From a bacterium (GTDB lineage: Bacteria > Cyanobacteriota > Vampirovibrionia > Obscuribacterales > Obscuribacteraceae), in assembly GCA_016124935.1 (NCBI GenBank), contig WGMS01000004.1, forward strand, positions 1-64,000: a stretch of 64,000 nucleotides of DNA. The letters run 5' to 3'. The position numbers were made by a program, and so were the translations under genes. The notes below the pieces were generated by a model, which searched no databases, was not told the DNA's origin, and was given only the letters and a program-made list of their open reading frames with translations. Below, one piece after another: positions 1-64,000 of this stretch (the first letter of the stretch is position 1; each line of letters begins with the position of its first letter).

Positions 1-92
1 GCGAGAGTTTTTTCACCACTTAATATCGTATTAGATACCACTCTTAAAATTCGGCGTCATCTCGTCAAATCTATCGGCCGAATCGATTTTCC

Positions 93-899
93 TTAGCCGG
101 CCCTGACAACCAGCAGATTAAATGGACAGGCTCCTAGAGCGAGCGCTCGCAGTTTGAGCTTTTCAGCTTCGGCAAAATTCTTCTCTCCATAGTTCTTAGT
201 CTGCTTCCCGGCCCCGGCAGAAGACGGGCTCTTCCAATCTGATACTTGCACAGGAACATAGCCATAGGCCATCGAATCGAGAATAGACACAACTCCTTCA
301 AGCTGATTGGCATGATGAGAAAAATCAGACTCACAGCCCTTGATGGCATCGTCCACTTTCTTCTGGCAATATTCAGACTCTATCTCATTACCGGTTTTCC
401 GCAAAAGATACGATGCCATGAAATACAGATTCAGCCTGGCGAAAGGATTGTCAGAGGTTTCGAGCAATGGCAAAGCCTCCTTCAAGACAATCTCAGCCAG
501 GGCAGAATTGCCTTTCTTGTCTCCTTGCTTATCTTCTTTTCTTGAATGGGCTTCCAAAGATAACTGCCTGGCTACAGCGGATAGCGAGTTATTGAACGCC
601 TCTTTTCTGCGAGAAAAAAGGTTATAAGCGCCCACTGCAGCATATGGCCTGTACTGTTTTTCCAGAGCCCCTGCGTCCACGCCCTGCAAGGCGGACCTGG
701 CGATCTGAATAAGATAATAGGCTCGCAACTCTAACGAAATATTCTGATTAACAACTATCTTATTTACAAGCTCTAGTTGGCTCTTACTCACAGCACCTGC
801 TTTAGGGGCAGAGAATGCACCCGGTCCGCCGCCCAGCATTCCACCAGCAAGCAGTATGGTCATCAGCGCTCTTCTGCGAACTGACTTTTTGCTCGACAT
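93..899 (-). CDS. Secreted helical protein of unknown function
   Basis: This gene encodes 268 residues that I do not recognise. The N-terminus (SSKKSVRRRALMTILLAGG) is a basic stretch followed by a hydrophobic core and an Ala-rich cleavage region near AFSAPKAGA, so it looks like a Sec signal peptide. The rest is alanine/leucine-rich and probably alpha-helical. Spacing such as ARLNLYFMASYLLRKTG resembles degenerate TPR helices, but no clean TPR consensus is visible. The ATG start has a good ribosome site (GAGGAGAAG) about 7 bases upstream on the minus strand, which fixes it. It diverges from the CPBP protease gene. Export is well supported; function is unknown. Confidence 0.75.
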   Translation of the reverse strand: MSSKKSVRRRALMTILLAGGMLGGGPGAFSAPKAGAVSKSQLELVNKIVVNQNISLELRAYYLIQIARSALQGVDAGALEKQYRPYAAVGAYNLFSRRKEAFNNSLSAVARQLSLEAHSRKEDKQGDKKGNSALAEIVLKEALPLLETSDNPFARLNLYFMASYLLRKTGNEIESEYCQKKVDDAIKGCESDFSHHANQLEGVVSILDSMAYGYVPVQVSDWKSPSSAGAGKQTKNYGEKNFAEAEKLKLRALALGACPFNLLVVRAG

Positions 900-945
900 T
901 AGCTTCTCCTCGAATGCCTTCCGACAAAACAGGTGCTCTTATTAT

Positions 946-974
946 CCCCGGAGAACCGACCAACTTCTCTGGGG
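946..974. other. Hairpin in a divergent intergenic region
   Basis: CCCCGGAGAA (946-955) pairs with TTCTCTGGGG (965-974), giving ten base pairs with one G-U pair and a 9-base loop. It lies between two divergent genes, so it would be in a 5' leader or an operator. No U-run follows, so it is not a standard terminator. Confidence 0.4.
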
Positions 975-1047
975 TAATTACTAATTATAAAGAGGTCAAA
1001 TCTGGACGCAAAATATGCCCCAGAACACTTGAGCCTGCTATCCTTGC

Positions 1048-2007
1048 ATGACGATGCAGAGACTTATGGAAATATTCTGGAATCCCGAAGACCAGCGCCT
1101 GCGAGCGGCAGTGCGACTGGCGCTTCATGCTGGCGCTCTAGCTATCCTGACACCATTAATTTCCACTGTCGGCACTACCGTCATGCCCGATGCCGATACC
1201 TGGGGCGCCTCTTTGCTGACTCCTCAATGGCTCGTACTGATGACATTTATCGCGGCGGGCTCTTTTCTGGTCATGTACCTTATGGGGCGCTATGTCGACC
1301 GTAGACAATTCAGCGATTTCGGCTGGACACTAAACCGCAGGTGGTGGCAGGATCTTGCTTTCGGATTTGTTCTGGCTTTTCTTCTGATATCTATTATATT
1401 TGGGCTGGAGCAGCTCTTCGGCTGGGTAAAGATCACCGGCTATTTCGTCGGCGAAGGCAATTTCGTCTCAACAATGTTATTGGGATTTCTCTTTCTTATT
1501 GTCGCCGCCATTCAAGAAGAGACCATATCAAGAAGCTATCAGCTCAAAAACCTGGCGGAAGGATTCTCCTTTCTTGGTCAGCAGCGAGCGCTTGCCACAG
1601 CCACGCTCTTTTCTTCCATCGGCTTCGGCCTCATGCATCTGTTGACACCCCACTGTTCTTTTCAGAGTATCGCCAATTTGACTGTCGCGGGCGCCGTCTA
1701 TGCCATTGCATATCTTGTCACCGGTCGCATCGGATTACCCCTGGGCATGCATATAAGCTGGAATTTTTTCGAGGGCTTGTTCTATGGCTTCCCTGTGAGC
1801 GGAACCGTATTTGACACCAAGCTGATAGCCATCGAGCAGAGCGGTCCGGAGCTGATAACCGGTGGCGCGTTCGGTCCGGAGGCGGGGATAATCAGGCTGC
1901 CGATGCTCATTCTAGCCCTTGCCGCCATCTATGGCTGGACAAAATTCCAGAATCGGGATGATGGACAGATTCCGGAAAAAGATATGACTACAGCCGAAAG
2001 GCTGTAA
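1048..2007 (+). CDS. CPBP family intramembrane metalloprotease (CAAX/Abi type)
   Basis: This is a 319-residue polytopic membrane protein with about seven hydrophobic segments. The family signature is intact: EE at residues 157-158 with Arg162 (QEETISR), then FGLMH with His197, and a third motif MHISWNF with a histidine near residue 234. These are the metal-binding and catalytic residues of the CPBP (Rce1-like) family. Members process prenylated or peptide substrates within the membrane, or serve in bacteriocin immunity; the substrate here cannot be told. A second ATG two codons downstream (1054) is an equally possible start, as no clear ribosome site is visible. The C-terminal tail after the last helix is short and charged. 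Confidence 0.9.
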   Translation: MTMQRLMEIFWNPEDQRLRAAVRLALHAGALAILTPLISTVGTTVMPDADTWGASLLTPQWLVLMTFIAAGSFLVMYLMGRYVDRRQFSDFGWTLNRRWWQDLAFGFVLAFLLISIIFGLEQLFGWVKITGYFVGEGNFVSTMLLGFLFLIVAAIQEETISRSYQLKNLAEGFSFLGQQRALATATLFSSIGFGLMHLLTPHCSFQSIANLTVAGAVYAIAYLVTGRIGLPLGMHISWNFFEGLFYGFPVSGTVFDTKLIAIEQSGPELITGGAFGPEAGIIRLPMLILALAAIYGWTKFQNRDDGQIPEKDMTTAERL

Positions 2008-2035
2008 TAAATAGAATTAGCTTTATTGAATAAGA

Positions 2036-3028
2036 TCAGGCTTTGCTGGCGCCGACCAGATGATCGACCACAATTTCTCGCCAGCTATCCCGGGCGATGT
2101 TGCCACCACAGATGACCACCGCCACCTTCTCCCGCGGCTTGAAGTTGATTATCTTCTTGGATACAGCGGCTACCGCGCAGGCGGCAGCGCCTTCTATCAA
2201 CATGCCTTCGTTTTCGAGAAATTCGAAGATGGTAGAGGCGATTTCGGCTTCATCAACCTGTACCCATTCGTCTACCAGCTCGCGCACCAGAGGGAAGGTA
2301 ATGGTCTCGGCTTCGACATTACCGGCGATACCATCAGCCAGGGTCGGGCTTGTAACGATAGGAGCGATCCGTCCCTTCTGAACAGCGGTTTGCATGGTCG
2401 GCGAATTGGCGGCGACCACACCGACTATCCGACAATTAGGATTGATAGCTTTGGCTACCGTGGCCACACCGGCAGCCAGACCACCGCCACCGACGGAGAG
2501 AACGATGGTGGAGAGTTTCGGCACCCGCTCGAACATCTCCAGCGCCATGGTGCCCTGACCACAGATAACCTCGGGGTTATTGTAGGGAGAGACGTAGAAA
2601 CCCTTTTTCTCTTCCGCCAGGCGCCGGGCATAACGCTCGGTCTCTTCAGGGTCATCGCCATGGCGTATTATGCCGACGCTATAGCGATCCAGCTTTTGGG
2701 CTTTGGCGGCAGAGACAGTCTCGGGGATGCAAATGGTCACTTCTCTTTCGGTGAAGAGCGATGCCTGGGCAAGACCGAGAGCGTGGTTGCCGACGGAGGC
2801 CGAATAAACTTTTACCATGCGCTTCTCTCTTGCCCAGCTCAGGGCGTTGAGAGCGCCGCGCAATTTGAAGGAACCGGTGTTCTGGAGATTCTCCAGCTTC
2901 ATCCAGACTTCCGCTTTGGAGACATCGCTAAGCCAGTAGCTTTTGGCAAGCGGTGTGTTGAGGACATAACCTTTGACTCTTTTCTGGGCGACGAGGACAT
3001 CGCTAAGGCTTACTCTATCTACTATCAC
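2036..3028 (-). CDS. Threonine/serine dehydratase (PLP, TdcB-like)
   Basis: This is a fold-type II PLP enzyme of 330 residues that deaminates threonine to 2-oxobutyrate, and usually serine to pyruvate. The PLP lysine is Lys55 in GSFKLRGA, and the phosphate-binding glycine loop is SVGGGGLAAG. At about 330 residues it lacks the C-terminal ACT regulatory domains of biosynthetic IlvA. It therefore matches the short catabolic (TdcB) or serine-racemase-like form, which isoleucine would not inhibit. The start is GTG at 3028, with GGACGGA about 6 bases upstream. It is a single gene. The exact substrate and physiological direction are inference. The long plus-strand ORF 2060-3112 is its shadow. Confidence 0.92.
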   Translation of the reverse strand: MIVDRVSLSDVLVAQKRVKGYVLNTPLAKSYWLSDVSKAEVWMKLENLQNTGSFKLRGALNALSWAREKRMVKVYSASVGNHALGLAQASLFTEREVTICIPETVSAAKAQKLDRYSVGIIRHGDDPEETERYARRLAEEKKGFYVSPYNNPEVICGQGTMALEMFERVPKLSTIVLSVGGGGLAAGVATVAKAINPNCRIVGVVAANSPTMQTAVQKGRIAPIVTSPTLADGIAGNVEAETITFPLVRELVDEWVQVDEAEIASTIFEFLENEGMLIEGAAACAVAAVSKKIINFKPREKVAVVICGGNIARDSWREIVVDHLVGASKA

Positions 3029-3138
3029 TGCATTCCGTCCGGATTAGGTGAAACCGCAAGTCAGTCTAGCAAGACCGGGAACAATGTTGCAATAGCGCCC
3101 GGTGCGAGCTGAATGATCAATATAAATAAGATAAGAAT

Positions 3139-3212
3139 TGGAGCGGGTAGCGGGAATCGAACCCGCGTATGCAGCTTGGAAGGCTACCGTTCTACCATTG
3201 AACTACACCCGC
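3139..3212 (-). tRNA. tRNA-Gly (anticodon TCC)
   Basis: Read on the minus strand, this is a complete cloverleaf of 71 bases plus an encoded CCA. The acceptor GCGGGTG pairs with TACCCGC (one G-U). The D-arm is TAGTTCAATGGTA, the anticodon loop CTTCCAA carries TCC, and the T-arm is GCGGGTTCGATTCCCGC. The discriminator is T, as usual for bacterial tRNA-Gly. It reads GGA codons, and GGG by wobble. Confidence 0.97.
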
Positions 3213-3224
3213 ACTTCCTGGAAC

Positions 3225-3254
3225 ATACTATCAAAAAGCCATAGCCGAAAGCAA
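3225..3254 (-). promoter_or_regulatory. Candidate promoter of tRNA-Gly
   Basis: On the minus strand, TTGCTT (3249-3254) and TAGTAT (3225-3230) are separated by 18 bases. They would place transcription start a few bases before the mature tRNA 5' end at 3212. The rest of 3029-3440 outside the tRNA holds nothing else I can identify. Confidence 0.4.
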
Positions 3255-3440
3255 TGCTTTTGACGCCGGGCGCCTTGCCAGGTTAGCCAGATCTATCTCT
3301 TTGCAAGCCTCTCCGGCAATTGTAATAGCGGCGGGAGGATGATAACGTTTACTACATATTTCGTTGCGACCTGGCAGAAACGTCGGGCTTGCTCATCTAC
3401 AAAATCGGAAGACAAGCGCATGATAATAACCCGAGGCATT

Positions 3441-4556
3441 ATGACGAGAGTGCACAATCCACCAAAAGACCTTGTTCCCCCTCATGTCCAGAATCTGGTT
3501 CCCTACAAACCGGGTAAGCCGCCTGCCGAGTTGCAGAAAGAGCTTGGGATTGAAGAGTTCATTAATCTAGCCTCGAACGAAAATTCCCTCGGTCCGCCCC
3601 AGAGCGTGCTCGCCGCCATTCAAGAAGCGAGCCGGCGTATTCATCGTTATCCGGAAGTAGGTGGACTGAAGCTGCGCCAGGCCCTTGCCGAGCACTATAA
3701 CGTCAAGGTCGAGAATGTCGCCATCGGCTCCGGCTCCGAGAGCATCCTCGCCAATACAATCAGAGCCTTCCTCCACGGTGACGACGAAGTTATCACCGCC
3801 GATGGAACCTTCATAGGCTTCTATGTGCTGGTCAATGCCCAGGGCATTAAGCTGCATAAGATTCCGCTCAAAGATTATCGTTTCGATCTAGACGCTATCG
3901 CCAATGCCATCAACGAAAGAACGAAGGTTGTCTATCTCTGCAATCCTAACAATCCCACAGGCACCATTTTCAATCGCGAAGAGTTCGAGACCTTCATGAA
4001 CCGAGTGCCGGAGCATGTTCTCGTTATTCTGGATGAAGCCTATTACGAGTTTACGAAAGGCGACCAGGACTTTCCCAACTCTATGCAGTATCGCCTCGAC
4101 AATGTTCTCACTCTTAGAACCTTTTCCAAAGCCTATGGCATGGCAGGGGTGAGGGTCGGCTATGGTCTTGGCCATGAAATGCTGATTGATTATATCAACC
4201 GCATCAAATTACCCTTCGAGCCCAGTGTCATGGCCCAGGCGGCTGCCTATGCCGCTTTGCAAGACAAAGAATATATGGACAGGACCCTGGAGAATAACCA
4301 GGCCGGTATGGAATATCTGGAAAAGAATCTGGATCGACTTGGTATCAAGCGGGTCAACTCCTGGGCTAATTTCATCTTGATTGAATTAGGAAGCGAAGAG
4401 AAAGTAGCAAGCACCAATGACGCCCTGCTCAGAAAAGGCATCGCCATAAGACCGCTCACAGCCTTCGGTCTTGGCACTTGTATGCGTATCACCGTGGGTA
4501 TTCCTCAGGAGAACGAAAAGCTCGTAGCCGCCCTGGAAGAGATCTTTCCAGGCTGA
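3441..4556 (+). CDS. hisC: Histidinol-phosphate aminotransferase
   Basis: This fold-type I PLP aminotransferase converts imidazole-acetol phosphate and glutamate to histidinol phosphate in histidine synthesis. I start it at the ATG at 3441 (371 residues), behind CGAGG, because the upstream part of the listed ORF (from 3339) is not HisC-like. Visible signatures are NPNNPTGT, the PLP-contacting aspartate in LDEAYYEF, and the Schiff-base lysine in TFSKAYGMAG (Lys230). A second arginine motif, CMRITVG, sits near the C-terminus. The length is typical. No other his genes are adjacent, so it is a lone gene here. Some HisC paralogues act on phenylalanine or tyrosine keto acids, so specificity is inferred. 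Confidence 0.92.
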   Translation: MTRVHNPPKDLVPPHVQNLVPYKPGKPPAELQKELGIEEFINLASNENSLGPPQSVLAAIQEASRRIHRYPEVGGLKLRQALAEHYNVKVENVAIGSGSESILANTIRAFLHGDDEVITADGTFIGFYVLVNAQGIKLHKIPLKDYRFDLDAIANAINERTKVVYLCNPNNPTGTIFNREEFETFMNRVPEHVLVILDEAYYEFTKGDQDFPNSMQYRLDNVLTLRTFSKAYGMAGVRVGYGLGHEMLIDYINRIKLPFEPSVMAQAAAYAALQDKEYMDRTLENNQAGMEYLEKNLDRLGIKRVNSWANFILIELGSEEKVASTNDALLRKGIAIRPLTAFGLGTCMRITVGIPQENEKLVAALEEIFPG

Positions 4557-4587
4557 CAGAGAGCTAACTCACGTTTCAAAGATAAAT

Positions 4588-4667
4588 CCGTAAGCTTGTC
4601 TTAAAACGAGCTAATTTCGATTGGAAAGCGGTTAGACTGGCACTCGTAAAACCAACCGTGCTTACGG
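4588..4667 (+). promoter_or_regulatory. Structured leader that may hide the ribosome site
   Basis: CCGTAAGC (4588-4595) is the exact complement of GCTTACGG (4660-4667), 64 bases apart. The right arm overlaps the only Shine-Dalgarno-like sequence (GGAG, 4666-4669) of the gene starting at 4679. Inside the loop, CGGTT and AACCG (about 4629-4658) can form a second stem. The sequence shows a possible on/off leader; the ligand, if any, is unknown. Confidence 0.4.
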
Positions 4668-4678
4668 AGTAATCTAAT

Positions 4679-5152
4679 ATGACAACCAATGTGCTCAACA
4701 AAACCGAAATCAAAACCACCTGGGAAATCAAAAAAATCCAGGAAATGAATGCTCGCGCATTCGCCAACACAATGATGGCTGCAATGGAAATCCTCGGTAA
4801 GCATGGCGAAGAAGCTATGAAAGAGTTTCAGACCAAAACCAGACAGCCCATGGTCAAAATGTACAAAGAGATGGGTGTCAAAACTCCTCTTGAACTCGTC
4901 CAAGCTAAAGCCGAACATGAAACCAACCTCTTCGGCAGCCACATCGAGATCTGGGGCGACGAGAAAGAAGCTCACCTCAAGTACCTGAGCTGTGCAATGT
5001 GGGAAAACATGAAAACCTGCATGCCTAAAGAACAACAAGAAGGCATGTGCGAAGGTATGCAAAACTGTGTCTCGGCTTTCGCAAAAGAATTCGGCTTCAC
5101 CGGTGAAGTCAAATTCGAAAACGAAATCGCCACCGTTACTTTCCGCAAGTAA
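4679..5152 (+). CDS. Small soluble Cys/Met-rich protein, unknown function
   Basis: This gene encodes 157 residues with no signal peptide or membrane segment. The C-terminal half has four spaced cysteines in CAMWENMKTC and GMCEGMQNC, followed by a short beta-like tail (GEVKFENEIATVTFRK). The N-terminal half is helical and methionine-rich. The overall pattern recalls the helical ATC-hydrolase/DUF6125-like families, but this is a weak visual resemblance only. Codon use is regular, with many AAA, GAA and AAC codons, and the gene has its own strong terminator, suggesting high expression as a single transcript. Its leader may be structured (see 4588-4667). The cysteines could bind metal or be redox-active, which is inference. 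Confidence 0.8.
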   Translation: MTTNVLNKTEIKTTWEIKKIQEMNARAFANTMMAAMEILGKHGEEAMKEFQTKTRQPMVKMYKEMGVKTPLELVQAKAEHETNLFGSHIEIWGDEKEAHLKYLSCAMWENMKTCMPKEQQEGMCEGMQNCVSAFAKEFGFTGEVKFENEIATVTFRK

Positions 5153-5186
5153 GCACAGAACACGCTCATTGCAGAATGAAATCGAA

Positions 5187-5213
5187 AGCCCGGGATTGCT
5201 CCCGGGCTTTTTT
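5187..5213 (+). terminator. Strong intrinsic terminator
   Basis: GCCCGGG and CCCGGGC form a perfect seven-base-pair stem, eight with the flanking A-T, around the loop ATTGCT. Six Ts follow directly. It ends the transcript of the gene at 4679-5152. Confidence 0.93.
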
Positions 5214-5222
5214 GTCATCGAT

Positions 5223-5918
5223 TCACTGCAATAGATCGGCCATGCCGTCAGACTCCTCTTCTTTCATGAAGAGCTCCATCTCGCTGGACACTTTTTTGAA
5301 GCCTTTCGGCACCGTGAATATATCGTCACCGATAACCTGGCGCTTGCAAGAGACCACATCCCAATTGACAATCGGTATCTGACCACGGCGCAGAACAAGG
5401 ATTTTCAGAGGCAAGCCGCTAGAAGGCGGTACATCGAGAATCTCACTGACAAAAAGAGTCAACTGCTCGGGCACTTTTAAATCTCCGGTCATCCAGAACT
5501 CTTTGAGTTCGCCACGGTTGTGAGTCGGACTCTGGAAGACCCGGGCGTTTAAACCGGCGACTTTTCCTTTCTTGGCTACCGGTTTGAATAATTTACGGTT
5601 GCGAGAACCATAACGTTTTCTCCAGAGCTCATAGGGAATGGTGGTGTACTTCCTGGTCGTGGCACTGAATATGGTTGCATCAAATTGCGGCGACTTCAAA
5701 ACCGCGGTAAAAGTCTTGTACTTGAATCGAACACCACGGTCAGAGATATACAAAGTCTGGTGACCGCCTCTGTCCGAGCGAATGTCGAAAATCCATCCAT
5801 TCTTCTCAAACGTTTTTGTGGATCTGGCAGATTTAGCCTTTACCGGAAGGACCATGGAAAGAAGGCAAGAAAGCAATCCAGAGGCAAGAAAAAACCGGGA
5901 CCGATAGAAAGTTAGCAT
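5223..5918 (-). CDS. Exported protein of unknown function
   Basis: About 231 residues are encoded if started at the ATG at 5918, where MLTFYRSRFFLASGLLSCLL then gives an ordinary signal peptide ending near PVKAKS. The ORF could extend to 5969, but that adds an odd hydrophobic leader. The mature part begins KTFEKNGWIFDIRSDRGG and is rich in beta-type residues and basic patches (RKRYGSRNRKLFK), ending in an acidic tail. I recognise no family. It diverges from the kinase gene at 5990, so the two share the roughly 70-base promoter region. Export is fairly certain; function is unknown. Confidence 0.7.
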   Translation of the reverse strand: MLTFYRSRFFLASGLLSCLLSMVLPVKAKSARSTKTFEKNGWIFDIRSDRGGHQTLYISDRGVRFKYKTFTAVLKSPQFDATIFSATTRKYTTIPYELWRKRYGSRNRKLFKPVAKKGKVAGLNARVFQSPTHNRGELKEFWMTGDLKVPEQLTLFVSEILDVPPSSGLPLKILVLRRGQIPIVNWDVVSCKRQVIGDDIFTVPKGFKKVSSEMELFMKEEESDGMADLLQ

Positions 5919-5989
5919 TAGAGAATGTGGATGGGTATAACAGAAGATAGTAAATAGCATTATAAACATTCGAAAAGCTAAAAACCGGA

Positions 5990-8275
5990 ATGGCAGAAAA
6001 CGGTGAAAATCTCGACCCTAAAAAACCGTCTAAAAGACAGGCGGACAAACAGCCTGTGCTGGCCGGACTGAAAGCATCCGAGATTTGCTGCAAATGCGGA
6101 CAGCCACACAGAGGAAAGCCGGGAGGCTGGGACTGTAGCGCCGACAGCCAGGACAATACTCCACTTCTTCCCGGAGCCGGGTTATCAGAAGAACAGGAAG
6201 AAGAAGGCGTCGACGACATCGTTCTCAAAAGCGACACCGAAGCTTTACCACCTGCCGAAGCCATAGACTGGCGACACGAAACAGATTTGTATAGTGACCT
6301 CGACGAGCGGGCGGCGGAGGATTTTGTCGGACATACCCTGGCGGAGCGATACACGCTTCTCTCTCTGATTGGAAAGGGCGGAATGAGCGCCGTTTTTCAG
6401 GCAAAGGATCTGAAGCTCAATAAAATTCTGGCGGTAAAACTGCTGCTGCCCCATCTTGTCTCGGTAAATATGAACGCCCGTCGATTCAAGATAGAAGCCC
6501 AGGCGGCAAGCAGTCTCTACCATCCCAATCTGATCTCGACCCATGACTATGGGGTATCGGATAAGGGCATGCCTTATATCGTCATGGATTTGCTCGAGGG
6601 AAAGTCGCTTTCAGAGCTTCTCAAAGAGGAGAGCCCAATTTCTTTTACAAGAGCGCTTCCGATATTCATCCAGATTGCCGACGCCCTGGCTCATGCCCAC
6701 GGCAAAAATGTTCTGCACCGGGACTTGAAACCAAGCAACGTGATGCTGACCACCAACTCAAACAGTCCTGATTTCGTCCAACTGGTGGACTTTGGCATAG
6801 CCAAAATGTTGCCCACCGGTGAGAACGAAGATGGTGGTCATGACCTGACTCGCACCGGAGAGATCTTCGGCTCGCCTCAGTATATGAGCCCCGAACAATG
6901 CTCTTCGATGCCCATGGATGCGCGCTCCGACATCTATTCGATGGGTTGCTTGATGTACGAGGTGCTGACGGGCTATCCGCCGTTTAAGGGCGAGAATGTG
7001 ATGGATACGTTATTCAAGCAGATTCATGAAGCGCCACCGGATATGAAGACCCCTGAAGGTTGCGCCGAAATTCCACAGAGACTCAAACTGATAGTCTTTC
7101 GCTGCCTGGCAAAAGATCCGGCAGAGCGCTATCAAAGTGCAGCCGAGCTGTCTGAAGAATTGAACCGCATCAATCAATCGGCCACCGATATTTTTATCAA
7201 AAAGGTACAGGCGAAATGGCAGGTTTTCAAACTGAAGCGGCGCCCCCTTCGCATGGCTGAAAAGCGCTATCTTCTTATTTCGGCAGCACTGGCAGTCCTG
7301 CTCGGTCTGGCCTCAATCAAGCTTGTAAGCGACTACTGCGCCCTTCCGGAAGACACGGAAAAACTTTCCTTGAATCAGGCTTTCATGCCGATAGTTCAAG
7401 AGACACCAGAGATGCCGATGAACAGACAGATTATGCTCCGCGCCCTGGAAACCGGCTTCACCAAAAGGGTCGAGCGCCTTGGTCCCAATCCGGATAGAGC
7501 GGCAGTGGAAGAGCTTATCGACGCGGCCGAGAAAGTCGCCCAGAGCTATCTGAAAGAGAGGCAATATGACCTGGCTATTCACTATTACCTGATCAACCTG
7601 GATCTTCTAAAGCGCTACGGCAACGAAAAGACCTATTCGTCGACTTTTCCGAAACTGAAAATCGGCAGCGCTTTATATGCCCAGGCCAAATACAGCGAGT
7701 CCATTCCCTATTTCAAGGAATTCGGCCAGGAACTAGAAGAGATGCACTATTCATTGCGAGACGGCTCTTATATCCTGGAGGCACTGATTTACAAAGCATC
7801 CGCCGAGTATGGCTGCGGCCGCTACGAAGAAGCCGCCCGAACCTATGAAAGAGTCTTCAGAACGATACCGGAAGCTGATATGAGTCCCAGCAGGGTTCAA
7901 TCGGCGCTGCTCTATTCACAATATGCCGACTGTCAGCGCCTGCGCAAAGATTATGGCTCTGCCATCGAAGCCTATAACAAAGCCCTTTCGCTTTATAGAA
8001 AAATTCCATCGATCAGGACTTCCGGTGACGGCATCAACTATAACCGTTATCTCCTCAGCTTGTATCTGAAGGGCTACTGCCAGTATCGCCTGCTCAAATT
8101 CGATGCGGCAGAAAAGACCTACCAAGAGGTCTTACCTTTGATGAGGAGCCTTCCTGGCACCCAGACGTATTTGAGAGCGACAGCCAGCGCCCAGCTCTCT
8201 GACATTCTCTGGCAGAGAGGTGCTTATATAGAAGCGCTGCAAATGCGTTCCCGAGCCAAAGAGCTCGGCAGATAA
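5990..8275 (+). CDS. Membrane Ser/Thr protein kinase with zinc ribbon and TPRs
   Basis: This 761-residue protein has four parts. First is a Cys cluster (Cys33, 34, 36 and 49, in CCKCGQPH...WDC) that may be a small zinc ribbon. Second is a Hanks-type kinase domain at about 121-385 with glycine loop GKGGMSAVF, Lys150 (AVKLLL), HRDLKPSN, DFGIAK and GSPQYMSPEQ, so all catalytic residues are present. Third is one membrane helix at about 425-445. Fourth is a C-terminal TPR-like domain at about 480-761. The helix should place the kinase in the cytoplasm and the TPRs in the periplasm. It probably couples an envelope signal or partner to phosphorylation; the substrates are unknown. No phosphatase gene is adjacent. 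Confidence 0.93.
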   Translation: MAENGENLDPKKPSKRQADKQPVLAGLKASEICCKCGQPHRGKPGGWDCSADSQDNTPLLPGAGLSEEQEEEGVDDIVLKSDTEALPPAEAIDWRHETDLYSDLDERAAEDFVGHTLAERYTLLSLIGKGGMSAVFQAKDLKLNKILAVKLLLPHLVSVNMNARRFKIEAQAASSLYHPNLISTHDYGVSDKGMPYIVMDLLEGKSLSELLKEESPISFTRALPIFIQIADALAHAHGKNVLHRDLKPSNVMLTTNSNSPDFVQLVDFGIAKMLPTGENEDGGHDLTRTGEIFGSPQYMSPEQCSSMPMDARSDIYSMGCLMYEVLTGYPPFKGENVMDTLFKQIHEAPPDMKTPEGCAEIPQRLKLIVFRCLAKDPAERYQSAAELSEELNRINQSATDIFIKKVQAKWQVFKLKRRPLRMAEKRYLLISAALAVLLGLASIKLVSDYCALPEDTEKLSLNQAFMPIVQETPEMPMNRQIMLRALETGFTKRVERLGPNPDRAAVEELIDAAEKVAQSYLKERQYDLAIHYYLINLDLLKRYGNEKTYSSTFPKLKIGSALYAQAKYSESIPYFKEFGQELEEMHYSLRDGSYILEALIYKASAEYGCGRYEEAARTYERVFRTIPEADMSPSRVQSALLYSQYADCQRLRKDYGSAIEAYNKALSLYRKIPSIRTSGDGINYNRYLLSLYLKGYCQYRLLKFDAAEKTYQEVLPLMRSLPGTQTYLRATASAQLSDILWQRGAYIEALQMRSRAKELGR

Positions 8276-8305
8276 TATTGAATCGGCTAAGCCCAAAAAT
8301 GAGAA

Positions 8306-9436
8306 TCAGAGATTGCCGCGAACAGCCTGCTCTCGCTCGATAGACTCGAAAAGAGCCTGGAAGTTGCCCTTGCCGAAGCCTTTGGCTCCTTTACGCTGAA
8401 TGATCTCGAAAAAAAGAGTCGGCCTGTCTTCGACCGGCTTGGTGAAGATCTGAAGCAGATAGCCACCGGACTCTCTATCGACGAGAATACCGAGCTTAGA
8501 AAGCTCCTCTATATCTTCGTCGATTTCGCCGACACGCTCGGTCAGACTGTCGTAATAGCTCTGCGGCACCGTGAGGAATTCGACACCTCTTTTATGGAGC
8601 TCGCCTACGGTTTTGATGATATCGCGAGTGGTTATGGCGATGTGCTGTACTCCGCCGGCGGTGTAGTAGTCCAGATACTCTTGAATCTGAGACTTTCTCA
8701 AGCCCTCGGAGGGCTCGTTGATAGGCATCTTGATGGTGCCGCTTTGGTTAGCCATCACCTTCGATACCAGAGCGGAGTACTGGGTGCTGATGTCGTCTTT
8801 GTCGAAGTACTGATATACGTAGAAGCCGAAGACTTTTTTATAGTAGTCGACCCAGTATTCCATTTTTTCGACTTCGACATTACCGACGATATGGTCGATG
8901 CTCATCAGCCCTACAGGCGTTCCTTCGCACTTCTTCTCTACAAACTTGAAGCCGGGGGCGAAAGGTCCGTTATAGTTCTGACGCTCGACAAACTTATGAA
9001 TGGTATCACCATAGGTGTACACCGAACCGCACAGATAGCGCCCGTTCTCATCCTCGTGCTCTTCTAAGTCTTTGTGAACTCTGGCGCCTCTTTCAACGGC
9101 GGTTTCAAAAGCTTTTCTAGCGTCTCGCACTCGGAATCCGATTGCTTTTACGCCATCTCCATGCTTGTGAGCGTGGTCGGCTATTTCGCTTTCCGGTGTG
9201 AGAGCACCGGTGAGCACCATCTGTACGCTCCCCTGTTTCATTACATAAGAGACCTGTTCTCGATCTCCGGTTTCAAGACCTCTGTAGGCAACCAGATCAA
9301 AACCGAAACCACGGCTGTAGTAGTAGCTCGCCTGCAGGGCATTACCCACATAGAATTCGACATGGTCGAATCCGTCTACTTGAATCTCATCAACACCACT
9401 GGCTGCAGCCTGGCGCTCCACTATCTCCTTGACCAT
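8306..9436 (-). CDS. hpd: 4-hydroxyphenylpyruvate dioxygenase
   Basis: This 376-residue protein has two VOC-fold halves. It converts 4-hydroxyphenylpyruvate and O2 to homogentisate, the second step of tyrosine breakdown and the first committed step toward tocopherol or plastoquinone-like compounds. The three iron ligands are visible: His181 (SIDHIVGNV), His264 (GVQHIAI) and Glu343 (FFEIIQR). The C-terminal region FFEIIQRKGAKGFGKGNFQALF is the typical HPPD active-site lid. Length fits the family. Related hydroxymandelate synthases share the fold, but the C-terminal motif favours HPPD. No homogentisate dioxygenase or prenyltransferase gene is next to it, so the pathway context is not visible here. 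Confidence 0.95.
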   Translation of the reverse strand: MVKEIVERQAAASGVDEIQVDGFDHVEFYVGNALQASYYYSRGFGFDLVAYRGLETGDREQVSYVMKQGSVQMVLTGALTPESEIADHAHKHGDGVKAIGFRVRDARKAFETAVERGARVHKDLEEHEDENGRYLCGSVYTYGDTIHKFVERQNYNGPFAPGFKFVEKKCEGTPVGLMSIDHIVGNVEVEKMEYWVDYYKKVFGFYVYQYFDKDDISTQYSALVSKVMANQSGTIKMPINEPSEGLRKSQIQEYLDYYTAGGVQHIAITTRDIIKTVGELHKRGVEFLTVPQSYYDSLTERVGEIDEDIEELSKLGILVDRESGGYLLQIFTKPVEDRPTLFFEIIQRKGAKGFGKGNFQALFESIEREQAVRGNL

Positions 9437-9515
9437 TGGTAAAACCTCTTCGTCTCAGGGAATATGTACTATCTGGAATTTATTTTACGATAGTGAAGCC
9501 AGGAAGTCATAGTCC

Positions 9516-10271
9516 TTAAGAAGCATTAGAAGCTTTTAGCAGCTGTTTCGCCTCGTCGTTATCTGGAAATCTGGAAATGATTTTATCTAGAATGCGCTCC
9601 ACTTCCTTCTTGGTAGGCTGATCCGCATCCTGGACTTTTTTTAGAACTTCTATCACTTTACCGGGCTCGGAACCGGAATCGAGCATGGCTTCTGCCATTC
9701 CAAGCCTGACAGACGAAAGGAGAGAGCTCATGCTGTCCCGCTTGAATTCCACAACCGCTGACTCCAGGCGCTTCTCGAGCTTCTCGTAATACAGAACGGA
9801 TCCCTTCGCGTCCCCTGACTTCCTCAGAGACTCGGCCAGCTTGTAGGTTTGAAGCGAAGAAAACTGGTTGACGTTATGAGCATGACGATAATGGACGGCG
9901 GCTTCTTTGTGATTGCCGAAGTGCTCTTCGACCTGCCCCATCATCATCTGCACCGTGGAGATTCCTGGATGTTCTTCGTCGAGTTTCCTTAAGATCTTCA
10001 AAGCTCCTTCGCGATCTTTCCCGATGGTGGCAAGTTTCCAGGCTTTGCGAATCTCCTCCACCACTTCCATCTCTTCATGGAGATTGGCTTTGGCATTGGT
10101 GACATCGTTGCCGCCCATAGAATCAGAAAGCCCGGCTCCCGGATGATTTTTCTGCGAATAGCGCAGATTGGCCAGATGATTGTTGCCCTGCTGCACGGCG
10201 GTGTGGCAGCCAGTCAGAGCAAGCGTTCCCAGCGAAAGAGCAAAAAGTGCATAGAGGTTGTTTTTTTTCAT
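9516..10271 (-). CDS. TPR lipoprotein
   Basis: This is a 251-residue lipoprotein. The leader ends in the lipobox LTGC, so the cysteine near residue 22 should be acylated. The mature part contains TPR-like pairs such as GDREGALKILRKLDEEHP and GNHKEAAVHYRHAHNVN. It is the last gene of a four-gene minus-strand operon. Its ATG overlaps the stop of the preceding TPR gene by one base (TAATG), so the two are probably translationally coupled and may work together at the membrane. TPRs bind other proteins; the partner is unknown. Confidence 0.85.
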   Translation of the reverse strand: MKKNNLYALFALSLGTLALTGCHTAVQQGNNHLANLRYSQKNHPGAGLSDSMGGNDVTNAKANLHEEMEVVEEIRKAWKLATIGKDREGALKILRKLDEEHPGISTVQMMMGQVEEHFGNHKEAAVHYRHAHNVNQFSSLQTYKLAESLRKSGDAKGSVLYYEKLEKRLESAVVEFKRDSMSSLLSSVRLGMAEAMLDSGSEPGKVIEVLKKVQDADQPTKKEVERILDKIISRFPDNDEAKQLLKASNAS

Positions 10272-10981
10272 TATCTTTTCAAAGGCGCGTTCCCGAAGTC
10301 ATCTTCTTTTTCGATAGAAGAGGCGGCCAGTCCTCTTTTGATCGACTCCTCGGGCAGGGGCGGATCTTCCTGGGAGGCGATGGAATCATTGTGGGTTGCG
10401 CTTCTTCCAGCATTACGATCCCGGGCTTTGGCTTGCAAGAAAGTGATGCGGTCATGAACGCGTTTTCTATACTTTTCCGGAATCGCATCCAGAAAAACGA
10501 TGTCTACCAGTGCTCTAGAAGCGTGATAAAAGTCCCCCTGGGCTTCAAGCAGTTCGGAAAGAGCGACGCGCAACATAAGCTCTTTAGGCTTAGAGGACTT
10601 GAGATGCTCCAGGCGGCGGGTGGCATCCTTTAATATCTTGGCATCCTTGCAGTGCTTGGCAAGCATGTGATAGGCGACATAGTAGGAGGCATCGATGTCG
10701 GTGACCGCTATGTACTGATGGGCGGCTTCTTTATCTTTGCCCATTTTCCTGAGCAACTCGGCATACTCGAATCGAGCCTGGGCACTGGATGGATTCGCTT
10801 CGCTGCGAGCCAGAGCCCGCTCTAAATCTTCCATGGTGGGTGTCTCAACCTGCGCAAGGGAGGAAAGAGCGAAAGGACCAACCTGCACAATAGATACGCA
10901 TAAAGCAATCATCACCAGGGCGGTTTTCTTCCGGTAACCGCTTTTTGTTGAAATCCTTTTAGCTTTCGAAGTTGCCAACAT
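10271..10981 (-). CDS. Exported TPR protein
   Basis: This 236-residue protein has a basic N-terminus (SKAKRISTKSGYRKK) followed by a hydrophobic segment (TALVMIALCVSIVQVGPFAL), acting as a signal peptide or anchor. TPR-like repeats follow: ARSEANPSSAQARFEYAELLRKMGKDKEAAHQY and related helices. The C-terminal 60 residues are charged and probably disordered. It starts four bases after the TusA-like gene and overlaps the next lipoprotein gene by one base. This makes it the third member of the operon running from 11540 down to 9516. No enzymatic motif is seen. Confidence 0.83.
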   Translation of the reverse strand: MLATSKAKRISTKSGYRKKTALVMIALCVSIVQVGPFALSSLAQVETPTMEDLERALARSEANPSSAQARFEYAELLRKMGKDKEAAHQYIAVTDIDASYYVAYHMLAKHCKDAKILKDATRRLEHLKSSKPKELMLRVALSELLEAQGDFYHASRALVDIVFLDAIPEKYRKRVHDRITFLQAKARDRNAGRSATHNDSIASQEDPPLPEESIKRGLAASSIEKEDDFGNAPLKR

Positions 10982-10985
10982 ATAA

Positions 10986-11213
10986 TCATGCCTTCCTTAT
11001 CACCAGGCGGCAAAGACCGCCATCCATGAGCTGATTCTCTTCCAGAAGATGACCTTCCTGAACCACCGATTTGCTGACGCTTTGAGCCGGTTCCCCTTGA
11101 TCGAGGACCACTTCCACCTGCTCGCCGGAGGCTAACTTATCCAGGAACAATTGTGTTTTCACAAAATTCATCGGGCAGGCAACGCCTCTCAAATCCAGCT
11201 TATGTATAGTCAT
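10986..11213 (-). CDS. TusA-family sulfur carrier protein
   Basis: This 75-residue protein matches the TusA/SirA/YeeD family. It begins HKLDLRGVACPMNFVKT, with the family Cys-Pro motif (Cys13-Pro14) at the start of the first helix, where TusA carries a persulfide. A VVLDQGEPAQSVSKSV segment follows and the protein ends in beta strand CRLVIRKA. TusA proteins relay sulfur for tRNA thiolation, molybdopterin or sulfur oxidation. It sits 3 bases after a Cys-rich gene and 4 bases before a TPR gene, so it belongs to their operon. The cysteine-rich neighbour suggests a sulfur or metal role. The specific pathway cannot be told. Confidence 0.88.
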   Translation of the reverse strand: MTIHKLDLRGVACPMNFVKTQLFLDKLASGEQVEVVLDQGEPAQSVSKSVVQEGHLLEENQLMDGGLCRLVIRKA

Positions 11214-11216
11214 GCT

Positions 11217-11540
11217 TCACAGCTCTTTTGTTTCGGATTCCGCAAAACATACGGAAGGATAACACTCTTTAGGAGAAGGACAGTAGGAATCATCTAAATA
11301 TTTAACCCACTGACTCTTAAAACATTCTCGCGAATAAATATATACCTTGAGGTCATCCAGCATCTCGGCTGCGTTCTTGCCGTTGGTCTGGGCGATACAG
11401 TTCAGGCACTGCATCGCCTCGGCAAAACCCAGGGCAAGGTTGAGGACTTGCTGCCGCAGGCACAGCCGAATGGAGCACCGCTTACATGTGCTCGGAGCGC
11501 CTTCAATCAGCAGGCTGCATGGTTCTTGTTGCTCGGACAT
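11217..11540 (-). CDS. Cysteine-rich small protein, first gene of the TusA operon
   Basis: This gene encodes 107 residues with ten cysteines, and I do not recognise it. The cysteines occur as CKRCSIRLC (residues 19, 22, 27), CLNC (45, 48) and a C-terminal group (73, 87, 93, 98). This layout suggests metal or iron-sulfur binding or persulfide handling. The middle is helical (RQQVLNLALGFAEAMQC). There is no signal peptide or membrane helix, so it is probably cytoplasmic. It lies 3 bases upstream of the TusA-like gene, a strong hint that the two products act together. Whether it delivers sulfur to, or takes it from, the carrier is inference. Confidence 0.75.
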   Translation of the reverse strand: MSEQQEPCSLLIEGAPSTCKRCSIRLCLRQQVLNLALGFAEAMQCLNCIAQTNGKNAAEMLDDLKVYIYSRECFKSQWVKYLDDSYCPSPKECYPSVCFAESETKEL

Positions 11541-11647
11541 AGATCAAATAGTATCAAAGCTAGTGCCTGCTAAGAATAATCTGTGAAGTTATAACCCCCG
11601 GGTCGGGTATATTTGGAAAATAGATGAAATCGGTTTGAGAAACTTTT

Positions 11648-12466
11648 ATGTCTCCGGCGCCAGGAACACACAGAAAGACACTTATCGCAGCCACCCTTGC
11701 TGCGCTTACGCTTCTCGGGGCCGAGCAGACTGCTTCAGCCCAATACAGCCCGAGCCCCTATCAAAACCAGCCTCAAACCCAGATCTATAAAAATTCCCCG
11801 GCGAATCAGGCTATACAGAATCATCGCATGCAGCTCAATAGCCGATACCGGCAGTTGCTCGATTCCGCAAACCGTCTTATAGGCGAAGGTCGCCCGCAGA
11901 ACGCGCTTCCGGTTCTGGCCGAAGCCGCGGCTATCAATCCGAGAGATCCCGAAGTCCACTTCTTTAGAGGCTTAGCCCTGGATAAACTAGCCGACTACAA
12001 AGACGCGGTCAAAAGTTATGCTCAATGCCTCACCCTGGCCAAGACAGCCGGTATGGATTCCAGCGAGTTGCGTATCAATTTAGGCAACACCCTGGTCAAA
12101 TTGAATTATTTGAACGAGGCGCTTTTCGACTATCAAAGAGCTATCGAAATCACTCCGACAAGCGGTTTGCCCCATCTTTATCTTGGCCGGCTTTATCTAA
12201 TCAAAACCGACTACAATCTTGCCCTGGACGAATTCAGAAAGTGCGAAGCGCTCCATTATCATGATACTTATCTGCCGTTTTTCAAAAGTCTTGCTTACAC
12301 TGGCTTGAAGCAATATGGAGATGCCCGGGAAGAATTGAGACCGCTGCTTACTTCCTTCTCCAAAACTGGTACTCCCGATTTATTTCGCCTGGCAAGCACC
12401 CTGGATGACACCTTGAGCAGAGAGCTCGAAATAGGGGCAAAAACAAAGAGTGGAAACAAGAATTGA
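11648..12466 (+). CDS. Exported TPR protein
   Basis: This 272-residue protein has a signal peptide (TLIAATLAALTLLGAEQTASAQ). A Pro/Gln/Tyr-rich linker follows (YSPSPYQNQPQTQ), then four or five clear TPRs from about residue 70: GRPQNALPVLAEAAAINPRDPEVHF, ADYKDAVKSYAQCL, LNEALFDYQRAIEITP and TDYNLALDEFRKC. It should act in the periplasm as a binding scaffold. Its last 17 bases overlap the start of the aspartase-like gene in another frame, so the two are probably co-translated. A start at the ATG at 11648 fits the signal peptide. Confidence 0.86.
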   Translation: MSPAPGTHRKTLIAATLAALTLLGAEQTASAQYSPSPYQNQPQTQIYKNSPANQAIQNHRMQLNSRYRQLLDSANRLIGEGRPQNALPVLAEAAAINPRDPEVHFFRGLALDKLADYKDAVKSYAQCLTLAKTAGMDSSELRINLGNTLVKLNYLNEALFDYQRAIEITPTSGLPHLYLGRLYLIKTDYNLALDEFRKCEALHYHDTYLPFFKSLAYTGLKQYGDAREELRPLLTSFSKTGTPDLFRLASTLDDTLSRELEIGAKTKSGNKN

Positions 12467-13841
12467 GAGCGACAAACACGGTCCGGAAGAGATTCCGATT
12501 GACGCCCTCTGGGGTCTTTCCACAAACCGCTATCAAAGACACCTCAGGCTGACCGAATTCCCTGTCCATCCGGTTCTGGTCAAAGCCCTGACCTTAGTAA
12601 AAAAAGCATCCGCCACCACCAACGGCATCATCGGCGAAATCTCATCTGAAACAGCCGAAACGATTGTAAAAAGCTGCGATCAAATCCTCGCCGGAGAATT
12701 GCAGGACCAGATTGTTGTAGATGCTCTTCATGGGGCCGGCGGCTGGGGTCTGACAAGAAATCTAAGCGAGGTTCTTGCAAACAACGCCAGTAAACTCATG
12801 GGCGGCGAGCCAGGTAGCTATTCGCCGGTTCATCCAAGAGAACACATAGACCTCAATCAGTCCTGCGCTGACACCTATGTCACAGCGATGCGCCTCGCCA
12901 TCCTTCTTGCCCTCGATGACCTGGAGGCAGGACTGCTCGACACGGAGCGTATGCTGAGGCGCAAAAGCCTGCAATTCGACAGGGTGATCAAACCGGGTCG
13001 AATCAACCTCAAAGACAGCGCTCCGATGACGCTCGGCCAGGAGCTGAACGCCTACGGATCGACAATAGAACGTGCCCTGCGCCGCCTGGAAGGAAGTCGG
13101 GAAATCTTCAGAGAAGTCAATCTGGGCGGCGGAGGTATCGGCACCGGTTTCAATACCAGTCCAAAATTCCAGGAAACTATCGTGCAAGAACTTTCGAAGA
13201 TCTTCGGTCAAGAGTTGAGAGCGGCAGACGACTTTATAAGAGTGGGCAGCTCCATGACCGATTTTGCCCATTTCTCGTCCAGCCTCAAAGAAGCGGCCCT
13301 TGATCTGGGCAAAATTGCAAGCGACCTGCGTCTCCTTTCCTCCGGACCCCAGGCCGGAATAGCCGAGATCATCCTCGATGGCCGTCTGGAAGAAAGTCCC
13401 CTGGTCGAAAGCCTGCTCATGCTCTGTCACCAGATTGCCGGCAACGACCTTAGCGTATCGCTTTCGGTAGCCTCGGGAAACCTGGAGTCTAATAGTGCCA
13501 CTCCATTAATCATAGAAAAGATCCTGGAGTCTATGGACCTCTTAAAACGAGCAGGCACAGCCTTTGTCGCTCAATGCCTGGCCGGTCTGAACGCAGACCA
13601 GGAGCGATGTCTCGCCCTGACTTCAAATACCGATGCTTTCATAGAGCTGCTTGCCACCGAGATTGGTATGGCAGAGGCGGCAGCAGTTGTAAAGAATTGC
13701 AGAGATCAAAACAGGGATGTAAAGGACTATCTATTAGAGAGCAAAATCCTGCACCCAGAGCGGATCGAGACGATTTTCAGCCATCGCTTCATGACATCAT
13801 CGAAACGGATTATACCTTTTAAAAATGCGGAGGAAGAATGA
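12450..13841 (+). CDS. Aspartase/fumarase superfamily protein lacking the catalytic serine loop
   Basis: This 463-residue protein aligns by eye along the length of aspartate ammonia-lyase. It has IPIDALWGLSTNRYQRH at the start, GAGGWGLTRNLSEVLAN (GAGTS... in AspA), and HIDLNQSCADTYVTAMRLAI (QSTNDxYPTxxRI region). GPQAGIAEI and HQIAGNDLSVS follow. The superfamily signature GSSxMPxKxN, which carries the general-base serine, should lie between the last two. Here the stretch reads ILDGRLEESPLVESLL and has no such serine, lysine or asparagine. Other substrate residues are also altered. It is probably a non-catalytic homologue or has a changed reaction. It starts at a GTG inside the upstream TPR gene. 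The reading frame is intact, so it is not simple decay. Confidence 0.82.
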   Translation: METRIESDKHGPEEIPIDALWGLSTNRYQRHLRLTEFPVHPVLVKALTLVKKASATTNGIIGEISSETAETIVKSCDQILAGELQDQIVVDALHGAGGWGLTRNLSEVLANNASKLMGGEPGSYSPVHPREHIDLNQSCADTYVTAMRLAILLALDDLEAGLLDTERMLRRKSLQFDRVIKPGRINLKDSAPMTLGQELNAYGSTIERALRRLEGSREIFREVNLGGGGIGTGFNTSPKFQETIVQELSKIFGQELRAADDFIRVGSSMTDFAHFSSSLKEAALDLGKIASDLRLLSSGPQAGIAEIILDGRLEESPLVESLLMLCHQIAGNDLSVSLSVASGNLESNSATPLIIEKILESMDLLKRAGTAFVAQCLAGLNADQERCLALTSNTDAFIELLATEIGMAEAAAVVKNCRDQNRDVKDYLLESKILHPERIETIFSHRFMTSSKRIIPFKNAEEE

Positions 13842-13909
13842 CCGAGGAGCGCATCCTCTGGGGAAGACAAGGGATTCGCAAGTCGCTCGATGCCCTCTAC
13901 ATGAATTAG
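13838..13909 (+). CDS. 23-codon ORF, possible SpoU-methyltransferase remnant or leader peptide
   Basis: An ATG overlaps the stop of the aspartase-like gene (ATGA) and is preceded by a strong ribosome site (GGAGGAAG). It opens a 23-residue ORF containing ERILWGRQGIRKSLDALY before TAG. The WGRQGIRKSLDAL pattern resembles the first helix of SpoU/RlmB-type RNA methyltransferases (YGRxAVxEAL). No methyltransferase continues in any frame downstream. It could be a truncated gene or a translated leader upstream of thymidine kinase. Confidence 0.4.
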   Translation: MTEERILWGRQGIRKSLDALYMN

Positions 13910-14051
13910 TTTGAAGCTTGGCCGTCATTTTCTTGCTCCGAATTTGGTTAACATAAGGGTCTCTAGTGCAGGTAAACCAAATGCAGTTCAGGCATTTAGC
14001 AGTTTTACCCTTGCTTACCAGGAAACTAGACATCTCGGAGACAGCCAGAGC

Positions 14052-14693
14052 ATGCTGAGTGGATATAGACTTGAAGTAATTGTCGGATGTATGAGCGCGG
14101 GCAAATCGAGCGAGTTGATTCGCCGAATCGAAAGAGCCCGACTAGCATATCTGCCCACGATCATTGTCAGGCCTATAACGGACACCCGCTCCAAGCCGAA
14201 CCATGTCGAATCGAGAAACGGTCTCACCTCTCAAGCCCTGGTGGTAGAGAGCGCCCGGGACATCCTGAAATATTCTTCCCATGCCGTGGTGATCGGCTTA
14301 GATGAATGTCAGTTCTTCGATGAGGAGCTAATTCCTGTAGTGCAGACCTTATTGAGACAGAAGAAGAAGATCATCGCCTCCGGTCTCGACCTGGACTATA
14401 AAGGCGAGACCTTCGGCCAGGTTCCCACCCTGATGGCCATGGCTGACCGGGTGGACAAACTGCTGGCTGTCTGCCGAAAGTGCGGCTCCGATTTCGCCTG
14501 TCGCACCCAGAGACTGGTACATTCAGACGAGCAAATTCTGGTAGGTGATTGCCAGTACGAAGCCCGCTGTATTCATTGTTTCGAACCGCCCGGCGAGTAC
14601 CAGCTCAGACTGGAGCTGCCTCTGGCAGAAACAAACCCGCCCCAGCTGGCGATTGTCCAGGGTCAGGCGGCAGCGGCCACCGTCGCCAGTTAG
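14052..14693 (+). CDS. tdk: Thymidine kinase (type II)
   Basis: This enzyme phosphorylates thymidine with ATP in the salvage pathway. I start it at the ATG at 14052 (213 residues) because the family begins just before the P-loop, here VGCMSAGKSSELIRR. The Mg/base-switch motif is DECQFF, followed by the lasso-type loop SGLDLDYKGETFGQV. A zinc site is visible as CRKCG plus a later cysteine pair (ARCIHC). The listed upstream extension to 13911 is not Tdk-like. Length fits the family (190-215). The C-terminal 25 residues are Ala/Gln-rich and probably disordered. A long hairpin follows the gene. Confidence 0.95.
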   Translation: MLSGYRLEVIVGCMSAGKSSELIRRIERARLAYLPTIIVRPITDTRSKPNHVESRNGLTSQALVVESARDILKYSSHAVVIGLDECQFFDEELIPVVQTLLRQKKKIIASGLDLDYKGETFGQVPTLMAMADRVDKLLAVCRKCGSDFACRTQRLVHSDEQILVGDCQYEARCIHCFEPPGEYQLRLELPLAETNPPQLAIVQGQAAAATVAS

Positions 14694-14712
14694 AACAAAA
14701 GACTTCCAACGC

Positions 14713-14748
14713 ACGCAGAGCACTCGACTTCGGTCGGGTGCTCTGTGT
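14713..14748 (+). other. Long UUCG-capped hairpin after tdk
   Basis: CAGAGCACTCGAC (14716-14728) pairs with GTCGGGTGCTCTG (14733-14745) around a TTCG tetraloop, and three more pairs extend it at the base. That gives about 16 pairs with only two G-U wobbles. No T-run follows, so it is either a U-tract-less terminator, a 3'-end stabiliser, or part of a small RNA. Confidence 0.5.
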
Positions 14749-14896
14749 ATGGAGAAAACGCTCGAAACCCCCGCATACCGGGCAAGTATAAACAATCATT
14801 AAGCGAATATGAATTTCCAGCCTAATCCGTTACCGCCAGGATGTCATGGGAATACCTAGAAAAAGGAAACCAGAGGTTGGTTTTGGAGAATTACTA

Positions 14897-15346
14897 ATGA
14901 TCAAGCGTGTTATTAAATCGCTGAAGAACAGCAAGCTCTATAAGGCGGCTTTCGGAAAGAACTATGAAACCGTCAAACTTGTAGAGACAAACGGCTGCGA
15001 ACATCCCTGGCAGCAAGACCTCGACCATCTAGCCGAAAAACTCGGTCACGACAAGGTACAGGTTTCCCAGAACCAGGAAACCCGGATAGCTGAGAGCACC
15101 GTTGTGGAACAGGACTTTCAAAAGCTCTTCAATCAAGTCAAACAGGATATGGAGCAGCAGAAACAGAGCGGTTCAAAAAAACCTGTGGTAACCAGGAAGA
15201 AACGAGAAGCAGACATCACCGCAGTGGATCTTCAGTCCTGGTGGGGTCAGTCGGTGGCCACCTGGGATCCCATAGACAGTAAAAATGTCGATTCGGTCAA
15301 TCAGCAACCCAGAAGACAGAGAACCAAGTGGTTCGACAGTCATTAA
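14897..15346 (+). CDS. Hypothetical basic soluble protein
   Basis: This gene encodes about 149 residues if started at the ATG at 14897, which has TTGGAGAA 8 bases upstream. The listed ORF starts 17 codons earlier without a ribosome site. The N-terminus is very basic (IKRVIKSLKNSKLYKAAF). The middle is charged and probably disordered (QNQETRIAESTVVEQDF; KQKQSGSKKP). A distinct C-terminal motif, DLQSWWGQSVATWDP, could be a short interaction element. There is no signal peptide and no family I recognise. It stands alone between tdk and a small secreted protein gene. Confidence 0.65.
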   Translation: MIKRVIKSLKNSKLYKAAFGKNYETVKLVETNGCEHPWQQDLDHLAEKLGHDKVQVSQNQETRIAESTVVEQDFQKLFNQVKQDMEQQKQSGSKKPVVTRKKREADITAVDLQSWWGQSVATWDPIDSKNVDSVNQQPRRQRTKWFDSH

Positions 15347-15534
15347 ATTGCTATATCAACCTTAATATTAATGTCGCCGGCGTAAACCCTGCAACCGTTG
15401 TCATTTTGGAAGATCGGCCCGGATAGAACCGACGCTTGACAATTGGTTTTATCCCCGGTTTCCAGGACGCGCAGGTTTAGGCCCGGGGGGCTTAGTGGTA
15501 ATATGGCCCTGAGGGACAAATTCAGCCACGAGTC

Positions 15535-15912
15535 ATGAGATCTAGCAGAATTACTAAAATCGTCATAGCTTCCCTGGCGCTCTGCGCCTTTGCAGGCGGT
15601 CTTGCCCTGGTGGATGCCAATCCTGCTTTCGCCAAAAGCAAGTCCTCGAAGTCCAGCCATTCGAAGAAAAGCAGCTCTAAGTCGAAAAAATCTTTCAGCA
15701 AAGGCAAGACCAAACTGGTACCGCCTCCGCCACCCTATGCTCCGTCCATTTTGCCGGAGCTAACCTATCGGCGCGGGGGTCGTGCCGTGGCGACCAGCGA
15801 AGAAGAGAAGCCGGTCAATCCTTATGCTAAGTACATCTATCACAGGGACGAGCAGAAACTACCCACCCCGGTACGTCACAACAAGTATGTAGCTTCCTGG
15901 AACGCAAATTAA
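15535..15912 (+). CDS. Small secreted Lys/Ser-rich protein
   Basis: This 125-residue protein has a good signal peptide (ITKIVIASLALCAFAGGLAL) with cleavage expected near NPAFAKS. The mature N-terminus is a lysine/serine-rich tract (KSKSSKSSHSKKSSSKSKKS), then a Pro run PPPPPYAP, then a conserved-looking tail ending NKYVASWNAN. The strongly basic, low-complexity mature region suggests binding to nucleic acid, polyphosphate or anionic cell-surface polymers, which is inference. It converges with the thiolase gene 9 bases away. No homologue is recognised. Confidence 0.72.
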   Translation: MRSSRITKIVIASLALCAFAGGLALVDANPAFAKSKSSKSSHSKKSSSKSKKSFSKGKTKLVPPPPPYAPSILPELTYRRGGRAVATSEEEKPVNPYAKYIYHRDEQKLPTPVRHNKYVASWNAN

Positions 15913-15921
15913 TCCGTTAGG

Positions 15922-17100
15922 TCATAGCCTTTCTAAGACCATCGCTATTCCCATGCCGCCTCCGATACAGAGGCTCACCAGCCCATAGCGGGCTTTTCGG
16001 CGTTGCAACTCGAGGGATATTGTAAGAATAAGCCTGGCGCCGGTGGCTCCAAAAGGATGCCCGATAGCGATGGCACCGCCGTTGACATTGACTCTCTCCC
16101 GGGGCAGACCGAGCTCCTTTTCACAGGCCAGATATTGCACCGCGAAAGCCTCATTGATCTCGATAAGGTCCATGTCCTCTAGTTTCAATCCGGCTTTTTC
16201 AAGAGCCATGGGCACGGCCGGCACCGGTCCTATCCCCATTATTTCAGGAGGAACACCGGTGACAGCCCAGGAAACGACCCTGGTCAGAGGAGAAAGTCCA
16301 TTTTTCTCAGCGGTGGCAGCGTCGGTTACCACCAGGGCGGCAGCACCATCAACAATACCGCAAGCATTTCCTGCGGTCACGGTTCCACCTTTTCTAAAGA
16401 CCGGTTTCAGAGAAGAGAGCTTCTCCATAGTCGTATCCGGTTTGGGATGTTCATCGAAATCGATAATCTGTTCCTGGCCCTTGCGCCCTTTTAAAGAGAT
16501 GGGCACGATCTCTTCTTGCAAGCGACCCGCATCCATGGCTGCTTTAGCCCGACTCTGACTGAGAAGCGCAAATTCGTCCTGCTCTTCGCGATTAATCGAG
16601 AATTTTTCTCTGATGTTCTCGGCGGTCTCACCCATGGAAGCATCGGGATAAGTGTCCCTGATATCGAGACCGTCCCAGAGCTCGGCATGGCCCATACGCG
16701 CGCCCCAGCGATTGCTCCAGGTTATATAAGGGGTCATCGAAAGAGAGTCGGTTCCACCGGCGACCACAATTTTTGCCTGGCCGGCGTCAATAAGCATGCC
16801 TGCTGTAGCCACCGCCTTTACGCCCGAGCCGCAGAGCAGATTGAGAATCAGCCCCGGGGTCTCCACCTTGAGCCCGCTTCGCAAAGCCACATGCCTGGCA
16901 AGATAAATGGCGTCTTTACTGGTCTGCAAAACATTACCCATCACCACCTGGTCGCATTGACCAGGCTCGAGACCGGAGCGTTTGATAGCTTCGACCGTGG
17001 CGGCCACGGCAAGGTCCGTGGCCGTCTGCCCGGCAAGCCCACCGCCGAAAGCACCGAATGCTGTACGGGCACCATTGACAATTACTAAGTTGGCTGACAT
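15922..17100 (-). CDS. Thiolase (acetyl-CoA C-acetyltransferase type)
   Basis: This 392-residue thiolase condenses two acetyl-CoA to acetoacetyl-CoA, or runs in the reverse, degradative direction. The acyl-accepting cysteine is Cys90 in LNLLCGSGVK. The catalytic histidine lies in GGAIAIGHPFGATGAR and the second cysteine in LVSLCIGGGMG, so the full triad is present. NEAFAVQ is also intact. Length and motifs fit the AtoB/PhaA group better than FadA. The ATG has a good ribosome site (AGAGGAT). No beta-oxidation or polyhydroxybutyrate genes are adjacent, so the pathway is open. Confidence 0.93.
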   Translation of the reverse strand: MSANLVIVNGARTAFGAFGGGLAGQTATDLAVAATVEAIKRSGLEPGQCDQVVMGNVLQTSKDAIYLARHVALRSGLKVETPGLILNLLCGSGVKAVATAGMLIDAGQAKIVVAGGTDSLSMTPYITWSNRWGARMGHAELWDGLDIRDTYPDASMGETAENIREKFSINREEQDEFALLSQSRAKAAMDAGRLQEEIVPISLKGRKGQEQIIDFDEHPKPDTTMEKLSSLKPVFRKGGTVTAGNACGIVDGAAALVVTDAATAEKNGLSPLTRVVSWAVTGVPPEIMGIGPVPAVPMALEKAGLKLEDMDLIEINEAFAVQYLACEKELGLPRERVNVNGGAIAIGHPFGATGARLILTISLELQRRKARYGLVSLCIGGGMGIAMVLERL

Positions 17101-17263
17101 CTGAATCCTCTTTAAGCTTTTCGACCGGGAAAGCCGGAAAATGGAGAAAAACTAAAACAAGTACAAAAGCATATAAAAGATCTATCGAAAAGGGATAGAA
17201 TATTGCTCTCTTTAGAAGAAATCTAAAGGTTATCAGGTTTTGCTTTTTTAGGAGGGCTGAGAA

Positions 17264-18364
17264 TTGGCCAAGGTAGGAGTTCCCAAAGAGATACTTGACA
17301 ATGAGTACCGTGTTGCTCTGACACTTGCCGGTCTCAATGCTCTCGTCAAAGAAGGACATACTGTTTATGTCGAGAAGAACGCTGGTGTCGGAAGCGGTAT
17401 CAGCGACGAAGACTACAAAGGCGGCGGAGCCAAAATTCTTGCCGATGCCGCATCCGTTTTCGAAGAAGCCGATCTGATACTAAAAGTAAAAGAGCCCCAG
17501 GTCTCCGAAGTGAAGATGCTCAGAAAAGACCAGACTCTTTTCACCTATCTTCATCTGGCAGCGCACACCAAGCTTGCCGAAGACCTCGCCAAAACAGGCG
17601 CGACCTGTGTTGCTTACGAAACGGTTCAAATGGCCAACGGTCAACTGCCCCTGCTTACCCCGATGAGCGAAATAGCAGGCAGACTCTCCACCCAGATAGG
17701 AGCCAATTATCTGGAGCGTCCCATGGGCGGCAGAGGAGTGCTTCTAGGCGGTGTTCCCGGAGTCGAACCCGGTGAAGTGATCATCATTGGTGGTGGCATC
17801 GTCGGTACCAACGCCGCTAAAATCGCCCACGGTCTCGGTGCCCGGGTGACGATTTTCGACCTTTCTTTAGATCGCCTCAGATATCTCGATGATGTCTTCA
17901 ACGGTCAGGTACGCACAGTTTTCTCGGTCGGTCATTATCTGGAAGAGCTTCTTCCCCAGGCAGATCTGGTTATCGGCGCCGTTCTCATCCCCGGCAAACA
18001 GGCTCCCAGAATCGTGACCCGGGATATGGTCAAACAGATGAAGAAAGGCTCCGTGGTTGTCGATGTCAGCGTCGACCAGGGCGGCTGTATCGAGACGATC
18101 AAGTCCACCACCCACTCTGCTCCCACCTACGAAGTGGATGGAGTTCTGCATTACGGCGTAGCCAACATCCCCGGTGCCGTGCCGTGGACCTCGACCCGAG
18201 CTCTCACCAACGCCACCCTGCCTTACTGCCTCAAACTGGCTAAAGCAGGATACAAAGCCTGCATGGAAGATCCGGTTCTCATGAAAGGGGTCAACATCCA
18301 TAGGGGCGAAATCGTTCACCCCGGTGTACTCGAAGCAATAGGCGCCCCGGTGGCCACAGCTTAG
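17264..18364 (+). CDS. ald: Alanine dehydrogenase
   Basis: This enzyme oxidises L-alanine with NAD to pyruvate, ammonia and NADH. The 366-residue protein starts at TTG 17264, set by AGGAGGG seven bases before. Family features in order are [24 protein letters not shown]-type NAxxGSG (here [11 protein letters not shown]), the active-site FTYLHLAAH, and the NAD-binding Rossmann loop [26 protein letters not shown] and [14 protein letters not shown] near the C-terminus are strongly diagnostic. It diverges from the thiolase gene, so both may share a control region. The gene has the high-expression codon pattern also seen in recA. Confidence 0.96.
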
Positions 18365-18381
18365 AAGCCGGCTAGAATCCC

Positions 18382-19161
18382 ATGAAATCCAAAACGCTCA
18401 GGCTTTCCTCCTGGAATGTCAACGGCTTGCGAGCAGCGGTCAAGAAAGGCTTCTTTCAATGGCTTGCCGAAGACAGGGCGGATATAGTAGGCATTCAAGA
18501 GACCAAAATCTCCGAAGACCAACTTACCGCGGAGTTGACGGAGCCTGAGGGTTACCGCGGCTATTTCTCCCATGCCGAAAAACGCGGTTACAGCGGAGTA
18601 GCGCTCTATCTCAAGCATGAACCCGATTCCATCGAGCATGGCCTGGGCGTCAAGGATTTCGACAAGGAAGGCAGAACCGTTATAGCTCACTATGACGATC
18701 TTGTGATCTATAACATCTATTATCCCAACGGCAAAGCCAGCCCCGAGCGCCTGCGCTACAAAATGGCTTTCTATGAAGCTTTCCTCAAGCATGTAAGCAA
18801 AGTCAAGAAAGCCGGTAAAAAGATAGTGATCTGCGGCGATTTCAATACCGCCCACAAAGAGATAGACCTGGCCAGACCAAAAGACAACGAAGGTTATTCT
18901 GGCTTTCTGCCCGAAGAGAGGGCCTGGATGGACAAATTTGTAAACCGGGGCTTTATCGATACGTTTCGCCACTTCAATCAGGAGCCGGACAATTACACCT
19001 GGTGGCACATGCGCACCAGAGCCCGGGAAAGGAACGTGGGCTGGAGGATAGACTATTTTTTCGCCTCGGATAATCTGCAAGACGCTCTTATAGATGCAAG
19101 TATTCAGTCCGATATTCAGGGATCGGATCATTGTCCGATAACTCTTGGCATTTCTATATAA
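18382..19161 (+). CDS. xthA: Exodeoxyribonuclease III / AP endonuclease
   Basis: This 259-residue enzyme cuts DNA at abasic sites and trims 3' ends during base-excision repair. All metal and catalytic motifs are visible: LSSWNVNGLRAA, GIQETK with the metal-binding glutamate, the YYPNG loop, CGDFNTAHKEIDLARP (Asp and Asn), GWRIDYFF and the final GSDHCPI histidine. Length is normal. It begins 17 bases after ald on the same strand and may be cotranscribed with it, though the functions are unrelated. Confidence 0.96.
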   Translation: MKSKTLRLSSWNVNGLRAAVKKGFFQWLAEDRADIVGIQETKISEDQLTAELTEPEGYRGYFSHAEKRGYSGVALYLKHEPDSIEHGLGVKDFDKEGRTVIAHYDDLVIYNIYYPNGKASPERLRYKMAFYEAFLKHVSKVKKAGKKIVICGDFNTAHKEIDLARPKDNEGYSGFLPEERAWMDKFVNRGFIDTFRHFNQEPDNYTWWHMRTRARERNVGWRIDYFFASDNLQDALIDASIQSDIQGSDHCPITLGISI

Positions 19162-19246
19162 ATAGAGCTATGCTTCAACCGATAGTTTTTGATTTATGCT
19201 GTGGCATAACTTTAGTACGGACTCAAGATCGACTGCAAAACGGTAA

Positions 19247-20776
19247 ATGAGCAAAGACATCCAACAGCAATTGGAAGCAGGCAACGAGGCTTTCCTTAAC
19301 CAGGACTACAGCCAGGCCGAGACAAATTTCAAAGCGGCCCTCTGGGAAGCGGAACGACTCAAGGACAATCTCAAGATTGCTGATTGCCTGGACCGCCTGG
19401 CCGAGGTGTTTTTCGAGCAGGAGCGCTATGGCGACGCCGAACCTCTATATCAGAGAGCCCTGGAAGCCAGAGAGAAGGAGCTCGATCCTCAGAACGAGAT
19501 GATTGTCCAGAGCTTGAACAATCTCTCGGCTGTTTATTTCTTCCAGCAAAAGTATGAGCTGGCCGAGCCTATCTGCACAAGACTGACCGAAATCTACGAA
19601 AAGGTCCTCGGTCCCAATAATCCCGAGGTGGCGACCAGCTACAACAACCTGGCCCTTCTTTATGCAGCCCAGCACAAATTCGGTGCTGCCGAAGCGCTAT
19701 ACAAACAATCCCTGGATCTCAAGACCGCCGCCCTGGGCAACGATCATCCCGAAGTGGGCGACATCCTGCACAATCTAGGCACCCTCTACCTATCGGAAGA
19801 TCGCCTTCAAGAAGCGGAAGACATGCTCAGTCGAGCCCTGGCCGTACTGGAGAATGCCCTGGGTACGGAACACCCGGATCTAGAGGAGCTGCTCACCAGC
19901 CTTGCCAACCTTTTTGATTCTTCCGGCAAAGCCGAGGAATCCTGCAAAATGTACGAGCGGGTGCTGAATATCAAGGAGGTCAATCTAGGACCGACCCATC
20001 CAGAAGTGGTTCAGGCCATCAAACAGACAGGTCTTGCTTATGCCAATGTCTCCAAACACGATCAAGCCGAGCGCTTTCTAAAGCGAGCCCTGGCCATCAA
20101 AGAGAGAGCCCAGGATAAAAAATCTCCCGAAGGAGCCAACCTGCTTACATATCTTGCCGAACTCTACGCAAGCCAGAGAAAGTTTCCCCAGGCCGAAGAG
20201 TTCTACAAAGAGGCATTGGCTATTTGTGAACAGGTGCTCGGTCCCAGGCATGACCAGACCGAAAAGCAGCTCAAGGACATCGCCTCTTTCTACCAGTCCT
20301 ACAACCGGCACGCCAAAGCGGAGCCCTATTACAAAAAGCTGGTCACCATCAAACAGAAGACCAAAGGTCCAAAACATCCAGAATATATCTCCGCCAGAGT
20401 GCTCCTTGCCTCCTGCCTGCTGCGCCAGGAAAAGAACGGCGAAGCTGAGATCATGCTCAAAGAAGCAGTGGACACAGGCAAAGAGTCCCTGGGCGGCTCC
20501 GATCCGGTGGTCGGCGACGCTCTCCACAACTACGCCCTTGCCTTGAAAGCCTCCGGCAAGAACGACCTATCGGAGCAATTCTTCAAAGAAGCGATAGACG
20601 TGAGAACCAGAGCACTCGGTCCCCAGCATATAGATCTGGCCGAATCGCTTCAGGGCTATGCCGACCTGCTCAAGAACAATTATCGCGAAGCCGAAGCCGA
20701 ACATATGCAAGCCTGTGCCCGGGCGATAATCGATCATAATAAGGCGAAAGATTCATCCTTGCAGGGAATATCCTAA
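19247..20776 (+). CDS. Cytoplasmic TPR protein, kinesin-light-chain type
   Basis: This 509-residue protein is almost entirely TPRs of the 42-residue kinesin-light-chain subtype. The repeating pattern is AEPLYQRALEAREKELDPQ, then LNNLAxLYxxQxKFxxAE, about ten times. There is no signal peptide or membrane segment, so it is probably cytoplasmic, unlike the other TPR proteins here. TPR arrays of this type are ligand-binding scaffolds, common in cyanobacteria and their relatives. The start ATG lacks a clear ribosome site. Its 3' end overlaps the convergent membrane-protein gene by 24 bases. Confidence 0.9.
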   Translation: MSKDIQQQLEAGNEAFLNQDYSQAETNFKAALWEAERLKDNLKIADCLDRLAEVFFEQERYGDAEPLYQRALEAREKELDPQNEMIVQSLNNLSAVYFFQQKYELAEPICTRLTEIYEKVLGPNNPEVATSYNNLALLYAAQHKFGAAEALYKQSLDLKTAALGNDHPEVGDILHNLGTLYLSEDRLQEAEDMLSRALAVLENALGTEHPDLEELLTSLANLFDSSGKAEESCKMYERVLNIKEVNLGPTHPEVVQAIKQTGLAYANVSKHDQAERFLKRALAIKERAQDKKSPEGANLLTYLAELYASQRKFPQAEEFYKEALAICEQVLGPRHDQTEKQLKDIASFYQSYNRHAKAEPYYKKLVTIKQKTKGPKHPEYISARVLLASCLLRQEKNGEAEIMLKEAVDTGKESLGGSDPVVGDALHNYALALKASGKNDLSEQFFKEAIDVRTRALGPQHIDLAESLQGYADLLKNNYREAEAEHMQACARAIIDHNKAKDSSLQGIS

Positions 20777-21178
20777 GGTCTTCCTCTTTTCCGATTCTTT
20801 TTCCGATTCGCCTTTTGCCTGTCGCCCATTGCGCAGACAGATTACCGCCTCCATAAAGAGAGCCAGGTATGGCACAAAAGGAATGTGAACAGAGCTGGCA
20901 TGGAGAATAAAGAGACCTATTAGACTGCGGGAAAAAGCGCCATCCAGCTCGCGGCCCCAGCGCCTGACGCCATCCAGCATCAGATAGAAAGAGAAAAGTA
21001 TCATCGCTAAATCGATGAATTGTGGGACTAGCACTAGGAGATATTTTAGATAGAAGATGCAGCGAAAGAAAAAAGCGGATCCAACTGTGGCACCACATAT
21101 GGTTGCACCAACAAAAAGCATGGTCAATAAGGCATGCCCGGCGCGCAGGGCATACAAAAGCCTCCTCTCATTTTTCAT
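20753..21178 (-). CDS. Small membrane protein of unknown function
   Basis: About 141 residues are encoded from the ATG at 21178, chosen because CCGGAGGA lies seven bases before it; the listed ORF goes 45 codons further without support. Three or four hydrophobic helices are visible (ALLTMLFVGATICGATVGSAFF, LLVLVPQFIDLAMILFSFYLML, IGLFILHASSVHIPFVPYLALF), then a charged cytoplasmic tail (RQAKGESEKESEKRKT). I see no catalytic motif. It converges with and overlaps the TPR gene before it. Confidence 0.68.
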   Translation of the reverse strand: MKNERRLLYALRAGHALLTMLFVGATICGATVGSAFFFRCIFYLKYLLVLVPQFIDLAMILFSFYLMLDGVRRWGRELDGAFSRSLIGLFILHASSVHIPFVPYLALFMEAVICLRNGRQAKGESEKESEKRKTLGYSLQG

Positions 21179-21363
21179 GGAAGGTCCTCCGGTATGTAAA
21201 TAGAGACCCGCCGCAAGTGGCACCGCGTCGAAAAACGCAGGCGTAACCCTCAACGAATCTGTCTTGAACTTTCTAGTAAGGTTTTTAAAACGATCAAAAG
21301 CGATCGAAACCAAGTTTACTAGAAGCCCCAGGGCTTGTCAAGAAGACATGTTTTTGCTTGAGC

Positions 21364-23760
21364 TTACTTGAGCTTCTCCATATTGCTCAACTGCTCTGTC
21401 TCTTCGGCGGCTTCTTTGTCCATGGACAGCTCTTTGTAAGCTTTCAAAAGCGCTTTGTGAACGTCGGGCATCTCCGGTCTTACTTTGTAGGCGTCCTTGT
21501 AATAAGCAAGCGCCTCCCGGGCATCTCCGGCTTTGAAACAAGCATCCCCGCAAAGGAGATAAGCTTCCGTGTAATAGGGATTTTGCTCCAGAGCCTTTTT
21601 CAGCAGGGGAACCACATCGGAGTACTCGCCTTTTTTGTATTTCAGTTTACCCAGCACCAGATATGATGCATAAGACTTGGGATAGGTCGAAAGGGCCTCG
21701 GTGGCGGACTGTCCAGCCGCCTCGTCTTTGCCCTGATCCATTTGAATCCGCGCTTTTTCGACTAAGGCATCAGCCACCAGAGAAGGTTCGCTCTCTTCAC
21801 GATCCTTCGACTTTAATATCGAATCGTCCACAACCTTCTCGGCTTCCTCGAGCTGTTTATTTTCTCGATAGGCTCTTGCTTTCAGAATGTTCCATTTTGG
21901 CTCTCTTTCAAAGTCTTTTGCTTCCAGCTTAGAAAGAGCTTCAAGGGAATCTTCCACTTTTCCTACTTTGATCAGAGTCTGAATGTAAGAATAGCGATAG
22001 TCCCTCTTCTCTCGATCTGACATAGCACCATAGGCCTTCTCCATCTTCTCTATATTAGACGGCACGGGACTGGCCAGGGCTTCTGACTGGGCAAGCAGAT
22101 AGGCATCGATATTTTTAGCAGCCGTCTGGCGAGTCATGCTGAATAGAGACTGAAACTGATTGCGAGCCTCTCCGTATCTGCCTTCGAGCAAAAGAAGAGA
22201 GGCCAGAGTTCGGACGATATCCTGCCTGGAAGGCGGCTCCAGATTGCTTTGCTGATTGAGCTGCTTCAAAGCAAGAGCCGTCACAAAAGCCGCTTCGGAC
22301 TGCAGATAATTGTCGTCCTGGGCAAAGCAATAGCCCAGCGCCACCATATCCGCCACCGAGGTCGGGTTGATATTCAATGCCTTTCTAAAAGCCTTAATAG
22401 CTTTATCATAAGACTTCTTCTCGGAGTAGTAAGTCCCCAGCTTGCGAAGCGCTTTGGGATCTTGCGGATTGAGATTGGCGGCGTTTGTGTATTCTTCTAC
22501 CCCTTCCTTCTCCTTACCGGCAGCCATCAGCGCCTCTGCCAGCAAGAAATGCAAGTCGGCGTTCTTTTCCTGGTCTTTCAAAACCCGCCTGTACTCTTCA
22601 ACCAACTCATCATAACGTTTCTCGAAGGTCAGTAAATTCGCCAGCTCTCTATGCGCTTCTCCGTTCTTGGGATTGCGCTCAAGCGCTTCTTTCAGGTTGG
22701 CGATGGCGGCGTCTTTGTTGCCGGCGGCATTATTCATACGAGCCAGGGCGACAAGCTCGAAGGATTTGTCTTTGCTCAGCGCCACCGCTTTCGATTGATC
22801 TTTGATCGCTTCTTCAAATTCGCCCTGATACTGCCTGATCTGACCTCGCCGCCTGAAATAATTGGCGTTCTCGGAATCCAGCTTGATGGCTTGATTGAGT
22901 TCATCGACGGCTTCATTGAAACGCCACTGCCTTTGATAGATTGTGGCTAGACGAAGATGATTCTCGGGCTCCTTCTTGTCTAGAGAAATAGCGTCCCGAG
23001 CTATCTGAATGGCGCCATCATAATCGTTGTGACCCAGCATACTGCGCACCAGCATGCTACGCACCTCTTCCTGACGCGGCTCTATGGCCAGTGCCTTCAA
23101 GAAAGAGATCTCCGCCTCTTCTACCCGGCTCAACCAGCGCAATTGCAAATAACCAAGAGTACGAAAGCCCCAGGCAAACTGCGGATCTATCTCCACGGAA
23201 CGCTTGCAATACTCGATAGCGGCTTCGGCTTTGCCGTTCTTGCCGGATACCGCCGCCAGGGCAAAGTTGATGAGGGCGTCTCTAGAATGCTTGCGGGGCA
23301 AAGTTTTAAGAATCTCTGCCGCCTCTTTAGAATCGCCGGCGCTTATCTTTTGAAAAGCTTCCACCACTTTTACGAAAGTCTTTCCATGCTCATCACCATC
23401 ATCGGGCTGACGCAGGCGCTCATTGAGCGCCTGCAGGTCCTTTTTGCGATTCAAGAACATATAGGCAAAAGCGAGCCAGACATTGTTTCGAGAGTAGTTG
23501 TTGTCTTTCTTGGCGGCGGTCAGTTTCTCTAGCCTGGCGGCAACCTCTTTCCACTTGCCCTGATTTATCAGCTGCAGGGATTTCTTATCGAGACCGACAG
23601 GATAGGTCGGAATCGTCTCCTGCTCGACTTCCACACCGGTCTTGCTCTTTTGTTCCTGGCTCTCGCTTTCGGCAGCCAGCAAAGGCGCGGCTCCACCCAG
23701 TGATATATGCAAAGCCAGAAGCACGGCACAGCCTGTCTTTATGGAAGCTCCGTCTGGCAT
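21364..23760 (-). CDS. Large exported TPR protein downstream of mutS
   Basis: This 798-residue protein has a signal peptide (TGCAVLLALHISLGGAAPLLAAES) and an excellent ribosome site (AAAGGAGAG). About 15 to 18 TPRs cover the rest. Clear copies include AEAAIEYCKRSVEIDPQFAWGF, NDYDGAIQIARDAISLDKKEPEN, KSYDKAIKAFRKALNINPTSV and GEYSDVVPLLKKALEQNPYYT. It is likely a periplasmic scaffold or a subunit of an envelope assembly system, as seen for BamD- or PilF-type TPRs, but nothing specific is shown. It begins 33 bases after mutS on the same strand, so it may be read from the mutS transcript. Confidence 0.9.
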   Translation of the reverse strand: MPDGASIKTGCAVLLALHISLGGAAPLLAAESESQEQKSKTGVEVEQETIPTYPVGLDKKSLQLINQGKWKEVAARLEKLTAAKKDNNYSRNNVWLAFAYMFLNRKKDLQALNERLRQPDDGDEHGKTFVKVVEAFQKISAGDSKEAAEILKTLPRKHSRDALINFALAAVSGKNGKAEAAIEYCKRSVEIDPQFAWGFRTLGYLQLRWLSRVEEAEISFLKALAIEPRQEEVRSMLVRSMLGHNDYDGAIQIARDAISLDKKEPENHLRLATIYQRQWRFNEAVDELNQAIKLDSENANYFRRRGQIRQYQGEFEEAIKDQSKAVALSKDKSFELVALARMNNAAGNKDAAIANLKEALERNPKNGEAHRELANLLTFEKRYDELVEEYRRVLKDQEKNADLHFLLAEALMAAGKEKEGVEEYTNAANLNPQDPKALRKLGTYYSEKKSYDKAIKAFRKALNINPTSVADMVALGYCFAQDDNYLQSEAAFVTALALKQLNQQSNLEPPSRQDIVRTLASLLLLEGRYGEARNQFQSLFSMTRQTAAKNIDAYLLAQSEALASPVPSNIEKMEKAYGAMSDREKRDYRYSYIQTLIKVGKVEDSLEALSKLEAKDFEREPKWNILKARAYRENKQLEEAEKVVDDSILKSKDREESEPSLVADALVEKARIQMDQGKDEAAGQSATEALSTYPKSYASYLVLGKLKYKKGEYSDVVPLLKKALEQNPYYTEAYLLCGDACFKAGDAREALAYYKDAYKVRPEMPDVHKALLKAYKELSMDKEAAEETEQLSNMEKLK

Positions 23761-23793
23761 ATTTCTCTCCTTTGAATCAGCTATCAGTAAAGA

Positions 23794-26355
23794 TCAAGCC
23801 TTCTCGAACAGGGACAGCTGCATAACCTCGTCCATCGGTATGTTTCTCAACCGCGGTCCATCGAGAATCTTGCTTGCCACGCCCTTCTTCTCCATCTGTT
23901 GAATCAGATACTGTGCCCTTCCCACAACCTGGCTGGGCAACCCGGCCATCTTAGCCACCTGTACTCCGAAACTCCTGCTCGCCCCACCCGGTACCACCGA
24001 ACGAATAAATTCTACATCGCCGTCGGTCTCTTTAACCAGCACTTGATAATTGGCGATCTGAGGAAAGAAATTGCTGAGCCCATTCAGTTCATGGTAGTGC
24101 GTGGCGAAAATAGTCCTGGCGCGAACATCTTTAGCCAGATACTCAGCTACCGCCCAGGCGATAGCCACACCGTCATAGGTGCTGGTGCCCCTACCGACTT
24201 CGTCGAGCAAAATCAAAGATCGGTCACTGGCTGACCGACAACACTGGGTGGTCTCACTCATTTCAACAAGAAATGTCGATTGCCCCTGGGTCAGATCATC
24301 TACGGCACCAATCCTGGTGAATATTCTATCCACCAGACCGACCCTGGCACTGGCAGCAGGGACGAAAGAGCCCACCTGGGCAAGTATTACGATAAGCGCC
24401 ACTTGACGAAGATAACTGGATTTACCGGACATATTGGGTCCGGTCAAAACAACCAGCTGGTGGTCGTCGGAGTCGCCTCGCAAATCAGTGCTATTAGCAA
24501 CATACTCACCCATCGGCAGCACTTTCTCGAGTACAGGATGACGTCCTTCTTTGATGTCGATGATTCTAGAGTCATCCACCACCGGGCAAATATAATTTCT
24601 CTCCCTGGCTATAATAGAAAGAGAGAGCAGAGCATCGAGAGAGGCCAGCTTCTGCGCCACCGTATGCAACACCGCCCCATACTCTATTAAAGCTCTTCGA
24701 AAATCCATATAAAGCTTGTACTCGAGATCAGACTGATTTTTCTCGGCATTGAGAATCTTGGCTTCATACTCTTTGAGTTCAGGGGTGATGAAGCGCTCAG
24801 CGTTGGTAAGCGTCTGCTTCCTTATATATGAATCCGGCACCGCATCCTGATTGGCTCGGGTCACCTCGATGTAATAGCCGAAGGTCTTGTTGAAGCTGAC
24901 CTTGAGACTCTTGATCCCGGTCTTTTCCTGTTCTTGCGCTTGATAGTCAGAGATCCACTTCCGCCCACCGCCGAGCAGATCTCTTATTTCATCGAGCTCT
25001 TCGTTATAGCCTTTCTTAAATATGCCGCCTTCCATTATTTCCCGGGGGGCATCATCGGCGATGCTCTCACTCAACTTCGAAGCCAGTTCAGAGAGCTCGG
25101 AAGGAATATCAGCAAGACCGGAAAGAAAAGCACTATCAGCCCCCTGGACAATTCGACCTAACTTCGGCAGAGATTCAAGGGACATCTGAATGGCGACCAG
25201 GTCCTTTGGAGAGACGGTACCGGAGGAGACCCTCACAGATAGGCGTTCTATATCGGAGAAACTGGTCATGATCCCTTCGAGGTCCTTGCGGAGCGTAAGA
25301 GACTCGACAAGCTCCTTAACCGCCTCCTGGCGCCTGGCGATGGTGGCAGCACAGAAAAGGGGCTTCATCACCCAGCGCCGCAACATCCTTGCCCCCATGG
25401 CGGTCTTGGTTCTGTCGATGGTCCAGAGCAGACTACCTTCGAAGGTTCGCTCTCTCGATGTCTCCACCAGCTCTAGATTACGACGGGTGTTGGCATCCAG
25501 CACCAGATGCCCCTCGACGCTATAAGCGCTCAAGCCCTCGAACTTCGGTCTCTCGTCCCCCTGGGTGTGCTCGAGATATTCGAGAATACAGCCGGCAGCA
25601 CCTACCGCCAGAGGCATGTTCTGACAGCCGAATCCTTCCAGGGTGTTTACTTTGAATGTCTCTAAGATGCGACGTTTGCTGGGCTCGAACTGGAAGAACA
25701 TAGAAGGTCTTCCGGTATATCGATAGAGGTTCTGAAGATTCTCTGGAATCTCTTTGATCTCGGAGGGGATTACATCCTGGGGAGAGCGCCTACCTGTGCG
25801 CTGAGAGACCAGCACTTCCCGGGGATTAATTCGCCCAAGCTCCAGACCCAGCTCTTCGGGGCTCAGTTCTGCCACATAGAACTCTCCACAAGAGGCATCG
25901 ACAAAAGCGAGCCCCCATTTATCGCCACTACCGGTAATGGCAGCAAGATAGTTGTTCTCCCGGGAAGGCAAGAGATGCGACTCCAGAACGGTTCCCGGCG
26001 TAAGAATTCTGGTGACCTTGCGCTCCACCGGTCCTTTGTCCTGACCGACCACCCCGACCTGCTCGCAGATAGCGACGGAATAACCTTTGGCAAGGAGCCT
26101 GGCCAGATAAGGCTCGACCGCGCGGAAAGGCACTCCGGCCATGGGCATGCGCCCATTAGGAGAGGAAGGCTCCGGTCGCCCGGTCAGGGTGATGTCCAGC
26201 TCCCGGGCGGCTACCTGGGCGTCTGTGTCGAACATTTCATAGAAATCGCCGACCCTGAAAAACAATAGCGAATCAGGGTACTGGGACTTAGTATCGAAGT
26301 ACTGCTGCATCATCGGCGACAATGGCTTCTCTTTGATTGTTTTATCAGTCGACAC
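23794..26355 (-). CDS. mutS: DNA mismatch repair protein MutS
   Basis: This 853-residue protein recognises mismatches and starts repair. The mismatch-binding motif is visible near the N-terminus (FFRVGDFYEMF, with Phe-x-Glu). The connector, lever and clamp follow. The C-terminal ATPase has Walker A TGPNMSGKSSYLRQV, the Walker B aspartate in ILLDEVGRGTSTYDG, and the FATHYHEL histidine. Length is that of MutS1. A conventional C-terminal tail ends in VMQLSLFEKA, close to the DxQxxLF-type beta-clamp binding signature. No mutL is nearby. The ribosome site CGGAGGAG precedes the ATG closely. Confidence 0.97.
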   Translation of the reverse strand: MSTDKTIKEKPLSPMMQQYFDTKSQYPDSLLFFRVGDFYEMFDTDAQVAARELDITLTGRPEPSSPNGRMPMAGVPFRAVEPYLARLLAKGYSVAICEQVGVVGQDKGPVERKVTRILTPGTVLESHLLPSRENNYLAAITGSGDKWGLAFVDASCGEFYVAELSPEELGLELGRINPREVLVSQRTGRRSPQDVIPSEIKEIPENLQNLYRYTGRPSMFFQFEPSKRRILETFKVNTLEGFGCQNMPLAVGAAGCILEYLEHTQGDERPKFEGLSAYSVEGHLVLDANTRRNLELVETSRERTFEGSLLWTIDRTKTAMGARMLRRWVMKPLFCAATIARRQEAVKELVESLTLRKDLEGIMTSFSDIERLSVRVSSGTVSPKDLVAIQMSLESLPKLGRIVQGADSAFLSGLADIPSELSELASKLSESIADDAPREIMEGGIFKKGYNEELDEIRDLLGGGRKWISDYQAQEQEKTGIKSLKVSFNKTFGYYIEVTRANQDAVPDSYIRKQTLTNAERFITPELKEYEAKILNAEKNQSDLEYKLYMDFRRALIEYGAVLHTVAQKLASLDALLSLSIIARERNYICPVVDDSRIIDIKEGRHPVLEKVLPMGEYVANSTDLRGDSDDHQLVVLTGPNMSGKSSYLRQVALIVILAQVGSFVPAASARVGLVDRIFTRIGAVDDLTQGQSTFLVEMSETTQCCRSASDRSLILLDEVGRGTSTYDGVAIAWAVAEYLAKDVRARTIFATHYHELNGLSNFFPQIANYQVLVKETDGDVEFIRSVVPGGASRSFGVQVAKMAGLPSQVVGRAQYLIQQMEKKGVASKILDGPRLRNIPMDEVMQLSLFEKA

Positions 26356-26533
26356 CAGGAATCTCCTCCGGTATTAACAAGCCAGACAGTGAGGTTCTTT
26401 GACAACCGGCTGCATATCATTCACTTCTTTCTTTATGAATCGCCGGAGAGTTCAAGCAACTATATTAAGCTTCTGGTAAGATGAGAAACTTGAGAATGTC
26501 TTATGTAAGGGCGATACGGGATATACAGTCGAC

Positions 26534-27211
26534 ATGCGAAACGGAACTTCTATTACCCTCTCACTCATCCTGTCCTTTGTGATTGGAGCCTCATCCGGTG
26601 CGGCTTTAGCCCTTGATCCCGGGTCTAATAAAGCAGCGTTAAGTGATTATCAAGTTAACGAGGTTCTAATTTCGGAAGCTGCCAAGGATAGCGAAAAAAC
26701 CAAAGAGAAAGAGAAAAGCAAAGAGACCGCCCCTGACAAGGACAAAGATAAAGATAAGGACAAGAAAGCCGAAGCCGAGGAAGAGGATTTCAAGGAGCCG
26801 GTAATCACCGACGCCATCGATGTGACCACCGACAAACTGGTGGACGCTCCCAAAAATTATATGGGCAAGAACATCAAATTCAAATCCGAGTTCTTCGCCT
26901 TCTCCAACCTGGCTCTCAATTACAAGCCTGCTTTACGCCCCCAGAAAAAATTCATTTCTTTCCTGGTCTACAGACCGAAGAGCAAAGTTCCTTTCTCCGA
27001 GTTGAAGCTTGCCATGAAAATCCCAAAGGAGAAAGACCCGAGAAACAAGATGCTCTCTTCGCTTCAAGATGGTGACACCATAGAAGTGACTGGCAAGGTC
27101 TTCTCCACCGCCCTTGACGAACCCTGGGTCGATGTTTTAAATCTCAAGAAGCTCGCCAGCGCCAAAAAAGACAAAGACAAAGATGGCGAAGACAACGATA
27201 GCGAAAACTAA
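26534..27211 (+). CDS. Exported protein with charged linker and OB-like domain
   Basis: This 225-residue protein has a signal peptide (TLSLILSFVIGASSGAALAL). It is followed by an extremely charged low-complexity linker of Lys, Asp and Glu (about residues 50-85). The C-terminal 130 residues read like a beta-barrel: APKNYMGKNIKFKSEFFAF, KKFISFLVYRP, LQDGDTIEVTGKVFSTALDEPWVDVLNL. The last part, GDTIEVTGKVFS, resembles an OB-fold nucleic-acid or small-ligand binding domain, seen here by pattern only. It is 19 bases upstream of the roadblock gene, so the two are likely an operon. No catalytic motif is found. Confidence 0.75.
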   Translation: MRNGTSITLSLILSFVIGASSGAALALDPGSNKAALSDYQVNEVLISEAAKDSEKTKEKEKSKETAPDKDKDKDKDKKAEAEEEDFKEPVITDAIDVTTDKLVDAPKNYMGKNIKFKSEFFAFSNLALNYKPALRPQKKFISFLVYRPKSKVPFSELKLAMKIPKEKDPRNKMLSSLQDGDTIEVTGKVFSTALDEPWVDVLNLKKLASAKKDKDKDGEDNDSEN

Positions 27212-27230
27212 GGTAAGGAGCAAAGGATAA

Positions 27231-27599
27231 ATGTCAGAAGTCAATGATCAGGTCCGTCAGCTGGTTGCTTCTCTCAACGGCAAACACGGCATTCTCGGAT
27301 GCCTGCTCGTCGGCAGGGACGGAACCGTGATCTGCTCTTCTTTGCCTCAACAAATAGAAGTAGCCACAATCGGCTCCCTCAGCGCCACCCTTTTCTCCAA
27401 CAACGATGTTTCCATCCAGCGCATGAATCGCGGTAATCTCGTCCAGATGACCCTTTTAACCGACCAGGGCATTCTGCACTTCATCGAGACCGCCGGACAC
27501 TACCTGGTGGTGCTTACCGCAAGGGGTCAAAGAATCAACCTGGAAGGCTTGATCAAATCGGTGGATGAACAGGGCAAATCCCTGGCTGACGTACTCTAG
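27231..27599 (+). CDS. Roadblock/LC7 domain protein
   Basis: This 122-residue protein consists of one roadblock/LC7 fold: QVRQLVASLNGKHGILGCLLVGRDGTVICSS, then ATIGSLSATLFSNNDVSIQ and LLTDQGILHFIETAGHYLVVLTA. In bacteria these proteins (MglB type) bind and activate small Ras-like GTPases, or form dimers that anchor other proteins. No GTPase gene is adjacent. The gene follows the exported OB-like protein by 19 bases, with a GGTAAGGAG site before ATG. It converges with uppS only three bases away. A role in polarity or surface organisation is inference. Confidence 0.88.
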   Translation: MSEVNDQVRQLVASLNGKHGILGCLLVGRDGTVICSSLPQQIEVATIGSLSATLFSNNDVSIQRMNRGNLVQMTLLTDQGILHFIETAGHYLVVLTARGQRINLEGLIKSVDEQGKSLADVL

Positions 27600-27602
27600 T
27601 CT

Positions 27603-28355
27603 CTAATCTCCGCCGTAGCGGCGATTACGATGGCTGAACTCGCTCACGGCGAGGTCGAAATCCTCTGGCTTGAAATCGGGCCAGAGGGTCGATGTAACAT
27701 AGAACTCTGTATAGGCGGACTGCCAGAGCAGATAGTTCGATAGACGCATCTCTCCGCCGGTACGAATAAGAAGCTCCGGGTCGGGAAGATCGGCGGTGTA
27801 TAGATAACGGCTCAGCATGTTTTCGTCGATAGACTCGGGATCGAGAAGCCCTCGCTTTACATCCATGGCGATAGCCCGGGCAGCCTGGGTAAGCTCCAGC
27901 CTCGAACCATAGTTAATAGCCACCTGAAGGCTGAGCCCGGTGTTCTCGCGGCTCTTCTCCATGGTCTCCAGCATGGAGTTCTTCAACTTGGCAGGCATTC
28001 TCTCCAGATCGCCTATAAAACGCAGACGAACTTTGTTCTCCGCCAGTTCGGCAAACTCATCATCGAGAACATCGGAGAAAAGCTTAAGCAGATAACTGAC
28101 TTCTTCTTCTTTACGCTGCCAGTTCTCGCTGGAGAAGGCATAAACGGTCAGATACTTGAGGGCGCGCTCTCCGACATAGCGCACCAGTCGCTTGAGACTC
28201 TTGACGCCGGCCTGATGACCGGCAGCCCGGGGCAGAAGCCTCTCCCTGGCCCAGCGTCGGTTGCCGTCCATGATGATAGCCACATGATCGAGAGGCAGAG
28301 CTTCTGCTCCTTCTTCGAACTGTTTGCTAGCGCCTCGTTTTACCAAATTATTCAA
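27603..28355 (-). CDS. uppS: Isoprenyl (undecaprenyl) diphosphate synthase
   Basis: This cis-prenyltransferase builds the polyprenyl carrier lipid needed for peptidoglycan and other envelope polymers. The 250-residue protein has the catalytic aspartate Asp30 in VAIIMDGNRRWARER. SSENWQRK (substrate-binding) and LLIRTGGEMRLSNYLLWQSAYTEFY follow, all diagnostic for UppS. Length is normal. No cdsA or dxr gene follows it, unlike in many genomes. The gene converges with the roadblock gene with three bases between. Confidence 0.95.
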   Translation of the reverse strand: MNNLVKRGASKQFEEGAEALPLDHVAIIMDGNRRWARERLLPRAAGHQAGVKSLKRLVRYVGERALKYLTVYAFSSENWQRKEEEVSYLLKLFSDVLDDEFAELAENKVRLRFIGDLERMPAKLKNSMLETMEKSRENTGLSLQVAINYGSRLELTQAARAIAMDVKRGLLDPESIDENMLSRYLYTADLPDPELLIRTGGEMRLSNYLLWQSAYTEFYVTSTLWPDFKPEDFDLAVSEFSHRNRRYGGD

Positions 28356-28537
28356 GTGGCTTTTCTGTCTCGAAAGATACTGGATTCGCTAAATTCTACC
28401 CTGTCAGGAGCTTTAATTAGGAACTCGAATAACGATGCTGACAAAATCATTACTTAAATGGATCGAGCTTCTGAACTTTATTTAAGCTCTTCTCAGTCGG
28501 AAGAGTTCCCGGTTCTAGAATAGAATCCTACCTAACC

Positions 28538-29020
28538 ATGTTGATACGACCCACTTATTATATCGATGGAGACATCACCACTCTCGATCAAGAGATGCTG
28601 CTCGAAGCCGGGATCAAAGGGCTGATTCTAGATCTGGACAGCACTCTTATGGCACCAAAAACGGGGTCACTGGATGCCGAGGCGGACAGATGGCTAACCA
28701 GGGCCCGAGGGGCTTTTAAAATGGTGATTCTATCCAACAACAAACGCCGCGAATATCTCGAAGCGGTGGAGAAGAAGCTCGATCTATTTATCATAGGTCA
28801 CGCCGCCAAGCCCTTTGCCTCAGGATTCGAAAAGGCCCTGGAGCATTTAAATTTAACAAAAGAGGAAGTGGCGGCGGTGGGTGATAGAGCCCTGACGGAC
28901 ATCCTTGGCGGGCAGCTGTTTAATATACGCACCATATTGGTAATGCCCCTGAAAAGCATCAAAGAGCCGGCATGGAAGACATGCTTGCGCGACATAGAAC
29001 GCAGTCTGGCCCGTCGTTGA
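28538..29020 (+). CDS. YqeG-family HAD phosphatase
   Basis: This 160-residue HAD hydrolase of subclass IIIA belongs to the YqeG group. The nucleophile aspartate is Asp32 and the acid/base Asp34 in LILDLDSTLM. Motif II is the serine in VILSNNK. Motif III and IV residues are in AAKPFASGF and AAVGDRALTDILGG. YqeG proteins act on phosphatidylglycerophosphate in some bacteria (PGP phosphatase) or as other phosphatases. Because PGP phosphatase activity is proven for relatives in some cyanobacteria and chloroplasts, that role is plausible but not shown. The start ATG lies after a weak purine stretch. Confidence 0.88.
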   Translation: MLIRPTYYIDGDITTLDQEMLLEAGIKGLILDLDSTLMAPKTGSLDAEADRWLTRARGAFKMVILSNNKRREYLEAVEKKLDLFIIGHAAKPFASGFEKALEHLNLTKEEVAAVGDRALTDILGGQLFNIRTILVMPLKSIKEPAWKTCLRDIERSLARR

Positions 29021-29155
29021 CGGGCTCTCGACATAGAGCAAAGATAATCTCCTGCTTCTTGCAAATAGGATCCTATTTAAGTAAGGTTAGCTTTAGCCTG
29101 GACTTTCCATGCTTTCTTATGAATTGACCGTGTCGCTGGACTGGAGAAGGGAAAA

Positions 29156-30706
29156 TTGCTGAAAAAACTGCTGGCAGTCCCTCTTTCCCTGACAGTCGTA
29201 TATTCTTTCGCTATGGCGAACATAGCAGTCTCGCCGGTATGGGCTAGTGCCGGCCATGGTGCCTCTTCAAAAGATGAAGCAGCCGAAACTTCTTTCGAAA
29301 AGGCGATGGCGCTGAAGAAAGAAGGCAACACCGGCGGTGCGCTACTTGAGCTGATCAAAGTAGTAAATACCAATCCTCAGATGGTGGAAGCTTATTACCA
29401 GCAAGCGCTTATCTTCAAAGAACAGAACCTCTTGAAGCTGGCCGCCTCCCGACTGGAGCAGGCGATTGCTATCGACCCAGAATTCAAAAAGGGTAGAGTG
29501 CTGCTCGCCACCATAGCAATCGAGCAGGGTGATGTGGGCGAGGCCTTCAAACAGCTGGGCAAGAGCCTGGAGAAAAAAGCAGAAGAGACTCCAGACACCA
29601 AAGACAATACCACTATACTGCAGCAGATTCACAGCGGTCTTCCACCGGCGAACACAAAAAAAACGCCGATAGCCTCAATAGACAGTATAAATTCGAAAGA
29701 TTCCAAGAAAATCAAGAAAGAGAAACCGGTCAGCCGCAAAAGAATCCGGTCGATCATCGCAAGGCGCTACAAACGCTTCGATAAAGTCTATCGCAATCCA
29801 CGCCGCAACAAACCCTGGTACGCTCGCTATACCCGCATGCTGACCTGGGCCTCCCCCTTCAAGTTCAATCGAGACAAAAACAGCGGCAACGACCAGACAG
29901 CCCTGCTCGAAAAGGACCCTCACGAAAACGATCTGAGCAATCGCAACACGGAAAATCACCGCCTTCCTGAAGTCGAAGAGCTTACAGCCCGGGCGGACAG
30001 CCTGGAGCAACCGACTTATAAAAGCCCTCGCTCTAAAAAAGAGGAGAAGGCCCTCGACACTATTCTGGGCAGCGCCCGGGTATCTGGAACCGATCTGGTG
30101 GCACCGGCTCTGGGCCTGGCCGATATTCTGGCGCCGGAAAACAAACTGAAAGAGAACGAAGAAACCAGAGAAGAAAGCAGGAAAGACAGGGCTATAGCAA
30201 CCGAGCCCTCGGAGCCAAAGAAGACAAAACTATTGGCGCAGGAGCCTGTCTCCGAACCGGAGAAGAAGCCTTTCGTTCCCCCGATTCAAGACAAGTGGAC
30301 GGAAAAACTTACCCTGCTGAACAAAAACGGCACCGGCTCTTTGAAAAGAGGAGAAGCCTTCATGTTCTCAGAAGATACCGGAGAAGCTGTGCTCTTCCTT
30401 TCTGACGGCAGCAAAATTCGGCGTATCATCGCACCGAAGCAGAGCGCCGAGCAGATAGTCAAACTGAGACGACCGGATGTAATGGTGCCCAAAGAGCTTC
30501 TCTACGACACTTCGCTGCTCGGCAAAGTGGTCAATAGAACAACTCCAAAATCCTCATTTAGGACTTCGAGTCCTAAATCAAACGTCAATTCCAGTCCTAT
30601 ATTGGACAATAATCCAAACGAGACTCCACCGACCTTTCATATGGAGAAGCTGATGGATGACTCAAGAACTTTTATCGGAGTGATCCGCGACGCCCTGCGC
30701 CTCTAA
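29156..30706 (+). CDS. Exported TPR protein with long disordered region
   Basis: This 516-residue protein starts at TTG 29156, set by GGAGAAGG six bases before. A signal peptide (LLAVPLSLTVVYSFAMANIAV) precedes three TPRs at about residues 40-160 (GALLELIKVVNTNPQMVEAYYQQAL; AASRLEQAIAIDPEF; GEAFKQLGKSLEKK). The next 250 residues are very rich in Lys, Glu, Arg and Pro and look disordered. A final compact segment (TLLNKNGTGSLKRGEAFMF...DGSKIRRI) may be a small beta domain. The 3' end overlaps the convergent hydrolase gene by 45 bases. It may be a surface or periplasmic scaffold. Confidence 0.8.
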   Translation: MLKKLLAVPLSLTVVYSFAMANIAVSPVWASAGHGASSKDEAAETSFEKAMALKKEGNTGGALLELIKVVNTNPQMVEAYYQQALIFKEQNLLKLAASRLEQAIAIDPEFKKGRVLLATIAIEQGDVGEAFKQLGKSLEKKAEETPDTKDNTTILQQIHSGLPPANTKKTPIASIDSINSKDSKKIKKEKPVSRKRIRSIIARRYKRFDKVYRNPRRNKPWYARYTRMLTWASPFKFNRDKNSGNDQTALLEKDPHENDLSNRNTENHRLPEVEELTARADSLEQPTYKSPRSKKEEKALDTILGSARVSGTDLVAPALGLADILAPENKLKENEETREESRKDRAIATEPSEPKKTKLLAQEPVSEPEKKPFVPPIQDKWTEKLTLLNKNGTGSLKRGEAFMFSEDTGEAVLFLSDGSKIRRIIAPKQSAEQIVKLRRPDVMVPKELLYDTSLLGKVVNRTTPKSSFRTSSPKSNVNSSPILDNNPNETPPTFHMEKLMDDSRTFIGVIRDALRL

Positions 30707-31444
30707 ATCTGAATCTATATGCTCAAAGATCCAGTTATTGAACGAAACCTGGTTGTAGTCCATGAAATTGTGACCGCCCAGGTCATAGACCTTTAAGGTC
30801 GATTGGGGAATGGAGCGATGGATCTCTTGCACATACTGAAATGGTGCCACCGGATCGAACCGTCCGGCAGATAGATGCACAGGACACTTAACCTCTATCG
30901 AAGGACTGACCAGATCAAGTTCGGCGAAATTATCGACAATCTGATTGAGACTATGCAGATCCGTATCGAGCAGAGCCTTGTGCCTCCAGGAAAGCGCTTT
31001 CTCAATAGGTAGATTTTTCATGGTCTGAAAAGGCCCAGATAGAAAGACCTTGAAGAGCTTGCTCACCGGTTTGTAGACCCTACCGGGCAGTGCAGCCAGG
31101 AAAATCCTGCGGGTCATATGAGGGCTTTCCATGGCCAGCTTCAAACTGATGATCGCCCCTAGAGAATGACCGATGAAAATCGCCGGATACTGCACATCGA
31201 CAACCTCGAGACTTTCGAGAATATCGCCGATATGAGCTTCGATATCGGTGGCTTCATAAAGTTCACCGGTTTTTCCATGACCGCGAAGGTCAGGAGTCAG
31301 GCAGCGGTGCCCACGGTTGACCAGGTTGCCCACCTGGGAAGACCACATACCGGCGTGGGAACCGGTGCCATGGATGAGCACCACATCAGGTTTCTGCCGC
31401 GAACGCGGCTGGGCTCCACCCTGAATATCAATGGACAGTTTCAA
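30662..31444 (-). CDS. Alpha/beta hydrolase
   Basis: This 260-residue cytoplasmic hydrolase has the alpha/beta fold: oxyanion loop LIHGTGSHAGMW, nucleophile elbow GHSLGA with Ser94, the aspartate in AGRFDPVAPF and the histidine in GGHNFMDY. The triad is intact. The fold covers esterases, haloperoxidase-like and lipid-remodelling enzymes, and the substrate is unknown. It is 54 bases downstream of the MGDG-type glycosyltransferase on the same strand, so a role in glycolipid or lipid turnover is plausible but inferred. Its 3' end is inside the opposite-strand TPR gene. Confidence 0.88.
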   Translation of the reverse strand: MKLSIDIQGGAQPRSRQKPDVVLIHGTGSHAGMWSSQVGNLVNRGHRCLTPDLRGHGKTGELYEATDIEAHIGDILESLEVVDVQYPAIFIGHSLGAIISLKLAMESPHMTRRIFLAALPGRVYKPVSKLFKVFLSGPFQTMKNLPIEKALSWRHKALLDTDLHSLNQIVDNFAELDLVSPSIEVKCPVHLSAGRFDPVAPFQYVQEIHRSIPQSTLKVYDLGGHNFMDYNQVSFNNWIFEHIDSDLEAQGVADHSDKSS

Positions 31445-31498
31445 ACCGGAATCGCACCTCCTGGTTGCGCCTACCCATTTACTACTATATTACGAAAT

Positions 31499-32701
31499 TC
31501 AGATCTGACCAGAATTAAACTGGATCAATTTATCGAGTTGCGGCTGCATCTTATAGCCAGCCAGCTCGAGGATGGCTGTGGAAATATCATAGACCGCATC
31601 AACTCTGTTGAGACTGCAGAAATCAGGCAGCTCGAGTCGCTTTCTATCCATCTCTTGAACAATAGTGACAATGTCTTCGGGCTTTTTAACCGGCTTGGCC
31701 AGCTTATTGTTGCAAAGTAAATTGACCGTGCCTTCTTCCTGGGGCATCGGTGGCGTGATCACATCGATAGCCATGGGTAATCGCCTGGCTACGGATTCGA
31801 AGGTGGTCAACCCACCAGCCTTGGTGACCATCAGATCCACCGCCGACATAAGATCGGCCATGCGGTCATGAAAAGGTAAGACCGCCGTCGGAATGGGAGA
31901 AAGCACCGACTCTTTCTTTATCCGCTCATACAAGGCTATGTTGTGACCACAGATAAATACGACCTGAATCTCAGAGGCGACAGCCTCGAGGGCCTTGTAA
32001 ATGGGCAGCATGTTGCCACCACCGGCCCAGCCGGCGTTGATACAGATAGTTTTTTTATCGATCGGATCGAGTCCCAGATGTTTTTTGAAATCCGCCGGAG
32101 GACAGACCGAAGGTTTGAGAAAATCCGGATGAACGGGCATACCGGTGACCTTGATTTTCTCAGGCTCGATCCCCCAATAGAGGAGCCGATCACGACCCAG
32201 AGCGTTGGGAACCAGAGTCAAATCGACATCGGGACAAGCCCAACCTCGCCAGAAATCGCCATTGGGATCGGTCACCACCGTCACCAGTTTGGTCTTCTCT
32301 TTGCGCTCCATTTCGGTGAGCGCTTTGGCCAGATAGTGATTGCTCATGGGATGGATAGAGACGATAACATCAGCATCCAGCTCATCGAGAAGCTCAAAAA
32401 GATAGGGTCTCGCCAGACGATAACCGACCTCAGAATCATTGGGTTTGAAGTTCTCTATTGCCCAGTAGTAGTACTTCATTCCCGCTTGACAATGCCGCAG
32501 CAGGAAATTATACATGTCGACAAAATATCTGTTAAGCGGATGACTCTTTTCAACGATATTTTCACAGAGAATTTCGGGTCTCTCCACCCCTTCCTCAATC
32601 TGCGCCGAAAGATCAGCCAGACCCTGGCTGATCGCCAGAGCAGCGCTTCGATGGCCGCCTCCGGTATCGGAGAAAAAGAGACAAATTGAGGTACTGGGCA
32701 T
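31499..32701 (-). CDS. Glycosyltransferase of MGDG-synthase type
   Basis: This 400-residue GT28/GT-B enzyme resembles monogalactosyl- and monoglucosyl-diacylglycerol synthases. The N-terminal acceptor domain opens with FFSDTGGGHRSAA, the diagnostic GGGH motif. The C-terminal donor domain has AGWAGGGNMLPIYKAL and the sugar-nucleotide binding KAGGLTTFESVARRLP motif. Such enzymes add galactose or glucose to diacylglycerol at the membrane. UgtP-like diglucosyl and MurG-like activities are the alternatives, but the order of motifs favours MGDG_synth. A hydrolase gene follows on the same strand. Because cyanobacterial thylakoid galactolipid synthesis uses another enzyme, this one is of evolutionary interest. 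Confidence 0.85.
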   Translation of the reverse strand: MPSTSICLFFSDTGGGHRSAALAISQGLADLSAQIEEGVERPEILCENIVEKSHPLNRYFVDMYNFLLRHCQAGMKYYYWAIENFKPNDSEVGYRLARPYLFELLDELDADVIVSIHPMSNHYLAKALTEMERKEKTKLVTVVTDPNGDFWRGWACPDVDLTLVPNALGRDRLLYWGIEPEKIKVTGMPVHPDFLKPSVCPPADFKKHLGLDPIDKKTICINAGWAGGGNMLPIYKALEAVASEIQVVFICGHNIALYERIKKESVLSPIPTAVLPFHDRMADLMSAVDLMVTKAGGLTTFESVARRLPMAIDVITPPMPQEEGTVNLLCNNKLAKPVKKPEDIVTIVQEMDRKRLELPDFCSLNRVDAVYDISTAILELAGYKMQPQLDKLIQFNSGQI

Positions 32702-32812
32702 GGCCTTATGTTGAATTACTAATTAAAAGGCAGTCTAAAATTCTTGAGAATCTGCTAGTCTGTGGGGACTTGTCATCTAAAATAAGAGCATTAAGCGCGA
32801 GAGACCTCGATA

Positions 32813-34243
32813 ATGTACCATTATTTCAAGAGTTCCGCCATTTACAGCCTGGTTGTCCTGGTCGCAGGGCTAGTTTTTTGCGCGCCAGGCCAGGCTGAAC
32901 CTTCTCGCTTGACCACTGCCCAGGACTGCCAGAAACAGGACCTGGCTTTTGTTTCCAAGACTTTCAGCAACATCCCGCCCCGTCGAGAGCTGAAGAAGTC
33001 GCCTGCGACAGTTGAACTCTATGAATTCGATGAAAGCCCCAGAGGGAACCGATCTCCATTTCTTATGGTGCACGGACTGCGTGGCGAACATTATCCTTAC
33101 TTCAGGTGGCAAAAGGTTGCAAATCATCTGAGCGCCGACAAGAAGTTCAACAGCAATTTCAAAATCTATTTTGCCCGCTATCCCACCGGTAAACGCATGG
33201 AAGAAACCGTTCCCCTTTTTCGCAAAGCGGTGGACCGGCTCTACAACGCCTGTAATCAACGCCAAATTTCGATAATGGCGCTCTCTATAGGCGGCAACCT
33301 GGTCTATGAGTCCCTTACCGATGAAGAGACAGCCGACAAAGTTCGAGTGTTGATGACCCTGGGCACCCCCTTCCATGGCTCGCCTCTGTTCTCTATGGAC
33401 TGGATGCAGTACAGTGTCTACAAAAGACTGGCATGGCCCCTCAGCAGAATAGACCACAGCCTCTCATTACGGCTCTATTTCAGCCGCAACGAAAATCTTT
33501 TAGCCGACTTCGGCTGGGATGATTATGACCGGGCCATCCCCACCATCGGCAAGTTTCGCTCGAGATTGCCGCTAGGTCCTAAAGGAAATCTTGTTCAAGA
33601 CACTGTCACGAACGAACGTCTGCGGGCTATCCATGAAGAGAATCCGCATCTGAAGAAAAAAATCATCGCTTATAGCGGATATTTGAAAAATCCTTATCTA
33701 GAGTCCAAAACAGCACGCTTCATCGAATCGACCGCCATGTATCCGGTCACTTTGTTCTGGGTGAGATTCCCGGCTCATCTTGCCAGAGAGCATCCGGTCC
33801 TCAGAGTGCTTAATCGGGATATCGCCTCGATAGATGTCTGCAAATCAAAAAAAGAAAACATCAAAAGCCCCTATCTCTATGCCCTCAATGACGGCATTAC
33901 ACCGGTGTCGAGCGCCCTCTTCCTATCTGCGCCATCACAGAAAGACGACCAGCAAAAGAAACTGGACAGCTATCTCACCGATGAAAAGCAGATTGCAGAG
34001 CTGCGTCCTCTGGTTGATGTGAAATTGGGTAGAGTGTTCTCTAATATAGATCACCTGACTTTTATAGACGACTTCAGACCGCTTTCCATATCAGAGAAGG
34101 TAAAAGACGCCCTCTCTCCCAACGAGCCGAGCAAGGGCATCTTCGACTGGATTCTATCCGACGTGATCTCCACCGCCAATCTCAGCCCCCATATTGCCGA
34201 AGACAAATCGGTGAAGGGCGAGATTCAAGAGAGCAAAAACTGA
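32813..34243 (+). CDS. Exported alpha/beta hydrolase (lipase-like)
   Basis: This 476-residue protein has a signal peptide (AIYSLVVLVAGLVFCAPGQA). The mature part is an alpha/beta hydrolase: FLMVHGLRGEHYPYFRW (oxyanion region), then the nucleophile elbow MALSIGGNLV, where GxSxG has become AxSxG. A long insertion follows, and a C-terminal HLTFIDDF gives the likely catalytic histidine. The first glycine replaced by alanine also occurs in some true lipases, so activity is likely retained. Substrates are unknown; triglycerides, phospholipids or polyester are possible. The stop codon is 11 bases before the aspS leader promoter. Confidence 0.8.
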   Translation: MYHYFKSSAIYSLVVLVAGLVFCAPGQAEPSRLTTAQDCQKQDLAFVSKTFSNIPPRRELKKSPATVELYEFDESPRGNRSPFLMVHGLRGEHYPYFRWQKVANHLSADKKFNSNFKIYFARYPTGKRMEETVPLFRKAVDRLYNACNQRQISIMALSIGGNLVYESLTDEETADKVRVLMTLGTPFHGSPLFSMDWMQYSVYKRLAWPLSRIDHSLSLRLYFSRNENLLADFGWDDYDRAIPTIGKFRSRLPLGPKGNLVQDTVTNERLRAIHEENPHLKKKIIAYSGYLKNPYLESKTARFIESTAMYPVTLFWVRFPAHLAREHPVLRVLNRDIASIDVCKSKKENIKSPYLYALNDGITPVSSALFLSAPSQKDDQQKKLDSYLTDEKQIAELRPLVDVKLGRVFSNIDHLTFIDDFRPLSISEKVKDALSPNEPSKGIFDWILSDVISTANLSPHIAEDKSVKGEIQESKN

Positions 34244-34254
34244 TTTACATGTGG

Positions 34255-34284
34255 TTGACAATATCCAAGGTTCGGATCTACGAT
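34255..34284 (+). promoter_or_regulatory. Promoter of the aspS leader transcript
   Basis: A perfect -35 TTGACA (34255-34260) is followed after 18 bases by TACGAT (34279-34284), a four-of-six match to TATAAT. Transcription would start near 34291, just before the leader ORF. The site lies directly after the lipase stop, making aspS independent of it. Confidence 0.6.
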
Positions 34285-34326
34285 CCCAGATCTCGAATCC
34301 CGTTACCTGTTGATTGTTATTCGGTC

Positions 34327-34410
34327 GTGACCAACTACATCATCAATAACAATAATAATAACGACAATGATAATCGCAGCTCGCGGTTGTCGGATTCGTT
34401 GCGAAATTAA
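34327..34410 (+). CDS. Asn/Asp-rich leader peptide of the aspS attenuator
   Basis: A 27-codon ORF (GTG start, TAA stop) encodes TNYIINNNNNNDNDNRSS and then a short tail. Ten consecutive codons contain eight Asn and two Asp. The frame stays open back to an ATG at 34249, but the promoter would exclude that start. No Shine-Dalgarno sequence is evident, so the exact start is uncertain. The Asn codons lie over RNA segment 1 of the attenuator. By analogy with trp and his leaders, the peptide itself has no function; its translation rate is the signal. It was too short for the ORF track. Confidence 0.7.
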   Translation: MTNYIINNNNNNDNDNRSSRLSDSLRN

Positions 34411-34447
34411 CAAGTAGAAATTTCAAAACCAAAGAATCGACAACCGC
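34362..34447 (+). promoter_or_regulatory. Attenuator: 1:2 hairpin and 2:3 antiterminator
   Basis: Segment 1 (CGACAA and CGC, 34362-34377) can pair with segment 2 (GCG and TTGTCG, 34383-34392). Alternatively, segment 2 extended (GCGGTTGTCGGATTC, 34383-34397) pairs with segment 3 (GAATCGACAACCGC, 34434-34447) over 14 base pairs with one bulged G. Segment 3 shares bases with the left arm of the terminator, so 2:3 and 3:4 exclude each other. Confidence 0.75.
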
Positions 34448-34468
34448 AACAAAAGTTGCGGTTTTTTT
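34442..34468 (+). terminator. Intrinsic terminator (3:4) in the aspS leader
   Basis: AACCGCAAC and GTTGCGGTT form nine base pairs with an AAAA loop, followed by a T-run (seven consecutive Ts at 34462-34468, the first two also in the stem). It lies just before the aspS ribosome site and would stop transcription unless the 2:3 antiterminator forms. Confidence 0.92.
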
Positions 34469-34482
34469 GTGCTGGAGGCACC

Positions 34483-35820
34483 ATGACCACACTAACCAGA
34501 AATTACATCTCTGAAATCTCCGAGATCTCAAAATCGCAGGGGAAATCCGTATCGATATCGGGCTTTGTCCAGTCCCAGCGCAATCTGGGCAAGCTGGCTT
34601 TTCTTACTGTCAGAGACGCCAGCGGCAATATCCAGTGCGTCATCGATAGTCCGAGCCTGCTCGAGGCCAGTCAATCGCTCTTGCCCGAAACCCCGGTGCA
34701 ACTCGAAGGAGAGCTGGTGGAGAGCCCTAATGGCAAAGGAGGTCAGGAGATCGTCGTCAAGAGCATGACAAGCTTGTCGACGGTGGAGGCGACACTACCG
34801 GTAGAGCTATCAAAAAACAAGAAGATCGATAAACTGGCAATAAGCACCCTGCTCGATTATCGTCCTCTTACTTTGCGTAACGAAAAGGTGAAAGCGATCT
34901 TCAAAATTGAAGCGGTGATTCTAAGGGCCTTCAGACAATTTCTCGAGAGCCGTAATTTCACCGAAATCAACACACCCAAGATTGTCGCAACAGGCACCGA
35001 AGGCGGTGCACAGCTCTTCAAACTGGAATACTTCGGCAAAGAGGCTTATCTTGCCCAGAGTCCGCAGTTCTACAAGCAGATAATGGTCGGCGTTTTCGAA
35101 CGAGTCTTCGAAACCGCAGCGGTCTATCGCGCCGAGGAACACGACACGACCAGACATCTAAACGAATACATCAGCCTCGACTTCGAGATGGGCTTTATCG
35201 AATCGGAGCAAGATGTCATCGCCATGCAGGTAGAGCTGATGAAGCATATCTTCAAAACCGTTGAAGAGATCTGCCAGAAAGAGCTTGCTCTGTATGAAGC
35301 AAAAGTACCGCATTTCGAAGACATTCCAAGAATAGGCCTGAGCGAAGCCGTAGCCCTTCTAAAGAGCAAGTATGGCTGGGCTCCAGCAAAAGAGAGCGAA
35401 TACGAGGATCTGGATCCGGCTGGTGAGCGTATTCTGTGTGAGCATTTCGAAAAGGAAGAAGGTCTTGACCTTGTCTATGTAATGCATTACCCCCTTGCGG
35501 CACGCCCCTTTTACACCATGCCCCTGGGCAACAATAGCGGACCTGCCAAAAGTCGAGGCTTCGACCTGCTTTTCCGTGGTCTCGAGATAACCACCGGCGG
35601 CCAGCGTATTCATCAGTATCCGGATTTAGTCGGCGCCATCGAGGCTAGAGACATGGACCCCGCGCTCTTCACCGAATACCTGCAGTGTTTTAAACACGGC
35701 ATGCCACCCCATGGTGGTCTGGCTATCGGTCTGGAGCGCCTGGCCAAACAACTGCTGGGCCTGAAAAGCGTCAAAGAGTCGGCGCTCTTTCCAAGAGATC
35801 TAAATAGAATTCGCCCATAA
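34483..35820 (+). CDS. aspS: Aspartyl-tRNA synthetase, archaeal type (probably Asp/Asn)
   Basis: This class IIb synthetase charges tRNA-Asp with aspartate. At 445 residues it lacks the bacterial GAD insertion and matches the archaeal/eukaryotic-type family. It has an N-terminal OB-fold anticodon domain (VSISGFVQSQRNLGKLAFLTVRD), motif 2 (VFETAAVYRAEEHDTTRHLNEY), GGQRIHQYPDLVGAI, and motif 3 GGLAIGLERLAKQLLG. I start it at ATG 34483, with GGAGG seven bases before. Enzymes of this type are often non-discriminating and also make Asp-tRNA(Asn), later amidated by GatCAB. The Asn-rich attenuator upstream supports that role, but this is inference. Confidence 0.92.
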   Translation: MTTLTRNYISEISEISKSQGKSVSISGFVQSQRNLGKLAFLTVRDASGNIQCVIDSPSLLEASQSLLPETPVQLEGELVESPNGKGGQEIVVKSMTSLSTVEATLPVELSKNKKIDKLAISTLLDYRPLTLRNEKVKAIFKIEAVILRAFRQFLESRNFTEINTPKIVATGTEGGAQLFKLEYFGKEAYLAQSPQFYKQIMVGVFERVFETAAVYRAEEHDTTRHLNEYISLDFEMGFIESEQDVIAMQVELMKHIFKTVEEICQKELALYEAKVPHFEDIPRIGLSEAVALLKSKYGWAPAKESEYEDLDPAGERILCEHFEKEEGLDLVYVMHYPLAARPFYTMPLGNNSGPAKSRGFDLLFRGLEITTGGQRIHQYPDLVGAIEARDMDPALFTEYLQCFKHGMPPHGGLAIGLERLAKQLLGLKSVKESALFPRDLNRIRP

Positions 35821-35886
35821 CAGATATCCGATGCGCTATTATATGCAGACCGAATGAGACCCCCGCCTATATAAGGATCATCCACT

Positions 35887-36288
35887 ATGGCTGTCAAAAC
35901 AGAAGTAAAGTTGAGCAATCTATCCTACGCCATCCTCTATGTCCCAGATGCCGCAAAGGCTTTGCCTTTCTATCAGGACATACTGGGCATGACGGTCAAG
36001 CTCAATGACGAAGGCTGGATCGAACTGGAATCGGGCCCTTGCACACTTGCCCTTCACAGTAGCGATGATTTAGATTCTCACAACGAGAGAGCCGCAATGC
36101 CCACTATGGTGTTTCAAGTAGAGAATATTCAAGAAGCCTATGATTCACTAAAAGCAAAAGGGATTGAATTCTCCAAAGAACCCCACGAAGTCTGCTCAAC
36201 CCCGGAACACACCGGTCTATCGGCTGACTTCAAAGATCCCTGGGGCAACTCGCTTTCGATCTTCGGCATGGTTCCCAAAGCCAAATAA
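35887..36288 (+). CDS. VOC/glyoxalase-fold protein
   Basis: This 133-residue single VOC module has the pattern of two beta-alpha-beta-beta-beta halves: LSYAILYVPDAAKALPFYQDILGM, then MPTMVFQVENIQEAYDSLKAKGIEFSKEP and a final FKDPWGNSLSIFGM. The usual first metal-site histidine of VOC enzymes is replaced in SYAILYV, while the last glutamate position reads LSIFG, so metal binding is doubtful. Members include glyoxalases, dioxygenases and antibiotic-binding proteins. Function is unknown. It follows aspS by 66 bases and may use the same transcript; a bidirectional terminator lies after it. Confidence 0.85.
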   Translation: MAVKTEVKLSNLSYAILYVPDAAKALPFYQDILGMTVKLNDEGWIELESGPCTLALHSSDDLDSHNERAAMPTMVFQVENIQEAYDSLKAKGIEFSKEPHEVCSTPEHTGLSADFKDPWGNSLSIFGMVPKAK

Positions 36289-36315
36289 GCCGAATTAAAG
36301 CAAGAAAAAACGGCG

Positions 36316-36346
36316 CAAGAGGCGGGTCCCCGGGACTCGCCTCTTG
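36316..36346. terminator. Bidirectional terminator hairpin
   Basis: CAAGAGGCGGGTCC and GGACTCGCCTCTTG pair over 14 bases (one G-T) around a three-base loop. On the minus strand six Ts lie a few bases after it, so it ends the addB-addA operon. On the plus strand a TTATTTC tail follows the VOC gene. Confidence 0.85.
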
Positions 36347-36354
36347 TTATTTCA

Positions 36355-39300
36355 CTAAGCGAAGAGATCGAGCTGCTTCGGCGAACCAGAATCATCTTCA
36401 CCGCCGATGATGCAAAGCTCTCCGTGCCTGGCAAAATAAATGGCAGGAAGATACTCGACTCCGGTCAGGGTCCTTAGATCCCTGACATAGGTCATAAGCT
36501 GCCGGCGGTGTCGATTGAGGTGTTTCTCCAGATCCGAACGGGCGAAATCATCGGTTTTAAAATCGATGATATACCAGCGCTGATTCTCATCCTGCAAAAT
36601 CAAGTCCGGTCTGCGCGAGAGGATATCCTGATCGGCTCCGCGAATCAAATAAGGATATTCTTCTAGGCGCCGACGAGCCATAACCATCATGGTGTGCAGG
36701 CGACTTTCGAAAAAGAGCTTCATGAGCTTCTCTCCTTCAGCTTTCAAAAGAGAGCGCTTTTGTGGATGAGAGACCATTACGCCAAGCTCAAAAGCGACAC
36801 TGTCGAAAAGATTGTCGGAAGGAAACTCGATAAGCGATGGAGCCACCGCTTCCATCAATTTATGAAAATATGTCCCTACTAAATTGGCCGGAAGCGGCTC
36901 TTCGTTGTGCTTCGAAGGTGTCACCCGAGAAGCCGTGTTAGAAGGCTCGGGCAACTCTGCCGGGCTTAGATCCACTCGTTCCATTAACGGAAAAAGACTG
37001 GCAAGGTCGCCGGTCAATTCAAACCCTTCGCTCTTGTCGCCCTCATCTTCTAAATCGCGCTCGATTGCGCTGGCAGGAAGTTCTTGGGGCGGTTGATAAA
37101 AGCGACTGACAAAACGAAGCTCTCCTTCACTGCCTCTGAGAATGTTCTCCCTGGGCTCGTCTGAGGCTTCCAGCGGATCATAATCGATGGCATCTAAGAT
37201 CCAGTTGCGAAAAGTCTCTTTCTTTCTATCTTCCTGCTCCATGAAGATACCCAGGTAATCCCGGGCACGGGTCATCGCCACATAGAGCAGGCGTCGTCTT
37301 TCGGCAAGCTCCATCTGAGAATCCAGCTTCTGAGCATAGCTATACCAGGCGGATTTGTCTTCTTTATCATCCCTATTGGTATTGAGCGCGATACCATAGG
37401 TAGGATGAAAAATCAGCCGCCCACCCGGCCGAACCAGAGAGCTGCCCAGGGCGGGCAACGCCACCGCCGCAAATTCGAGACCTTTTGAAGCATGGATGGT
37501 CATGATCTTGACGGAGTCGCTGGTGCCCACCGGAGCATCCGACTGCTTTATCTCGAACTCTCTCATCTGGTTCAATAAACGAGCGAACTCGCCGGCGCTG
37601 AGATGCTCATGCTCTCTGGCGATGCTCAAGAGCTTAAACAAATTGCGTGCTTTCTGCACTCCTCCTGGTCCCGACAGCAGTACCAGTTCATAATTGGTTT
37701 TTACGATAATGCGACGAATCAGCTCGCTCAAAGAGAGATCAGCCATATCTTTGATGAAACCGCGCAGAAGGACGACCGCTCTTCTGAGGCTTTCATAACC
37801 CTGCTGGCTTGACAGAGAGAATTCATTCTCATTTAAAGCCTGCCACAAAGTGCCGCGGCGGCCGGCACCGACCTCGTGGATGATGTCGTCCGAAACGGCA
37901 AAGAGAGGAGAGCGCAGCGCGCCGAACAGAGAATGACAGTCCCGGCGATTATTTAGAAAAGCAAGCAGATTCTCTATATCAATTATCTCCTGACGGCTCA
38001 GGAAGCCTCTTCCGGCGAAGATGCTATAGGGAATGCCCCGCAACCCCAGTCCATATTCAACATCGGCAAAGTCACTGTTCTTCGAAACAAGAATGGCAAA
38101 GTCTCCAAAACCGAGCGAACGATCTATTTCGCCATCTGTCTTAATTACAGGCGCCCTGGAATCGATCATAGAAAGGATCCAGTCCGCCACGGCCAGCGAT
38201 TCTATTCGCTTCTTAGCTTCACGGTCTAGAGGCTCGCCTTGCTCGTCAGAAGAAGGATAGACAACCAACTCGACATTGTCGTGACTGCGCTCCGCTGCCG
38301 GCTTTCGAGTGGCCTTGAGGGGCTCGAAAACAGCCCGGTAGGCACCGCCTCCTTTAAGTATCCGCTCAAAAACATGATTGACGAAAGCGACCACCTCTGG
38401 ATGACTGCGAAAAGAGACAGTCAGCTTGGTAGCCAGACGCTCCCCTTCAAGAAAAGCGGTTCTTTCTGACTGGACATCTGCTTTCATTAGAGAGCGCCAG
38501 TGATTGAAAGTGGAGACATCGGCCCCCTGAAACTTATAGATGGACTGTTTATCATCGCCGATTAGAAACAGCCTTGTTTTGGAGCCGGCGAGCAAACTGA
38601 CCAGCTCCGCCTGCAGGCTGTTGGTGTCTTGAAATTCATCCACCAGAATAGCGTAGAGCCGCTCTTGAAAGTGCCGGCGCGCAATAGAAGAAGCCTCGTC
38701 TTCGCCTCTCAAAAGCAAAAGTGTACGCTCTATTAAATCGTTATAGTCGAGCACCAGATTTATACGCTTACGCTCTTCATAGAAGGCGGACGAGCGCTCG
38801 AACAAGCCGACAAGATAACGACAGTAGCGAAAAGTCTCTATCTCATCAGAACCAATTTCAGCCGGCAATTCCGCCACCGTATCCGATGCCAGAGTACGGA
38901 TTTTCTTGAGCCGCGCTTTCATCTCTTTAGCCGGCTCTTTGTTGCCGCCGACTCGTAAGTTTATTACTTCGCCAAGAGAAGCGATCGTCCTCCATGCCTC
39001 GGTACACTGCCTGGCAAGATTGTCTGAGCCGGATTCTATGGAATAATCAGCCAGGGACCGACAGAGCGATAGCACATCGAGCCTCTGGGTCTCCAGCTTG
39101 CCGTCGGCGCTCTCTTCGGCAAGATAATCCAGGCTCTGCCGCCAACTTTCATCAGCCAAAAGCTCTTGAATCAGATCGCATTGCACCTCTGCTCGAATAC
39201 GATTCATATGGGCAAGCAGCGCCTCGTCATCGAGGGCGGTCATGGTTTTATATGATTCTTGAAACTGAATGCCGGCCTTGAGATTGGCCACACACCAGCG

Positions 39301-39834
39301 TCTGACCTCATCAATGTTCATTTCGACCAGTAGCACGGCCTCTTCGCTGCCTTCCTCCACAGCCTGGCTGAAAGCCCGGGTGACGCTTTCGTCTATGAGT
39401 TCGGTCTGGGTGACTTCATCCACCACCTCGAACTGCGGATCTATCGAAGCCTCCGCCGGAAATGCCTTGAGAATAGACTCGCACAATGAATGAATCGTGC
39501 CTATTTTAGCGGTGTCGATATCGGCAAGACATTTCTGCCAGCGGTCGCCATGCTGGGGTTCGCTATCGGCAAGCTCTTTGAACTTGAGCTTGAGACGGTT
39601 TCGCATCTCTCCAGCTGCCTTCCTTGTAAAGGTGACCGCCACGATCATGTCGACACTGACTTCAGGATAGGTGCGCAGAAGCTCGACATAACGCTCTACC
39701 AGAACATGGGTCTTTCCGGAACCGGCACCGGCAGCCACCAGGACATTCTTCTCGACATTGACCACAGCTACTTTCTGTTGGTCCGTCAATGTGGACTTTG
39801 AAGCGTTCGTGTTGATGTTCGTGTCCGTGCTCAT
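36355..39834 (-). CDS. addA: AddA-type helicase-nuclease (AddAB double-strand break resection)
   Basis: This 1159-residue UvrD-family (SF1A) helicase is fused to a nuclease. Walker A is AAGAGSGKTHV (Lys41), Walker B is LVDEFQDTNS, and motif III-VI signatures include TVSFRSHPEVV, MTIHASKGLEFA and YVAMTRARDYLG. The C-terminal PD-(D/E)XK nuclease has RPDLILQDENQRWYIIDFKTDD, with the Asp and Lys that bind metal. With AddB it unwinds and degrades broken DNA ends to load RecA. It overlaps addB by four bases (ATGA type), so they are translationally coupled. AddA/AddB fits better than RecBCD because both subunits carry a nuclease motif. Confidence 0.93.
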   Translation of the reverse strand: MSTDTNINTNASKSTLTDQQKVAVVNVEKNVLVAAGAGSGKTHVLVERYVELLRTYPEVSVDMIVAVTFTRKAAGEMRNRLKLKFKELADSEPQHGDRWQKCLADIDTAKIGTIHSLCESILKAFPAEASIDPQFEVVDEVTQTELIDESVTRAFSQAVEEGSEEAVLLVEMNIDEVRRWCVANLKAGIQFQESYKTMTALDDEALLAHMNRIRAEVQCDLIQELLADESWRQSLDYLAEESADGKLETQRLDVLSLCRSLADYSIESGSDNLARQCTEAWRTIASLGEVINLRVGGNKEPAKEMKARLKKIRTLASDTVAELPAEIGSDEIETFRYCRYLVGLFERSSAFYEERKRINLVLDYNDLIERTLLLLRGEDEASSIARRHFQERLYAILVDEFQDTNSLQAELVSLLAGSKTRLFLIGDDKQSIYKFQGADVSTFNHWRSLMKADVQSERTAFLEGERLATKLTVSFRSHPEVVAFVNHVFERILKGGGAYRAVFEPLKATRKPAAERSHDNVELVVYPSSDEQGEPLDREAKKRIESLAVADWILSMIDSRAPVIKTDGEIDRSLGFGDFAILVSKNSDFADVEYGLGLRGIPYSIFAGRGFLSRQEIIDIENLLAFLNNRRDCHSLFGALRSPLFAVSDDIIHEVGAGRRGTLWQALNENEFSLSSQQGYESLRRAVVLLRGFIKDMADLSLSELIRRIIVKTNYELVLLSGPGGVQKARNLFKLLSIAREHEHLSAGEFARLLNQMREFEIKQSDAPVGTSDSVKIMTIHASKGLEFAAVALPALGSSLVRPGGRLIFHPTYGIALNTNRDDKEDKSAWYSYAQKLDSQMELAERRRLLYVAMTRARDYLGIFMEQEDRKKETFRNWILDAIDYDPLEASDEPRENILRGSEGELRFVSRFYQPPQELPASAIERDLEDEGDKSEGFELTGDLASLFPLMERVDLSPAELPEPSNTASRVTPSKHNEEPLPANLVGTYFHKLMEAVAPSLIEFPSDNLFDSVAFELGVMVSHPQKRSLLKAEGEKLMKLFFESRLHTMMVMARRRLEEYPYLIRGADQDILSRRPDLILQDENQRWYIIDFKTDDFARSDLEKHLNRHRRQLMTYVRDLRTLTGVEYLPAIYFARHGELCIIGGEDDSGSPKQLDLFA

Positions 39835-42800
39835 AATTCAGCCACTTTCCCCTTCTTCACTTCGCTTATGCGGCAGACCAGACTGTGGCGACAGCTATCA
39901 CAAACACTGGAGCCGTTGGGGGCGACAGAAAAATCGCCTCTTTTTATAGAGCGAACGAAGTCTACAGCATGACCACGGACAGCCTCTTCGACAGCGATTC
40001 TTTTGTCCGAATCGCCGAAATCCACCCGCCCTATGGATTTGCCCGAAGAGACACTGAGATAGACGCCTTCCACCGGTTGACCGCCCCTGAGAACACACTC
40101 TTCGGCGGCAAGCATATAGATAGGCATCTGCAGATTTCTACCTGCCACCGCCTCGGCCGAAGAGATATAAGAAGAACCGGCTTTATAGTCCACCACCCTC
40201 AGTCGGGGTCTGCCAGCGGAGTTGAGTTCAGAACCCTGTTCGATATCAATACGGTCGATGAAACCTCTAATAGCTACTTTCGTGTCACCATCGGCGATGA
40301 CAAGCGCCGGAGCCTGAGCGCCAGAATCGGTAGCTATGCCAAAAGGCGCCTCCACTCTATAGGGGACGAACTTGATCTTCGCTTTGCTCTCTCTCTCCAG
40401 CTCATGCTCGAGGAATCTGTTGAGCCGAAACTCCATCTCGATTTTAAGATAGTGCCAGAACTTATTGTCTTTGACCCGGCTTTCACTCTCCAGCCAGGCA
40501 AGGGCTTGATCCACAGACTCTTTGAAAAGAGCGCGGCTGCGCTCGAGATCAGCCAGGATGCCATCTAATTTTGCATCGATAATACGCTGATAAAAAAGCT
40601 CCAGCGCTTTATGATAGGTCTGGCCCAGAAGCCGGGGCTCGATCTCTAGTGTCGGCTCCTCATGACGATCCAGTTTCATGACCTGACCAACCCAGTATCT
40701 AAATGGACACTTGCCGTATTCATTCAGGCGGGTGGCGCTCCAGTACTCAGGCAATTTCACAGAAAGGGCGCCCAGAGAAACCTGCTCGGTCAAGCAACCA
40801 TTATAATTCGAATCTAAAAGCCCCGAAAGACGCGCAATCAGCATGGCATGCTGGTCGGCTATTCCTTCGATAAGATCGATAATTTCGGGGTTGCGATACT
40901 CTCTCAGTCGATCGGCTTTGACCCCTAAAGCGGTGGCACCAACAGTAAAATCCTTTAGCGAAAATGGACTGGCGGCAGAATTGCGATAAGGCGCCACTTC
41001 CACTTTTTCTAGATTGAGCCCCCCTCCGGTAATAAAGAATGACGGCAAAATTTCGTCTCCGGCCATGTCCCACATCGGTAGAGTGAGCTCGACCTTTTCT
41101 ACGGCACGCTTCAAAAGAGACTGGAATAGTCCATATTCGAAGGCCGGATGCAGCCTGGGATTATCGATATCTATCCCTTGATAAGAAGACCAGAGCCTGA
41201 TTTCGTCGCTGCTGACAAAGCCCCTCGCTTTGGCTCGCCGGGGAAACTCGCCTTCAACCATACCGCCGATATAGACCCTGGCGAATTTGCGGTTCGGTGC
41301 CAGATCAACAGAGCATATGGTCACCGGCTTCCTATAGACACTGGTGCTGCGAAAGTTCGACTGCTCCATCACATGTTCCAGATGTTTGATGAATTCGGGA
41401 TACTCCATACTGATACCGGATTCACCACCATTAAGGACGATATCTTCTTGAACCAGAGAGCCGAGACAGTTTCTAAACTCGGTCAGAGCCCTGTCTTCAA
41501 GCCACTCTTGGAACTGATCACCATGGTCGATATCCTCGGGCGGTTTCAAAAATCGATAGACGACATCTTCTGCCCAGGAGACGAATTCGGTGAGCGGCAC
41601 CATCCCCTCGGGAGGCGTCAGGGCATTGAAAAAGCTTTCAAGATCTTCGAGGACAGGCTTATCTAAATTGAGCGCCATCCACTGTTTGCGGGTACCGATT
41701 AAATCCGCATCAAGAGAAAGATCGTCCACTTTCCCCAGGGCCTGGTAAAGATGCGAACAGGCATCCTCTTTTAAGTGTTCGTTAGAAAGCGCCGCGATTA
41801 CCGCACCCCTGGAGAACTCATCGGCAAAGAGAGTAAGCAACTTGAAGAGAAACTGCACCACTGGGACAGAAGGCAGAGCAACGGCTTCATCCACAAAATA
41901 CGGCAGACCGGCATCATCGAAAGCGGCCTCGATGGCGCTGCGATACTTCCGCATATTCGGCACCACAAGCAAAATATCTTCCGGAGCGACAGCATCCTCG
42001 ACAATCGCTCTTTTGATGCTACGGGCGACTTCTTCCATCTCCAGATATCTATCCACCGCCCGTATCGAAGAAACCGTTGCCGGACTCGCCGATGGTGCCT
42101 GGACCCAGCGCAGATTGGCGTCTTTGAAGGTCGAGAGCAGATCCTGGAAAGACAACTCTTTCCAGATGTACTCCTGGCGCTCGGCGGCGCTGTCGATATC
42201 TTTCAAATAGTCGAAACAGATGGTGAGATTCTCGCTGAATCGAGAAATCTCCCGGAGCACATCGAGCTGCAACCGATTGAAGCGGTCGAAGCCGTCCACA
42301 CCGACAAATCCGAAGAGCTTGTCGCCATCTTTTCTGGCGGCTAGATGTTCTCGGCAGGAAAAGGCCAGCCTGCGGCTATCGAGAAAGCCTATTGCATCCA
42401 GTTCGTACCAGTATTGTTTGTATATTCGCGCCAGCTCGACATGCTTGGAGCTCCGCGAAGCGCTCTTATTCAAGCGACTCAAAACATCATCCGGGCTGAG
42501 GCCGGCTCGCTGAAACTCGTCTATAAGCTCCAGCACCGAGCCGTAGGTTCCCTTGAAATCCGCCAGCGGCGCAAGATTGACAAGTTCTGCCGTAGCTCGC
42601 AACTTGTTCATCGCCCTGGCTACAATCGCCGCCCTCACCGTATCCGGTATCAGCTTGAAAGTCGCTCCGGAACGCTTCAGAATCTGACCGCAGAGGTTAT
42701 AGAAATTATCGACTTTGATACCAAGCAGTCCGGAAGCATTGTTATCGCCGTCAGCCATACGCTCGCGCAGCCGACTGTATATGCGCTCGTCGGCCAACTT

Positions 42801-42992
42801 TCGATAACGACTGGAGGGCACTATCAAATGCGAGGCGATATCTCTCAATCCGCCCGAGCCAGATAGATGCGGCGAAGCTGAGTCCACCAGTTCGGAAAGC
42901 AGCAAGTCTGTCTTACCCGAACGATATGGTCCAATCAATATATTGACATCAGGCAAGGGTTTAGTCCCTCTCCTTCTCAAAAAGCCCGTCAA
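39831..42992 (-). CDS. addB: AddB-type helicase-nuclease subunit
   Basis: This 1053-residue partner of AddA has a Walker A-like LIGPYRSGKTDLLL near the start. It is a degenerate helicase followed by a C-terminal PD-(D/E)XK nuclease with RLRVVDYKAGSSYIS. It has the AddB iron-sulfur arrangement: one cysteine in YGKCPFRYWVG and the trio CDSCRHSLVC near the end, the 4Fe-4S staple that closes the nuclease domain. All four cysteines are present, so the cluster is likely intact. The gene is first in the operon; tRNA-Arg lies 56 bases upstream on the same strand. Sequence identity in this family is low, so subtype is inferred from motif order. Confidence 0.88.
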   Translation of the reverse strand: MTGFLRRRGTKPLPDVNILIGPYRSGKTDLLLSELVDSASPHLSGSGGLRDIASHLIVPSSRYRKLADERIYSRLRERMADGDNNASGLLGIKVDNFYNLCGQILKRSGATFKLIPDTVRAAIVARAMNKLRATAELVNLAPLADFKGTYGSVLELIDEFQRAGLSPDDVLSRLNKSASRSSKHVELARIYKQYWYELDAIGFLDSRRLAFSCREHLAARKDGDKLFGFVGVDGFDRFNRLQLDVLREISRFSENLTICFDYLKDIDSAAERQEYIWKELSFQDLLSTFKDANLRWVQAPSASPATVSSIRAVDRYLEMEEVARSIKRAIVEDAVAPEDILLVVPNMRKYRSAIEAAFDDAGLPYFVDEAVALPSVPVVQFLFKLLTLFADEFSRGAVIAALSNEHLKEDACSHLYQALGKVDDLSLDADLIGTRKQWMALNLDKPVLEDLESFFNALTPPEGMVPLTEFVSWAEDVVYRFLKPPEDIDHGDQFQEWLEDRALTEFRNCLGSLVQEDIVLNGGESGISMEYPEFIKHLEHVMEQSNFRSTSVYRKPVTICSVDLAPNRKFARVYIGGMVEGEFPRRAKARGFVSSDEIRLWSSYQGIDIDNPRLHPAFEYGLFQSLLKRAVEKVELTLPMWDMAGDEILPSFFITGGGLNLEKVEVAPYRNSAASPFSLKDFTVGATALGVKADRLREYRNPEIIDLIEGIADQHAMLIARLSGLLDSNYNGCLTEQVSLGALSVKLPEYWSATRLNEYGKCPFRYWVGQVMKLDRHEEPTLEIEPRLLGQTYHKALELFYQRIIDAKLDGILADLERSRALFKESVDQALAWLESESRVKDNKFWHYLKIEMEFRLNRFLEHELERESKAKIKFVPYRVEAPFGIATDSGAQAPALVIADGDTKVAIRGFIDRIDIEQGSELNSAGRPRLRVVDYKAGSSYISSAEAVAGRNLQMPIYMLAAEECVLRGGQPVEGVYLSVSSGKSIGRVDFGDSDKRIAVEEAVRGHAVDFVRSIKRGDFSVAPNGSSVCDSCRHSLVCRISEVKKGKVAEL

Positions 42993-43048
42993 GGAGAAAG
43001 ATTATAGCCGCCCGGAAAGCAGCCTGCCTTATATTAAGATAGAAGATG

Positions 43049-43122
43049 CGTGCCCGTTGAGATTCGAACTCAAGACCTTCGGCTTCGGAGACCGACACTC
43101 TATCCAGCTGAGCTACGGGCAC
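43049..43122 (-). tRNA. tRNA-Arg (anticodon CCG)
   Basis: The minus-strand sequence GTGCCCGTAGCTCAGCTGGA starts a normal cloverleaf. The acceptor GTGCCCG/CGGGCAC, the anticodon stem TCGGT/GCCGA with loop CTCCGAA (CCG, decoding CGG) and the T-arm GAGTTCGAATCTC are intact. CCA is not encoded. Mature length is 74 with the discriminator G. A TATAAT (43162-43167) and a small hairpin (43137-43155) lie just upstream. Confidence 0.96.
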
Positions 43123-43161
43123 AGACAGATTCGAAACTTCTCTCTGACAGAGAAGACAATC

Positions 43162-43167
43162 ATTATA
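43162..43167 (-). promoter_or_regulatory. Candidate -10 element of tRNA-Arg
   Basis: TATAAT on the minus strand lies about 40 bases upstream of the tRNA. No clear -35 is present at 17 bases. Between it and the tRNA is a seven-base-pair hairpin, CTTCTCT/AGAGAAG. Confidence 0.35.
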
Positions 43168-43198
43168 TATCAATATCGAAGTGGGACTTTTCCCCGAA

Positions 43199-43927
43199 TC
43201 AGCTACCGGGATGGCTGACCAGATCCTCTAGAGCAGCTATATCGTGAATTGTGACCCTTTTAGACTCGATATCGATCCAGTTGCTGGAGCGGAATTTATT
43301 TAGTATCTGTGTAACAGTCACCCGGGAAGAGCCGACCAGATCAGCAATCTCCTGGTGGGTCAAGGGAAATTCCACCTTGATGCCGCTGGGCGTCACCTTG
43401 CCATGGCTCTCGGCAAGAGTTATCAACAGCCTGGCTACCCGGCTGGGGACTTGACGGAAAACAAGGTCTTCAATTCTGGCCTGGGCTTGCTTCAAGCGGC
43501 CTCCCAGTATTTGAAGGAGCCGGAGCCCGAATTCGGGATTCTCACGAATGAGGTTCTGAAAGGCTTCTCGGTCTATATGGTAAATACGCGACTCTTCCAG
43601 GGTCTCGGCATAGCTGTCATGCTCTCCCGATTCCCAGGCAGCCTCTCCGATAAGCTCGCCGGGACCTAATAAAGCCAGAATGACGGTCTTGCCTTCCGGG
43701 GAAAGACGGGTAACCCTTACCCGACCCTTCTCTATAAAATAGATCGCTTCACAGGGATCGCCGGGAGAGAAGAGAACGTTGTGCTTGGGCAGTTCCATCT
43801 CTTCGAGGATTCCCAGCAACCTTCCCAGCTCCACAGCGCTGAAAGATTCAAAGATTTCACTCTGCCTCAAGGAAAACAGCTTCTGAGCCGTCTTTATTTC
43901 CCCTTCCGGGCGGCGGATTCGATTCAT
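43199..43927 (-). CDS. Crp/Fnr-family transcription regulator
   Basis: This protein of about 242 residues, taken from the ATG at 43927 (a TTG at 43942 is the other option), has a cyclic-nucleotide-binding-like domain: FESFSAVELGRLLGILEEMELPKHNVLFSPGDPCEAIYFIEKG, with LIGEAAWESGE at the ligand site. A helix-turn-helix follows: LTHQEIADLVGSSRVTVTQILNKF. There are no Fnr iron-sulfur cysteines, and the cAMP-contact pattern FGE-L-R-S/T is incomplete (LIGEAAWESGE), so the ligand is uncertain. The HTH recognition helix (SSRVTVTQIL) resembles NtcA/Crp. It diverges from recA, so it may share control of that region. Confidence 0.9.
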   Translation of the reverse strand: MNRIRRPEGEIKTAQKLFSLRQSEIFESFSAVELGRLLGILEEMELPKHNVLFSPGDPCEAIYFIEKGRVRVTRLSPEGKTVILALLGPGELIGEAAWESGEHDSYAETLEESRIYHIDREAFQNLIRENPEFGLRLLQILGGRLKQAQARIEDLVFRQVPSRVARLLITLAESHGKVTPSGIKVEFPLTHQEIADLVGSSRVTVTQILNKFRSSNWIDIESKRVTIHDIAALEDLVSHPGS

Positions 43928-44373
43928 GGATACTGGCACCAAAATTATTTAATGTATTGGGACGAATTTGATTGAACTCTGGCGAGCAAAAAGACGTTAA
44001 CCAGATATATTTACCGGCAAAAGAAATTTTGTTAGGTAACAACCTTATACCCTTGCCCGAAGCTTTAAAACCAAAACCCGAACACGCGATCTCATACAGT
44101 GGAAAAGACTTTTCGGAAATTCTTACCGATTTACATGGAAAGTCTTTTTGCCCGGAGATATGCATCAGATGTAGATCAGGCACTAACACTACTTTTATCT
44201 AGATCCCGATTTTTAAAAGCTATAATCACTATCGTGATCAAGACCGAAAGACACGCTATACAAAGCATATACGGGATTTATCTGTATTGAGACCGCCTGA
44301 GACCGAACACCCGTCTTACTGTCCGGGTTGAATTAGGTTTGGCATAGTGCAAATCTCGACAAGGAGAACGATA
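43928..44373. other. Intergenic region between the Crp/Fnr gene and recA
   Basis: This region of about 445 bases has no convincing gene. The ORFs 43972-44202 (TTG start, no ribosome site) and 43857-44189 lack coding character. It contains a TATAAT at 44221-44226 for the plus strand, overlapping an inverted repeat ATCAC-TATC-GTGAT (44225-44238) that could be an operator. AAGGAGA (44360-44366) is the recA ribosome site. I see no clean LexA box. Confidence 0.5.
44221..44238 (+). promoter_or_regulatory. Candidate recA promoter -10 with palindrome
   Basis: TATAAT (44221-44226) partly overlaps the palindrome ATCACTATCGTGAT (44225-44238). No good -35 is seen. The palindrome is a possible repressor site; its regulator is unknown. 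Confidence 0.35.
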
Positions 44374-45465
<1,092 letters not shown>

Positions 45466-47073
45466 ATGTCCGTGGCTGAAAAAGCTAAGCAAGAAAAAGA
45501 AAGCAAGTTCAAGCTCCTCCTGAATGGGTTTCGGCTCAGCCCGGGGGAGCTTGCTCTAGCAGTCGGGGGTGGCTGGCTGCTGGGACTTTCAGCACCGGGG
45601 CATCCATTTTGGATGCTGGCCTGGATAGGCCTGATTCCACTGCTACTTCACATAGCAAGCGGAAAAGGCCGACGCAAGACTTTTCTATTCGGTCTTATTT
45701 TCGGGACCTGCTACAATCTGACCGCCTTGAACTGGTATCTGGGACTCTATCCTCTCGATTGGCTCGGCTTCAACTGGTGGCAGGGTTGGTTACTGGCAGG
45801 TTCAGCCCTTACCATAGTCTCTTTTCACCAGGGCTTATTGATAGGTTTGCTTTCTTTGATTCTATATATGGTGCCACTTACCGGAGGATTTCTTCCTCGG
45901 AAAGTCTCCGGCAAGTGGCATCTACCGGCTCTCATTTTTATTCCTATCTTCTGGGTGCTGTTCATGAACAAGATAGGAAATGCCCCGAGTGCTTTAGGAG
46001 TCCCCTGGAGCATGCTCGAATACAGCCAGTATCGCCAGACAGAGCTGATTCAGTGTGCCTCTATCATCGGTGGTATCGGTATAGGTGCCCTGATCGTCCT
46101 TGTCAATACAGCCCTTGCCGGTCTGTACGCCACAATAAAAGCGAAGTCCAAATTCAAGGCGATAACCACCAAAAACAAGGGAGAGGCGATCAAAGATTTG
46201 CTGGTCAGCCTGGTTCTGGTGGCGTCAATAGTGGCGCTTGGTCTCTTTGAATCGGCTAAGATAAAAACCGAAACAAGCGCGGACACTGATTTGTACATGC
46301 TTCAGGGCAATATAAACATCGACATGCAGAAGACCAGCAGGCGCTACAGCCTGACCGATCTGTTCGAGCACTACGACGAGCTACTCAAAGGAGTAAAAGA
46401 CGGGGTGCTTGTTTGGACAGAGAGCTCTGTGCCGATTTTCCTGAATGAGCACAAACATGTCATCGATGAACTCCGCAATCTGGCCCGCGACCGGGAGCTG
46501 GACATGGTGGTGGGTTCCATGCACCGAAAGATAAAAACGAGACCGTATAATTCCGCCTACGGTATCGGTGGCAATGGCACCATGGTAACCAATGTCTATC
46601 ACAAAAGATTCCTTGTCCCCTTTGGAGAATACGCACCGGCGATCATCGATCTCTTTCCTCCCGTAGTCCGGAAGCTGACCAATACTCCCGCCGGCAGCGG
46701 ATTTGCCGCGGGCACTGTTCCCCATGTTCTGGATCTGCCCCGGGGCAAGATAGCGCCTTTGATCTGCTTCGAGTGCATCTCGCCCGAGCTGGTCGCCTCT
46801 AGCACCCGAGCCGGAGGCGAGCTATTGGTCAATGTCTCGGACCTTGCCTGGTTCCATGAATCTTCGATAGGAGAGCAGATGATCGCCTTTTCTATTTTTC
46901 GAGCCGTAGAAAACAGGCGCTATCTGGCATTCGCGGCCAACACCGGACCATCCGCCGTGATCGATCCCCACGGCAGAGTAACGGCTCGGTCTAAGATGAA
47001 CAAAGCCCTGGTCTTGAAAGGACGGGTCAAATTTTTGAAGGATAGAACTATATTCAGTCGCTGGTTTCAGTAG
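45466..47073 (+). CDS. lnt: Apolipoprotein N-acyltransferase
   Basis: This 535-residue inner-membrane enzyme adds the third acyl chain to lipoproteins. The N-terminal half has about six helices (ELALAVGGGWLLGLSAP; LIFGTCYNLTALNWYLGLY). The periplasmic C-N-hydrolase half has the catalytic Glu in VLVWTESSVPIFLNEH, the Lys in KRFLVPFGEYAP and the Cys in PLICFECISPEL. All three are present, so it should be active. Start is an ATG directly at the recA stop, so it is translationally linked. Lnt implies a diderm cell with triacylated lipoproteins, such as the one encoded at 9516-10271. Confidence 0.94.
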   Translation: MSVAEKAKQEKESKFKLLLNGFRLSPGELALAVGGGWLLGLSAPGHPFWMLAWIGLIPLLLHIASGKGRRKTFLFGLIFGTCYNLTALNWYLGLYPLDWLGFNWWQGWLLAGSALTIVSFHQGLLIGLLSLILYMVPLTGGFLPRKVSGKWHLPALIFIPIFWVLFMNKIGNAPSALGVPWSMLEYSQYRQTELIQCASIIGGIGIGALIVLVNTALAGLYATIKAKSKFKAITTKNKGEAIKDLLVSLVLVASIVALGLFESAKIKTETSADTDLYMLQGNINIDMQKTSRRYSLTDLFEHYDELLKGVKDGVLVWTESSVPIFLNEHKHVIDELRNLARDRELDMVVGSMHRKIKTRPYNSAYGIGGNGTMVTNVYHKRFLVPFGEYAPAIIDLFPPVVRKLTNTPAGSGFAAGTVPHVLDLPRGKIAPLICFECISPELVASSTRAGGELLVNVSDLAWFHESSIGEQMIAFSIFRAVENRRYLAFAANTGPSAVIDPHGRVTARSKMNKALVLKGRVKFLKDRTIFSRWFQ

Positions 47074-47094
47074 TTTGCGGAAGCGGAATAAACC

Positions 47095-47418
47095 CTACTT
47101 GCCGACTTTGACCGCGACTTTCACTTCTATTTCTACGGTGGAGCCGCTGATATTCTTAAGTCTACCGAAAGCCACTTCGCCCCACTTACCCGGCGTTGGG
47201 GTCATGCCTTCGCCTTCCTGGGCGATTTTCACGCTTTCATCCCGGGAGTTCTTCTTGGCACAGGCACCGGCGAGCTGAATGGTGATGATGCGATGACCAT
47301 CGGCGGTCTTCTTGTCACCGACAATATTGCCTTTGCCGAACTCTGTCCAATTCTGATTGGTTTGGTTGGTTCCCTGGCCCCATTCGAGCAGCTGCACAGG
47401 TTTAGAACGCCGGATCAT
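47095..47418 (-). CDS. Small hypothetical protein, beta-rich
   Basis: This 107-residue protein lacks a signal peptide and membrane segment. It starts at an ATG with CGAGGAGAAA just upstream, which supports it as real. The sequence is beta-like: HRIITIQLAGACAKKNSRDESVKIAQ, then KWGEVAFGRLKNISGSTVEIEVKVAVKVGK. The one Cys is isolated. No family is recognised. It converges with lnt (21 bases between) and is 77 bases downstream of the SDR gene on the same strand. Confidence 0.68.
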   Translation of the reverse strand: MIRRSKPVQLLEWGQGTNQTNQNWTEFGKGNIVGDKKTADGHRIITIQLAGACAKKNSRDESVKIAQEGEGMTPTPGKWGEVAFGRLKNISGSTVEIEVKVAVKVGK

Positions 47419-47495
47419 TGATTTCTCCTCGAAGATAATCAGAACTGTCTCTATATTACTGACTGAAAAGTTAGCACAAAAAAGCGCCGCAAACG

Positions 47496-48425
47496 TTACA
47501 GAGACTCCATGATCTTGGGGAAATACTCATCCAGTCCGTTATTTCGCACTTCAAAATGTCGCAACATCACATCTTGAGAACCATGGGAATCCTGGTTGAA
47601 TATTCCGACGAAATCCTTGGAAAAGAAACTCTTGGGAAGAGCCTTAGCCACAAGGTTGAAAGTCTTGCTTGAAAACTCGCTGGGGATATTCATGGTCGGT
47701 CCGCCGATGCCCATCTCTGCTCTAACCATCTCTAATAGCTCGATCATGGTGAACTGATCAGGTCCGACGAGCTCGTAGGACTGGCCCACATGAATACGCT
47801 CGAATATAGACTGGGAGACACAATTAGCCACATCCCCGGCGAAAACAGGCTGCACTCTGTTGGTACCGCTGCCGATCATAGGCAGAAAAAGCTTAAACTT
47901 AATCAGGGGTCTGAGCAGCTCCAGCAAAGGAAATCTCTCAGCAAACAGAAAAGAAGGGCGAAAAATAGTCCAGAGAGTTTTGCTCGCTTCCACTAAAAGC
48001 TCTGCCTGTTTCCTGGTTTTGAAATAACGGCACTCACTCTCTTCGGTGGCGCCCAGACAGCTCATCTGAATAAATCGCTGGGTACCGGCTTCTGCCCCGA
48101 GGGCAAGCAATCGCTCTAGAAACTCCACATGGACTTTTTCGTAGCTCATCTCTTCGCTTTCACGAAAGGAACCGACCAGGTTAACCACACCGCTTGCACC
48201 ATCGAGAGAACGCTTCAGGGAATCATCATTGAAGATATCCCCCATCTTTACGTCGATTCCCTTGCCGCGAAACTCCTGAACCCTGGAATCTTGCCAGTTC
48301 TCGGATCCCCTCGTTAAAATGCGGACATTATAGCCATCGATAATCATACGGCGCACTACAAAGCTACCCAGAAAGCCGGTAGCCCCAAGCACCAGAATCA
48401 AGCGGGAGGACGCCACTAGGGCCAC
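47496..48425 (-). CDS. Atypical SDR (NDUFA9/epimerase type)
   Basis: This 309-residue short-chain dehydrogenase has the Rossmann NAD(P) loop GATGFLGSFVVRRM, then GDIFNDDSLKRSL and the conserved Gly/Val region GVVNLVGSFRES. The family's usual catalytic YxxxK is displaced (the expected position reads YFKTRKQAELLV). It therefore fits the atypical SDR-a5 or complex-I NDUFA9-like group, which bind NADPH or quinone and are often non-catalytic. It begins inside the last ten bases of the repeat-protein gene and is co-directional with it, suggesting coupling. The role could be in respiration or lipid biosynthesis, which is inference. Confidence 0.86.
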   Translation of the reverse strand: MALVASSRLILVLGATGFLGSFVVRRMIIDGYNVRILTRGSENWQDSRVQEFRGKGIDVKMGDIFNDDSLKRSLDGASGVVNLVGSFRESEEMSYEKVHVEFLERLLALGAEAGTQRFIQMSCLGATEESECRYFKTRKQAELLVEASKTLWTIFRPSFLFAERFPLLELLRPLIKFKLFLPMIGSGTNRVQPVFAGDVANCVSQSIFERIHVGQSYELVGPDQFTMIELLEMVRAEMGIGGPTMNIPSEFSSKTFNLVAKALPKSFFSKDFVGIFNQDSHGSQDVMLRHFEVRNNGLDEYFPKIMESL

Positions 48426-50263
48426 ATACCTCCCACGCCACCGAATCCCGTGCCGAAACCAGTACCGAAACCAGTACCAAATCTGATACCGGTACCGCCG
48501 ACACCGTAATTATATGGTGTTATAGACGGTGCAAAGCCGTTGTTGAAAGAGCGATAGCCGTATCCAGGAGAGACGTTGCCGAAACCAGGAGTGACATTGC
48601 CGAAACCAGGAGTGACGTTGCCGTAGCCGCTCATACCCCGCCTGCCGACCACCATGCCGGTGCTGGGATCGATCAAATTGCCGGACGCTCTATCTAGATA
48701 TAAACCGGTCTGGGGATCAGTGACCAGATTGCCGTTCATCAGGTAGGAGCCGACACTGAAACCACCACCGACAAAATTGCCCATGGAATTCAAAATCTTG
48801 GATAGACCGCCGCGCGGTCTGGCGCGCGGATCGTTCTGATTGGACGGATAGCCCTGATTACCGCTGTAGGGTGGCGCCGGCGCCGGTGCGCTCGAGATCA
48901 TACTGCCTGAGTTGCTTATTGGAACGACGCTTGTCAGTCGCGCAACCCTGGCCGGCAGACCGAGGTTGCCAGAGACATTCTGGCTGGGGAAAATGGTCTT
49001 CTCTAGCCTGGCCACTCTATCTGGTAGTGTATCGGAAGAATAACTGTGACCGAAGATCTGTCCTTCGAGCAAGTCCACCTGCTGATTGAGACCCATCGGC
49101 TTTGAGGTGGTCGATCTCTGAATAGGCGGTGCTGTCGGTGGATAGCCACCAGCCGAAGATGAAGGTGGAGCGTAGGCGGTGGTGGAACGATCATTTGGAA
49201 TAAGTCCTACACCTGAACCGACACCAGCACCGGTGCTAGAGGAGGAACTGCCGCCGAAACCGTAAGAGCCGCTGCTGCCGGAACCCGAAGATGCACTGCC
49301 ACCATTCATGCCATAAGAGCCGCTGGCAGAAGAGCCGGGATATCTATTGCCGAAAGCCCTGCGCATATCTTCTCGCAGGTCCCTGCCACTGAAACTCCTG
49401 CCGTCTTCAACTTGGCTATACGTAGGACGACGCACAGTCTGGCGAGGCAGGTTCTCGGACGGTGTCGGGTAATCGACATCGACCTCATCCTCGCCCCATT
49501 CCGTTCCCGGAGGCGCCTGCCGGGCGATGTCTACCCCGGTGGCACTCTTGAGTCGGTCCATTCTATCTGTGAAATCATTACTGTCGGAGGCCTGCCCAAA
49601 GACCTTTTTCTCAAGCCTGGCAAGTCTGTTGCCCACCGGTTCGGACTCGAAAGTCTTACCGAGCTTTCTCTGCTCGATGGCGGTGATGGCGGGATAGACT
49701 GTGCCTTCGTCCGGTCTGTCATCGTCTATCTGAGCGGCAGTGGAAGAATTGGAAGCAGTATTGGAAGAACCACGCCCCGACGAACGACCACCGCCTGCGG
49801 TTGCATTATTTGTATTCTTGCCGGGGGAGGCAGGCTCCGGAGCCTGCACCTGATCGAGGTCTGGCACCAGCTCTTTCAGCTTGCTGAATCTCTCGTTGGT
49901 AGGGCCTTCCTTGGCCTCTCCGAAAAACATCTTCTCCAGTCGATCGAGTCTCTCAGCCTGATCTTCTTTGGGATAAGTGTGATGGAAAAACTTGAGTTCC
50001 ATTTTATCCAGGTCGGAAAGCGATCCCGAAGCGGCAAAGGCAGCAGACTGCAAAAAACTTGGAGCAAATTCGAAAGTTGCTCCGGTAGCTGAAAGAGCTA
50101 CAGTCAGAATCATTGCCGGTAAAACCTTATGGCTGCCTCTCTTCAATCCGAAAAGAATGGCGGACACAGCAGTGGCGGCACCTTCTGAAGAAGAAGAAGT
50201 AATTTTATTCCTCGAAAAATCCCGACTTTTCAACATTTTCCGCATACCTACCGACAAAGCCAT
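48416..50263 (-). CDS. Exported Gly/Ser-rich protein with three RLxRLE repeats
   Basis: This 615-residue protein has a hydrophobic N-terminal stretch (MILTVALSATGATFEFAP); the exact start among several ATGs is uncertain. Three copies of a 45-50 residue module are visible: LDKMELKFFHHTYPKEDQAERLDRLEKMFFG, then IEQRKLGKTFESEPVGNRLARLEKKVFG, then VDLLEGQIFGHSYSSDTLPDRVARLEKTIF. The rest is serine/glycine-rich spacers, a short tandem GNVTPGF motif and a Gly-rich C-terminus (GTGFGTGFGTGFGG). The module resembles nothing I know. It overlaps the SDR gene. Probably periplasmic or cell-surface. Confidence 0.8.
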   Translation of the reverse strand: MALSVGMRKMLKSRDFSRNKITSSSSEGAATAVSAILFGLKRGSHKVLPAMILTVALSATGATFEFAPSFLQSAAFAASGSLSDLDKMELKFFHHTYPKEDQAERLDRLEKMFFGEAKEGPTNERFSKLKELVPDLDQVQAPEPASPGKNTNNATAGGGRSSGRGSSNTASNSSTAAQIDDDRPDEGTVYPAITAIEQRKLGKTFESEPVGNRLARLEKKVFGQASDSNDFTDRMDRLKSATGVDIARQAPPGTEWGEDEVDVDYPTPSENLPRQTVRRPTYSQVEDGRSFSGRDLREDMRRAFGNRYPGSSASGSYGMNGGSASSGSGSSGSYGFGGSSSSSTGAGVGSGVGLIPNDRSTTAYAPPSSSAGGYPPTAPPIQRSTTSKPMGLNQQVDLLEGQIFGHSYSSDTLPDRVARLEKTIFPSQNVSGNLGLPARVARLTSVVPISNSGSMISSAPAPAPPYSGNQGYPSNQNDPRARPRGGLSKILNSMGNFVGGGFSVGSYLMNGNLVTDPQTGLYLDRASGNLIDPSTGMVVGRRGMSGYGNVTPGFGNVTPGFGNVSPGYGYRSFNNGFAPSITPYNYGVGGTGIRFGTGFGTGFGTGFGGVGGMWP

Positions 50264-50426
50264 ATTACCATGTCAAAAGACGCCTGAATCCCTGATTTTC
50301 ACCAGTCTTGCCAGAGTGTCACCCATAAAAACAACAGACGTTGACAAGCTGTCATTGTTTCCATCCGCTCTTACTCCCCACCAAAAGAGATTACCAAACG
50401 GAGACAAGGGTACGAGATTCACTATA

Positions 50427-50459
50427 TTCTTCCTGGAACCGCTTCATTTTTAGGAAGAA
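50427..50459 (+). promoter_or_regulatory. Inverted repeat in the hutH leader
   Basis: TTCTTCCT (50427-50434) and AGGAAGAA (50452-50459) form eight base pairs with a 17-base loop just before hutH, next to a TATATT element. It could be an operator or hairpin. Confidence 0.3.
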
Positions 50460-50516
50460 AATCCCGTATCCTGTACTTTTGAGAAGTCGCCCGATTGAAG
50501 GTGAAAGGAAGCAGAG

Positions 50517-52127
50517 ATGACAAGTGTCGCCCGCAAGAAAAAAGTCTGCCGTCTGGCCATAGACGGGCACAGCCTGAGGGTAGAAGATGTCTATCGGGTA
50601 GCCCATTCACCCAGCCAAATAAGCCTCACCCGAGAAGCGATGGAAGAGGTGAAAAACAGCCGGACCAAAGTAGAAAAAATCCTCGAATCGAAGGAAGTGG
50701 TCTATGGAATAACCACCGGCTTCGGAAAGTTCAAAGATATATACATCGAACCGGATGACGCCAGAAAGCTGCAAAAAAACTTCCTGCTCAGCCACGCCGC
50801 CGGAGTCGGTCCATGCTTTAGCGCCCCGATAGTTAGAGCCATAACGCTGCTGCGCGCCAATGCCCTAGCCAAAGGTTTTTCAGGAATTCGACCGGAAGTG
50901 CTCAAACTTCTGCTCAGCCTGATCGAAAACGATATCCACCCGCTGATTCCGGAGCAAGGTTCTGTAGGAGCCAGCGGCGATCTGGCACCACTAGCTCATT
51001 TGGCCCTGGCTCTTATCGGAGAGGGCGAATCCGAAGTCGGCGGCAAGATAGTCAAAAGCAAAGCCGCTTTGAAAAAAGCCGATCTGGTTCCGGTGGTACT
51101 GGAAGCCAAAGAGGGACTTGCCCTCACCAACGGCACCCAGGTGATGACCGCCATCGGCGCCCTGGTCATCTATGAAGCAGAACTGCTGGCGCGCACCGCC
51201 GATCTGATCGCCGCCATGAGCCTGGAAGCGATGCTGGGCACGGATACCGCATTTGATGAAGACATTCATCGAGTCCGCCCCCACCCCGGTCAACTTGCCT
51301 CGGCCCTCAATCTGAGAGCGCTGCTCGAGGATAGTGAAATTGTCGAAAGCCACAGTGATTGCGACATGGTCCAGGATGCGTATTCAATACGCTGCATACC
51401 CCAAGTTCATGGAGCCTCTCGTCAGGCTATTCAACATGTACGTCAGGTTCTGGAAATAGAGATGAACTCCGCCACGGACAATCCACTGGTATTCGAAGAC
51501 AAAATCCTCTCCGGAGGAAACTTCCACGGACAGCCGGTGGCTCTAGCTATGGACTACGCCTCCATCGCCATCGCAGAGCTGGCAAATATATCTGAGCGCC
51601 GCACCGAAAGACTGGTGAATCCCTATCTATCTAACGGACTGCCGGCCTTCCTGACCAGAAACGGCGGTCTCAACTCGGGCTTCATGATAGCTCAATACAC
51701 GGCAGCCGCCCTGGTTTCTGAGAACAAGAGCCTGGCGCATCCTGCCAGTGTGGACTCTATTCCCACGTCGGCGAATCAAGAAGACCATGTCTCTATGGGG
51801 ACGATAGGAGCCAGGAAAGCCCGTTCTATTCTGGAGAACTTGAAACGGGTGCTCTCTATAGAACTGCTCTGCGCTCTCCAGGCGCTGGATCTGCGCACCG
51901 GCGAAAACCAGGGCAAGAACGCCAGCGCCTATGCCCCGGAAGGCATCGAGACCCGCGGCAAAAAGCCAGGAGTCGGAGTCAGGGCGGCCTATCGCAAAGC
52001 AAGAAAGACCCTGCCCCATTTAGACAGGGATCGCTTGATCCACGAAGAGATTGAGGCGGCAACTAGACTAATAGATTCAGGCGAGCTCATCGAAGCAGCC
52101 GAAGAGGCTGTCGGTAAACTCGCCTGA
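50517..52127 (+). CDS. hutH: Histidine ammonia-lyase
   Basis: This 536-residue enzyme deaminates histidine to urocanate. The self-made MIO cofactor arises from Ala152-Ser153-Gly154 in GSVGASGDLAPL. LLSHAAGVG supplies the histidine near the active site, and ANQEDHVSMGTIGARK has the Glu typical of HutH, in place of the Gln of PAL. This makes histidine the best substrate guess. No other hut genes follow, so the complete pathway is not visible. Ribosome site AAAGGAAG lies before the ATG at 50517. Confidence 0.93.
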   Translation: MTSVARKKKVCRLAIDGHSLRVEDVYRVAHSPSQISLTREAMEEVKNSRTKVEKILESKEVVYGITTGFGKFKDIYIEPDDARKLQKNFLLSHAAGVGPCFSAPIVRAITLLRANALAKGFSGIRPEVLKLLLSLIENDIHPLIPEQGSVGASGDLAPLAHLALALIGEGESEVGGKIVKSKAALKKADLVPVVLEAKEGLALTNGTQVMTAIGALVIYEAELLARTADLIAAMSLEAMLGTDTAFDEDIHRVRPHPGQLASALNLRALLEDSEIVESHSDCDMVQDAYSIRCIPQVHGASRQAIQHVRQVLEIEMNSATDNPLVFEDKILSGGNFHGQPVALAMDYASIAIAELANISERRTERLVNPYLSNGLPAFLTRNGGLNSGFMIAQYTAAALVSENKSLAHPASVDSIPTSANQEDHVSMGTIGARKARSILENLKRVLSIELLCALQALDLRTGENQGKNASAYAPEGIETRGKKPGVGVRAAYRKARKTLPHLDRDRLIHEEIEAATRLIDSGELIEAAEEAVGKLA

Positions 52128-52187
52128 AGAAATCAGTCAGTAAAACTCAGATTAAGAATATCCGAACCGGTGTATGCCTGAACAGGA

Positions 52188-53525
52188 TTATTCGGTGATG
52201 CTCAACTTGCCTTCGACGATGTCATCGAGGATGCCTTTGATAGTCCGCACAGCCAGATCTATCTGGGGCTTGTTGATAATCAGCGGCGGCTCGAGCCTGA
52301 TAGTCTTATGAGCGTTCAGTGTGGCAGCCACCAGAACACCACGGTAGAAGAGCTCGGTTTGAACCTTCCAGCGCAACTCTTCGGAGGTGAACTCGAGACC
52401 GAGTAGAAGACCTAGTCCTCTCACATCACCGATCATGTCGGGATAGTCTTTTTTGAGTTCTTCCAATTGAGCCTTGAAATAACTTCCCATCACCGCCGAC
52501 CTTGCCGACAGATTCTCTTCCAAAAGCACTTCGATGGTAGCAGTTGCTGCCGCACAGGCAAGCGGGTTGCCACCGAATGTGGAGTTATGGATTGTCGGGT
52601 TCGGCACCAGTACCTGCCAGACTTCCGGAGTAGACATGAAGGCGCCAATCGGCATCACACCACCACCAAGAGCTTTGGCAAGACACATGATGTCCGGCGA
52701 AATCTCATCGTGCTCGGAAGCGAACATGCGACCCGTCCGACCCATACCGGTCTGAACTTCGTCCAGAATCATCAGAATGCCGCGCTCTTTTGTGAGCTTG
52801 CGAACGGCTCTCATATAGCCAGCCGGAGGCACGTTGATACCGCCTTCACCTTGAATAGGCTCAAGAATAACCGCTGCGGTATTCTCATCGATGGCCTCTT
52901 TAAGAGCCTCTATGTCACCAAATTCGATGTGCTTGAATCCATTGAGCAGAGGCTCGAATGGCTTACGGAACACATCACGACCAGTGGCGGACAGAGCCCC
53001 CATACTGACTCCGTGATAGGAGTTGCGCGTCGAGATAATCTCGGTCTTGCCTGTATAAAGACGGGCAAGCTTGATGGCTCCCTCCACAGCCTCGGTACCG
53101 CTGTTGCAGAAGAAGGCATACTCGAGTCCTTCAGGGCTGATTGAAGCGAGCTGCTTGGCAAGATTGGCCGACCAGGGGTTGATCAACTCCTGACTGTGCA
53201 GACAGACCTGATCAAGCTGGTTTCTGACCGCTTCAACAACCTTGGGATGACGGTGACCTACGTTGAAAATGCCGTAGCCACCCAGGCAGTCCAGATATCT
53301 ACGACCTTTGTTATCGTAGATCCAGACACCGGAGTCACGAAATTCTATCGCCCCTTCAGCTCCGCTGAGCTTGCTGCCGTAGGCCGGGTTCAAGTGATTA
53401 ATCGCATTGTAGAGCGCGTCGTTGGCAATGGACTTATAATGGTCCTCCGCCTTCTGAGCTCTACTGGGCGCGTCTTGACCAGCTGCGCCACCTTTCTTAG
53501 GTAAGTTCTTTAATTCTATAGCCAT
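52188..53525 (-). CDS. Class III PLP aminotransferase
   Basis: This 445-residue enzyme is of the acetylornithine/ornithine/putrescine aminotransferase class. It has the FCNSGTEAVEGAIKLAR motif, the PLP-binding ILDEVQTGMGRTG and the Schiff-base lysine in LAKALGGGVMPIGA. It transfers an amino group from an omega-amino compound to 2-oxoglutarate or pyruvate. The N-terminal 40 residues (AEDHYKSIANDALYNAINHLNP) and length suit putrescine- or ornithine-type enzymes better than ArgD. Substrate is not fixed by sequence alone. It is a single gene. Confidence 0.9.
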   Translation of the reverse strand: MAIELKNLPKKGGAAGQDAPSRAQKAEDHYKSIANDALYNAINHLNPAYGSKLSGAEGAIEFRDSGVWIYDNKGRRYLDCLGGYGIFNVGHRHPKVVEAVRNQLDQVCLHSQELINPWSANLAKQLASISPEGLEYAFFCNSGTEAVEGAIKLARLYTGKTEIISTRNSYHGVSMGALSATGRDVFRKPFEPLLNGFKHIEFGDIEALKEAIDENTAAVILEPIQGEGGINVPPAGYMRAVRKLTKERGILMILDEVQTGMGRTGRMFASEHDEISPDIMCLAKALGGGVMPIGAFMSTPEVWQVLVPNPTIHNSTFGGNPLACAAATATIEVLLEENLSARSAVMGSYFKAQLEELKKDYPDMIGDVRGLGLLLGLEFTSEELRWKVQTELFYRGVLVAATLNAHKTIRLEPPLIINKPQIDLAVRTIKGILDDIVEGKLSITE

Positions 53526-54183
53526 GATTATGCTGTTCCTATTTATTCTCTGAATTAACTCGCAAAACTGAAACTAAAACCGCGAAAAGCCGCGATCAGA
53601 CGCGAAAAGCTGCGCTTGGACACAGACCTAAATAAAGGAAAGTCCGAGGCTATTCGCGTTTAAATTCAGGAAAGCTACAGCAGGGTGTGCATTTTACATT
53701 GAGCAAAAGTGAGAATCAGGCTACAACTATGGGGTAAATCGGTATCCATTATTAACCGCTCGCCTCTTTATTCGGACTGTGTCTCTTGCGACCCGGAAAA
53801 ATGGCTGATACCACTTCCAATGGCAAGAACTCACGTCCTCCACTAACTGATTTCACTACCTAATGTACCCCCAACGCCCGATTTGAAGCAATGTGCACTG
53901 TGTCCAAAAAAGAAAGACATTCTTTGTCCACTGTGTCTAAGTGCGAAAGATTGAACAGAATTCAAGGAAAACGACTTTTCCACCCGGAAGTCAACAGGAG
54001 CCAGGGTTTCAAAGAGGCGGTTCTGCAGAGAACCTTACGAAATTCAAAGATATTTCTTATAAGTGTGACAGGAACAATCTTTCTTCCCGGCTGGTCTTGG
54101 GTGATAATTGGTGGATCAATGGGACTTTGCCTTCCCGCCGGTCAGATAGAGCGGGAGAGATTTCCAAAAAGGGGGACGACCTT
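53526..54183. other. Long intergenic region before the TPR gene
   Basis: This stretch of about 660 bases has no convincing gene. The listed ORF starts at 53891 and 53941 run into the TPR reading frame but have no ribosome site. It holds two copies of CGCGAAAAGCYGCG (53581-53594, 53601-53614) and a repeated CACTGTGTC flanking an AAAGAA/TTCTTT hairpin (about 53898-53938). A GGGGGA ribosome site (54171-54176) marks the true start of the next gene. Confidence 0.5.
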
Positions 54184-56883
54184 TTGAAGCGATACTATGT
54201 AGCGGCGGCTCTTTCTCTGTTACTCACCAGCCTGCCCGCCCACGCGGACAACCCTCTGATCCCCGAGAATCTCCTGGGCAAATACTACGAAGGGGTCTCC
54301 TATTTCAAAGCCGGAGACCTGGACCGCGCCATAAAAGCCTTTCGGCAGGTCGTTTTGAGCTGTCCGCGGGACGCTCTGGCTAGACTTAGCTATGCTGCCG
54401 CCTTGCATCAAAACGGCGACATCGAGGACGCCATAGCAGAATATCGAAGAGCCATAGCCCTCAGACCAGGCGATGCTTTCGCCAGGGAGAGCCTGGGTCT
54501 GCTTCTGCAAGGTCAGGGCCAGCTTGATGAGGCGCTCCACCAGTACAATGAAGCGATCAAACTGAGACCGGATGTTCCATTACTTAGATTGAACTTCGGC
54601 ATTGCCTTGCGAGTCAGAGGACAGCAGGACGCCGCCATACAACAGTTAAAGCAGGTGATCGCCACCTATCCGGACCACCTGAAAGCACGTTCACACCTGG
54701 GTGCCGCCTATCAAGACAAAGGCGACTACCAGGCTGCCGTAGCGCAATACGACAAAATTCTGGCTTTCCAACCGGACAACTTCTCTATTCAATACAACAT
54801 GGCAAACTGCTTGCTGCATTTGAAGCGGTATAAAGAGGCGATCGCAGCTTTTCAACAGGCTATCAAGATCGACAATAGCGTACCGGATACCCACGCGCTG
54901 CTGGCCTCGGCTTACACAAGCCAGGGTGATTTCGCCAGAGCAGCCGACGAGCTGAAAACAGCTATCTCGCTGAAAGGAGATAAGTACGAATGGCATTCTC
55001 AGCTTGGTGACGTACAGACGAAGCTAAAAGAATACGACGGGGCGATAGCCAACTATGAAACCGCCCAGAAACTGAATCCCCAGGATTCGGAGAGCGGCTA
55101 CAGCCTGGGCTACCTCTACCAGCTCACTGGCAATTTGGACAAGGCAGAGAATCAGTTCGAGCATGTGCTGCGCATCGATCGCAATAACTCGAACGCTCAC
55201 TACAACCTGGGTATCATTAAACAACGGCAGAAAAACTTTCTGGCTTCGGACAAAGAGTTTTCCGAAGCTCTCAAGCTGAATCCTAAAGACGGACAGGCGT
55301 TAATTAACCTGGGTCGAAACGCTCTACTACAAGACAAATATGATCAGGCAGCATCCTACTATCGTCAAGGTATTACGGTTGAGCCCCAGGATGCCTCTGC
55401 CTATCAAGAATTAGGCTCCGCTCTTTTGAAACTCAAAGATTATCCCGGCGCACGCTCCGCTCTGGAATCGGCACTGAATCTGGCACCATACGACCGGAAA
55501 ACCCTGGTTGCTCTTGTGGAGCTGTACGAAGCAGAAGGGCGTCCGCAACAGGCGGAAGTGACTCTTCGCAAGCTACTTGCCACCAGTCCGGATGACACGA
55601 AGCTGATATCGATGTTAGCCAGTAACCTGGAACTACAAGGCAAATACGATGAAGCCACACTGCTCTATCAAAAAATCATCGTGATCAATCCTCGTTCGCA
55701 CGAGGCATACAACGACCTCGGTCTTGCTCTGCAAAGACGTAACGACCTGTCGAGCGCCATGGCGCAGTATCGTAAAGCCTTAGAGATAAAGCCGGATTTC
55801 GTACAGGCCCACATAAACCTGGGCAACGTTTACCTGAACATGGAAAACTATAACGACGCCGCAAAAGAATACAACACCGCCATCGAGCTTAAGCCGGAAG
55901 ATGCGCTTGCTCACTACAATCTCGGTCTGGTAATGTCCAGACTGAATGACTATGAAGGAGCGCTCAAGTCTTATCGTCGCGCTGTCACTCTGGCGCCGAA
56001 TTATGGCAATGCCTATTATGCCATGGCGCTTCTATATCAGGCCGGCAACAACCTTGAGGATGCGTCGGAAGCCTTCGAAAAATATTTGAGCGTCGAGCCG
56101 AGCGGAAACTATGCCAACCAGGCACGAGAAGCCCTGGCGCGCCTGAGAAATCCGCTCGATCCCAACATCCCGACCGCCACCGAAACCGGTAATGGCGCGG
56201 ATACAGGCAACAGGATGGATTCAGGCGAAACAGCAAACTCCGGCACGGGGGTAACTGTCGACGCCACGAACGGAACAGCTGAATCGAACGGAAGCGCTGC
56301 CGGTGGCAGCTACCAGACCACTACCAGCGGCACCACCACCGAAGCGGATCTAGCAGCCGAACAGGGCAATACGGTTTCGGAAATCTCTTCAGAGACGGCT
56401 ACCGGTCAGGCTCCGACACCAGAAGTTAGATCTACCCCGGCGATGCCTTATACTCAACAACAGGATCCAGTAGCGACCCAACAACCGCCTGTGGCACCAA
56501 CTTATACCCAGCAGCAGGCTCCGGTCGCAAACCAGCAACCACCGGTAGCACCGACTTATACCCAGCAGCAGGCTCCGGTCGCAAATCAGCAACCACAAGT
56601 AGCACCGACTTATACCCAGCAGCAGGCTCCGGTCGCAAATCAGCAACCACCGGTAGCACCGCAGTATATTCAACAACAGGTTCAACAACAAACTCAGCAG
56701 CAGCCAGTGACAGTCCAGCAACAGATACAGCAGCCACCCGTGGCAGTCCAACAACCTGCCGCCACCTCAGGTGGTAGTGATGTTCCGCCCTTGAGAAAGT
56801 CCGAGCCGATTGATACCAATTCGGTTCAGCAGCTCTTGAGACCGGCGATAAATAACCCGCCCTCCGGCTCTGGCACGCTCTAG
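54184..56883 (+). CDS. Large exported TPR protein with Pro/Gln repeat tail
   Basis: This gene encodes 900 residues from TTG 54184. I choose it because a ribosome site (GGGGGAC) lies seven bases before and a signal peptide (KRYYVAAALSLLLTSLPAHA) follows directly; the listed ORF goes 81 codons further upstream. About 17 TPRs extend to residue 660, for example AIKAFRQVVLSCPRDALARLSYA and KEYNTAIELKPEDALAHYNLG. The C-terminal 240 residues are low complexity and contain three tandem 18-residue repeats (APTYTQQQAPVANQQPPV; 54 bases each). Likely a periplasmic or surface scaffold. An intrinsic terminator follows. Confidence 0.88.
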   Translation: MKRYYVAAALSLLLTSLPAHADNPLIPENLLGKYYEGVSYFKAGDLDRAIKAFRQVVLSCPRDALARLSYAAALHQNGDIEDAIAEYRRAIALRPGDAFARESLGLLLQGQGQLDEALHQYNEAIKLRPDVPLLRLNFGIALRVRGQQDAAIQQLKQVIATYPDHLKARSHLGAAYQDKGDYQAAVAQYDKILAFQPDNFSIQYNMANCLLHLKRYKEAIAAFQQAIKIDNSVPDTHALLASAYTSQGDFARAADELKTAISLKGDKYEWHSQLGDVQTKLKEYDGAIANYETAQKLNPQDSESGYSLGYLYQLTGNLDKAENQFEHVLRIDRNNSNAHYNLGIIKQRQKNFLASDKEFSEALKLNPKDGQALINLGRNALLQDKYDQAASYYRQGITVEPQDASAYQELGSALLKLKDYPGARSALESALNLAPYDRKTLVALVELYEAEGRPQQAEVTLRKLLATSPDDTKLISMLASNLELQGKYDEATLLYQKIIVINPRSHEAYNDLGLALQRRNDLSSAMAQYRKALEIKPDFVQAHINLGNVYLNMENYNDAAKEYNTAIELKPEDALAHYNLGLVMSRLNDYEGALKSYRRAVTLAPNYGNAYYAMALLYQAGNNLEDASEAFEKYLSVEPSGNYANQAREALARLRNPLDPNIPTATETGNGADTGNRMDSGETANSGTGVTVDATNGTAESNGSAAGGSYQTTTSGTTTEADLAAEQGNTVSEISSETATGQAPTPEVRSTPAMPYTQQQDPVATQQPPVAPTYTQQQAPVANQQPPVAPTYTQQQAPVANQQPQVAPTYTQQQAPVANQQPPVAPQYIQQQVQQQTQQQPVTVQQQIQQPPVAVQQPAATSGGSDVPPLRKSEPIDTNSVQQLLRPAINNPPSGSGTL
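56490..56668 (+). repeat. Tandem 54-base repeat within the TPR gene
   Basis: The unit encoding APTYTQQQAPVANQQPPV (54 bases) is present about three times with few base changes, then a diverged partial copy. Such arrays expand and contract by slippage and keep the reading frame. Confidence 0.9.
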
Positions 56884-56906
56884 TCCAGTTAGAGACCGGC
56901 TTTGAA

Positions 56907-56940
56907 ATCGAGCGGCGACTGACGTCGCCTCGATATTTTT
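56907..56940 (+). terminator. Intrinsic terminator after the TPR gene
   Basis: ATCGAG/CTCGAT and GCGAC/GTCGC form an 11-base-pair stem with a two-base bulge and loop TGAC, then ATTTTT. A second stem, TAAGTCAG/CTGACTTA (56946-56965), follows. Confidence 0.85.
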
Positions 56941-57025
56941 CTAACTAAGTCAGTTGACTGACTTAACTTTTAGAACGCATTTTAGCGAGATGCAAAAAAG
57001 TTCCAAACTAAATTTCGTAATCCCG

Positions 57026-60000
57026 CTACCCGCCTTTAAACGCTTTTATATCGCTGTCATTAGGCAGCAAAATCATCGTACCCGCCGGCAGAACATTCAC
57101 ATGTTCTTGCCTGTAGACGTCATAAACCTGCTTGAACAAAGGTTTGTTGATTTCATAAATCAATGAAGCCAATGACTCATCACTTAATTGAGCCACCGCA
57201 ATAAACTCCGCGGTCTCGCCCTCTTTGACAATGTACCATTTGCGGGCTTCATCGGACGCACTACCGCCGCCAGAACCAGATTGTCCTGTCCTGGAATAAG
57301 ATTCGCTCAACCAGTTCGAGGTCTGTGAGTCTCCCGCTCCCCTCGCAGTCTGCTTCTCACTAGACAGTTCTCCACCGGCGCGCTCGAGAGAATCCGCAGA
57401 TACCACCGCGCCAAAAGCTTTGATAGCATCCTCTGACTTGTCAGCCTGAAAACTTATGGCAGTATGCCTGGCAGAACTGCCGAAAGCCAGCATCTGCTGG
57501 GAGCTATTGCTGCGGGCTATTTTGTAGGTACCTGACTCAGTAATCTCCGGCGTGAAAGAACGTCTCGGGGTAGCAGATCTGAGCCCCGCCAGCACATCTC
57601 GAATAGAGGCGCCTTTTGCCTGGTTCATGCCCAGATAAATTGGTATCAAATGAGCACCATCAACTACTCGGGCGCCGTCGAGCATTCTATCCACTCCGCG
57701 CAAGCTGCTGACCTTGAGATAACCCTTCTGATACAGTTCTCGTAAAATAGTTCGAGCTTCTCGCTGCTCCGGAGTCAACTTCACTCTCTCGACATCGACT
57801 CTTGCTCTGGCGCTGTCTGCTTCACCTCTGGTGACCTTACCGGTTAGCAAATCGGCATCCAGCGGAGTTTGACCAGAGCGCCGTTCAACCTGATTGCGAC
57901 CGACACCGGTATCAGATGAAGCGAGACCGCCTTTGGGAGTTTTAATCGGGTTGACATTGCCACCATCGAGCATAATCTTGCCCGGCTCGCTGCTTCTAGT
58001 GGTCATGGTCATATCAGAAGTCAACTTACTGCCTGCGGCGGCATCGCCTTTGTAAGTCATTTTTATACTCGGCAGCTTGCCTTCGTAGGCGTCCTTACTC
58101 TCTTTGAGAGAGCCCGATGCAGATTCGATTCTGCCGCTTGCTTTTCGCTCTGCACCTGCCGAATCCTGCCCTGCCTTTGAGCCGGGCGATGACGCTGACG
58201 CTCTGGAGTCTCCGACTCCACCTGCATTTGGAGAGGCTTTGCTGTCCACCAGACGAGAATCAAGTCCGACACCGGAACCAGCATCGGCTCTGACGCTCAC
58301 GGTCTTGGTACCAGCATCGGCTTTGACCCCGCCGACCTTAGCACCAACATCAGTTCGAACTGTTTCAGTATTAACTCCGCCGTCCGTTCTGACTGTTCCT
58401 GTTTTGACGCCGCCTTCGGTTCGAACCGTTCCGGTTCTGACACCACTATCCGATCTCACAGTTCCAGTTTTGACACCACTATCGGTTTTAACCGTTGCTG
58501 TATCTCCAGCAAGGGCTGCGATCATTCCCGTACCACGGCGAGCACCACCTCTTCTACCGTCTCCTACCGAAACATTCGTTCCAACCAAAGACTTTCCTGT
58601 CCGGAGTACACCGTTAACATCGAACCAGGCTTTCAAGGCGCCCCAGTCTACTGGCTGCACAAGAACCGAGGCAGGAATCACTCTGGCATCGGCACCGGCT
58701 GTGCTTCCTGGAGGAAGCTTTGTGTTTGCGGAGCGAACCTCCGTCGGGCTAAGATCTACAGACTTGCGGTCGGCCGTTCTAAGGTCGCCTGCCCGAAAGT
58801 CGCCCGTTCTTCTATCACCCGCTCTATGGTCGACTGTCCGATAGTCGCCCGTTCTTCTATCACCCGCTCCAAGGTCGCCTGTCCGATAGCCGCCCGTTCT
58901 TCTATCACCCACTCTATGGTCGACTCTATCAGTAGCGACACCGGATTCAACACCAGCTGCCTTACCCTTTTGCAATCCACGAACCAGTGTTACTTTTGAT
59001 TCCGGCAGCAGAGTGCTGAAACTCTTAGAGATCGAGCGAGCGTTGCTCTCAAGACTCCTTGTGCTCTCTGTACCAGACGCCTTTCCGTTTTTGCCGTCGA
59101 CAACTTTACTGTCAGAGACTTTAGCGTCCCCGGCTTTAGTCGCGCCAACGCGCCTGTCACCACTTCGGACTGCGTCGCCTCTTGAGCCTTCACCTCTTAC
59201 GCCTTTAGCTTCGCCGCCTTTGACCTTTGCACCTTCTGCTCCGGCTCCATCACCTTTGCCCTTTCCGATGGGCCACTTGACCTTGAATTCCGGCAGCTTC
59301 AGACCAGGGAAGGAAGCATAGTCAGTAAGACCCGCACCAGCTCCGCCCTCGGCTCTCGCGCCTCTACCTTTACCACCGGATGCGGCATCACCTTTTCTGG
59401 AATCCACCTGACCTTTAGATCCGCCTTCGAACCTTCCAGATTTACTAACCGCAGTAGAATTAGGCTCTCCCCGAATTTCTCCTTTGCGAATCTCGCCCTT
59501 TCGGATCTCTCCTTTATCGGCAGCGCCGGGCTCACCAGCACTCTTTCCTTTGGCTTTGGGCGACTTATCCCCAAAGAATATTCGGTCGGTCTCTTTGATG
59601 ACTCTATCTACACGCACTCTTTCCTTGGGATCAAGGATTGTTATGGGATCACCAAACTTGCCTTTCCCCGTCTGGAACGGTCTACCCTTGGAGCCCTGCG
59701 TCGCCTTATCTCCATCAAGAAATCGACTGACGCGCTTGCCCTGTTGGCTGGCATAAAGAGGGCTGTTCTTGCCGTCCCAGACCAGAATCTCTTTGCCATC
59801 CAGCTCGATTCGCCTGCCCGGACCATCACCTTTTCCATCACCTCGAACATCAGATCCGGTGGCTGATTTGATGCCAGCTTTGTCACCGCCATGAACGCGG
59901 TCGCCACCAGAGACATGGTCTATCAACTCGCCAGAGCGAACTTTGCCTGTTGCATCCTGAACTTCGCCGGTCAGCGTGTGGCCACCTTTAACGGGTGATT

Positions 60001-61300
60001 CACCGTGCGCACCGTCCATCCGGCCTGCACCAAAAGACTTATCCTGAGCTGTTCTGGTCTCTCCGAGGGGTTCAACCAGGGCACGGTTCCCGCCTTTCAC
60101 ATCGTGCCCCGCTCCGACATCAGCGCTGCCACCCTTCGATGCACCAGGCGCAACACCCTGCCTGGAGGTCTCATTATGCGGCAAATTGGAACCCGGTTCT
60201 ACTACGCCGGTTATCTGCCTGTCTCTTGCAGAAATCGCGCCGGACAACTCGCCTGGCATGCCAGGTTGGACTTCGCCACCTTTACCGTGGAGTTCTGCGA
60301 CTCTAGCCTGGAGAGGCGATTTCGCCGCAACATCGCCAAATGGAGAATGCCCAGAAGCATTATCCACCGGGACTTTCTGCGCGATATCGACGCGCTGTTC
60401 ATTTGACTGAATAGCGCTGCCCTGCAACATAACAGGATTGCCGGGTTTCGCGTCACCTACGAGCTTCGCTCCCTCGCTCTGGGGGACAACTCGCGCATCT
60501 CTGGGCTGCAAATCTGCCTTGTATCCTGTGTCTTGCTTTCCAGCCAGATCAGCCATGGCGGCTGGGTCCGGTCTGACTGCCGCATCTGGCTTCGATATCG
60601 CGTTCGGTCCAACACTCGGTCCAACACTCGGTCCAACATTTGCATCCGAACGCCCGGAGACATCAGGTCGAGCTGCTACATCCGATCTAACCGCTGTATC
60701 CAGCCGAGCACCTGCATCTGGACTGAGTTTTCCATCCGGACGAACAGAAGCATCGGCTGCAGCTCTGTAGATATCTGCTTTCACTGGCGAAGTCGGGTTC
60801 TCTACCTGCCCGCCTGGCTGTCCTTCTTTGACCGGCGCAACCGGTTTTCCATCAGGCGAACCATCGCGATTTAGTACAGCAGTAGCCGCTTTAGGCTGCT
60901 CTACCGGAACACCGCGATCAGCCGCACCAGGTTGAACAGCATTCGGTCGGGTCTCTCCGGTAGGTCCAATTCCAGGAGTCTTGCCTTGTTCTCGAAGATC
61001 GCGTGCCACTTCAGCAGGAGATCTGTACTCATTGCGTTGTATTTCAGCCGCTCTAGCATGATCAGCAGGCGCCGAATCCTTAATCCCAGTGGGCTTATCA
61101 CCTACGCCAGAGCCATCTCGAGAAGCTTTGGAATCCGCGGTGCCATCTTTAGCCAATCCAGAACGATCAGAAACGCCCTGACCGGGTTTACCAAAAGCCT
61201 CTAATGTTCCGCTACGCTCGAAAAATCCTCTATCTTTCTCGGCATTGCGAACGACTAGGTTATTGTTCTCACTTTCGCTGGGTAGAATTGAATCACTCAT
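57026..61300 (-). CDS. Very large low-complexity protein with C-terminal LysM-like domain
   Basis: This 1424-residue protein is rich in Gly, Asp, Arg, Lys, Ala and Ser, with few hydrophobic residues before residue 1150. There is no signal peptide at the N-terminus (SDSILPSESENNNLVVRNAEK). Internal tandem repeats include an 11-residue VRTDGGVKTGT type and a 15-residue RTGDYRTVDHRAGDR type. A compact C-terminal segment (KWYIVKEGETAEFIAVAQL...NVLPAGTMILLP) reads like a LysM domain that binds peptidoglycan or chitin. The bulk is probably disordered. A surface or cell-wall-associated protein exported by another route is possible; the antisense ORFs such as 58104-58844 are shadows. Confidence 0.8.
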   Translation of the reverse strand: MSDSILPSESENNNLVVRNAEKDRGFFERSGTLEAFGKPGQGVSDRSGLAKDGTADSKASRDGSGVGDKPTGIKDSAPADHARAAEIQRNEYRSPAEVARDLREQGKTPGIGPTGETRPNAVQPGAADRGVPVEQPKAATAVLNRDGSPDGKPVAPVKEGQPGGQVENPTSPVKADIYRAAADASVRPDGKLSPDAGARLDTAVRSDVAARPDVSGRSDANVGPSVGPSVGPNAISKPDAAVRPDPAAMADLAGKQDTGYKADLQPRDARVVPQSEGAKLVGDAKPGNPVMLQGSAIQSNEQRVDIAQKVPVDNASGHSPFGDVAAKSPLQARVAELHGKGGEVQPGMPGELSGAISARDRQITGVVEPGSNLPHNETSRQGVAPGASKGGSADVGAGHDVKGGNRALVEPLGETRTAQDKSFGAGRMDGAHGESPVKGGHTLTGEVQDATGKVRSGELIDHVSGGDRVHGGDKAGIKSATGSDVRGDGKGDGPGRRIELDGKEILVWDGKNSPLYASQQGKRVSRFLDGDKATQGSKGRPFQTGKGKFGDPITILDPKERVRVDRVIKETDRIFFGDKSPKAKGKSAGEPGAADKGEIRKGEIRKGEIRGEPNSTAVSKSGRFEGGSKGQVDSRKGDAASGGKGRGARAEGGAGAGLTDYASFPGLKLPEFKVKWPIGKGKGDGAGAEGAKVKGGEAKGVRGEGSRGDAVRSGDRRVGATKAGDAKVSDSKVVDGKNGKASGTESTRSLESNARSISKSFSTLLPESKVTLVRGLQKGKAAGVESGVATDRVDHRVGDRRTGGYRTGDLGAGDRRTGDYRTVDHRAGDRRTGDFRAGDLRTADRKSVDLSPTEVRSANTKLPPGSTAGADARVIPASVLVQPVDWGALKAWFDVNGVLRTGKSLVGTNVSVGDGRRGGARRGTGMIAALAGDTATVKTDSGVKTGTVRSDSGVRTGTVRTEGGVKTGTVRTDGGVNTETVRTDVGAKVGGVKADAGTKTVSVRADAGSGVGLDSRLVDSKASPNAGGVGDSRASASSPGSKAGQDSAGAERKASGRIESASGSLKESKDAYEGKLPSIKMTYKGDAAAGSKLTSDMTMTTRSSEPGKIMLDGGNVNPIKTPKGGLASSDTGVGRNQVERRSGQTPLDADLLTGKVTRGEADSARARVDVERVKLTPEQREARTILRELYQKGYLKVSSLRGVDRMLDGARVVDGAHLIPIYLGMNQAKGASIRDVLAGLRSATPRRSFTPEITESGTYKIARSNSSQQMLAFGSSARHTAISFQADKSEDAIKAFGAVVSADSLERAGGELSSEKQTARGAGDSQTSNWLSESYSRTGQSGSGGGSASDEARKWYIVKEGETAEFIAVAQLSDESLASLIYEINKPLFKQVYDVYRQEHVNVLPAGTMILLPNDSDIKAFKGG
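58345..58490 (-). repeat. 33-base tandem repeats
   Basis: About five copies encode GVKTGTVRTDG-type 11-residue units within the LysM-like gene. Copies differ by a few bases. Confidence 0.85.
58786..58926 (-). repeat. 45-base tandem repeats
   Basis: The sequence CGCCCGTTCTTCTATCACCC occurs at 58801, 58846 and 58891, exactly 45 bases apart. It encodes 15-residue RTGDYRTVDHRAGDR units. Confidence 0.92.
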
Positions 61301-61357
61301 ATCAGAAGGTTTGTTCAGAGTCGTATGTATTGACTATGCCCCGAATACAGCCTCCTC

Positions 61358-62059
61358 TCACTTCGCGTTCTTCGAGTATTGCTGATACAAAGCCAAATCT
61401 CTATCGGCTCTCTTACGGTCACCGAGTTTGGAATAAGCAGCGCTTCTCTTCTTATAGAAGTCTGCCTCCTCAGGCTCTAGTTCGATCGCCTTGGTTAAGC
61501 TTCCAACACTTTCACTAACCTTGCCCAGCTCAAATTCTGCATATCCCTTTGCCAACCAAGCCATACTTTCTGTAGGATCGATTTGAATGGCTTTGTTCGC
61601 GTCGGAGTATGCACCACTGTATTTTCGCAATGCGAGCGCGGCCAAAGAACGGCCGATGTAGCTCTCCGGGCTTTTGTCACCCCGCAATATCGCTGAATTG
61701 TAATCATCAATAGCCTCCGTAAATCTCCTTGCAGCCCTGTAGGCCCTGCCTCTAGCAACCCAAAAGTCCGCCTCTTTGGGATTATGCTTGATTGCTAATG
61801 AATACTGCTGAATTGCATTCTCTGGCTCATGCAGCCACTCGAAAAGCTGCCCTTTAGAACAATAAAAGTCTGCCATCGGACCCTTCTCTTCGATTTTCTG
61901 ATCGATCTTGGTTACCCACTTTCGAAGCAACACTGGGTCAGATTTAGCATTAGGCCATGGCAAAGACTCAGAGAATGCCGAAGGAGGAAAGACAATTGAT
62001 GACAGCAGGAAGCACAGAGAAATCAGTGCTAGTGCCAGGTTTTGCAATCGTCTTTTCAT
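61358..62059 (-). CDS. Exported TPR protein
   Basis: This 233-residue protein has a signal peptide (RRLQNLALALISLCFLLSSIV) and about four TPRs: EPENAIQQYSLAIKHNPKEADFWV, RRFTEAIDDYNSAILRGDK, RKYSGAYSDANKAIQIDPTESMAW and GKVSESVGSLTKAIELEPEEADFY. The ATG follows AACCTTGAGG, a weak ribosome site. It lies 57 bases upstream of the large LysM-like gene on the same strand and may be cotranscribed with it, which would suit a role in placing that protein; this is inference. Confidence 0.87.
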   Translation of the reverse strand: MKRRLQNLALALISLCFLLSSIVFPPSAFSESLPWPNAKSDPVLLRKWVTKIDQKIEEKGPMADFYCSKGQLFEWLHEPENAIQQYSLAIKHNPKEADFWVARGRAYRAARRFTEAIDDYNSAILRGDKSPESYIGRSLAALALRKYSGAYSDANKAIQIDPTESMAWLAKGYAEFELGKVSESVGSLTKAIELEPEEADFYKKRSAAYSKLGDRKRADRDLALYQQYSKNAK

Positions 62060-62930
62060 AGAAACCTCAAGGTTGGAGAAGGCAGCAACTTCAGTGATAC
62101 GGCGACTTTACGATTTTACCGCAGATACCCGGGAGCGACAGGAAGCCTTTGCTATAGTGCAATCGGGGCAAATTTATCCGTCTATATTGCTGATCGAAAA
62201 GCCCGAACTCAATGGTAATTGCACGCATACAGCCCCGTTGACCTATCAATAAATCCGGCTAATAGTGAACTTTCCAGCCTTGTGTCAAGGTCACCACAGC
62301 ATAAGTCTCTACCTACCTACCTACCTACCTACCTACCTACCTACCTACCTACGGGCCGACAAACAGAACTAACCGACGATGGGAAACAAAGGCAGTTCCA
62401 ATGCTGGAAGAATGACTCAGCCCCAGTAAGAAGTGGCGGAAACCTGGTGAAACGTTGAAAACAGTGGGTAAATGCGGACAAAAAGCAGGGAACGACTTGA
62501 TGCTTCTGCCGAAATCATATTTTTAGACCGTCTCAGATTCTGCCGATGGACACCTGTCTCGAGAAGAATTTCGCTCAAAAATAGCCAGCCAGGTAAAGCG
62601 GTTTATTAACTCTGCTTGACCCCGAAAACGCTTGCTATAAGCTCGTCTGCAAAACGGAAAATCCCGGAAAACCCACTTTTACATTTCTTTGTAAATTAAG
62701 TTTTTTCGGAGGCATTTTTTCAAAAAGACATAGGTGCCTAGCGGATTCGCAAGGACTAATCAGTACCCCAAAATAGGACGCCGCACCACTAGTGCCAGAG
62801 CGAATCACCTTCTCCATGCCAGCCCGAGCGCTTCTGCCTCGCTCAGCCAGCCCGAGCGAATCACCTTCTCCATGCCAGCCCGAGCGCTTCTGCCGCGTTC
62901 TGCCAACCCGAGCGAATCACCTTCTCCCGA
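62060..62930. other. Intergenic region with repeats before recG
   Basis: This 871-base stretch has no convincing gene. ORFs 62219-62458 and 62635-62817 depend on the repeats and lack ribosome sites. It contains a (CTAC)11 microsatellite and a set of imperfect tandem repeats adjoining the recG stop. Confidence 0.6.
62309..62352. repeat. (CTAC)11 tetranucleotide microsatellite
   Basis: Forty-four bases of perfect CTAC repeats. As four is not a multiple of three, changes in copy number would shift any reading frame or promoter spacing. Confidence 0.97.
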
Positions 62931-62940
62931 TTAGCCCGAG
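62800..62940. repeat. Imperfect 56-base tandem repeats at the recG 3' end
   Basis: The unit starting CGAGCGAATCACCTTCTCC and containing CCCGAGCGCTTCTGCC is repeated about two and a half times. The sequence over the recG stop (CCCGAGCGCATCACTTCTGC) is a related copy, so the array may have grown from the gene end. Confidence 0.85.
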
Positions 62941-64000
62941 CGCATCACTTCTGCTTCGGTCATAGACACCTTCTGGGCGATCAACTTCTTCAAGCCAGGA
63001 TAGTTCTCCAGTTCCGGGTCCTCTTTCACGATAGCAATCGCGGTATTGCGCGCGTCCTCAAGAATTTTGGCATCTTGCACCAGATCAGCCAGCACCAGAT
63101 CCGGTAGCCCGCTCTGCTTGAAGCCCATGAACTCACCCGGTCCCCGAATTTCCAGATCCTTCTCCGCGACAACGAAACCATCGTTGGTCAGGGTCAGAAT
63201 CTCCAGCCGCTCTCTGGTCGACTGGGACTTCGAATCAGAGACAAGGAAACAGTAGGACTGATCGCTACCCCGGCCGACCCGTCCCCTCAACTGGTGAAGC
63301 TGGGCAAGCCCAAAACGGTCCGCGTTCTCGATGATCATGATAGTCGAGTTCGGCACATCGACACCGACCTCGATAACCGTCGTCGATACCAGAACATGAT
63401 ACTCTCCATCGCGAAACTGCTCCATGACCTCGTCTTTCTCTTTCGGCTTGAGCTTACCGTGCATCAAACCGAACTTGAGCTTAGGAAACTTCTTCACCAG
63501 CTTCTCGAACTCAGCAGTGGCAGCTTTGGCAGAAAGGCTCTCCGATTCATCGATGAGCGGAAATACGATATAAACCTGCCGCCCGGTCTCCACTTCTTTG
63601 AGGACAAAGTCCCACATCTCTCTCTTTTGAGAGGGACGCAGCAAGGAAGTTTTGATAGGTTTGCGCCCCGGCGGCAGCTCATCTATCTCAGAGACATCGA
63701 GGTCACCATGCATGGTCATCGCCAACGTCCGTGGAATCGGGGTTGCGGTCATGGTTAGAAGTTCGGGACTCTGACTCTTCGCCTTCAGACGCGCCCTTTG
63801 CTTGACACCGAAACGATGCTGTTCGTCGATGATAATCAACCCGAGATTATTGAACTCGACCTTGTCCTCGATCAGGGCGTGAGTCCCAACCGCGATATGC
63901 ACCTGCCCCGACAGAATCTCTTGATGAATCTCTCTACGCTGCTTGACGCCCTGCTTTCCGAGCACAAGCGCGCACCGCAGACCGAGCGGCGTCAGCAGAC
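62931..64000 (-). CDS. recG: ATP-dependent DNA helicase RecG (3' part)
   Basis: Only the C-terminal 356 or so residues lie in the window; the frame is open to the edge (LLTPLGLRCALVLGKQG is RecG-like), so the listed GTG at 63965 is not the true start. Visible are the DEQHRFGVKQR box, TATPIPRTLAM, VIEVGVDVPNSTIMIIENADRFGLAQLHQLRGRVGRG (motifs V and VI) and the RecG end LEIRGPGEFMGFKQSGLPD. RecG remodels stalled forks and Holliday junctions. The last residues (EAEVMRSG) border the tandem repeats. Confidence 0.97.
   Translation of the reverse strand, partial: LLTPLGLRCALVLGKQGVKQRREIHQEILSGQVHIAVGTHALIEDKVEFNNLGLIIIDEQHRFGVKQRARLKAKSQSPELLTMTATPIPRTLAMTMHGDLDVSEIDELPPGRKPIKTSLLRPSQKREMWDFVLKEVETGRQVYIVFPLIDESESLSAKAATAEFEKLVKKFPKLKFGLMHGKLKPKEKDEVMEQFRDGEYHVLVSTTVIEVGVDVPNSTIMIIENADRFGLAQLHQLRGRVGRGSDQSYCFLVSDSKSQSTRERLEILTLTNDGFVVAEKDLEIRGPGEFMGFKQSGLPDLVLADLVQDAKILEDARNTAIAIVKEDPELENYPGLKKLIAQKVSMTEAEVMRSG

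Follow-up and report, generated by a model that had tools for sequence, protein, structure and literature searches.

A gene of the Obscuribacterales, here called pAspA for pseudo-aspartase, encodes a descendant of a bacterial aspartase whose catalytic apparatus has been lost, a conclusion that is well supported. The protein is probably an order-specific, non-catalytic pseudoenzyme with a binding or scaffolding role exerted through a stripe of residues on one helix. The loss of catalytic residues goes along with a retained fold, orthology across the clade, purifying selection, the gain of an invariant motif, and repeated truncation. The gene lies in the window, which is the whole stretch of 64,000 nucleotides analysed here (GenBank assembly GCA_016124935.1, contig WGMS01000004.1, positions 1 to 64,000).

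The first-pass annotation of the window had described an intact frame of 463 codons, homology to aspartase and fumarase over the whole length, and an overlap of 17 bases with an exported TPR gene. The frame has no internal stops, and no start codon other than the GTG at 12450 lies downstream of the previous in-frame stop and ahead of an RIESD motif. The overlap is exact, with the TPR frame ending at 12466, and the homology is nearly full length, since PRK12273, the NCBIfam aspartase model, covers residues 1-452 (E 4e-120). The window protein matches Pfam Lyase_1 (PF00206) with 171.1 bits against a cut-off of 27 (E 5e-50), and also matches the C-terminal fumarase domain, less strongly. Despite the near full-length alignment to aspartases and class II fumarases, all NCBIfam cut-offs are missed: the score is 401.8 for PRK12273 (cut-off 510), 330.8 for the aspartase model TIGR00839 (681.2), and 295.1 for the class II fumarase FumC model TIGR00979 (664.75). 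Sequence comparison with the PDB ranks lyases and aspartases highest, among them 3oce and 8rj0 (E 1e-84 to 1e-80). Structure prediction, which the first-pass annotation had proposed as a check, gives an AF2 model with pLDDT 86 and pTM 0.84 that superposes on aspartases including AspB with a TM of 0.85-0.89 in Foldseek. On the basis of this confidence and this agreement, the window protein is predicted to have the complete lyase fold with its central helical bundle.

Table 1. Coordinates of pAspA, its active-site remnants, its neighbours and a related cassette (window positions unless a locus is named)
Feature	Coordinates	Strand	Remarks
Pseudo-aspartase gene pAspA	12450..13841	+	GTG start, 463 aa; full aspartase/fumarase fold (predicted) without the active site
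GAGTS-equivalent segment	12732..12749	+	Residues 95-100, GAGGWG; catalytic T and S lost
QSTND-equivalent segment	12858..12872	+	Residues 137-141, QSCAD; T and N lost, S retained
Gained invariant helix motif, proposed docking face	12936..12971	+	L163-D-T-E166-R167-M-L-R170-R171-K-S-L174, helix 139-175
GRT(H/Q)LQD-equivalent segment	12996..13016	+	Residues 183-189, GRINLKD; catalytic T and H/Q lost
SS-loop, replaced and shortened	13371..13412	+	Residues 308-321, ILDGRLEESPLVES where GSSxMPxKxNP is expected
Exported TPR protein	11648..12466	+	Usual upstream neighbour of pAspA; 17-bp overlap here
Thymidine kinase Tdk	14052..14693	+	Usual downstream neighbour; start at MLSGYR (listed ORF from TTG 13911)
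HalD/GSSFF-lyase/aldehyde dehydrogenase cassette	L050:1715-5388, L051:2347-6229, L052:1808-5588, L053:1957-5584, L054:2268-6011		Five Obscuribacterales genomes

The active site of the superfamily is a composite of three regions, each contributed by a different subunit. AspB uses Ser318 of the SS-loop as its general base and binds the substrate through M321, K324, and N326 of the same loop together with T187, H188, and N142 (PMC11744663, PMC5806193). In the window protein, ILDGRLEESPLVE substitutes for the SS-loop with a net deletion. The canonical LPxxQPGSSIMPGKVNPVIxE stands against I-I-L-D-G-R-L-E-E-S-P-L-V-E, which is a deletion plus a replacement, and the general base S318 and the substrate contacts M321, K324, and N326 (AspB numbering) are gone. 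The first-pass annotation, which reported the loss of the GSSxMPxKxN loop with its general base and substrate contacts, was right on this point and understated the extent of the loss, as the whole active site has been lost. Twelve catalytic positions were scored, all of them strictly or almost strictly conserved across 52 canonical homologues. The window protein retains 2 of the 12, and its orthologues retain 0-6 (n=28), so that catalytic residues are missing in 28 of 28. The E. coli AspA sequence served solely to index the columns, and the conclusions rest on the sequences retrieved from the genomes. The aspartase active-site residues GAGTS, STND, and GRT(H/Q) are not preserved in the window protein, and the catalytic motifs of class II fumarase are absent from it. 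As judged from these losses, pAspA would probably no longer catalyse aspartate or fumarate chemistry.

A genome search gave relatives in most genomes of the family, the extended loci were retrieved, their ORFs were re-derived, and 28 genomes were examined at the locus. GSSxMPxKxN was found in none of the 28 orthologues there, so the loop, which the first-pass annotation wanted checked in orthologues, is lacking in all of them. A frameshift or assembly error in the loop, which it had named as fatal to its claim, is ruled out by intact frames in 28 orthologues from 28 independently assembled genomes. Counting weaker matches, GSS-less orthologues occur in at least 40 genomes, and across the 194 genomes of a class-wide search the GSS-less type was confined to this family. 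The clade is identified by named records as Candidatus Obscuribacterales (Melainabacteria). A single-sequence scan of the named-genome contigs gave zero matches, and an alignment-based scan found the loci. Of the 80 named-genome loci obtained, 26 encode GSS-less proteins, all with ERxLRRK, and 54 encode GSS-bearing proteins, none of which has it. In three genomes (G005, G014, and G018) no gene separates the exported TPR gene from Tdk, and both TPR and pAspA are absent from G026; the gene is therefore dispensable.

In the ML tree (LG+R5, 86 sequences), pAspA is monophyletic with a bootstrap of 100 and groups with an aspartase clade; its internal branching is poorly supported. The loss of the GSS loop goes back to the common ancestor of pAspA. 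The genome of the window has exactly one canonical homologue, L067 (G000:C1:293900-295267), which passes the PRK12273 aspartase cut-off and scores best with the fumC_II model, under the cut-off of the latter. L067 stands apart from the pAspA clade in the tree, and an origin of pAspA as a copy of the resident fumarase is rejected by this topology. The dN/dS ratio was determined by NG86/YN00 in congeneric pairs, of which 4 out of 7 were estimable and the other 3 failed from synonymous saturation. It is 0.03 (G012/G030), 0.03 (G022/G032), 0.06 (G027/G035), and 0.12 (G003/G025), figures that are approximate as synonymous divergence is high in most pairs. The first two pairs are near the value of the neighbouring Tdk, and the eroded pairs G027/G035 and G003/G025 are looser than Tdk and still strongly constrained. 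Maintenance by selection is thus found in all four estimable pairs and, along with the gained motif, supports the first-pass suggestion that selection probably keeps a different function.

The motif has the consensus L-x2-E-R-x2-R-R-x2-L, corresponding to window residues 163-174. Twelve columns are invariant in the 28 pAspA proteins. Six of these (E166, R167, R170, R171, L174, and D271) are among 114 columns at which the canonical enzymes are hypervariable (over 2.4 bits, n=52), and 5 of the 6 fall within residues 166-174. Except for D271, these invariant but formerly hypervariable residues lie on helix 139-175 of the AF2 model. At positions 166, 167, 170, 171, and 174 the canonical enzymes are 65-83% polar or charged, and the helix neighbours 158, 162, 165, 169, and 176 are fully hydrophobic in them; because of this substitution pattern, the five positions most likely form an exposed face of the helix. 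Position 163 is polar in canonical enzymes and has become mostly Leu in pAspA. L163, E166/R167, R170/R171, and L174 make up a single stripe with the spacing i, i+3/4, i+7/8, and i+11. A lost catalytic constraint together with a gained surface constraint is the pattern that would be expected of a gained binding site.

Under the preferred reading, the descendants of a bacterial aspartase have lost its catalytic residues and retained the lyase fold. The alpha-helical bundle, to which some lineages have been stripped down, would serve as a frame. The working part would be the outward-facing side of the long helix that comes first in the central domain; there, the stripe L163, E166, R167, R170, R171, and L174 may dock a putative partner. 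Such a partner would probably be acidic or anionic, and might be the acidic surface of a protein or some other anionic ligand. An evenly balanced, wider proposition is that a new non-enzymatic family may have arisen from aspartase at the base of the Obscuribacterales, with an exposed helix turned into an LxxERxxRRxxL docking surface and stepwise erosion to a bundle that databases do not recognize, the intermediates being alive at one syntenic locus.

The erosion within the clade affects both the domains and the loops. The C-terminal domain is absent in G012, G030, G021, and the eroded genera, and it is lost after about residue 385 in L037:9279-10541, L039:9210-10472, L047, and L055-L065. Inside the pAspA clade, this loss of the C-terminal fumarase domain appears to be the result of several independent events. 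The GRTHLQD loop and the SS-loop are shrunken or gone in the eroded lineages, which have thus lost the catalytic loops and the C-terminal domain and retained the motif. Ten eroded proteins, 8 from the own family and 2 from the sister family, were searched with Pfam; 6 gave no match and 1 gave only a spurious match.

The pAspA slot is also occupied in two genomes of the sister family (G036 and G037), where a protein of 351-372 aa with 12-18% identity to other members lies between the exported TPR gene and Tdk. A profile of eroded orthologues detects this protein with E 2.3e-9 for G037 in the genome search and with E of about 1e-12 in the set of locus ORFs. Against 50 shuffles per sequence, the two matches stand at 6e-9 and 6e-10 compared to 45 at best. 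The sister-family motif reads LERLIRKKSF and LERLIRRKNF, so that LERLIRxK is kept. Masking of the motif reduces the match to 0.02-0.06, and the orthology of the sister family therefore depends on the motif, synteny, and the predicted fold in combination. The AF2 model is a bare helical bundle (pLDDT 81, pTM 0.81) whose best PDB matches are lyases with a TM of 0.6-0.7, and its alignment contained less eroded orthologues that may have guided it.

Nitrosuccinate lyase and the coenzyme-M lyases represent new reactions acquired within the aspartase/fumarase superfamily, and pAspA could likewise be a neofunctionalised enzyme with a new active site in the fold and a different reaction. The fold of the window protein is intact by AF2 and Foldseek, as many as 6 of the 12 catalytic positions persist in the least eroded members, and a few of the 28 still have GRTHLQD. 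However, the loops of all three active-site regions are degraded and, in the eroded orthologues, fully removed. No new family-wide conserved polar cluster is seen at the old site, and the invariant polar residues run along the helix well ahead of the old catalytic H/Q. To our knowledge, the known superfamily members with new functions also keep a working lyase site, and this explanation is considered improbable. It is quite improbable that pAspA acts as a regulatory subunit in a hetero-oligomer, mixing with the canonical class II fumarase-like enzyme and tuning or poisoning its three-subunit sites. Such mixing would suit the single canonical homologue L067, the match of the pAspA fold to lyases in Foldseek, and the sharing of superfamily active sites among three subunits (PMC5806193, PMC11744663). 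On the contrary, pAspA diverged from the aspartase side and not from the resident enzyme in the ML tree, and the C-terminal domain and the loops needed for a shared site are gone in many orthologues. Moreover, the invariant motif is on the first central helix, whereas the contacts of the human fumarase tetramer are made by the later helices 12-14 (PMC5806193).

A structural role of the motif is unlikely. In this case, E166, R167, R170, and R171 would only stabilise by salt bridges a helical bundle deprived of its native contacts, with the function elsewhere in the protein. Three positions hold Arg and never Lys throughout 28 highly diverged proteins, which is more than stability alone would require, and L163 and L174 on the same side are likewise conserved, even though the i/i+4 spacing of E166-R170 and R167-R171 suits salt bridges and the invariant D271 could pair with an arginine. 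The chance that pAspA is a decaying pseudogene or an assembly artefact is negligible. The loss of catalytic residues and the lack of the gene in some lineages would agree with decay, and the intact frames of the 28 orthologues, the dN/dS values, and the new invariant motif lead to its rejection.

The locus order is a serine/threonine kinase-TPR gene, an HPPD-like gene, two TPR genes, TusA, a small Cys-rich protein gene, the exported TPR gene, and pAspA, followed by Tdk, two small genes, thiolase, alanine dehydrogenase (Ald), and exonuclease (XthA). This neighbourhood is common to the 28 genomes with the GSS-less protein, though single neighbours vary. Because the gaps between TPR and pAspA in other genomes range from 16 to 315 bp, the overlap is a detail of the window genome with little functional information. 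Eight loci have no detected adjacent TPR gene. No Tdk was detected in G001 and G024, both of which bear pAspA, with the same query that matched other genomes. As pAspA persists without each neighbour and three lineages retain TPR and Tdk without pAspA, the idea of either as an obligate partner is not supported. The lack of an obligate neighbour, like the several lineages without the pAspA gene, counts against the docking of a partner.

Several other features were observed at the locus. The small Cys-rich protein (107 aa, window 11217-11540, minus strand) lies beside TusA in most genomes of the order and has no Pfam match. A small exported protein (window 15535-15912, plus strand), also without a Pfam match, has a conserved VPPPPxYxPS-like stretch and occurs at the loci of many genomes. 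A 23-codon ORF, MTEERILWGRQGIRKSLDALYMN (window 13838-13909, plus strand), begins at the pAspA stop and ends ahead of Tdk. A large 5'-nucleotidase-like protein is encoded immediately upstream of the exported TPR gene at L037:5324-8398 and, as a long ORF, at roughly half of the loci, a count limited to long ORFs as the short ones included ORFs antisense to TusA. In the eroded genera, the 5'-nucleotidase-like gene is followed by a flavin reductase-like gene. Nucleotide breakdown and thymidine kinase are thus often brought together at this locus. An Rfam search for an RNA element at the locus gave only two distant tRNAs.

Among known systems, aspartate ammonia-lyase AspA/AspB (PRK12273, TIGR00839; PDB 8rj0, 1j3u) is the nearest canonical clade and shares the fold (TM 0.85-0.89) and the full-length similarity. 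In contrast to it, pAspA lacks Ser318, M321, K324, and N326 of the SS-loop, has lost the equivalents of T187 and H188, misses the family cut-offs, and has gained the LxxERxxRRxxL helix motif. Class II fumarase FumC (TIGR00979), with whose model the single canonical homologue of the host scores best, has the same fold and belongs to the same superfamily, but pAspA shows the same catalytic losses relative to it and sits on a separate branch of the tree. Delta-1 crystallin of the avian lens is an inactive argininosuccinate lyase of the same superfamily, and is a precedent for retention of the lyase fold by a protein that has become inactive, as proposed for pAspA. However, delta-1 crystallin, a close duplicate, serves a bulk structural role in a single tissue, whereas pAspA, a bacterial family, spans a clade, has gained an invariant motif, and is heavily eroded. 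A passage of PMC2779060 cites a comparison of enzymatically active and inactive delta crystallins, and pseudoenzymes are an established class (reviewed in PMC10211241, PMC5106787). No paper among those searched by full text describes a bacterial pseudoenzyme family that derives from an aspartase and has gained a motif.

Although pseudoenzymes are widespread, the steps by which an enzyme becomes a non-enzyme seldom survive. At this one locus, a series can be followed from a degraded site with the full fold, through the loss of the C-terminal domain and of the catalytic loops, to a bundle invisible to Pfam, and a newly gained motif, probably on the surface, stays fixed through the whole series. 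The use of an enzyme fold after catalysis is made directly testable through five motif residues. There is also an annotation risk, in that the less eroded pAspA proteins strongly match aspartase/fumarase models over their full length and could be named aspartate ammonia-lyase. Such misnaming would insert an activity that pAspA probably lacks into metabolic reconstructions of the Obscuribacterales.

A second altered lyase occurs in five Obscuribacterales genomes, in a three-gene cassette with a HalD-like Fe/2OG amino-acid halogenase and an aldehyde dehydrogenase (Table 1). It is an aspartase paralogue with GSSFFxxKxNP, in which Cys replaces the catalytic His and the C-terminal domain is absent. 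Like pAspA, it is aspartase-like, has an altered active site and no C-terminal domain, and comes from the same family of organisms. Unlike pAspA, it belongs to another clade and to its own cassette, lacks ERxLRRK, and retains the two serines, K, and N of the loop, and because of these retained residues it is probably still an enzyme. The cassette looks like a pathway in which an amino acid is modified and then cleaved by the altered lyase. A canonical aspartase at L073:204-5435 is flanked by HydF and a radical-SAM/BATS (HydG-like) gene, and so belongs to an [FeFe]-hydrogenase maturation operon; this aspartase is sister to the GSSFF paralogues in the ML tree.
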